From a virus, in the IMG/VR virus record IMGVR_UViG_3300025890_000091, positions 1 to 29,791 of that record: a stretch of 29,791 nt of DNA, one strand, 5' to 3'. Below are positions 1 to 29,791 of the stretch, in pieces (position 1 is the first letter of the stretch; each line of letters opens with the position of its first letter). A model generated the notes under the pieces. It had not been told where the DNA came from. It was given only the letters and a program-made list of their open reading frames with translations, and did no database searches. Made by a program: the position numbers and the translations under genes.

Positions 1-1944
1 CCTATAACGCCACGGGAGAGCAAATCTTTTTTTAATAAGAGAAGCATAATAGGCCTGACTTGTGTTACAAAATATAAAATCCTCACCAGGGTTGCTATTG
101 GCACCACCAGGCGATGCCCTTACGCGATCGACGCGGGTAGCGACGTTGGCTAGACTAATTCCTGAGTTACTTTCTAGTTGATTACTGATTGCCGTCTGCA
201 AGGTACCGGCACTACCAGCAGATGACCAATCATAAGGTTGGCCCGTACCGGAAAAGATAGGTTCAACGAGTGTATTATAATCTACAGAATCCTGTGCTTC
301 TTTTATGAGATTTCTAAGCTCTGCTATTGTTGGCCATCTGCCCCTTTTATTGTAAAAATATTCTATTAGTAAAGCAGAACCTCCAGCAACACTTGGCGCT
401 GCGCAACTGGTGCCACTGTACAAACTCCATGAATATCCATTTACATCGGATTCTGCATAGCCATATAGTGGTGTCGAATTGTATACGCGTGTCGAATGAG
501 CTGTTGTGGTGATAAGATGGCCAGTGCTGGAACTTTCGGTAAATGTTTTGTGAAGGCCTGAATTCATCGCGCCGCCTACCTGTATTGCTGTTTCGTGGTT
601 CCAACCATCTCGATTCGGATAAAATGCGCTACTAGTTGCTCGATTTTCTACTGAAAGGTCTTCATTGTGATAACCGGAGGCTCCGAGCCATGAAATAGAA
701 TATATGTCTCCAGCTTCTGTAAATACCTGATTATTCCATTGCGGATGCGAGTCGTCTGCTCTGACTGCGTTTGGTGCATTGCCCGCTGCAAAGAAGTTGT
801 ATATACCATCATAATCATTTAATTGATCCCAAGCCTCATCGTATGAAAGCGATTGTCGTGTTTTCTGGCCTACTTTTATACACCAAGTATAATTACCCGG
901 ACTATTAGGATTTTCAACCTGCCACAGTGTAAAACCTCCATTGTGGAATTCTGTGAAGTCATTGGCCCAACCGCCGCCGGGCCTATTCACTGTTGTTTGA
1001 TTGTTGTCTGCATCATACCAGACAAATTGTGTAACTAGATCAACCGGAACATAGTATTGAAATTCGTCGCTGGAAAGATATCCCCAAGAATTATTGATAA
1101 TAGTGGCATTTCTTCTTCCAGTATTCGAATTGACTGGTTTGGTAAGGTGCCAAGCTATTGCAGCGTTGATTGAAGCGACTGTGCCTGAAACACCACTACC
1201 AAGATAAAGTAATCGGCATTCAGAATTTTTTGCCCAACCAGTATAAGTTCCTGCTGCAGCCATAGCAGAAGAAACAGCATGTTCATGAACATACCATGTA
1301 TTAGATATCTGATTATTATCTGCAGATGTCAATGACCCATCATAATTGGACCAATCCATTGGAATAATTTTGAAACTACTATCACTTGGTTTCAAAAAAT
1401 TAGGATGAGTGTTGAGAGATGAAATCAGTGTATTATTATCATTGCCAGCGGGTTCGAGAATTACCAAATCAACAGTAGAGCCATCAAAACTTTGTTTTAC
1501 ACTAACATTTGAGGTTGCGATACCGTCTTCCTGATCTCCACCAGCCAGAGCTCCACTGAAAAATACTCCAACCGTTTGGCCCGATGCAGTGACTGTTGAC
1601 GTATCTATTCCTGCAGAATTGACTATAAAACTAGAAATATAATCAGTACCATCTACCGTATTCCAGTTAGTTTGTTGATCTACGGTTGGCTTCTTTGATT
1701 GATTAATTTCATTATAACCGTGGACTGCTACTTGCCTCTCTTCTCTAAAAATATAATCGGTTTGTTGCACCCGAGGATCTGCATCTAAAACTGCGACTTC
1801 GTCTTCTGTCAAGTCGATAAGAAGACAACGAGGTATATATTGCAATGTGCTAGCAATATCATAAGAAGAACTAATTTCTGCAATAAAGGCGTCTTTATCA
1901 ACACCTTCTGCCAGATATACCTCATGTCTTAGCTTATCAGCCAT
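1..1944 (-). CDS. Subtilisin-like (S8) serine protease, virion-associated, partial at left edge
   Basis: Open from an ATG at 1944 to the window edge (648 codons, no stop), so the C-terminus is missing. Residues about 1-60 resemble an inhibitor-I9 propeptide, with the end pattern LTEDEVAVLDADPRV. The catalytic domain shows VHEHAVSSAMAA (His220, possibly His222), an oxyanion-type Asn389 in FFAAGN and the Ser motif YSGTSCAAPSVAGG with Ser513. At the place where the family has VxVIDxG the sequence reads VDLVILEPAG, so Glu164 stands where the catalytic Asp is expected. It lies directly after the fibre gene, with two bases between that gene's stop and this start, at the end of the baseplate operon. 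This suggests a virion or fibre-processing enzyme. There is no obvious secretion signal. Family assignment is firm; activity and location in the particle are inference. Confidence 0.85.
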   Translation of the reverse strand, partial: MADKLRHEVYLAEGVDKDAFIAEISSSYDIASTLQYIPRCLLIDLTEDEVAVLDADPRVQQTDYIFREERQVAVHGYNEINQSKKPTVDQQTNWNTVDGTDYISSFIVNSAGIDTSTVTASGQTVGVFFSGALAGGDQEDGIATSNVSVKQSFDGSTVDLVILEPAGNDNNTLISSLNTHPNFLKPSDSSFKIIPMDWSNYDGSLTSADNNQISNTWYVHEHAVSSAMAAAGTYTGWAKNSECRLLYLGSGVSGTVASINAAIAWHLTKPVNSNTGRRNATIINNSWGYLSSDEFQYYVPVDLVTQFVWYDADNNQTTVNRPGGGWANDFTEFHNGGFTLWQVENPNSPGNYTWCIKVGQKTRQSLSYDEAWDQLNDYDGIYNFFAAGNAPNAVRADDSHPQWNNQVFTEAGDIYSISWLGASGYHNEDLSVENRATSSAFYPNRDGWNHETAIQVGGAMNSGLHKTFTESSSTGHLITTTAHSTRVYNSTPLYGYAESDVNGYSWSLYSGTSCAAPSVAGGSALLIEYFYNKRGRWPTIAELRNLIKEAQDSVDYNTLVEPIFSGTGQPYDWSSAGSAGTLQTAISNQLESNSGISLANVATRVDRVRASPGGANSNPGEDFIFCNTSQAYYASLIKKRFALPWRYR

Positions 1945-1945
1945 A

Positions 1946-3574
1946 TTATGTCTCTAGGGTTAACGCGGTGAGTGTTACCTGAACTGTTCCAGTTGATCCA
2001 GTATTATTCTGTACTGCAACAGGAACATTCGATTCTGAATTATCTAACCAACCCATTACGGCTGGTGTTACTCTAAGCGTACCAGAGCCCGTGAATATAC
2101 CTTCTGCAATCACACCAGAACCTTCAGCAGGATCTTGGCCCTGTGTTCTACCTGCATCAGCAGTCCTAGAAGCAGTATCCGAGTATATTCGAACCCAAGC
2201 CGCACCGTTAGATTGTATTTTATAGAGTGAGTAGGATTTGCCAATGGTAGTAAATTCAATATTACCGGATGCGCCATTTGCAATAGAAGCAGTTGTTTGT
2301 GCTTCAGTGTTTCTTGAGGCACTGCCACCACCTCCGCCACCTGCGGCAGCTTCAACAGTAATTGTTCCCAACATGGCACCGTGAGCAGTACAAATATATT
2401 GGAAGTTTCCTGATAGATTGGCGGGAACCTTCCAATAGAGAGTTCCACCGTAAGCACCACCGCCGGAGAAATCAGTATATACATTACCACTTGTCAGTTC
2501 GAAAATACCATCTGATATGTCTGAACCGCCAGTAGTCTGGATTTTAAATGGATGGGTACCACCAGAGTCATAAGTCAAATCGAATCCGACTGTTGTGCCG
2601 GCTTTCACATAAATTGTTGGATTATCAGTAGTTCCGTATTGATCAAACCGATAAGCAGTAGAACCATTAGCTGTCACTGTTAATACAGTTGATGCATTTT
2701 TCCAAATATTTTCAAATATCACTTGATCTGATTGTGAAGCAGGCTGATCTGAGATTGAAGCAAAACTTGGACTAAGAGCAAAATTTGCCCAATCATTACC
2801 ATTCCATTGTAATATCTGATTCGTTTGGACATTCGATATGTCTGTATCGGTAAGACCGTCGAGTGTACCGCCACCACCAGAAATTGTGGTGAATTCCAAG
2901 CCGTCAGCACCAGAGTTAACTACAAGTGCCTGACCAGCGGTCCCGTATGATGCTGGGGTATCGGTAAGGTCGAGTAAAGTACCCCCACCACCTCCTGTGG
3001 CGTCCGTTAGGTTGGTCCAAACAGAACCATTATATTTTAATACCTGACCATTAGAAGCAGAACTAATTGTAACATCTGACAAATCTGCAAGGTTTGTTGC
3101 ACCACCACCACCGGCATTTGCAACCCAGGTATATGTCCCATCGTTATTTGTTTTAAGAACATAATCGGCAACTTCAAGATTTGTGATATTATCGCCATAT
3201 ACATATGCACTCAAAGGATCAGTATAATTTGTTACTGCGCCTCCAGAAGTATCTGTCAACACTTTTCGCCATGCTCCATGGCAGTAATAGAGAGCACCGG
3301 TATCATGTGCGTGTGCTATTACCCCGTGGTGGGTGCCAGTATTTAATGCGAGAACCTCGGCTTCCGTGTCATAAAGAAAAGAAATTTTATTGGCGGTATT
3401 CAGTAATTCAATCTCACCACCAGAATTTACAATATTTACAACATTATCACCGTCTGGTCCAAGCGCAGTATAGATTTCTGTGAAGTTACTATTAACATAC
3501 TGCATGGCCGTGCGAATAGGATCACCTGTCCCATCATTGGGGACCGCGCCTACATTTATGGTATCCTTTGCCAT
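1946..3574 (-). CDS. Tail fibre/baseplate structural protein with embedded cupredoxin (type I copper) domain
   Basis: 542 residues. Residues 1-38 (INVGAVPNDGTGDPIRTAM, then NFTEIY) match the N-terminal module common on marine T4-like fibre proteins. Residues 75-105 are His-rich. Three repeats of about 30 residues (161-187, 200-229, 238-267; pattern L-x-D-L-x-D-t...W-x-N) are separated by Gly-rich linkers. Residues about 283-408 form a cupredoxin-like beta domain: His341 in GTHPFKIQ, then FQYICTAHGAMLGTITV gives Cys395, His398 and Met401, the Cys-x2-His-x2-Met spacing of amicyanin. After a Gly6 linker, residues 418-542 form a C-terminal domain (AWVRIYSDTASRTADAGR) typical of marine phage structural proteins. 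It sits between the wedge-type gene and the subtilase. Copper binding is predicted from the ligand set only; fibre versus other baseplate appendage is undecided. Confidence 0.8.
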   Translation of the reverse strand: MAKDTINVGAVPNDGTGDPIRTAMQYVNSNFTEIYTALGPDGDNVVNIVNSGGEIELLNTANKISFLYDTEAEVLALNTGTHHGVIAHAHDTGALYYCHGAWRKVLTDTSGGAVTNYTDPLSAYVYGDNITNLEVADYVLKTNNDGTYTWVANAGGGGATNLADLSDVTISSASNGQVLKYNGSVWTNLTDATGGGGGTLLDLTDTPASYGTAGQALVVNSGADGLEFTTISGGGGTLDGLTDTDISNVQTNQILQWNGNDWANFALSPSFASISDQPASQSDQVIFENIWKNASTVLTVTANGSTAYRFDQYGTTDNPTIYVKAGTTVGFDLTYDSGGTHPFKIQTTGGSDISDGIFELTSGNVYTDFSGGGAYGGTLYWKVPANLSGNFQYICTAHGAMLGTITVEAAAGGGGGGSASRNTEAQTTASIANGASGNIEFTTIGKSYSLYKIQSNGAAWVRIYSDTASRTADAGRTQGQDPAEGSGVIAEGIFTGSGTLRVTPAVMGWLDNSESNVPVAVQNNTGSTGTVQVTLTALTLET

Positions 3575-3607
3575 GTGTTCTCCAAAAATTTTTGTATTAG
3601 TTATTTA

Positions 3608-5845
3608 TTATGATGGTACATTGTCTGATGTAAGTTCATCTGAATCTACAGTAAAGTTTAAAATATCTGTAGTGATTTCATCGAGAGGCTGTGTATCTAA
3701 TATCGAGCCTGTGCCATCATCATTAAAGAATCGAATAAATCTATGACTAAGTGTAATGCCAGCCTTGGTCTTGAACAAAAATTGATTAAATACCTTTGTG
3801 CCGGCCAAATGTACACTTTCTTTTAATGCTGGTATGTAATCTTTTGGATTGACCATAGATTTCAATTCATAGGAATACTCTTGGAAGTAATCGCTATCCT
3901 GCACTCTTTGCTTACTGTCGTAATATGAAAGTGCCCCTAGCTCAGATTCTTGATATCCATTCAAATGAGAATTGAATGAAGACCAGTAGCCAGAATTCGT
4001 TCCCTGAGTTGTTGCCGTAACAACACCTTCAGCAGCAACATTTCCAGATGTATCAATTAGTTCCACACGAATTCCATTTGGATATCCAAATCCAGAGCTG
4101 AATACAGATACTTTTTCTACAGTACCTATCTCAAACGAAACCGGAGATGCCACCTCAGCATTCTGGCCTAGAAGTTCTGTGGTATAATTCGTCTCAGATG
4201 AAACTGTTGCATATTCTACCTGACCACCTCTTAATATATTATACACACTAGACTGAAACCCATAATAGGTATAAGGAGTTATGACAAGATATCCGGCAGC
4301 ATTGACCTCGCGAACTATACCAGTCTTGCCAGTGGCGACCTCTGTGATGATTTCACCAACTTTAAAGTCAAATACCTCTGTGGGTTCGTCTAAAATAATA
4401 TTCTGATCTCGTCGACCAAATCCAGCAAACACACGATCTTGTACCAAAGAGAAAACATCATTGACATAACCGGTGCCGGGATCAACGTTGGCAAAATCTA
4501 CAATGGTACCAATGTTGAATTCTGTGAGATCGAATGCTTGATTTAATGGAGTACTTAAATTTACGGGTGATGCTGTTCCCGACATTGGGTCGACAAGTCC
4601 GTAGTCAGAAGCATTCAAGGTAACAGCAACGTATGGAGTAATAACATCAGCAATTAGATTTACAGTTTCTATATTAGTTAATGCATCGACCTTTACATCA
4701 AGGGGATCGTCGGTGTCTGGAAATAGATCACCAGGTCCAGAAGCATTATATGTAGAGAAACCAACCGGCGCTAATTGAAAGTTTGCAGCACGATCTACAG
4801 TAGAAATCGCGCTCGCTGCGCTAAATGTGGTTCCAGTATCTATTCTTACTGCGACAAGAGATTCTGTCTGTCCAGTAACAATACCAGAGGTTCCAGCTGC
4901 ATCTGTCAATCTTTCATAGTTGTTGAAGATCTTATCTGGATTGGTTAAAAGAATTAATTGATTCGATGATAATAATCTAGTATTCTCTATCGTATAGCCC
5001 CACCCACCATCTCTAAGGGTGTATTTAATCTGCCCGTCAAATTCTTCTGAAATCTGTGTCGCGACTGCTGCACCACCAACCCCTGATATTGATCTAACTT
5101 CATATAGATCACCAATTTCATTTCCTACCGTGCCGAAGAAATCTAAATCGATTTCAATTTCATTCATTGACCCGTCTACGAAACCGAACCCGATTTGTTC
5201 ACCATCGACAACAGTGATTAGCTCATCATATTTTTCGAAGGATCCTTTCACGTCATCGATATAGATGATGGGCACAAATTCGCCATTGAGTAGAATCGTA
5301 TTGATTTTATCAACGGCAGCCTTGGCGTCACTAAATGACCCTCTAATGTTTCGAGAGAGCAGTGCTTCGTAATTGTATTTTTTACCACTGGCCGAAATAA
5401 AAGTGTTATTATTAGGAAATAATTGTAGATAATTACCTGTCTTCCATTTAGAATCAGATATTTTCATCATCTGTGATGCTGGATATGAAATTTCTACGTC
5501 TTTATTGTAGAACATTCTAAAGAATACTTCGATGCCTTCAGGCGTTCCTTTTCTTCTATAAAGATCTAATATATTTCTGACTAGAATTTTAATTGTGGCT
5601 TCATTATATGGCAGGTCAGCCATATATTTGTTTTTGAAGTGTACAAGCATGGAATCGAGAGTAGTTGCAATATCACGATATTCAAAAAATCTTCGTGACA
5701 CATATATCGATTGATTTGTAGTGCTCTCAAGCCACTTATAATATTCTTCTGTAAGAGCTATTAATTCTGCTCCGCTTTCTTGATAGACAGCAGGAAATTG
5801 CTGCTTTATAAACAGCGATACATTTTTATCTACGACACCTACCAT
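3608..5845 (-). CDS. Large baseplate wedge-type structural protein (gp7 position)
   Basis: 745 residues. The N-terminal 130 residues are mainly helical and contain LYRRKGTPEGIEVFFRMFY, a motif found in phage baseplate/tail proteins near baseplate J-type genes. The rest is beta-rich with many Gly, Asp and Thr residues, and the last 100 residues return to a helical pattern (KSMVNPKDYIPALKESVHLA). It follows gp6 with 11 bases between, the place of gp7 in T4, but at 745 residues it is shorter than T4 gp7 (1032) and I cannot show homology by eye. It most likely links the inner wedge (gp6/gp25/gp53) to the peripheral fibres encoded next. Structural role is likely; the exact T4 counterpart is uncertain. 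Confidence 0.65.
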   Translation of the reverse strand: MVGVVDKNVSLFIKQQFPAVYQESGAELIALTEEYYKWLESTTNQSIYVSRRFFEYRDIATTLDSMLVHFKNKYMADLPYNEATIKILVRNILDLYRRKGTPEGIEVFFRMFYNKDVEISYPASQMMKISDSKWKTGNYLQLFPNNNTFISASGKKYNYEALLSRNIRGSFSDAKAAVDKINTILLNGEFVPIIYIDDVKGSFEKYDELITVVDGEQIGFGFVDGSMNEIEIDLDFFGTVGNEIGDLYEVRSISGVGGAAVATQISEEFDGQIKYTLRDGGWGYTIENTRLLSSNQLILLTNPDKIFNNYERLTDAAGTSGIVTGQTESLVAVRIDTGTTFSAASAISTVDRAANFQLAPVGFSTYNASGPGDLFPDTDDPLDVKVDALTNIETVNLIADVITPYVAVTLNASDYGLVDPMSGTASPVNLSTPLNQAFDLTEFNIGTIVDFANVDPGTGYVNDVFSLVQDRVFAGFGRRDQNIILDEPTEVFDFKVGEIITEVATGKTGIVREVNAAGYLVITPYTYYGFQSSVYNILRGGQVEYATVSSETNYTTELLGQNAEVASPVSFEIGTVEKVSVFSSGFGYPNGIRVELIDTSGNVAAEGVVTATTQGTNSGYWSSFNSHLNGYQESELGALSYYDSKQRVQDSDYFQEYSYELKSMVNPKDYIPALKESVHLAGTKVFNQFLFKTKAGITLSHRFIRFFNDDGTGSILDTQPLDEITTDILNFTVDSDELTSDNVPS

Positions 5846-5856
5846 CTTTAATTACC

Positions 5857-7695
5857 TTAAGTATAATTTTTCGACGTATCTACTGTAGCAGTTTTTTGTT
5901 CTGCCAAATTCATATTGATTACGACATCAGTATCTCTAATGATGAATATTCTGCCTTTCGGTGCCGTAACATCTTGATCCACGGTATTTGCGAATATCTT
6001 AATACCGGAACCGTCAAATTTCTGGACCACAAAATCAACAAGTCTTACTTCACCAGTATCATAGTCGACCGTACCTGCATTTGGTTTGATTACCTGTTGA
6101 TTATTGTCATCGTCTGTTACTATTTGAATGTTACCAAGACCATCATCTTGTATATAAACACATATATCATTTAGATCAAAGGGGCTACTGACAATCGCAG
6201 GCTTGTAGCCAGTGAAACCGTTTGTTTCTCTAAATGCGTATGGTCGAATCAATGAGGCATTAAATTGGAATCGAGGATTACCTTTAACATTTAATGCAGG
6301 AGCATATTCAATGATGGGCCGTAACTTAATACTTGTACTTTGTATTGCTGTATCGACATTATCGATAGAATTAGACAGTCGAGATATACGAAGTGTCTTA
6401 TTAAAATCTTCTAGACTATCATCTGAGTATTTACCAATTGCTGTACGGATCAGAGCTTCTAATTCACTAGCAGACTTAGATGTTTGTTTGCCTGTATATG
6501 AAATATCAATATAAAGATCTGCATAGACGAACTGTGTTTGGACAAAGATAGGTTCGATAGACAATGGACTACGATCAGAAAGATATTCGATATAAGAGTT
6601 CGCCAAGGTCTGAGAAATACTTGTCGTGTCGTCTGTGAGATAGACAGAAATTGCTACCTTACCAAATTGAGGCGGATCTAATTCATCACCACCATACACA
6701 GACACAGAAGTGATTTCTGGAAATCTTTGTTTTAAAAGTATCTCATAATCCTTTGTTGTAATGGCTCTTTCTTGAATCTGAATTGACTTCGGAGCATTGA
6801 ATCTAATTGATTCCAGGCCTTCGCGTTCTTCTCCACCCAAGGATGGAGTTATAGTTTCAACAGAGATGGATGCATTCTCAATAAAATTAGCAGTGAAGTT
6901 AGTGATATTATTACCTTCCGCACCAGAACAAATTCTATATCGGACACGAACATCTTCGAATTCTTCTGGCTGTAAACCAAATTCATTGGCACCAAAATAT
7001 ACGGAATACCGATCGTCGAAGTATGGTTCTACATAAAACACTTTGTCTAGAGGCGCAACGCCATAGATGTCTTTGGCATATGTAAAGATATTCTGATTAT
7101 CTGTCGCTTCTGCGTCAACATATACAACCAATGAATCAGTATCGAGATTATCATTAGAAAGTGCTACCCTGAGAACACCATCTGCATCTACGATGAAGCC
7201 TTCCCTCTGGAAGCTCTCTAGCATCTGGCCTTCGAAGATCGTGATCACATCTGTCTGATAAACACCAACAGCTATTCGTTTGGCAATATACGCCTCATCT
7301 GTCACAAACGCAAATGAATCTCCCAAGTATGTTGCATTAAAAACAGAATATTCTGGGATGGTGATTGTCTGTGCTATTTCATCTTCCTTTGTGATTGTGA
7401 CAATCACTTCGGCTCTTGCAGACTTTCTAGACCGAGGTAAATAATTGAGTTCTTTGGCGTGAGAGACAAGGGAATTTTTAAGAGAGGCAGTATCGAGAAA
7501 CATTTCATTGATTGCCATGTTCGTATAAAAGTTATTCATAAACGTATTATACGATAAGACATCAAGCAACGCACTTAAATTCGAACCTTCGAAATTATAG
7601 TCTTTGAACTGCGTCTGTGTTTGAAGGTATGTTTTTAATTGTGTTTTGATACCATCAAAATCTAGTTCCGTTATGGGAGTTTTTACCTCTGCCAT
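5857..7695 (-). CDS. gp6: Baseplate wedge protein gp6 (baseplate J-like)
   Basis: 612 residues, close to T4 gp6 (660). The N-terminus (TELDFDGIKTQLKTYLQTQ, then LSALLDVLSYNTFMNNFY) is the conserved opening of the gp6 family, and the segment AITTKDYEILLKQRFPEI at the middle is the hallmark of baseplate J/gp6 proteins. gp6 dimers form the ring that holds the wedges together and controls the hexagon-to-star change of the baseplate. The gene starts two bases from the end of gp25, in the same order as T4 relatives (25-6). Nothing is missing or frameshifted. Confidence 0.92.
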   Translation of the reverse strand: MAEVKTPITELDFDGIKTQLKTYLQTQTQFKDYNFEGSNLSALLDVLSYNTFMNNFYTNMAINEMFLDTASLKNSLVSHAKELNYLPRSRKSARAEVIVTITKEDEIAQTITIPEYSVFNATYLGDSFAFVTDEAYIAKRIAVGVYQTDVITIFEGQMLESFQREGFIVDADGVLRVALSNDNLDTDSLVVYVDAEATDNQNIFTYAKDIYGVAPLDKVFYVEPYFDDRYSVYFGANEFGLQPEEFEDVRVRYRICSGAEGNNITNFTANFIENASISVETITPSLGGEEREGLESIRFNAPKSIQIQERAITTKDYEILLKQRFPEITSVSVYGGDELDPPQFGKVAISVYLTDDTTSISQTLANSYIEYLSDRSPLSIEPIFVQTQFVYADLYIDISYTGKQTSKSASELEALIRTAIGKYSDDSLEDFNKTLRISRLSNSIDNVDTAIQSTSIKLRPIIEYAPALNVKGNPRFQFNASLIRPYAFRETNGFTGYKPAIVSSPFDLNDICVYIQDDGLGNIQIVTDDDNNQQVIKPNAGTVDYDTGEVRLVDFVVQKFDGSGIKIFANTVDQDVTAPKGRIFIIRDTDVVINMNLAEQKTATVDTSKNYT

Positions 7696-7696
7696 T

Positions 7697-8119
7697 TTAT
7701 CTAATCCTTTCTAAAATCACATCTAGTGTGATTGGCTGTTGTCTGTTTCGAATATAAAATGTCACTTGGACACTTACGACATTATCATCTATCTGAGAAG
7801 ATACTGAAATATCAATCAATTCTGCTCTGGGTTCATATACTTCAATTGTTGTTTGTACTTTATTTTTAATTAACTTCAATGTGGCTGGAGACATATTCTC
7901 GAACAGCATTTCACGAATACCACCACCAAGAAATGGTTGCATGGGCCGCTCGCCCGGATCTGTCAGCAACAGATTCTTGATTGACTCTTTTACTGCGTCT
8001 TCGTCCCTTAACATTACGATATCTTCGGACAGAGGACTTGTAAGCAAATCTTTTCTGAAATCAGAATATAGATTTACCTTCTTTGTCTGTGGCGTAAATA
8101 AGTCTATTGCTGTAGGCAT
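7697..8119 (-). CDS. gp25: Baseplate wedge protein gp25
   Basis: 140 residues, the usual length of gp25 (T4, 132). The family motif TDPGERPMQPFLGGGIREML (GPW_gp25 domain) is at residues 53-72. This lysozyme-inactive small wedge protein binds the gp6 dimer core and nucleates sheath polymerisation. Its start codon overlaps the stop of the upstream peptidase gene (TAATG), so translation is probably coupled. Confidence 0.93.
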   Translation of the reverse strand: MPTAIDLFTPQTKKVNLYSDFRKDLLTSPLSEDIVMLRDEDAVKESIKNLLLTDPGERPMQPFLGGGIREMLFENMSPATLKLIKNKVQTTIEVYEPRAELIDISVSSQIDDNVVSVQVTFYIRNRQQPITLDVILERIR

Positions 8120-9669
8120 TAACTTGGTCTCCGTCTCGCATCGAGATGTATATCACCCGAATCTAAGAATCGCACGTGTTTAAATCCAACTTTATAAGCT
8201 AAATTTGTAAATGTCTGTTCATCGTCACCGATTGCTTTGATATCTACAACCTTACCACTCATATGTGTCGATTCCGGTGATGCTTCAATCTTTTTATTAT
8301 ATTGTTGGGTTCGATATCCTGATGTAATTTCGAGCTTAGAACCAAGTTCTTTCGAAAGTCTCACCAGATAGACCTTTACATCAAGATCTATATTTACGTA
8401 CCCTTCTAGCCCACAATCTTCGTCTGATACCCAATCGCCCGAAATACCTATGGTTCCATCTGTACCTTGTTTTACTGCTTTACAGCTCGGTAGAGACGAA
8501 TACTCAGCTATTGTTATTCTCTTCACATTTATAGGATCTTCCCCAGTCGGGGTGATTGCCTTACCATTTTCAGGTGTGAATTTTCTCTCTAGCTTTTCAG
8601 TTTCCTCTTTCATCGTTTCTTCAGACATTCGAACACCACCACCTTGAATGGCAGAAGATGTATTGATGTTAGAAATAATCTTAAGTCTATTTGCTATATT
8701 AGAATATTTATTTGCAAAGTTGTCAAGGGGTCCCTTGATTTGGTTCATCAACGCCTCTATGTTGAAAACAAATGCACAAAAACGAGAAATCAGATAGAAT
8801 AATTCTTCAATATTAGGATTTTCGAATAGACCAACAGCATAATCGATCAATGCTTTGAATTTATCTGATATTTTCTTCTTATTCTCGTCATTAAAAAATA
8901 AACACATTCTTTCTTTTTGCGTCATTATTTTTTTGACAATCTGTTCATTGATAAAGGTAGAGACATCACCGATGACACTTTCGATATTAAAGTTTTCGAT
9001 TGCACTTCGGATTTCATCAAACGCCTTCATCATACCTTCAATCAACTGTTTTTTAAGCTTTTCGATCAAAGCCTTGACAGTAGCCTTCTGGATTGCCGCT
9101 TTAATTATATCATCCAAATCTCGGACCTTGGTCAGAAATTCCAATGCATCTTTAATGAGACCTTCTGCTGTACCTATAAGTGTAAAGAAACCTTGGATTT
9201 GTGCAAAGAAGGCCGGCATCTGAGCACACAAACCACCCAAAGAACTTTGTGCGAAAGAACCTTGATAATAAGAATTCAAGTTACCTAATAAACCAGATTG
9301 ATCTTGTGATGCCTTATTAATACAGTCTATCGGAGTTAGATTATAATCAGTTAGAAATGATGCATATTCTAATGAAGAAATCGGGCCGGAATCAAGTCGT
9401 TTGCATAATTCGGGGTATAATACCGGATTACACGAACGAAGGAATGAATTTAGATTTTGCTGACCTTCGTTGAATGTTTCTCCGTATTTCCTTGATGCTA
9501 TCGAGATAGGGTTCGAATCTGCTTCATCTATTATATTTTGCTCTAATGCATCAGAGAAAGCTTGAATTTGTCTGAAGGTATAATTACCCCTACTGTTAAT
9601 TGTCGGGCCAGTAGGCGCAGCCAGTTTATTCTGTAGGGTTATATTTGTATCGTCAGCACATATTTCCAT
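8119..9669 (-). CDS. Baseplate protein with C-terminal M15-type zinc peptidase domain
   Basis: 516 residues. Residues 1-340 are Cys-containing and mostly helical, with amphipathic stretches at 150-250 (for example KALIEKLKKQLIEGMMKAF), and probably serve as a structural arm. A linker at 345-420 leads to a C-terminal peptidase M15A/VanY-like domain: SGYRT at 450-454, STHMSGKVVD giving zinc ligands His469 and Asp476, and DIHLD with His508. Such enzymes cut peptide cross-links in peptidoglycan. The gene lies between the gp5 spike and gp25; the gp5 here has no lysozyme, so this protein may supply the wall-degrading activity during injection. Start ATG is preceded by GGGAGA. Domain call is strong; placement on the baseplate is inferred from gene order. 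Confidence 0.82.
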   Translation of the reverse strand: MEICADDTNITLQNKLAAPTGPTINSRGNYTFRQIQAFSDALEQNIIDEADSNPISIASRKYGETFNEGQQNLNSFLRSCNPVLYPELCKRLDSGPISSLEYASFLTDYNLTPIDCINKASQDQSGLLGNLNSYYQGSFAQSSLGGLCAQMPAFFAQIQGFFTLIGTAEGLIKDALEFLTKVRDLDDIIKAAIQKATVKALIEKLKKQLIEGMMKAFDEIRSAIENFNIESVIGDVSTFINEQIVKKIMTQKERMCLFFNDENKKKISDKFKALIDYAVGLFENPNIEELFYLISRFCAFVFNIEALMNQIKGPLDNFANKYSNIANRLKIISNINTSSAIQGGGVRMSEETMKEETEKLERKFTPENGKAITPTGEDPINVKRITIAEYSSLPSCKAVKQGTDGTIGISGDWVSDEDCGLEGYVNIDLDVKVYLVRLSKELGSKLEITSGYRTQQYNKKIEASPESTHMSGKVVDIKAIGDDEQTFTNLAYKVGFKHVRFLDSGDIHLDARRRPS

Positions 9670-9671
9670 CT

Positions 9672-11369
9672 TTAATCTCCCAACGCAGCAGTAAAGCCTG
9701 CCTGATTTCTAGATCCGCAGATCGCACGATCTATAATTGAAGTAGATTTGCCCGGAGGCTCTGGCATTGTAACAGATACAGCATCAAGAGATGGTAAACC
9801 TAGGATACTAATACCAGGCACATCGAGTGGAATGAAAGTGGGGACAGCCGGAGATGCTCCCATGCCAATATTCACAATTGATCCATCAAGGTTCGTTATC
9901 CCTCCAGCAGAAAGATTCATTGCGGCTCCTGCGGTAGCACTAAAGGCTGCTCCAGCCAATAAATTCATTGCACCACCAACCGAGAAGTCCATCACGCCAC
10001 CAGTCTTAATTGACATGGCGCCACCTGTATTAATAGAACTAGTACCGCCCACATTGAATGATAAGGTTCCACCTGTGCTTATATTTGTTTTGACACCCGA
10101 AAGAACATTGATACCTTGTGTAATGCCTGGGGCATTCAGTGGTGGTGTTCCTATTGGCAAACCAAGTACTGGAGTGAAAGAAGGTATTGCCCCGGTCATG
10201 CCTATGAATAGATTGCTACCAGTCATATGGGTATCAATGATAGACGTTATTTTAGTAAATAAACCACTGAATGACTCTACACTATAATAGCCAGTGGTGA
10301 AAACCTTGTTCCCTGTGATCTTAATGTCACCGCCGTCTGGGCCAGGAGCACCAGTGAGACTTGGCACACCCGGAGTGAAACCGGAAGCACCAAGAAATAA
10401 TTCTTTAACAGCTTTCAGAGATGCAGTCGATTTGGCTTCAATCTTGACATCACCACCTCGAGCTTCTAACATCTCGGCGTTCAGATACATTGCAGATCCA
10501 ACACCAAATTCAGCATTACCTCTGACGATCAATCGATAATCACCTTCGATTTCTTCTGTCTTATTACCCTTAACATACACATGAGCATTGCCACCGATCG
10601 TCACGTAGTGGTTACATCCGTCACCTGTTGCCTGGTGATGACTTCCATCTGTCACATCAAAACGATCACCTACCGCCTTCTGAGTAACTGTACCAACAGA
10701 ATCGATCTGAACAAATGAACCAGATTTATGGTGGATCATAATCCGTTCGCCGTCTGGCGTATCATCCAACTCAATTGAATGATGGGCTGTTTCGATTACT
10801 TTATTGTGAGGATACTGGGCATTATATGCTGTTGAGGGTTCAGACCACGTCTCGTGTTTTGATTCCATGTCACTTTCGTCTTTAGTGCCAGCAATCTTTT
10901 GGTCTTCCAAGCGCCCTAGTTCTTGACCCAAAACATATGTCTGGTCAATATATTCGCCTCTAGCAAGACGAGACATAGAAGGTTGGCCAACATCTCGGGG
11001 CCTCGACCCTTTTGACAATTCATCTCCATTGCGATGAGGTATGACACCCCACCCATTTTTCTCTGGATCTAAGCCATCTTTTAAATACTGACCTGGAATC
11101 AGACCCAATACCAATGGAGTCTGAGCGTCACGACCATCCAAAAACATGCCATAGACAAATGAATTTAATGGAGGTGGTGGTTGGCTAAGATCATAAGACC
11201 CAGAGGCAACAACAGCCCACGGCAAATCTTGAGTCGGGATTTGTCGATTATTACCATGAACTGAGAATGCACGAACCTTGACCCTTCCTTCAAGTTGAGG
11301 ATCGTCGTTATTTTCTACCACTCCAATAAAAAAGAGTGGGTCTCTTATTCCAACGCCTCTTTCAACCAT
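9672..11369 (-). CDS. gp5: Baseplate central spike gp5 (OB fold plus beta-helix needle, no lysozyme)
   Basis: 565 residues. Residues 1-95 form the gp5 OB-fold (DPLFFIGVVENNDDPQLEGR, then the VYGMFLDGRDAQTPLVLG segment). Residues about 200-320 are a first beta-helical region. Residues 431-494 hold eight exact octads of the pattern x-x-G-G-x-x-x-hydrophobic (STGGTLSF, NVGGTSSI, NTGGAMSI and so on), the signature of the trimeric needle in gp5/VgrG proteins. The T4 lysozyme domain between OB fold and helix is absent; a loop of about 100 residues takes its place. The gene overlaps the upstream hub gene by eight bases and is followed by the M15 peptidase gene. Confidence 0.9.
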   Translation of the reverse strand: MVERGVGIRDPLFFIGVVENNDDPQLEGRVKVRAFSVHGNNRQIPTQDLPWAVVASGSYDLSQPPPPLNSFVYGMFLDGRDAQTPLVLGLIPGQYLKDGLDPEKNGWGVIPHRNGDELSKGSRPRDVGQPSMSRLARGEYIDQTYVLGQELGRLEDQKIAGTKDESDMESKHETWSEPSTAYNAQYPHNKVIETAHHSIELDDTPDGERIMIHHKSGSFVQIDSVGTVTQKAVGDRFDVTDGSHHQATGDGCNHYVTIGGNAHVYVKGNKTEEIEGDYRLIVRGNAEFGVGSAMYLNAEMLEARGGDVKIEAKSTASLKAVKELFLGASGFTPGVPSLTGAPGPDGGDIKITGNKVFTTGYYSVESFSGLFTKITSIIDTHMTGSNLFIGMTGAIPSFTPVLGLPIGTPPLNAPGITQGINVLSGVKTNISTGGTLSFNVGGTSSINTGGAMSIKTGGVMDFSVGGAMNLLAGAAFSATAGAAMNLSAGGITNLDGSIVNIGMGASPAVPTFIPLDVPGISILGLPSLDAVSVTMPEPPGKSTSIIDRAICGSRNQAGFTAALGD

Positions 11370-12717
11370 ACTTGACCATGACCATTCCAGTGGATAATTG
11401 AGATCCTACGATGTCGTGCGAAGTCGACAACACAAGATAGTTACCAGATAACTTTTCATTTAATGTTTGATTAGATTCTGCATCAAACGAATTTGCCAAC
11501 ACATTGATAATTGCCCCCGGTTCGATATCTAATCTACCGGATGTTGTGGCTGATAATTGAGTTGCTCTCATATGATGGCTGTGAGATAATCTGTTAGCAT
11601 AAGATTGAGAATAGTATTGATCTCCCCGTAACACACCTGGGTTTGCATTGGACGCATCACGATAATCTTTAAACACTATAAATCTAGGTGCATTCTCTTC
11701 GGTGAAGGTTTCATCCATATATTCTTTGGTATGTATATCATCAGTTATCTTTCTTTTCTTTCCATCTGATGTTGTATAATCACCCAATGCTGTATAGTCA
11801 TGCAAAATCTCTTTTACTGTTCTCTCTAGCATATTAATTTCTATGGATTTATTTTTGTAGCCACCAGAGCCCATATCCACTGATGCATCAACACGTACGT
11901 TATCCGTCATGGTTTGAATCGATGAAATTTGACCTAAAGGATCGTCACCTTCTTTTGTGACATCACTTCCATAAACCATTTTGCTTACCATCCGAGGATT
12001 ATCTGCACCTCTTTTCATTAAGAACTCATCTGTTACAAAATAATAACCAGTGAGTGTCTCAAAGAACCGATAAGAACTAGAAAGAGAATTTGAACTATAG
12101 GCTCTTGCAGATAAAAATGATAACGCCCGTTGCGGTGTATAATTTGGTATAACGGCCTTGATCTGTCCGATTGAAGGTTGTAAGTAAAATGCCCTACCTT
12201 GATTTCGCTTTAGTTCATATTTCTTTGTATCAAAAGCAAGAACCTCTTTATTTTCATTTTGATTAGTGCCTTTGGCCGGAGCAATATCACTAAAATATTC
12301 TTTGAAAATCTTTTCTACAGCAAATGCTGCCGTTACATTATTAAAGGGCTTGATGACCTTTCTTTTTGCTGCTCTCCATGTGAGCTTTGATAAAAAGTGC
12401 AAGACATATTGTGCACCATTAGTATTTGGTAGAGGACTTATATCACTTATTCTAAAAATCTGAGCATCCAATCTTCTGACTGTACCCAAGTCATCTGCCT
12501 GAAGTTCTAAACGAAATTCTTCTTCACCTCGCAAGGGGAATTTATCCAATAGGCCTGCTGTATCTTGTACCGTAACAGTTCCTTTCCACGACACAGAATC
12601 CACCGATTGACTCAAGTGGACCTCAGTAATCAACGGTAGTATATCTCTAGAATTCTGGTCGAATCGTGTCAATTCGGCTTTCAGAATCCTACAACTTTGA
12701 GGATTAAAGTCGCTCAT
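11362..12717 (-). CDS. Baseplate hub protein, probably gp27-like
   Basis: 451 residues. The N-terminal pattern (ILKAELTRFDQNSRDILPLI, then LSQSVDSVSWKGTVTVQDT) and the later YVLHFLSKLTWRAAKRKVIK followed by NNVTAAFAVEKIFKEYF resemble the paired tube-fold domains of gp27/gpD hub proteins, which form the trimeric cylinder between spike and tail tube. The location directly before gp5 supports this, because gp27 and gp5 form one complex. It overlaps the 84-residue gene before it by four bases (ATGA) and gp5 by eight. T4 gp27 is 391 residues. The assignment rests on pattern and context and could be another hub-type protein. Confidence 0.6.
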   Translation of the reverse strand: MSDFNPQSCRILKAELTRFDQNSRDILPLITEVHLSQSVDSVSWKGTVTVQDTAGLLDKFPLRGEEEFRLELQADDLGTVRRLDAQIFRISDISPLPNTNGAQYVLHFLSKLTWRAAKRKVIKPFNNVTAAFAVEKIFKEYFSDIAPAKGTNQNENKEVLAFDTKKYELKRNQGRAFYLQPSIGQIKAVIPNYTPQRALSFLSARAYSSNSLSSSYRFFETLTGYYFVTDEFLMKRGADNPRMVSKMVYGSDVTKEGDDPLGQISSIQTMTDNVRVDASVDMGSGGYKNKSIEINMLERTVKEILHDYTALGDYTTSDGKKRKITDDIHTKEYMDETFTEENAPRFIVFKDYRDASNANPGVLRGDQYYSQSYANRLSHSHHMRATQLSATTSGRLDIEPGAIINVLANSFDAESNQTLNEKLSGNYLVLSTSHDIVGSQLSTGMVMVKYG

Positions 12718-12968
12718 GTACTAAAACTTTCTTTGAACTCTCGGTTTAATTGATCTAGATATTCGTTACTAAAAAGCAAAATTTCTTTTTTATTATTATT
12801 GAGATCCGACTCATAATCGTACAAACGATATGGAACCCACTCATCTGGAATGATTCTTTTAATAATAATCTTAGCACCCTTTTCAGTCCGTAAGATTACC
12901 CTGTCTTCTTTACGAAGATAAATCGTCTGAAAAGATTCTGGGGTTAAAATAATATCTTCAATGGCCAT
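12714..12968 (-). CDS. Small conserved-position protein between gp53 and the hub gene, unknown function
   Basis: 84 residues, acidic/basic mixed, no signal peptide or membrane segment. The middle is beta-like (DRVILRTEKGAKIIIKRIIP) and the C-terminus helical (FSNEYLDQLNREFKESF). A GGAG sequence sits before the ATG, and its stop overlaps the next start by four bases, so it is a real, translationally coupled gene of the baseplate operon. I do not recognise a family. From its position between gp53 and the hub it may be a minor baseplate part or assembly helper. Confidence 0.7.
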   Translation of the reverse strand: MAIEDIILTPESFQTIYLRKEDRVILRTEKGAKIIIKRIIPDEWVPYRLYDYESDLNNNKKEILLFSNEYLDQLNREFKESFST

Positions 12969-12971
12969 CTA

Positions 12972-13352
12972 TTAGACTCCTGCAGGTCTATAATAATAAA
13001 CAATGTTATCTTCGGTATCTTCAGATCGGAGCCAATTAAGAATTTCGTATCCTTCTGCATCAGCAATATCAGCATATTTCTCAATCAGATACTCATGAAG
13101 TTGATCTTGACTTTTGGGCCAATCGTGATAGGGGTCAGTAATAGCATTTGCCAAATATACCAACCAAATATAATCTACGGAACCATAATAATATTGAGCT
13201 ATATCTTCGGGTCTTTCACCTTCTTTTACCGTATATGGCAGATGTAGATAAGGATTGGTCGAAATATCTTTTACGAATTGAGTTCGTCGTGTAATGTCCT
13301 TGACACGCCTACCTTGATATTCTATAATAGGAAAATTTTTAAAGTATTTCAT
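12972..13352 (-). CDS. gp53: Baseplate wedge protein gp53
   Basis: 126 residues. The segment YTVKEGERPEDIAQYYYG followed by DYIWLVYLANAITDPYHDWP is the LysM-like gp53 signature (T4 gp53, 196 residues; the marine versions are shorter). gp53 clamps neighbouring wedges around the hub. The start overlaps the stop of the gp48-like gene by one base (TAATG). Confidence 0.9.
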   Translation of the reverse strand: MKYFKNFPIIEYQGRRVKDITRRTQFVKDISTNPYLHLPYTVKEGERPEDIAQYYYGSVDYIWLVYLANAITDPYHDWPKSQDQLHEYLIEKYADIADAEGYEILNWLRSEDTEDNIVYYYRPAGV

Positions 13353-14428
13353 TATTCCGCTCCATCCGTGATCCCAATGACTTCATTTGCCTCCGCGCCG
13401 TAGTCTTCAGCAGTATGAATTCCGAGTTCGGATATCTCAATACTGATTGTTACCGCAACGGGCTTCCCGCCCTTTAATATAGCCATATCAGTACCACCTG
13501 CATAATCAACACCGACCTTTGAGATCATAGAAGGCTTAAATCTTGGATAATAACTTTCATCGATGCCAATTAAAGACACATCGACGATGCTTGGATAATT
13601 TAAAAAGACTCTGGGCATACCGGTGACACTCTGGAATGTCGGCAATGCATTTCTCTTAAATAAATTTACGATATTTTTAATCATCACAGAGTCAGCCGGA
13701 CTTGATGGATATAGTGTCCATTCAAATGCATGTGACTTCAGATCTACACCACCAAAAGCCAGAGTCTCTTTTGGGTTGATTATCTTACCGGTGACAGCAT
13801 CTATTGTTTTCCCCATCTCACCAGGGATTGGTAAAAATTGTTGTAATGCATATCTTGTTGCGGCCGCTGCTGTTGCATTGTCAATCTTGCCAAGAGATGA
13901 TAAGGTACTATTGATCATGTCTTGTAACTTACCCATACCTTCAGATGCACCTCCCTTCATACTAGCAAAATCCATGCCGCCAAAGTTTTGAATGCCGGTT
14001 GCAAGCTTACCCGCGAAATCGCCACCAGCACCCACCGCATTTTTGATTGAATCACCAATTGTCCCACCACTCGAGTCTCCGAAATTCTTGATTCCTTTTG
14101 CGATTGAAGCTACAAAACCACTCTGTTCAAACCCTTCTAATCTTACAGAGATATCATCAGACAACGCGGTAGGAAAGGGCAATTCAATCGAAGAAGTCTT
14201 GCTTATCTGTGCACTGTTCGCGTTAGTGATCCCATTTGTCTGGTTGGATTGTAAGTCTTGGGGCGAAGAAAAAGTTTGATAATTTGAATCAAGGTCGTTA
14301 TAATCATATTGCTTGAAAATGAAAAGAATACCGTGTGGATACGGAGTAGTCGGAAACGAAAGCCTCTCCGATTTCATCTTCTCTTTATTTTCGCGAATTG
14401 CGAGCTCTGGCCTTGCTGATCGAGGCAT
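13352..14428 (-). CDS. gp48: Baseplate tail-tube cap protein gp48-like
   Basis: 358 residues, like T4 gp48 (364). The early segment YPHGILFIFKQYDYND and the late segments HAFEWTLYPSSPADSVMIKN and MPRVFLNYPSIVDVSLIGID fit the gp48 family, which caps the hub and starts tube growth. Between them (residues about 105-200) is a Gly/Ala-rich stretch. It is the first gene of the minus-strand late block, with AAGGAA seven bases before the ATG and a TATAAATA promoter about 45 bases upstream. Order 48-53-hub-5 matches marine T4-like genomes. Confidence 0.75.
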   Translation of the reverse strand: MPRSARPELAIRENKEKMKSERLSFPTTPYPHGILFIFKQYDYNDLDSNYQTFSSPQDLQSNQTNGITNANSAQISKTSSIELPFPTALSDDISVRLEGFEQSGFVASIAKGIKNFGDSSGGTIGDSIKNAVGAGGDFAGKLATGIQNFGGMDFASMKGGASEGMGKLQDMINSTLSSLGKIDNATAAAATRYALQQFLPIPGEMGKTIDAVTGKIINPKETLAFGGVDLKSHAFEWTLYPSSPADSVMIKNIVNLFKRNALPTFQSVTGMPRVFLNYPSIVDVSLIGIDESYYPRFKPSMISKVGVDYAGGTDMAILKGGKPVAVTISIEISELGIHTAEDYGAEANEVIGITDGAE

Positions 14429-14447
14429 ATGAGATTCCTTGGTTTGA

Positions 14448-14455
14448 TATAAATA
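14448..14455 (+). promoter_or_regulatory. T4-type late promoter for the plus-strand head/tail operon
   Basis: Exact TATAAATA on the plus strand, 38 bases before the gp4 ATG. It is the only promoter-like site before the plus-strand block that runs to the terminator at 19493. Confidence 0.75.
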
Positions 14456-14472
14456 TTAAGGCAATTACATTT

Positions 14473-14480
14473 TATTTATA
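14473..14480 (-). promoter_or_regulatory. T4-type late promoter for the minus-strand baseplate operon
   Basis: Exact TATAAATA on the minus strand, about 45 bases before the gp48-like start codon. T4 late promoters consist only of this -10 element and are used by gp55-directed polymerase coupled to the gp45 clamp. It faces the plus-strand copy at 14448-14455, so the predicted starts of the two transcripts fall almost on the same bases. Confidence 0.75.
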
Positions 14481-14493
14481 TCGAAACTGAAAA

Positions 14494-14952
14494 ATGGCAT
14501 ACAAAGGTAAGTTCCGCCCTAAAAATCCCTCGAAATACAAGGGGAATCCTACGGGTATTATTTACAGGTCACTGTGGGAATTAAAATTTTTTCGATTGGT
14601 GGATGATCACCCTGATGTCATTTGGTGGCAATCGGAAGAACTTATAGTTCCTTATCGGTCACCAATAGATAAAAAGATTCATCGATATTACCCAGATGTC
14701 ATCGTGCACATGCGAAAAAGAGATGGTAATATGGGCACGTTGATGATAGAGATTAAACCGGCAGGTCAGACAAGACCTCCAGATATAAAGAAGAAGAATG
14801 CAACCCCAACCGGTCGCCTTTCACGAAGATATTTAAATGAGGTAAAAACGTGGGGTGTGAATGATGCTAAATGGAAAGCGGCACGAAGTTACTGTGCCGA
14901 TCGTGGTTGGGAATTTCAGATCTGGACTGAAAAGGAATTAGGGATTAAATGA
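14494..14952 (+). CDS. gp4: Head completion protein gp4
   Basis: 152 residues, equal to the usual gp4 (T4 gene 4/50, 150). The sequence YRSLWELKFFRLVDDHP, then IWWQSEELIVPY, then RYYPDVIV and TLMIEIKPA shows the TnsA-like endonuclease-fold core (E near 29, D and E-x-K further on) known in this family. It acts after DNA packaging to make heads competent for tail joining. First gene of the plus-strand late block; the Shine-Dalgarno is weak. Its stop overlaps the next ATG (ATGA). Confidence 0.88.
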   Translation: MAYKGKFRPKNPSKYKGNPTGIIYRSLWELKFFRLVDDHPDVIWWQSEELIVPYRSPIDKKIHRYYPDVIVHMRKRDGNMGTLMIEIKPAGQTRPPDIKKKNATPTGRLSRRYLNEVKTWGVNDAKWKAARSYCADRGWEFQIWTEKELGIK

Positions 14953-15413
14953 TTAAGTTATTGTTCATTGCAGTGATGTTGTTACAATCACAGGCAAAGG
15001 CCTCGTGTCAGGCGCATGGTGATCATGAATCTATCGATCAATTGTGTGGCACGGATATGCCTATTAACAATACAATTTTTTATGAAAACACATCACAGGA
15101 ACCAATTGTTTTGTGGCGAGTATATAATACATCATATCCTCAATCAGCCATGGGACGATGGTGGTCTTTAGATGATCCGACAAAGAGTTCCAAGGACGAA
15201 TATCGCCAGGCAAATGCGATCTGTCCAGAATGGAGTCCCTTAGACGGTATCGCCAAGTGTGAACTCAGACCTGGCGGAGATTTTGTGATAGGTCATACAG
15301 ACGCAGTAAGATGTAAGACAGTAAATTATCTTGCATCTGATACACTTCAAATATTCTTGGTCAACCCATTGGAAGACCTTTACAATTGTACAGTCTCGGA
15401 CTGGGAGGATTAA
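14949..15413 (+). CDS. Secreted six-cysteine protein of unknown function
   Basis: 154 residues. Residues 1-18 are a clear Sec signal (positive MIK, hydrophobic core LLFIAVMLL, cleavage probable at AKA|S). The mature part has Cys20, Cys33, Cys92, Cys104, Cys122 and Cys147, an even number that could form three disulfides in the periplasm, and no second membrane segment. A lipobox is unlikely because Lys stands at -3. It is translationally coupled to gp4 (ATGA) and to the next gene (TAATG). I do not recognise a family. An exported, disulfide-bonded protein among late structural genes could act in superinfection exclusion, lysis or envelope change; this is inference. Confidence 0.75.
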   Translation: MIKLLFIAVMLLQSQAKASCQAHGDHESIDQLCGTDMPINNTIFYENTSQEPIVLWRVYNTSYPQSAMGRWWSLDDPTKSSKDEYRQANAICPEWSPLDGIAKCELRPGGDFVIGHTDAVRCKTVNYLASDTLQIFLVNPLEDLYNCTVSDWED

Positions 15414-16018
15414 TGGCTCAAATATTCGACGAAATATTATTAAAAGGTATTCGTGCGGGACAAGCGCCGGGCAGAACAAAAAAGGCCAGAGAATGGTATC
15501 GTGCGCAAGCACAAAAGGTTGGCAAAGGTGAGGCCACACAGTCGAAAATGGAATCTCAATTGACCAAGTCAGGTCGAGCAAAGGGTAGAATTGTATACGG
15601 TAATATGTATGCGTTTGCCTATGATCCTAAACATAAAGATACTCTACCATACTATGATAAATTTCCTCTCGTTTTTCCTATAAATAAGGCAAAGGGTGGC
15701 TTTCTTGGTATCAATCTACATTATCTACCACCTGCTTTAAGAGCAAAATTAATGGATGCACTTTATTCTGCAACCAATAATAAAAAATACGATGATTCGA
15801 CAAAATTAAAAATCTCATATGATATATTAAATGGGGCTGCAAAATTTAAAGAGTTTAAACCGACAATAAAGCATTATCTGTCTACACAACTTGCTTCAAG
15901 GTTTCTTTTAATTGCTCCTGCTGAATGGGATACCGCATTATTTTTACCAACTGCGAATTTTGTCGGGGCTTCTAAACAGAAAGTGTGGGCCGATTCAAGA
16001 CGAATCATACGAGGATAA
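15413..16018 (+). CDS. Probable DNA end protector gp2-like protein
   Basis: 201 residues from the ATG at 15413, chosen because GGGAGG lies just before it and its A is the last base of the preceding stop (TAATG). The N-terminus is Lys/Arg-rich (IRAGQAPGRTKKAREWYRAQ) and fits a DNA-facing protein. The centre has YAFAYDPKHKDTLPYYDKFP, then GFLGINLHYLPPALRAKLMD, a conserved segment I associate with the protein annotated gp2 in marine T4-like phages. gp2 binds packaged DNA ends and protects them from RecBCD, and in T4 gene 2 neighbours gene 4. T4 gp2 is longer (274). gp3 is the main alternative. Confidence 0.5.
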   Translation: MAQIFDEILLKGIRAGQAPGRTKKAREWYRAQAQKVGKGEATQSKMESQLTKSGRAKGRIVYGNMYAFAYDPKHKDTLPYYDKFPLVFPINKAKGGFLGINLHYLPPALRAKLMDALYSATNNKKYDDSTKLKISYDILNGAAKFKEFKPTIKHYLSTQLASRFLLIAPAEWDTALFLPTANFVGASKQKVWADSRRIIRG

Positions 16019-16021
16019 TAG

Positions 16022-16801
16022 ATGCCTTTCAATATATCAAATTTCAAGTCTGCATTCGATCGCCACGGTGGTCCGGCAAAGGCATCTCTATTCGAGCTTA
16101 GAATATCTCATATACCTAAAAAGAATACATCACAAATTGGTGCTAGAGATTTTTCATTCTTTTGTAAAAGTGCTACAGTTCCTGGCCTTTCGATCTCAAC
16201 AGCGGAAGATATAAAGGTAGCTCAATTAAAGAAAGCATTTCCTACGACGTTGAATAAAGAACCTTTGAATACAATCTTCATGGTCGATTCAAATCACGAA
16301 ATACTCACCTTCTTTGTTCAGTGGATGCAAACTGTAGTCAATTTTGGTACCTCCGGCGGAATGTACTCAGACATTGACGACCAATTACCGTTTGAGGTTG
16401 GTTATAAGAGTGACTATTCAATGGACATTACTGTTCGTCATTATACAACAGATTCCTTGGAGTTCAAATTCCAAGAAACAAAATTTATTAACGCCTATCC
16501 AGTCAGCATGGGCGATTTAGAATTATCGTGGGATGACAATGATTCTTTTCTTACCCTTCCAATTTCCTTTGAGTATGATCGTTTTCAATTATCAAATGAA
16601 ATAGGTGGCTCGAATACAAGCAGATTAGGACGTGGTTCAGGTCTCTTGGAAACCATAGGAGCAATTGCAGGATTTGCTGATGTCGTGAGGCAAACAGTAA
16701 ATCAGGGTAGCGGTATAACATCAATTCAGGATGCTGTCAATAGATTGACAAGAGTCCGAAATTCTTTTGATAATATTAGCGACGTCTTCGGAGGCGGCTA
16801 A
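16022..16801 (+). CDS. Tail-tube-fold protein, probably baseplate tube initiator gp54
   Basis: 259 residues. The pattern FSFFCKSATVPGLSIST near residue 45 and KFINAYPVSMGDLELSWDDN near 160 are those of the gp19/gp54 tube fold. The extra C-terminal 60 residues (after SRLGRGSG) form a helical tail, which T4 gp54 also has and gp19 (163 residues) lacks. The neighbours gp26, gp51-like and gp29 are hub and tape-measure genes, where a tube initiator fits well. The major tube protein gp19 would then lie outside this window. gp19 itself remains possible. Confidence 0.65.
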   Translation: MPFNISNFKSAFDRHGGPAKASLFELRISHIPKKNTSQIGARDFSFFCKSATVPGLSISTAEDIKVAQLKKAFPTTLNKEPLNTIFMVDSNHEILTFFVQWMQTVVNFGTSGGMYSDIDDQLPFEVGYKSDYSMDITVRHYTTDSLEFKFQETKFINAYPVSMGDLELSWDDNDSFLTLPISFEYDRFQLSNEIGGSNTSRLGRGSGLLETIGAIAGFADVVRQTVNQGSGITSIQDAVNRLTRVRNSFDNISDVFGGG

Positions 16802-16817
16802 CATATAGGAGTACATC

Positions 16818-17519
16818 ATGGCTTTACCAAAAATTGACCTACCGATGATGGAGATGGTTCTACCATCATCAGGCGAAAAAATCAAATACAGACCTTTCAC
16901 AGTAAAAGAAGAAAAAATCTTATTGGTTGCTCAGGAATCGCAAGATCCAGAACAAGAAATACTAGCAGCCAAACAAGTGGTGAATAATTGTCTCATAGAC
17001 AAAGACATCAATGAATTGGCTATGTTTGATTTGGAGTTTGTCTTATTGACAATGAGATCCAAATCGATTGACAACAAGCTAGAATTTAGAATAACTGATC
17101 CAGATACAAGTGAATCTGTAGAGGTTGAATTAAATCTAGATGAAATGAAATTAGTAGAAGACGCTAATCACACAAATCGAATCAAGGTCAACGACGAATA
17201 TTTCATAATACTTAAATATCCAAAAATCGATGAGTTCATTAAGATTGTATCATATGAACCTACAGATCCTTTGGTAAATTATTTCATTATGGTTTCTTGT
17301 CTCGATAAGCTTGTTTCAGAAGATGAGAGTCACGATTTTGGAGAGTACAGCGAAGAAGAAATCGATGATTTTATGAATAATATGACAGGAAATGTTCTCA
17401 AAGGAATTCAAACCTTTTTTGAGACCATGCCCAAACTACGACACGAATTTAATTATACGAACAGTGCGGGTTCAGAGAAAACATTTGTCATTGAGGGTAT
17501 GCGCACTTTTTTTATCTAA
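16818..17519 (+). CDS. gp26: Baseplate hub/tail assembly chaperone gp26
   Basis: 233 residues (T4 gp26, 208). The opening LPSSGEKIKYRPFTVKEEKI and the centre NELAMFDLEFVLLTMRSKSI are the signature of the T4 baseplate chaperone family; the last third is acidic. AGGAG stands nine bases before the ATG. It ends with ACT TTT TTT ATC TAA; the seven T residues at 17507-17513 are in the correct phase for a -1 slip, and the downstream small frame is in -1. It is thus both a stand-alone chaperone and, by frameshift, possibly the first 232 residues of a 290-residue fusion, as with G/GT of lambda before the tape measure. Confidence 0.85.
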   Translation: MALPKIDLPMMEMVLPSSGEKIKYRPFTVKEEKILLVAQESQDPEQEILAAKQVVNNCLIDKDINELAMFDLEFVLLTMRSKSIDNKLEFRITDPDTSESVEVELNLDEMKLVEDANHTNRIKVNDEYFIILKYPKIDEFIKIVSYEPTDPLVNYFIMVSCLDKLVSEDESHDFGEYSEEEIDDFMNNMTGNVLKGIQTFFETMPKLRHEFNYTNSAGSEKTFVIEGMRTFFI

Positions 17520-17578
17520 TGTTGTGTCACACTAATCTGGCAAATTATTATCAAACTATATTTGCCTTGGCGCAACAT
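17507..17578 (+). promoter_or_regulatory. Candidate -1 programmed ribosomal frameshift signal (gp26 to gp51-like frame)
   Basis: Slippery heptamer T TTT TTT at 17507-17513 in the gp26 reading phase, a 5-base spacer (17514-17518), then a stem of 17519-17529 with 17568-17578 (11 pairs, two of them G-U). Inside the loop is a second helix, 17539-17545 with 17560-17566 (7 pairs, 14-base loop). The gp26 stop is only four bases after the heptamer, and the next frame is in -1. The ATG of that frame lies at the 5' foot of the stem and has no good Shine-Dalgarno. Confidence 0.65.
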
Positions 17579-17689
17579 CATAAATACTCTATAACTGAGG
17601 TAGAAAGTTTGATACCATACGAGAGAGATCTCTACTTTGCAATGCTAGTAAGCTGGTTAGAAGAACAGAAAGAAAAGCAGAAAAAATAA
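17519..17689 (+). CDS. Small gp51-like hub assembly protein / tail-chaperone extension frame
   Basis: 56 residues counted from ATG 17519. The motif LIPYERDLYFAMLVSWLEE near residues 31-49 resembles the short C-terminal extension of tail assembly chaperones (the T part of GT) and the product labelled gp51 in marine T4-like phages; the tail is Lys/Gln-rich. Its start overlaps the gp26 stop (TAATG), and its own stop is followed directly by the tape-measure ATG. Expression is either by coupled restart or by -1 frameshift from gp26, which would add residues Tyr-Leu before this Met. T4 gp51 is much longer (249), so equivalence is tentative. Confidence 0.65.
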   Translation: MLCHTNLANYYQTIFALAQHHKYSITEVESLIPYERDLYFAMLVSWLEEQKEKQKK

Positions 17690-19489
17690 ATGGCAGAAAA
17701 TACATTACCAGGTCGAGGACGCGGTCCTAGTTTAAAGGAACAACGGTCTGAGGCATCCGACGACTCTAGGGCCTCAACACAGACGCAGGAAATTGTTGAT
17801 CGTTTAAAGAAGGATGGGGAGCTTCTTAGGAATAAGGGCAAGAATTCTATTCGATCAGTTAATATAGAATTATCTAAATTTAGTGATGCTTTTAATGCAA
17901 TTTCTGGTAGCATTCAAAATCAAAGTGGAATCTTGGCTGGCATGCAGGCAACTGCAGAAGATCAAGCTGAAATCGCACAGAAGAAGTCCGACTTCGACGA
18001 ATTGAGCGAAGGTAAGGAATCTGATACCGCAAGAGAAATCAGGCTGCTACGAGAAAAAGCAGAGCTATTCAATGCCAAGGCAGATTTAAATGATGCGAAA
18101 AAACGCGACGGTGGAGGACTAGGTGATATATTAGGTAAACTTGCAAGTGGAGGTTTCTTAAAGACTCTGGGCTTACTTGCTGGAGGTGGCTTCATTGCAT
18201 ATAATCTAGCAAAGGGATTCATTAATAAGATGACCGATGGTGGGTTTGATACATTTGTCAAATCTGTGCAAGATTTTGATTGGACAGGTTTGGGTACCAC
18301 CATCGTTGAGTTTATGGGCAGCGCGAAGGATGGTTTGGCGAATATGATTACCTTCTTCGACGATCCACTCAAGATTCTTGCAGGTCTCACTGGAGCAGCA
18401 GTCGGTGCAAAACTCCTCACATCAATCGGAACCTCAATTGCAGCAAAAGCAATTGGCCAATTAGTGATGGGATCACCCGGAGCAATGTCTGGTGCTGGTG
18501 GTAAGGGCATGGGAAAGGCAATGATGGGTGCTCTTGGTGCCGCCGGTCTGATATACGCACAAGATATTGCTGATTTTATTGTCGGGGAGGCAAAAAATTC
18601 TGATGTAACAAAAATAGATATCAAAAATGCAGCTACTACAGTAGGTATATCAGTAGCAAGTGGTGCAACAATTGGAGCTATGTTTGGCCCCAAAGGCATG
18701 TTGGCCGGTGCTATTTTAGGTGGTGCTTACGGTCTTGGTCTAGGACTTGTGGATTATGTAAAAGAAAATCTCTTGGATATGGGGAAAACGTCAAAGGAAG
18801 GCAAACAGGCAATCCAGAAACTAAGAGCTCGAAAAGAGATGGTCGAAGCGATGGGTCAAGAGAAGTTTGATGCATGGGCTGCCGGCAACGAAGACATGAA
18901 TGAAGAGTTGCTCTTACAACAAGCTTTTGAAGCTCAAGAAGATATAAGAGCAAAATTAGAAGAAGCAAAGAAAAAGAAGGCCAACGTTAAGACTACAGAT
19001 CTCGTCAGTATCAACAGGTATACGGGGGAAAGAACATACAGAGCGCGCAATCAAGACTCTATATTAAGAGACCTCGAACGAGCCGACGAAGAAATACAGA
19101 GATACCAAGATCAATTAATGACATTGGATTCTGCATTGCAAACAACAGGATATGATCCGACGGCGCTAATCCCGAAAGTTGAAGCGATCCCGTTTGATCA
19201 AAGTGGTCCTGAAATGGCCCCGGGCAAAATCGTTGAAACCGAAGAGGAAATGTCACCTGAGCTTAAAGCATATTTGGACCGAAATGACATATCAAAACCC
19301 ATTGCCGGTCCTTCTCCCATCGCGATGGCTCCAATAATGGCTCCAATATCAATTAATTATGTGTCTGGTGCACCAGTAAATAATGTACTGAATCAAAATG
19401 TACAAGGTGGATCAAGCGTCGCCTCTATGACATCTATGAGTTTAGGTGGTGGTAGTGGTGGACAAGATGTATTTGGAGCTGTAAGTTAA
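17690..19489 (+). CDS. gp29: Tail tape measure protein gp29
   Basis: 599 residues (T4 gp29, 590). The N-terminal 130 residues are charged and helical with coiled-coil character. Hydrophobic Gly/Ala-rich segments at about 135-172, 222-255 and 308-352 (for example ASGATIGAMFGPKGMLAG) are those of tape measure proteins that enter the host membrane. Residues 360-470 are again charged helices, and the C-terminus is Ser/Gly/Val-rich. It follows the tail chaperone pair directly, the canonical order in tailed phages. It sets tail length and forms part of the DNA channel. No peptidase or lysozyme insertion is visible. Confidence 0.85.
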   Translation: MAENTLPGRGRGPSLKEQRSEASDDSRASTQTQEIVDRLKKDGELLRNKGKNSIRSVNIELSKFSDAFNAISGSIQNQSGILAGMQATAEDQAEIAQKKSDFDELSEGKESDTAREIRLLREKAELFNAKADLNDAKKRDGGGLGDILGKLASGGFLKTLGLLAGGGFIAYNLAKGFINKMTDGGFDTFVKSVQDFDWTGLGTTIVEFMGSAKDGLANMITFFDDPLKILAGLTGAAVGAKLLTSIGTSIAAKAIGQLVMGSPGAMSGAGGKGMGKAMMGALGAAGLIYAQDIADFIVGEAKNSDVTKIDIKNAATTVGISVASGATIGAMFGPKGMLAGAILGGAYGLGLGLVDYVKENLLDMGKTSKEGKQAIQKLRARKEMVEAMGQEKFDAWAAGNEDMNEELLLQQAFEAQEDIRAKLEEAKKKKANVKTTDLVSINRYTGERTYRARNQDSILRDLERADEEIQRYQDQLMTLDSALQTTGYDPTALIPKVEAIPFDQSGPEMAPGKIVETEEEMSPELKAYLDRNDISKPIAGPSPIAMAPIMAPISINYVSGAPVNNVLNQNVQGGSSVASMTSMSLGGGSGGQDVFGAVS

Positions 19490-19492
19490 AAA

Positions 19493-19517
19493 AAAGGAGC
19501 CCTATTCGGACTCCTTT
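19493..19517. terminator. Hairpin terminator between convergent operons
   Basis: AAAGGAG (19493-19499) pairs with CTCCTTT (19511-19517) around an 11-base loop. The plus strand continues CGTTTT and the minus strand ends in a T-run, so it can work in both directions. It begins right after the tape-measure stop, and the stop of the minus-strand small gene lies in the loop. Confidence 0.75.
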
Positions 19518-19648
19518 CGTTTTAGTTCTTCTCTTTTTCTGAAAGATTCACCAAGATTATGGTCGTACATTTCGATGAAATTCATCCATTTCAGACCTTC
19601 TTTGAAATCTACCCAGAGTTGAGAAAAGAAATCACGCAACCTCTGCAT
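19502..19648 (-). CDS. Small highly charged protein, unknown function
   Basis: 48 residues from ATG 19648: the N-terminal half is aromatic-rich (DFFSQLWVDFKEGLKWMNF) and the C-terminal half charged (SFRKREELKRKESE). GAGG stands about eight bases upstream, inside the peroxiredoxin gene, whose 3' end it overlaps by 17 bases in another frame. The stop sits in the loop of the terminator at 19493-19517. It explains the otherwise empty interval between peroxiredoxin and the terminator. No family recognised; reality rests on start signal, length and fit. Confidence 0.5.
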   Translation of the reverse strand: MQRLRDFFSQLWVDFKEGLKWMNFIEMYDHNLGESFRKREELKRKESE

Positions 19649-20213
19649 CTTTAACCTCAGACCTAACCGCAAAGCGATCGGCTACTTCTTCTAGATAAGC
19701 GATTACAGATTCAGGTGATGTTACACTATAAGGATCATCTTCACAAAGATCTATCTTGCCAGGTTCTTCGAACCCTTGTTCGATAACACTATCGGTAACT
19801 ACCATAGCATATCGCCAAGATCGGTGACCAAAGCCAAGATTATCTTTATCTACCAACATGCCAAGTGCTTTCGTAAACTTACCAGAACCATCGGGAATCA
19901 TCTTGATGTTTTCCACCCCTTGAGCCTTAGCCCAAGCATTCATCACAAATGCATCATTGACTGATACACAATAAACATCATCCACATGAAGAGACTTAAT
20001 GCATTCATAAGCTTCTTCAAAGCCAGGTACTTGGTATGTTGAACACGTAGGTGTGAATGCCCCAGGCAAGCTGAAAACAACCACGCGCTTATTCTCGAAT
20101 AAATCATCAGTGGTTTTGTCTTCCCAACGATAGGGATTGTCACCGCCGATTGATTCATCGCGAACTCGTGTTTTAAAGACTACCTGAGGTAGTAGTCGTC
20201 CTTGTAGTTCCAT
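19632..20213 (-). CDS. Peroxiredoxin (Prx5/AhpE-type redoxin)
   Basis: 193 residues. PGAFTPTCSTYQVPGFEE holds the active-site Thr54 and peroxidatic Cys57 of the Prx5 subfamily, followed by VYCVSVNDAFVMNAWAKAQG (residues 80-99) and the conserved Arg in GHRSWRYAMVV (Arg131 or Arg134). Other Cys residues at 71, 82 and 157 could act as resolving partners. The enzyme reduces H2O2 or alkyl peroxides with glutaredoxin or thioredoxin. AGGAG precedes the start. It is downstream of Hsp20, with 15 bases between, and probably shares its late promoter. This is an auxiliary metabolic gene of host origin; a role against oxidative damage during lysis is inferred. Confidence 0.92.
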   Translation of the reverse strand: MELQGRLLPQVVFKTRVRDESIGGDNPYRWEDKTTDDLFENKRVVVFSLPGAFTPTCSTYQVPGFEEAYECIKSLHVDDVYCVSVNDAFVMNAWAKAQGVENIKMIPDGSGKFTKALGMLVDKDNLGFGHRSWRYAMVVTDSVIEQGFEEPGKIDLCEDDPYSVTSPESVIAYLEEVADRFAVRSEVKDAEVA

Positions 20214-20228
20214 TATATAGTTCTCCTA

Positions 20229-20678
20229 TCAATCGACCAAAAGTTCTCTTGTGGAACCGATGGCTATTTTCTTGGGTCTTTTCTCTTCTGGAATAATTCG
20301 TTCCAATTGAATAGTTAAAAGACCATTGACATACTCGGCTCCTTGCACTTCAATATCATCAGCTAGAGTGAATGAACGAGTAAATTTCTTTCTTGAAATA
20401 CCGCGATGAAGATATTCGCCAGTAACATTATCATCGCTAGATTCATCCCACGCGGATTTGACAGTCAAGGTATTTTCTTTGTGCTCGATGTCAATATCTT
20501 CTTGGTTGAGTCCGGCGAGAGCAATGTCGATGTAGAACTTCTCGTCATCCCTGCGGATATTGTATGGGGGGAATCCTTGGTTATTTGGATGCTGGTGCGA
20601 CTGCTCCAACAACCGATCGAACATGCGATCGAAACCAACGGAATAGGGGGTTAACGTATTAAGGTTAAATCGTGTCAT
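20229..20678 (-). CDS. hsp20: Small heat shock protein Hsp20 (IbpA-type)
   Basis: 149 residues from ATG 20678, chosen over an in-frame ATG nine codons upstream because AAAGGAGA lies eight bases before it. Residues 1-40 (TLTPYSVGFDRMFDRLLEQ) are the IbpA/B-like arm. The alpha-crystallin domain runs about 40-130 with YIDIALAGLNQEDIDIEHKE and the EYLHRGISRKKFTRSFTLAD segment, ending in GLLTIQLERIIPEEKRPKKI with the I-x-I/V-type tail. ATP-independent chaperone that keeps denatured proteins soluble; Hsp20 is common in marine T4-like phages and may help scaffold or tail folding. A late promoter and a leader with two hairpins lie upstream. Confidence 0.93.
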   Translation of the reverse strand: MTRFNLNTLTPYSVGFDRMFDRLLEQSHQHPNNQGFPPYNIRRDDEKFYIDIALAGLNQEDIDIEHKENTLTVKSAWDESSDDNVTGEYLHRGISRKKFTRSFTLADDIEVQGAEYVNGLLTIQLERIIPEEKRPKKIAIGSTRELLVD

Positions 20679-20715
20679 TGTGCTATCTCCTTTTAAGCAA
20701 GACATTTAGTTTTGT

Positions 20716-20759
20716 GTAGGTAAAACCCTACGGTTCAATGGGACCCTTTCGGCATCCCA
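20716..20759 (-). promoter_or_regulatory. Structured 5' leader of hsp20
   Basis: Between the late promoter and the hsp20 start lie two hairpins: 20716-20720 with 20727-20731 (5 pairs, 6-base loop) and 20739-20743 with 20755-20759 (5 pairs, with an inner GC pair set and a GAAA loop on the RNA). Bacterial small heat shock genes often carry RNA thermometers in such leaders, but here no strong pairing with the Shine-Dalgarno is visible, apart from a weak TGCT/AGCA pair that flanks it. Confidence 0.35.
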
Positions 20760-20766
20760 CGGAATT

Positions 20767-20774
20767 TATTTATA
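20767..20774 (-). promoter_or_regulatory. T4-type late promoter for hsp20-peroxiredoxin
   Basis: Exact TATAAATA on the minus strand immediately after the dUTPase stop codon and 89 bases before the hsp20 ATG. It suggests that the stress genes are expressed late, apart from the replication genes upstream. Confidence 0.7.
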
Positions 20775-21281
20775 TCAGTTTGTACTGCCTAGACCACCGT
20801 CACGATCAGTTTTTTGTTCGGGTTTTGTCTTTGTTTCTGATATAGAATACTTCAGAGTCTTCTGTAGCATTCCTTGAGCGATTCTCTCCCCGTTCTTTAA
20901 TAACACCAATGTATCAGATACATTATGAAGAACGACGAATAGCGGATCGACATAGTCGCTATCAATGATACCAGTGCTATTCGCTAGTGTCAACCCTTTC
21001 TTTAGAGCGACAGATGAACGAACATACATTTTAAGGACATGATCCTTCGGAATGTCGAATATCAATCCAGTGGGGATCAATACTCGTTGTTCTGGTGGAA
21101 TCTTGATGGCATGGACACCATCGACCCTTTCTTTTGCTACAATCGGTGCTTCTTTATTCCAAGCATTATAACTCTTCAGAAATTCCATAGGAGCAAAACA
21201 TGCCTTGAGATCAAAGCATGCAGACCCTTCGGTTGCAAATTCTGGGAGTTCAGCTAACTCTGTGTGTTTAAAGACTTTCAT
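20775..21281 (-). CDS. dut: dUTPase (deoxyuridine 5'-triphosphate nucleotidohydrolase)
   Basis: 168 residues from ATG 21281; an ATG two codons upstream is only two bases from the GAGG and is less likely. The five trimeric dUTPase motifs are present: SACFDLKA, VRSSVAL, STGIIDSDYVDP with the catalytic Asp, GERIAQ, and RDGGLGSTN at the extreme C-terminus. An insertion of about 25 residues after motif 1 makes it longer than bacterial Dut (about 150). It hydrolyses dUTP to dUMP, keeps uracil out of phage DNA and feeds dTMP synthesis. A consensus sigma70 promoter is directly upstream. Confidence 0.94.
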   Translation of the reverse strand: MKVFKHTELAELPEFATEGSACFDLKACFAPMEFLKSYNAWNKEAPIVAKERVDGVHAIKIPPEQRVLIPTGLIFDIPKDHVLKMYVRSSVALKKGLTLANSTGIIDSDYVDPLFVVLHNVSDTLVLLKNGERIAQGMLQKTLKYSISETKTKPEQKTDRDGGLGSTN

Positions 21282-21295
21282 ATTCATAACCTCAT

Positions 21296-21324
21296 ATTAT
21301 AACATAAGCCGAATGGCTTGTCAA
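21296..21324 (-). promoter_or_regulatory. Consensus sigma70 promoter for dut
   Basis: TTGACA at 21324-21319 and TATAAT at 21301-21296 on the minus strand with a 17-base spacer, a perfect match to the host vegetative consensus. It lies between regA and dut. Confidence 0.85.
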
Positions 21325-21327
21325 CAA

Positions 21328-21735
21328 TTATTTTTTACCAATATTATACTTTACTGTCAAATCCCAATCATTTTTGTCTTTAAATGATATAATCTTAATC
21401 TGGTTTAAAGGAGCAATAGGGTCAGAGGCTTTTTCTTTTTCTAATACCTTGATCAGTTCCCATTCTTCTAAAAGATTAACGATTGTGTTCCGGCGGGCCA
21501 CATCTTCTTCGGTCAACGTATTGTGCTTTCCGTCGAGGATGAATAATTCTTTAAAATGTAAAATTGAATATCTGCCTTTCTTATGCAGAATATGACAGGA
21601 CTGATACAGTTTCTTTTCCTTGCGTGAAGAAATGCCTATCCTTGTGAGTGTCTCTCTTACTTTTAAGAAGTTGTCTTGATTCGGCAATTCGATTTCAATG
21701 CCGACACCTTTAAATAAATTCTCTACAGACTCCAT
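21328..21735 (-). CDS. regA: RegA translational repressor
   Basis: 135 residues (T4 RegA, 122). Very close to T4 in LKVRETLTRIGISSRKEKKL, LYQSCHILHKKGRYSILHFK and SFKDKNDWDLTVKYNIG at the end. RegA is an RNA-binding protein that blocks ribosome entry on many early mRNAs, including those of clamp and clamp-loader genes, and represses itself. The gene follows gp62, as in T4 (45-44-62-regA), but the DNA polymerase that comes next in T4 is not here; dut takes its place. The leaders of regA and gp44 share AAGGTGATT just before the start, which may be simple Shine-Dalgarno or part of the RegA site. Confidence 0.95.
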   Translation of the reverse strand: MESVENLFKGVGIEIELPNQDNFLKVRETLTRIGISSRKEKKLYQSCHILHKKGRYSILHFKELFILDGKHNTLTEEDVARRNTIVNLLEEWELIKVLEKEKASDPIAPLNQIKIISFKDKNDWDLTVKYNIGKK

Positions 21736-21754
21736 ACTGCAAAATCACCTTATT

Positions 21755-21784
21755 ATTATATTATCGTGGAAATTAAAAAGTCAT
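21755..21784 (-). promoter_or_regulatory. Possible promoter before regA
   Basis: TATAAT at 21760-21755 with a poor -35 (ATGACT, 18-base spacer) in the AT-rich 68-base gap between gp62 and regA. Weak; RegA could be read from the gp44-gp62 transcript instead. Confidence 0.3.
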
Positions 21785-21803
21785 TGATTGTATTTAGGAG
21801 TTA

Positions 21804-22202
21804 TCAATTTCCACCCTTCTCTAGTCTAGAGTGCACCGTTAACATATCGGTTTTAGACAGGGCTTTAAGGTAAAGCTTTGCAATAGACCTCGAACACTGA
21901 TAGACTTGCTGGATAGCATCAAGATCTACGTCCTGTTCTGGTTTGTGCCATTTAGAGAATCTTTTCCTTTTTCTGAGAACAGCACGATAATAATCAAACT
22001 GCGCCGCAGCAAATAAATGGTGTCTCTGATTCATTTCATTTACATGTAGGATAGAGTCGTCAAAGAAAGAGAGCCCTCGATTCACGATAAAGGGCAGATA
22101 CTCTTTCTCCGTCATAGCAGGATTATCAGATTCTCTTATAAGATCTTTCTTGCTATCAGAAACAGCTGAGATGAAATCAAACGGACTTAGGTCTTTCACC
22201 AT
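21804..22202 (-). CDS. gp62: Clamp loader small subunit gp62
   Basis: 132 residues, shorter than T4 gp62 (187). Conserved segments are SPFDFISAVSDSKKDLI, YLPFIVNRGLSFFDDSI, NEMNQRHHLFAAAQFDYY and RKRKRFSKWHKPEQD. With four gp44 subunits it forms the ATP-driven loader that places the gp45 ring on DNA. The start overlaps the zinc-ribbon gene upstream by 26 bases. The missing portion is near the C-terminus. Confidence 0.93.
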   Translation of the reverse strand: MVKDLSPFDFISAVSDSKKDLIRESDNPAMTEKEYLPFIVNRGLSFFDDSILHVNEMNQRHHLFAAAQFDYYRAVLRKRKRFSKWHKPEQDVDLDAIQQVYQCSRSIAKLYLKALSKTDMLTVHSRLEKGGN

Positions 22203-22365
22203 GAACCTCCTCTATATCTTTTAAGATCTTATCGAACACATCGGCACAATTGCCACAAACCTTGACCTTATGTTTGCCTTCCATCGTGTTCATGGTAATC
22301 TCGTAAAGATCAGATTTCACCTTAATACTTTTTCCACAATTAAAACATTTCCTTGAGATAAACAT
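22177..22365 (-). CDS. Small zinc-ribbon protein between gp44 and gp62
   Basis: 62 residues with two knuckles, CFNC (Cys7, Cys10) and CGNC (Cys37, Cys40), separated by 26 residues, a rubredoxin/zinc-ribbon arrangement that should hold one Zn. The C-terminal part is a charged helix (DVFDKILKDIEEVHGERPKS). It is wedged between gp44 (10 bases) and gp62 (26-base overlap), so it is co-expressed with the clamp loader. No named family recognised; a clamp-loader accessory or transcription-related adaptor is possible but unproven. Confidence 0.75.
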   Translation of the reverse strand: MFISRKCFNCGKSIKVKSDLYEITMNTMEGKHKVKVCGNCADVFDKILKDIEEVHGERPKSV

Positions 22366-22375
22366 TATTAATTCC

Positions 22376-23323
22376 CTATTTAAACTCCGATTCGATCATA
22401 ATCTCTGTCAAGAAAGCAACCATGTTAATCTCTTGATCAGCAACGAAATTAGCCTTGTACATATAATCTGCAAGTGTAACCACCAACCCAGGCATGGATT
22501 TGAAATCTATCTTCTCATTGGCAGTATCATAGATTCTACGAAACAATTCATTCATGTCTTGATCTGAGTTTCTAGCCACCCATTTTCGCATCTCGGTAAA
22601 GTTTTTCTGTTTAAGCAGATTGAAAAGTTCATCTACCGATTCTTGTTTCAGATTGACAAAGATGCCTTCATCGATGGCGCCAGATCCAGCATAGGATTGG
22701 AGTTCGGTGAGCACACGTCGGAAGTCGGGGAAATATTTTTCGATGACTTTGGCCACAACTTTCTTTTCGTATTTCACACCTTCCATATCAAGAATAGTGG
22801 TAACACGCTTGAAGAAGCACATAGCCAATTGAGGCCTTTCTTCTGGATTGATAGAGAAGTCTACCTCAGAGAGTCGCGACCGGAGGGGTTCAATAATTCT
22901 ATTCTTGAAATTACAGGTGAAGATAAAGCCACAATTGGACGAATATTCTTCTATGAAGTTTCGAAGAGCAGGTTGAACAGATGTGGCATTCAGATAATCT
23001 GCCTCATCGAATATTACATATTTACGGCCACCAGTGAGAGACACGGCAGAAGCAAACGTAGAGATGTCATACCGAATAGAATCGATATTCACATTTAAAG
23101 AACCATTTTTTACAATATAGTCACAACCTAGTTCATCGAGCATTGCCTTTGCGATAGTAGTCTTACCAACGCCAGGTGTACCAGTTAAAAGTAGATTGGG
23201 TATTGTGCCATCTTCAACGAACTTCTTGAATGAGGCTTTTGTCTTTTCAGGTAGGATGGTGTCATCAATTTTTTGTGGACGATATTTTTCCACGTACAGC
23301 ACTTCATTGGATTTAAAATCCAT
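22376..23323 (-). CDS. gp44: Clamp loader large subunit gp44 (AAA+ ATPase)
   Basis: 315 residues (T4 gp44, 319). AAA+ core: YVEKYRPQKIDDTILPE at 10-26, Walker A GTPGVGKTT at 48-56, Walker B VIFDEAD at 103-109, sensor 1 in FIFTCNFKNRI and the arginine-finger motif LRSRLSEVDF at 147-156. The C-terminal collar runs to the end. The motor for loading gp45. AAGGTGAT precedes the start, which is the second ATG after it; the first is out of frame. A sigma70-like promoter and a terminator of the gene before it lie upstream. Confidence 0.96.
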   Translation of the reverse strand: MDFKSNEVLYVEKYRPQKIDDTILPEKTKASFKKFVEDGTIPNLLLTGTPGVGKTTIAKAMLDELGCDYIVKNGSLNVNIDSIRYDISTFASAVSLTGGRKYVIFDEADYLNATSVQPALRNFIEEYSSNCGFIFTCNFKNRIIEPLRSRLSEVDFSINPEERPQLAMCFFKRVTTILDMEGVKYEKKVVAKVIEKYFPDFRRVLTELQSYAGSGAIDEGIFVNLKQESVDELFNLLKQKNFTEMRKWVARNSDQDMNELFRRIYDTANEKIDFKSMPGLVVTLADYMYKANFVADQEINMVAFLTEIMIESEFK

Positions 23324-23355
23324 AGCATAATCACCTTAATCATAATATAAAAAAC

Positions 23356-23384
23356 ATAATAACACACTTGACGGTCAATGTCAA
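23356..23384 (-). promoter_or_regulatory. Sigma70-like promoter for gp44
   Basis: TTGACA at 23384-23379 and TATTAT at 23361-23356 with a 17-base spacer. It sits after the terminator hairpin at 23393-23411 and restarts transcription for gp44-gp62-regA. Confidence 0.6.
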
Positions 23385-23392
23385 GAAAAACA

Positions 23393-23411
23393 TGGGGGCA
23401 CGAGGCCCCCA
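23393..23411 (-). terminator. Intrinsic terminator after the 89-residue gene
   Basis: TGGGGGC (23393-23399) pairs with GCCCCCA (23405-23411) around a five-base loop. On the minus strand it is followed by GTTTTTC. It would end the gp45-23694 transcript or lower read-through into gp44. Confidence 0.8.
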
Positions 23412-23424
23412 CCAATAGGTAATC

Positions 23425-23694
23425 TTAGTTGACTACCAAATTTGCAAGTTCACCCTGAGGTTGCTCAGAGATCTGTACTTCCTCATTTGCAGCCTGTTGT
23501 GCTTGTTGATCCTGCTGAGGAGAATTCTGCTGGAGATATGTTTCAAACTTATCTCGGAGCATACCTACGCCTCGAAGTTCATTACCCTGAAAGGCACCAC
23601 GACGTGAAACCACATCGATTACTTGTAGAGCAGTGGCAATATCATTCAAAGTGATTGATACTTGCTCTTGTTCTTGCTGTTGTTGTTCACTCAT
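23425..23694 (-). CDS. Conserved small Gln-rich protein next to the sliding clamp, unknown function
   Basis: 89 residues. The core LNDIATALQVIDVVSRRGAF, then QGNELRGVGMLRDKFETYLQ is a helical domain I have seen in the same place in many marine T4-like phages as an unnamed protein. Both ends are low-complexity, rich in Gln and Glu. AAGGAA precedes the start, three bases after the gp45 stop. No enzymatic motif. Co-expression with gp45 suggests a replication or late-transcription accessory, but nothing in the sequence proves this. Confidence 0.8.
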   Translation of the reverse strand: MSEQQQQEQEQVSITLNDIATALQVIDVVSRRGAFQGNELRGVGMLRDKFETYLQQNSPQQDQQAQQAANEEVQISEQPQGELANLVVN

Positions 23695-23697
23695 AAT

Positions 23698-24363
23698 TTA
23701 TATTCCTTTGTTATAAGTCGACTTAGAATCAATAGCCACAAAATATGTGGCCGTTTTACCCTTAAATTGTGAAATTCCCTTGGAGCACAAAACAACTTCA
23801 TAATCTTGGGGCAGGAGTTTTAGATTATCAGTTTTAATGACGATCTCGAACTCATCGGCAGTTTCACCAATTTCAATGCCGTAATCATCGGCACCTTTAT
23901 TGGAACTGTCGATTGCTTTGAGGTAACACTTTCCGTCGGTACCAACGAAAGCAACCTCACTGAATTGGAGGACCCCGGCTGCCTTTACAACAGACTGAAG
24001 ATCATCCCATCCAACATTCACTTTAACATCTTCAGAAGGAATTGTGATTTCCTTTGACGGTGGTACGTGAATCATTGAGATATCTGCGAAGACATATTTT
24101 GTCTTACGCTTTCCCTCTGAGATAGTAAAATATTTATCATGAAATTTTACATCGGGTTCATTATATAGACTCAAAATCGAAATGAATCGAGATAAGTCGT
24201 AAATACAAGCCTCTGACGGGATTTCATCATCAATATTAGCCTTGGCGATCAAGGTCTTCTCAGGGGTAATAGTTCTTAATTCTTGACCAGGTTGCAGCAA
24301 GATAGACTTGTTGATGGTCGAAAAAGACTTTAACACCGAGAGAGTATTTTCACTGAATTTCAT
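23698..24363 (-). CDS. gp45: DNA polymerase sliding clamp gp45
   Basis: 221 residues (T4 gp45, 228). The N-terminus KFSENTLSVLKSFSTINKSI and the segments EACIYDLSRFISILSLYNEP and FTISEGKRKTKYVFADIS match gp45. The homotrimeric ring gives processivity to the polymerase and, in T4, activates late promoters through gp33/gp55; the TATAAATA promoters in this window fit such a role. Gene order 45-44-62-regA is that of T4, with two small genes inserted. Confidence 0.95.
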   Translation of the reverse strand: MKFSENTLSVLKSFSTINKSILLQPGQELRTITPEKTLIAKANIDDEIPSEACIYDLSRFISILSLYNEPDVKFHDKYFTISEGKRKTKYVFADISMIHVPPSKEITIPSEDVKVNVGWDDLQSVVKAAGVLQFSEVAFVGTDGKCYLKAIDSSNKGADDYGIEIGETADEFEIVIKTDNLKLLPQDYEVVLCSKGISQFKGKTATYFVAIDSKSTYNKGI

Positions 24364-24380
24364 TATATAAAAGCTCCAAT

Positions 24381-25271
24381 TTATTTACGGTTTTGTTTAA
24401 ACTTTGAGGGTTTACGATAATTCTTTTTGGATGAAGAAGAATCAGCAGTAGCAGTAAGTCTTAGCTTAGACATCTTGCCAAGATCTGCCTTATACAGGTG
24501 ACTACCAACGTGAGTTAATTTCATCCAAGGACACATCCAAATTTTCATGCCGATGTCTCGAGTCTTTCGACAGAAGTAATAATCTTCAGATAGGTATCGT
24601 CTGCTTTCTGGATCGATCATACAATCAAAGAATGCAGTGATTTCATTAGTCCCATCAAAATTTTCTGTTCGAGCGTGGTCAGGTCGATATCGTTGTTCTG
24701 GATATGCCTCGGCCCATCTTTCAAACGTGTCTCTAGGTATCAACATAAACCCAGTACCCGATTCACCAACCTGAACTGGTTGACCCATTTTAGGATCTGG
24801 TGTATCAACAATGTTGAAAACATAATCGGCAGAATATTCTTCTAGTTCCCAAGGATTCACATCACCCATGCCCATCTTTGCTGCAATATTAATTTTTTCC
24901 CAAGCGATAGTCTTTTTGGGATAAGGAGCGCAGATGACGTTTACATCTTTTTCGTTCTTGGTTTGAATACCGATCATGGCCAAGACATCTCTTGGGTCAA
25001 AGCCAATGTCCGAATCTATGAACAATAAATGAGTACAGTCAGATCGCAAGAATTCATCTACGATATAATTCCTTGCTCTTTGTACTAAACTTTCGTTGAA
25101 TAAGAAATACTGCCGTAGATAGATATTATTAGCACCACAGATCGTAGAAAGATCTGCTACGGATTTTGTGTAGAGACCATGACAGTTCCCACCGTACATT
25201 GGAGTACCAAGAAAGATTCTTGTCTTTTGCAAATCTTCTCCGGTGATTGATGTCTTTGTTGGATCTATCAT
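24381..25271 (-). CDS. GT-A-type glycosyltransferase
   Basis: 296 residues. QRARNYIVDEFLRSDCTHLL then FIDSDIGF gives the DxD metal/nucleotide-sugar site at 86-88. Further family features are SGTGFMLIPRDTFERW at 171-186, SEDYYFCRKTRDIGMKIW with an acidic pair at 229-230 and THVGSH near 253-258. The last 22 residues are rich in Lys, Ser and Arg and may bind nucleic acid. Substrate unknown: phage DNA bases or a surface glycan. It lies between the clamp gene and the sugar-nucleotide dehydrogenase, which could supply or use the same sugars. Confidence 0.82.
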   Translation of the reverse strand: MIDPTKTSITGEDLQKTRIFLGTPMYGGNCHGLYTKSVADLSTICGANNIYLRQYFLFNESLVQRARNYIVDEFLRSDCTHLLFIDSDIGFDPRDVLAMIGIQTKNEKDVNVICAPYPKKTIAWEKINIAAKMGMGDVNPWELEEYSADYVFNIVDTPDPKMGQPVQVGESGTGFMLIPRDTFERWAEAYPEQRYRPDHARTENFDGTNEITAFFDCMIDPESRRYLSEDYYFCRKTRDIGMKIWMCPWMKLTHVGSHLYKADLGKMSKLRLTATADSSSSKKNYRKPSKFKQNRK

Positions 25272-25279
25272 ATTATTCC

Positions 25280-25483
25280 TTAGAAGTATTTGTTGAGCAT
25301 TGCAATTTTATCATGCCATTCTGCCATAGAGGCCAATTCCTTTTCAATCGTCTCGACCAAATCAGAGTGTTCTGCAACACCAACTGGATTTCTCAAAAAC
25401 AATTCTACATTCATTCTGTGTTTCTCAATCTGGCCTCGAAAGTAATCGGTTGCAGATTCTATAATTTCTTCTCGCATATCCAT
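25280..25483 (-). CDS. Small helical protein of unknown function
   Basis: 67 residues, all helical (REEIIESATDYFRGQIEKHR, then DLVETIEKELASMAEWHDKI). It resembles a small unnamed protein found near replication genes in marine T4-like phages. GGAG stands eight bases before the ATG, and a perfect sigma70 promoter is just upstream, so it is the first gene of a transcript that continues into the glycosyltransferase and gp45. Confidence 0.75.
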   Translation of the reverse strand: MDMREEIIESATDYFRGQIEKHRMNVELFLRNPVGVAEHSDLVETIEKELASMAEWHDKIAMLNKYF

Positions 25484-25498
25484 CTTTATAACTCCATA

Positions 25499-25527
25499 AT
25501 TATAACAGACTTTGGGTCACTTGTCAA
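25499..25527 (-). promoter_or_regulatory. Consensus sigma70 promoter before the 67-residue gene
   Basis: TTGACA (25527-25522), 17-base spacer, TATAAT (25504-25499) on the minus strand. It would drive the 67-residue gene, the glycosyltransferase and gp45. Confidence 0.85.
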
Positions 25528-26374
25528 CCCCTCTCATCGTTTTGTTAATATTAACTGCACTTTCTAGTAAATTAAGGACATAATCGTCACCCAATTCTTT
25601 AGAATAGTTCACAAAGGCAGAAGTGTCCTTTGGAAAGCAGTTACCTCCGAAGCCTCGTTGTCCGTCTGGGCCTGGCACTTTCATATGGCTGGATCCCATA
25701 CGAGGCTCTTGTGCCAGAATATCGGTAAAGGTATTCCAAGAATCGGTCGTGCCAGAATTCTCAAATACATTATTAATCTCATTGAAGAATGTTACTTTCA
25801 TAGCAAGAAAGGAATTAATAGTATATTTCAACATACTGGCTGTGACTGCATCTACCTTATACGTTGCACATAATCGAACGTTACTGTAATTATTGTATGC
25901 GCGTTCTACGACTGTGCAATCTTCGAACTTTCCACCAAGAATTTGGAAGGGCGGATTTACGAAATCATTTCTGGCGTTAGCCTCTGTCAAGAACTCTGGG
26001 TTATAGACAATCTTAAGGCCTTGGAATTTAGCCAACATCGCCTTGATATTACCAGGCTGTACCGTACTCTTTAACACGACAATACCTTTATATCGGAGTC
26101 GAGCTAATTCAGCAAATACAGATTCGATTATCGAATTATCTTGATTACCATCAGCGTCGGGTGGTGTTGGAACGCAGACAAATGTGAGTTGTGGATTGAA
26201 CATGATCAAATCATCATAGTCGAACTGGTCGAGTCTAGGATCGATGATCAGTTGTTTTGTGTAGTCGTTCTCGAAGCCAAAAGACACGGAACTCCCAACG
26301 AAACCGTACCCGATGACCCCGATTCTTAATGCGTTAGTCATGATGTTTGCTTGCTCTCTTGTTAATGCGGTCAT
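25517..26374 (-). CDS. Short nucleotide-sugar (UDP-glucose/GDP-mannose) dehydrogenase
   Basis: 285 residues from ATG 26374, chosen because GGGAGG lies just before it. Rossmann motif IGVIGYGFVG at 18-27, CVPTPPDADG near 67-76, KSTVQPG near 102, catalytic Lys in KYTINSFLAMKVTFFNEI (about 183-200) and the thioester Cys246 in GFGGNCFPKD. The third, C-terminal UDP-binding domain of typical enzymes (about 400 residues) is missing, as the gene stops 39 residues after the Cys motif. It oxidises the C6 hydroxyl of a nucleotide sugar to a uronate. The partner epimerase and glycosyltransferases lie nearby. The exact sugar cannot be told. Confidence 0.88.
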   Translation of the reverse strand: MTALTREQANIMTNALRIGVIGYGFVGSSVSFGFENDYTKQLIIDPRLDQFDYDDLIMFNPQLTFVCVPTPPDADGNQDNSIIESVFAELARLRYKGIVVLKSTVQPGNIKAMLAKFQGLKIVYNPEFLTEANARNDFVNPPFQILGGKFEDCTVVERAYNNYSNVRLCATYKVDAVTASMLKYTINSFLAMKVTFFNEINNVFENSGTTDSWNTFTDILAQEPRMGSSHMKVPGPDGQRGFGGNCFPKDTSAFVNYSKELGDDYVLNLLESAVNINKTMRGVDK

Positions 26375-26404
26375 AGTACCTCCCATAATATTGTATATTT
26401 TTAT

Positions 26405-27022
26405 TTAGTCCAAAAACTCAACACGGTCAATGAATTGTAACCGCATCACGTCAGCCATGATGTCATAGGCACTATCGTGAGCTTTAAAATTACTTTCCCA
26501 ATTACTATCGGGAACCTCAAAGCCATTTTTTCTAGGGAAATTGAGTTTTGCATCGATCCAGGTTCTGGTGTCCCTCAGTTTATAATGAGGAAGGTATTCG
26601 TGAACCGTATTCAATTTGCCGGCAGCTTCGAAGAGTCGCCATAGGATAAGAGGATCAAAAGAATTAGAACGAGACCACCAGCAAGAGATCTTACCATGAG
26701 GTCGGATATATTCTAGGAACTCATCACAGAATTCTCTAACGGTCAAATCAGCCGGAGATGGCTTGATGTTTCTTCTGACTTCTTTGGGTAGGGTCATCCA
26801 CCACTCTAATGTGCTTTCTTCAATGCCGAAGTTATGATCTTCTACCTGATGCTTTACATTGAGTTTGAATTTTTTACATTCACCAACATCGGCGAATGAA
26901 TAGGGGGTATTGGATTGGAATCTGTCCCAGTCGAAAACCAGAGCAGACATATCAACGACAGCACATGAGTTCATGTCAGTGCCCATCGTTTCGAAATCAA
27001 TAATTACGTGTTTTTTAGTCAT
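26405..27022 (-). CDS. dexA: DexA-type 3'-5' exonuclease (DEDDh)
   Basis: 205 residues from ATG 27022; a TTG six codons upstream is the only extension. DEDDh sites: IDFETMGT with Asp9 and Glu11, NSFDPLILWRLF with Asp123, and HDSAYDIMADV with His182 and Asp187. T4 DexA (227 residues) has the same layout and degrades single-stranded DNA from 3' ends. No strong Shine-Dalgarno is visible. An exact late promoter TATAAATA lies 25 bases upstream. Confidence 0.9.
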   Translation of the reverse strand: MTKKHVIIDFETMGTDMNSCAVVDMSALVFDWDRFQSNTPYSFADVGECKKFKLNVKHQVEDHNFGIEESTLEWWMTLPKEVRRNIKPSPADLTVREFCDEFLEYIRPHGKISCWWSRSNSFDPLILWRLFEAAGKLNTVHEYLPHYKLRDTRTWIDAKLNFPRKNGFEVPDSNWESNFKAHDSAYDIMADVMRLQFIDRVEFLD

Positions 27023-27046
27023 AATATAATACCGCGTCAATGAAAC

Positions 27047-27054
27047 TATTTATA
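27047..27054 (-). promoter_or_regulatory. T4-type late promoter before dexA
   Basis: Exact TATAAATA on the minus strand in the short gap between the epimerase and dexA. Confidence 0.65.
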
Positions 27055-27066
27055 TAGCTTCTGTTT

Positions 27067-27939
27067 TTAAGTGGTGGCGAATTCTCGTTTCGTGATATAT
27101 TCTACCAAATCGTGTCTTGGTTCCCACCCAAGTTCCCTTATCTTATCCGTAATAACGGGTGCAGACATACGGTTACCTCTTGCTCCTGGTCCCATTTCGA
27201 AATCAGCATCGAAAAGTATCGCCACATCGATAATAGAATAAGCATCTGGATGTCCTATCCCGTACTCATCGCCATGTCCCTGCTCTCCGATAAGCATCAA
27301 TCCATCGACAATATCATCAACGTGGGTAAAGTTTCTTTCTTGTGTACCAGGTGACGTGATTGTCAACGTCTCGCCCTTGGCTTTCTTCTCAGCAAATTTT
27401 GCAATCAAAGTAGCATATTTGCCCTGTGAGATTTCACCCGGGCCATACACATTGTAAAAATAAGAAATAGCATAGTCCAGACCATACCATTCACCAAATT
27501 TCTTTACGAGTTCTGTATTCTGGGCCTTTGAGAATGCATATGGACTCATTACATAACCTGGAGTCTGATCTGCAAACTTTGTACTAGAACCAGCATACAC
27601 TACCTTTGCTTCCCATTTCAAAGCAAGTTTTAGAATATTGTAGGTTCCATTTGTATTGAACTCATGGACAAGATCGACATCATCGAAGCTCTGTTCCACT
27701 CTAGAATATTCACCCAGATGATATACCAGAGTAGGTCTTATTTTGAAAGTCCATTCTTGCAATTCAGCTGTAGATTTCTGAAAGTACGTGACGTTAGGCA
27801 AATCGACATGACTATCCCAAGAACCAGTGAAATAGTTATCCACTGATATAATTGTATTTTCTGGATTTTCTGCAAGTCTTTTAACCAGGTTACTGCCAAC
27901 AAATCCAGCACCACCTGTGACCAAAATTACATTATGCAT
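27067..27939 (-). CDS. NAD-dependent sugar epimerase/dehydratase (extended SDR)
   Basis: 290 residues from ATG 27939, which puts the Rossmann motif VTGGAGFVG at 7-15, the normal place; an upstream in-frame ATG would add 24 unrelated residues inside the previous gene. Catalytic Ser118/119 in YAGSSTKF and YAFSK (Tyr134, Lys138) are present, as are FYNVYGPGE and RNFTHVDDIVDGL. This is the UDP-glucose 4-epimerase / dTDP-glucose 4,6-dehydratase type; the product sugar cannot be decided. It overlaps the end of the glycosyltransferase gene by eight bases, so the two are co-translated. Confidence 0.9.
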   Translation of the reverse strand: MHNVILVTGGAGFVGSNLVKRLAENPENTIISVDNYFTGSWDSHVDLPNVTYFQKSTAELQEWTFKIRPTLVYHLGEYSRVEQSFDDVDLVHEFNTNGTYNILKLALKWEAKVVYAGSSTKFADQTPGYVMSPYAFSKAQNTELVKKFGEWYGLDYAISYFYNVYGPGEISQGKYATLIAKFAEKKAKGETLTITSPGTQERNFTHVDDIVDGLMLIGEQGHGDEYGIGHPDAYSIIDVAILFDADFEMGPGARGNRMSAPVITDKIRELGWEPRHDLVEYITKREFATT

Positions 27940-29158
27940 GTATCGAAGTTCTCCCTGTTGGAAATACGTCGGCCTCGAACAATGGATCTGGATATTGATC
28001 ATCAGTACCATAGTTACGCATGAGACTCATCCCATAATTATTTGTTTTATTGTGGATAGGAACATTCTTTTTCAAAATCAAAGCATTCTGTCGAGCTGGT
28101 TGGCCAGTATGTTTATTGACAATTGCATTCAGATCAACATGATGGTGAACACGACCATATCGTTCTACCAACGTCACACAGTCTGGATGCATTTCTTTTA
28201 GCATTTTTGACTTATTGTAGGCAGGGTCTTCTCCACTTTCATCCTTCTTATAATCTTTGTAGACCTCAGTGGTATTACCGCCTTTCACAGTTCCGGTTCT
28301 CATTTTGCCTTGATAGAAAGCATAGAACAACATTGTTGTCCAGCCTTCTTTAAGAGCACGGATTGAGATATCCACATCTTCATTAAACTTGCCACGCCAT
28401 CGACCGGGGAAACTATTGTCGATAAGGATACATGACATCAATCTAGTATTTAGTATGAACGGCTGATAGGCACACTGATTAATCACGAAGAATTTATAAT
28501 GAGGGCCTGCAAGAGCAACATTCTCAAATCGATCAGTGAAATCTTCCACGGCTCTAAACATACCCGAGCCCTTTTCGATAACATATCTTTTATTGTTATG
28601 AAGGCGACCGAAATCAACAATGTTGTCGTCCATCATCCAATGCTTGTCAAAGCCCAGGGCGAGGGAGTGTTCCCACATCCAATTACGTGCAGGCCCAGAG
28701 CCCTTCCCATGATTGCTGAATGGCAATTCAAGAACGGTACCAAACTCTGGGTTTGTCACGGCCTGATAGTTGTCGAATTCTTGAGGCTCAACACAGATAT
28801 AATATTGGATGCCCATGCGTTCAAGAGCCTTTGCTGTATATCTGCTCTCCCACCGACCCTTCGACAAAATGTAAATTGGGTATCGCGTATGGGTTTCTTC
28901 ATCGACCCACTTATTAAACAGATTCACTTCACGATCCTTATTAGGATATTGCAGAATGTGAGTCTTGTCTGTCAGCTTGTAATCAAATCGCTCACCAAAA
29001 TGCTCACGATCTTCACGTGTTTTGAAATGAACTCGCAATTGCTTGAATGGGTCTTGTTTGGGTTGGGTAAAAGCAGGAGCGCCGGCTGCATACCATTGTA
29101 TAAATTGGTTTCTCCACTCTTGTTGGAGCTCTTCATGAGTGTGTACGGGTTGAAACAT
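27932..29158 (-). CDS. TET-associated-type glycosyltransferase (TAGT-like)
   Basis: 408 residues. N-terminal domain 40-72 with LRVHFKTREDREHFGERF, ending in ILQYP, a module often joined to ParB-like or DNA-modification proteins in phages. Catalytic part from 93: YPIYILSKGRWESRYTAKAL, CVEPQEFDNY, GSGPARNWMWEHS, HWMMDDNIVDFGR with Asp177-Asp178, and KFNEDVDISIRALKEGW with Glu260-Asp261. This pattern is that of the TET-associated glycosyltransferases proposed by Aravind and colleagues to glycosylate oxidised 5-methylcytosine in phage DNA. GGAGG precedes the start, which overlaps the stop of the gene before it (TAATG). No TET/JBP dioxygenase is in this window, so the acceptor is unknown. Confidence 0.75.
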   Translation of the reverse strand: MFQPVHTHEELQQEWRNQFIQWYAAGAPAFTQPKQDPFKQLRVHFKTREDREHFGERFDYKLTDKTHILQYPNKDREVNLFNKWVDEETHTRYPIYILSKGRWESRYTAKALERMGIQYYICVEPQEFDNYQAVTNPEFGTVLELPFSNHGKGSGPARNWMWEHSLALGFDKHWMMDDNIVDFGRLHNNKRYVIEKGSGMFRAVEDFTDRFENVALAGPHYKFFVINQCAYQPFILNTRLMSCILIDNSFPGRWRGKFNEDVDISIRALKEGWTTMLFYAFYQGKMRTGTVKGGNTTEVYKDYKKDESGEDPAYNKSKMLKEMHPDCVTLVERYGRVHHHVDLNAIVNKHTGQPARQNALILKKNVPIHNKTNNYGMSLMRNYGTDDQYPDPLFEADVFPTGRTSIHA

Positions 29159-29463
29159 TAATCCTCCAGAAATCCCAATAGGCCAGTATCAGTTCGGCCT
29201 GCCTTATAGACAAATTTATTTAGTTTAGGCATAGGTTTCTCATCAGCCTTGAGCATGAACTCGACATAATCTTCCTCAGTAGGGAAATTCATTGTGATAG
29301 TCTGCCATGACTCAGGAAACTCTTTGTTAACTTTTGCTGGTGCTACTTTGAGATCCTTGTCGGATTCCTCACCGAGAAACTCATCAAGGTTACTGATGAT
29401 GTTTTCTTCAGCGGTATAATCCAACATTGTCTCATAGTCTAGCGATGTATCTTTTACTTTCAT
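29158..29463 (-). CDS. Small protein sharing the N-terminal module of the adjacent glycosyltransferase
   Basis: 101 residues from ATG 29463, chosen for GTGAGG about seven bases upstream; the longer frame to 29589 would cover the promoter and an inverted repeat. Residues 1-50 are acidic. Residues about 53-88 (WQTITMNFPTEEDYVEFMLK, then PKLNKFVYK) follow the same pattern as residues 40-72 of the next protein (v-x-F-x-T-x-E-D...F...P/L-x-K...Y). Stop overlaps the next start. Probably a partner or targeting factor for the glycosyltransferase; function otherwise unknown. Confidence 0.7.
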   Translation of the reverse strand: MKVKDTSLDYETMLDYTAEENIISNLDEFLGEESDKDLKVAPAKVNKEFPESWQTITMNFPTEEDYVEFMLKADEKPMPKLNKFVYKAGRTDTGLLGFLED

Positions 29464-29482
29464 TATTGCCTCACTGGTGACC

Positions 29483-29511
29483 ATTATACCATTATTTAGT
29501 CTACTTGTCAA
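29483..29511 (-). promoter_or_regulatory. Consensus sigma70 promoter for the glycosyltransferase-epimerase operon
   Basis: TTGACA (29511-29506), 17-base spacer, TATAAT (29488-29483) on the minus strand, 20 bases before the ATG at 29463. Confidence 0.85.
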
Positions 29512-29537
29512 GAACTTTTTCTGATAGGATAACAACT

Positions 29538-29588
29538 TGGGTGGTTCGGTCCTTAGCAGTTTTAGCAATTTTCGTGCCGAACCACCCA
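29538..29588. repeat. 12-bp perfect inverted repeat in the gap after the Bfd-like gene
   Basis: TGGGTGGTTCGG (29538-29549) is the exact reverse complement of CCGAACCACCCA (29577-29588), with a 27-base loop that holds two copies of TTAGCA. It lies between the Bfd-like stop (29607) and the promoter at 29483-29511. No T-run follows on either strand, so it is not a classic terminator; it may be a processing site, an operator or a small structured RNA. Confidence 0.7.
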
Positions 29589-29606
29589 TGTTGACTCACA
29601 AGGAAA

Positions 29607-29774
29607 TCATTTGTCGTTGCAACGTTCATCAGTCACAAGATATGTCATCTGGCCATTATCATTAACTCTGCCACCTTCGAGGCACTTACCACACTGAGAT
29701 CCTACTTTTTCTAGTAGAAAATGGTTTTCGGCTAGCATTTTCTCAGTGATTGCGTTGCAGACACAAACGTACAT
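29607..29774 (-). CDS. Bfd-like [2Fe-2S] ferredoxin, shortened
   Basis: 55 residues. MYVCVCNAITEKML at the start and SQCGKCLEGGR at 26-36 match bacterioferritin-associated ferredoxin, with cluster ligands Cys4, Cys6, Cys28 and Cys31 (C-x-C...C-x2-C). The spacing between Cys pairs is 21 residues against about 31 in E. coli Bfd, so one short helix is missing; Cys52 is extra. Bfd donates electrons to release iron from bacterioferritin, and in other proteins the domain accompanies NAD(P)H reductases. No ribosome site is clear near the window edge. Function in the phage is unknown. Confidence 0.75.
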   Translation of the reverse strand: MYVCVCNAITEKMLAENHFLLEKVGSQCGKCLEGGRVNDNGQMTYLVTDERCNDK

Positions 29775-29791
29775 TAGTGTCTGATTTCAAT

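Follow-up and report, generated by a model that had tools for sequence, protein, structure and literature searches.

From the sequence of a viral DNA stretch of 29,791 nucleotides, which belongs to a marine T4-like phage (IMG/VR record IMGVR_UViG_3300025890_000091, hereafter called the window), and of its relatives, we conclude that gene 26 very probably yields both a short and a long tail assembly chaperone through −1 programmed frameshifting. The junction provides a clean case in which one predicted recoding event in most T4 relatives stands against two genes in T4, and it implies that many phage records may wrongly present gene 51 as a gene apart.

Organization of the Gene 26 Junction

The features considered are as follows, in window coordinates:

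16022..16801, + strand: tail tube gene, 5′ of gene 26 (phrog_45 tail tube, 7.5e-32)
16818..17519, + strand: gene 26, predicted short tail assembly chaperone (TAC-N), 233 aa, stop included in the coordinates
17493..17497, + strand: Shine–Dalgarno (SD)-like GAGGG, likely stimulator, 9 nt ahead of the heptamer
17507..17513, + strand: putative slippery heptamer T TTT TTT, in −1 phase (X XXY YYZ)
17513..17689, + strand: −1 frame extension, gp51-like C-terminal domain, 58 codons after the predicted slip plus the stop (17687–17689)
17514–17518: spacer from heptamer to stem, 5 nt
17517..17519, + strand: zero-frame stop TAA of gene 26
17519..17529 (core 17521–17529), + strand: 5′ arm of the putative stimulatory stem (RNAalifold, covariation)
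17539..17566, + strand: inner 7-pair helix in the loop (17539–17545 with 17560–17566), present in the window
17568..17578 (core 17568–17576), + strand: 3′ arm of the putative stimulatory stem (RNAalifold, covariation)
17690..19489, + strand: ORF that follows, 599 aa, probably the tape measure gene given its position

The product of gene 26 matches PF12322 T4_baseplate (4.7e-52) and phrog_150 baseplate hub (8e-58), and its 233 codons end in ATG CGC ACT TTT TTT ATC TAA. The −1 frame product matches phrog_634 baseplate hub assembly catalyst (2e-22), and the predicted slipped fusion, which contains ...RTFFYLMLCHTN..., counts 290 residues. The preliminary description of this DNA had already placed at the end of gp26 a T TTT TTT run in exact phase for −1 slippage, followed by a 5-base spacer and by a −1 frame that overlaps the stop, begins at the foot of a stem and lacks a good ribosome site, with a slipped product of 290 residues; all of its coordinates for the gp26/gp51 junction hold on recomputation. 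The junction matched no family in Rfam, and a search of NCBIfam returned no match.

We propose that most ribosomes would pass T TTT TTT in the zero frame and terminate at 17517–17519, releasing the 233-aa gp26 (TAC-N), while a minority would pause between the SD-like contact behind them (17493–17497) and the stem ahead (17519–17578), slip back by one base on U UUU UUU and read on to 17689, thereby producing a 290-aa long form (TAC-NC) that carries the gp51 domain. The slip itself and the rate at which it would occur are both predictions from this signal. If they act like lambda G/GT, the two forms would, at a fixed ratio, coat the tape measure protein and recruit the tail tube subunits. T4 and its close kin obtain this pair of proteins from separate genes (26 for the short form and 51 for the long one).

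A Slippery Heptamer Conserved in Phase

The preliminary description had suggested looking for the heptamer and its −1 phase in relatives, and both are widely kept: an in-phase T TTT TTT or T TTT TTC closes gp26 in 179 of the 180 scored IMG/VR and phage loci, from cyanophages to Aeh1. These loci combine a first set of 92 (window included) with 88 further ones, the two sets partly overlapping. The first set, built from a scan of 80 relatives at 33–67% identity to which divergent cultured phages were added, comprises 92 loci with a readable junction, or 71 distinct junctions. T TTT TTT and T TTT TTC each occur in 46 of these 92 loci, all in the same phase, with a zero-frame stop located 0–6 nt 3′ of the heptamer and an open −1 frame in 92/92, the extension measuring 55–67 residues. 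Among the carriers are Aeh1, nt-1, Cronobacter LPCS28, Stenotrophomonas Moby, Sinorhizobium phiM7, Agrobacterium Atu_ph04, Methylophilales Melnitz-2, a Nitratidesulfovibrio phage, and an Ackermannviridae record. For the second set, at least 597 IMG/VR relatives were matched, of which 80 were kept, and two small scans were added; heptamer, phase, and open −1 frame agree in 87 of its 88 readable junctions, with T TTT TTC in 68 of the 87.

The exception among the 88 is a Stenotrophomonas phage record (L189, near 2240–2260) that is one T short of a 99% identical phage (Moby); the missing T, which puts gp26 in the +1 frame, is probably a homopolymer sequencing error. A similar error could be invoked for the junction as a whole, in that gp26 and gp51 might truly be a single ORF broken by sequencing or assembly, or gp51 might be the remnant of a decaying gene, and homopolymers are indeed error-prone, as the one-T difference in L189 recalls. 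However, genomes sequenced independently of one another show the same two frames, which tells against this explanation; the two-frame layout recurs in all but that one of the 180 loci scored, among them cultured isolates, and conservation extends to the −1 frame protein. We regard error or decay as having a practically negligible probability. Two loci outside the 180-locus scoring also depart from the T TTT TTY consensus: Rhizobium phage RHph_I1_18 reads T TTT TTA, and Vibrio phage K445 reads A CTT TTC, a heptamer outside the classical slippery type. K445 (L094, 3640–3680) retains the gp26/−1 gp51-like layout, with a TAATG, and may use another slip or re-initiation.

The heptamer at the end of gp26 is far beyond chance. 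Across 54 representatives sharing less than 80% identity (284 long ORFs, 82,613 codons), in-phase T TTT TTY occurs 64 times, and 54 of these copies lie at the last six codons of an ORF and correspond to the 54 gp26 genes, which leaves only 10 copies elsewhere; these representatives were selected as heptamer carriers, K445, RHph_I1_18, and L189 being the only ones among all examined loci to be devoid of T TTT TTY. The residue ahead of Phe-Phe is variable (S, D, T, N, A), yet in every case its codon has T as the last base and TTT encodes the first Phe; given codon usage, log10 P is about −16 for the T-ending codon and about −14 for the TTT, values that are rough, the sequences being related and hence not independent.

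Frames can also be joined by polymerase slippage, as happens in some phages and bacteria, and the run of seven T found in the window and in about one-third of all scored relatives would suit such a scenario, in which RNA polymerase would add a U within the T run and the edited mRNA would encode the fusion. However, most relatives carry six T and then a C (46/92 and 68/87), which is short for polymerase slippage, and this process requires neither a codon phase nor an SD-like element nor a covarying downstream stem. We therefore consider transcriptional slippage to be a very improbable source of the long form, and the programmed slip of the ribosome to be the better account of the heptamer.

Flanking Elements: an SD-Like Motif and a Covarying Stem

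Upstream of the heptamer stands a conserved element that was absent from the preliminary description. In 38 of the 54 non-redundant junctions, GAGGG or GAAGG occupies positions −14 to −10 relative to the heptamer, and the mean anti-SD duplex amounts to −5.8 kcal/mol at this site and to about 0 elsewhere. Junctions with Arg, Gln, or Lys in place of the Glu usually retain the AGG (CGA GGA in Aeh1, CAA GGC in nt-1), and this retention despite a change of residue supports, without proving it, selection acting on the RNA.

Downstream, the window folds into a stem of 11 pairs (17519–17529 with 17568–17578) that encloses the inner helix, the whole fold having a minimum free energy of −18.7 kcal/mol (z = −3.6 against dinucleotide shuffles), and RNAalifold finds this stem unprompted in a 17-member clade. 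In an ungapped alignment of 31 sequences, 89.7% of the stem cells are paired, to be compared with 21–48% in slid controls, and two pairs switch in the compensatory manner that had been looked for, namely 17525/17572 from U-A to A-U and 17522/17575 from C-G to U-A. The stem contains 21 two-sided cells, a count reached in 0 of 500 shuffles, it being understood that these shuffles leave relatedness in and that the slid control removes it. The two foot pairs of the 11 are weakly kept in relatives.

With synonymous shuffles, which preserve the −1 protein, the folding energy has a mean z of −2.63 in the clade of the window (16/16 negative), −1.51 in a cyanophage-rich group, and −1.83 in the others, whereas control windows inside gp26 have a mean z of −0.42. 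The stem is not the same in every lineage: in some cyanophages it is weak, and in some the fold is a short local hairpin. In one close relative (L018, 3190–3273), the long-range stem is lost and a perfect local hairpin (GCCTTAG...CTAAGGC) lies directly 3′ of the stop. As for the second helix of 7 pairs that the preliminary description had drawn inside the loop, it is present in the window along with the 11-pair stem but, unlike the latter, it is not kept in relatives: 55% of its cells are paired there, which is no better than slid controls, and we rejected it as a conserved element for want of comparative support.

Initiation in the −1 Frame

Another way of expressing the −1 frame would be re-initiation, in which ribosomes ending at the TAA restart on an overlapping ATG to make a separate gp51 of 56 aa. 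The ATG at 17519 does overlap the gp26 stop (TAATG), the gp51 domain is annotated as a separate gene 51 in relatives, and some ATG lies nearby in 32 of the 71 distinct junctions of the first set. Yet the best anti-SD duplex at ATG 17519 is +1.6 kcal/mol, compared with −6.8 for gp26 and −5.9 for the tail tube gene, which leaves this codon with no ribosome-binding site. The −1 frame of 29 of these 71 distinct junctions is devoid of ATG, GTG, and TTG over the interval that starts at the upstream −1 stop and extends 12 codons beyond the slip, yet it stays open and conserved, and therefore separate initiation cannot serve there; start codons are commoner in the second set, where 8 of 83 junctions have none in the −1 frame. 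A separate gene 51 with its own start and ribosome-binding site is not kept among relatives, and the −1 extension is present in all frameshift-type relatives.

Re-initiation also leaves the invariant in-phase heptamer and its codon bias unexplained, and it sits poorly with T4 gp51, which has a gp26-like domain in one chain. We thus hold it to be an improbable alternative to frameshifting at this locus, with the nuance that, owing to its TAATG, the window could also make a free 56-aa gp51 by coupled re-initiation. Among the relatives retrieved, no joined CDS is annotated at the gp26/gp51 locus. In Aeh1 (L083, 6000–6900), an unannotated gp51 domain is found in the −1 frame behind T TTT TTC.

The Two Predicted Forms and Their Counterparts in T4

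In T4, genes 26 and 51 are divergent neighbors, and their comparison with the predicted fusion is instructive. The profile of T4 gp51 (a protein of 249 aa; Tevenvirinae/RB43 profile) aligns from 4 to 254 of its 256 positions with 14–294 of the 306 positions of the fusion, hence across the junction (E = 1.5e-25), whereas the T4 gp26 profile aligns only with positions 14–242, before the slip (hhalign, E = 1.5e-26). T4 gp26 and gp51 are themselves homologous to each other (4e-12). The short form thus resembles gp26 and the long form, of 290 aa, resembles gp51 over its whole length, from which it follows that T4 encodes both forms in two genes. Neither of these genes has the heptamer, and the window would rely on one gene and a frameshift for both forms.

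As a matter of fact, gene 26 of T4 and KP182 keeps Glu-Phe-Phe, spelled GAG TTC TTT or GAA TTC TTT, and no in-phase heptamer was found in the examined genes of two-gene phages (RB43 gene 26 was not found); judging from these spellings, T4 gene 26 has evidently lost the heptamer. A long branch carries the gp51 clade in a tree of gp26 and of the N-terminal domain of gp51, and this tree gives no order that would date the duplication.

These correspondences bear on earlier annotations, in which cyanophage gp51 was reported at 20% of full length and Aeh1 was reported without gp51 (Sullivan et al. 2010, PMC3037559). Cyanophage gp51 would look truncated, and Aeh1 gp51 would seem to be missing, because their first 200 residues are those of gp26, to which the remainder would be joined by frameshifting. 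T4 gp26 and gp51 are counted among the chaperones of hub assembly, and assembly requires gp51 although the virion does not contain it (PMC3004832). The homology of gp51 to the whole fusion upholds the link, put forward in the preliminary description, between the T4 hub-assembly genes and the tail chaperone frameshifting of lambda- and P2-type phages.

Taken together, GARGG, T TTT TTY, and the covarying stem could form a near-universal route to the long tail chaperone in T4-related phages outside Tevenvirinae/Pseudotevenvirus. Under this joint reading, which we offer tentatively as one that falls a little short of probable, the gene 51 of marine phages would not be a gene of its own, and, within Straboviridae, the T4 lineage would have replaced the frameshift by a pair of paralogous genes, the residues of gene 26 staying the same while the heptamer was cleaned out.

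Proposed Chaperone Role and Known Frameshift Systems

The ORF at 17690..19489 is probably the tape measure gene by its position, and it has no detectable homology to T4 gp29. A long ORF of about 490–940 aa adjoins the stop of the −1 frame in most relatives, and in Rhizobium phage RHph_I1_18, the gene located two ORFs after gp51 is annotated as tail tape measure. The AlphaFold model of gp26 has a pLDDT of 85; a Foldseek search of this model against the PDB placed 2ob9 (HK97 gp13, a solved chaperone) at rank 11 with an insignificant E-value of 2.5, and no significant homologue of solved structure was found for gp26 by sequence or fold. A chaperone role of the lambda G/GT kind is proposed for the two forms.

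The slippery run of lambda is G GGA AAG, whereas that of the window and its relatives is T TTT TTY, and the proteins of the window belong to the T4 gp26/gp51 family (PF12322), with no similarity to G/GT shown. The layout is nonetheless that of lambda G/GT and of the cassettes of long-tailed phages (Xu, Hendrix and Duda 2004): a short ORF adjoins the tail tube gene and bears an in-phase heptamer at its 3′ end, before its stop, a conserved and open −1 extension follows, and a long ORF comes next.

With regard to the signal itself, a comparison can be made with E. coli dnaX, in which an SD-like element about 10 nt upstream, a heptamer, and a stem-loop 5–6 nt downstream make up the signal. The window appears to harbor the same three parts at standard spacings, with the differences that the dnaX heptamer is A AAA AAG and gives a shortened protein, when T TTT TTT would give an extended one.

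Closer in sequence are the tail assembly chaperones (TACs) of Vandenendeviridae and Andersonviridae (GTTTTT; PMC12846349), with a poly-T at the end of TAC-N and a −1 extension leading to the tape measure gene; these are other phage families, and the relevant passages of that paper describe neither a stem nor an SD-like element.

The core idea of a chaperone frameshift in T4-like phages is itself already published, insofar as citing papers credit Vladimirov, Gautam and Davidson (Virology 2022) with the identification of the tail assembly chaperones of T4-like phages (PMC10885494, PMC12846349); the frameshift signal found here is a new instance of that kind. In its citation of that work, the PRFect paper speaks of T4-like phages with one short gene and one fused long gene, without frameshift (PMC10885494), and the Adele paper, where it cites it, of T4-like phages whose TAC-N genes bear poly-T slippery signals (PMC12846349). 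The preliminary description had not mentioned this literature, and its statement that gp26 and gp51 are regarded as separate proteins in T4-like phages agrees with annotations but not with what has been written on the chaperones. Parts of the near-universal, three-part signal considered above may go beyond Vladimirov et al. 2022.

Other Features of the Window

Beside the baseplate genes, an incomplete ORF at 1–1944 matches a subtilase (Peptidase_S8). At 19632–20705, a peroxiredoxin-like gene (Redoxin, 2e-25) lies beside an Hsp20 small heat shock gene (2e-17), both adjoining structural genes. Finally, a sugar-related cluster at 25517–29158 encodes a UDP-glucose/GDP-mannose dehydrogenase, an NAD-dependent epimerase, and a TET-associated glycosyltransferase, and may point to glycosylated hypermodified DNA.
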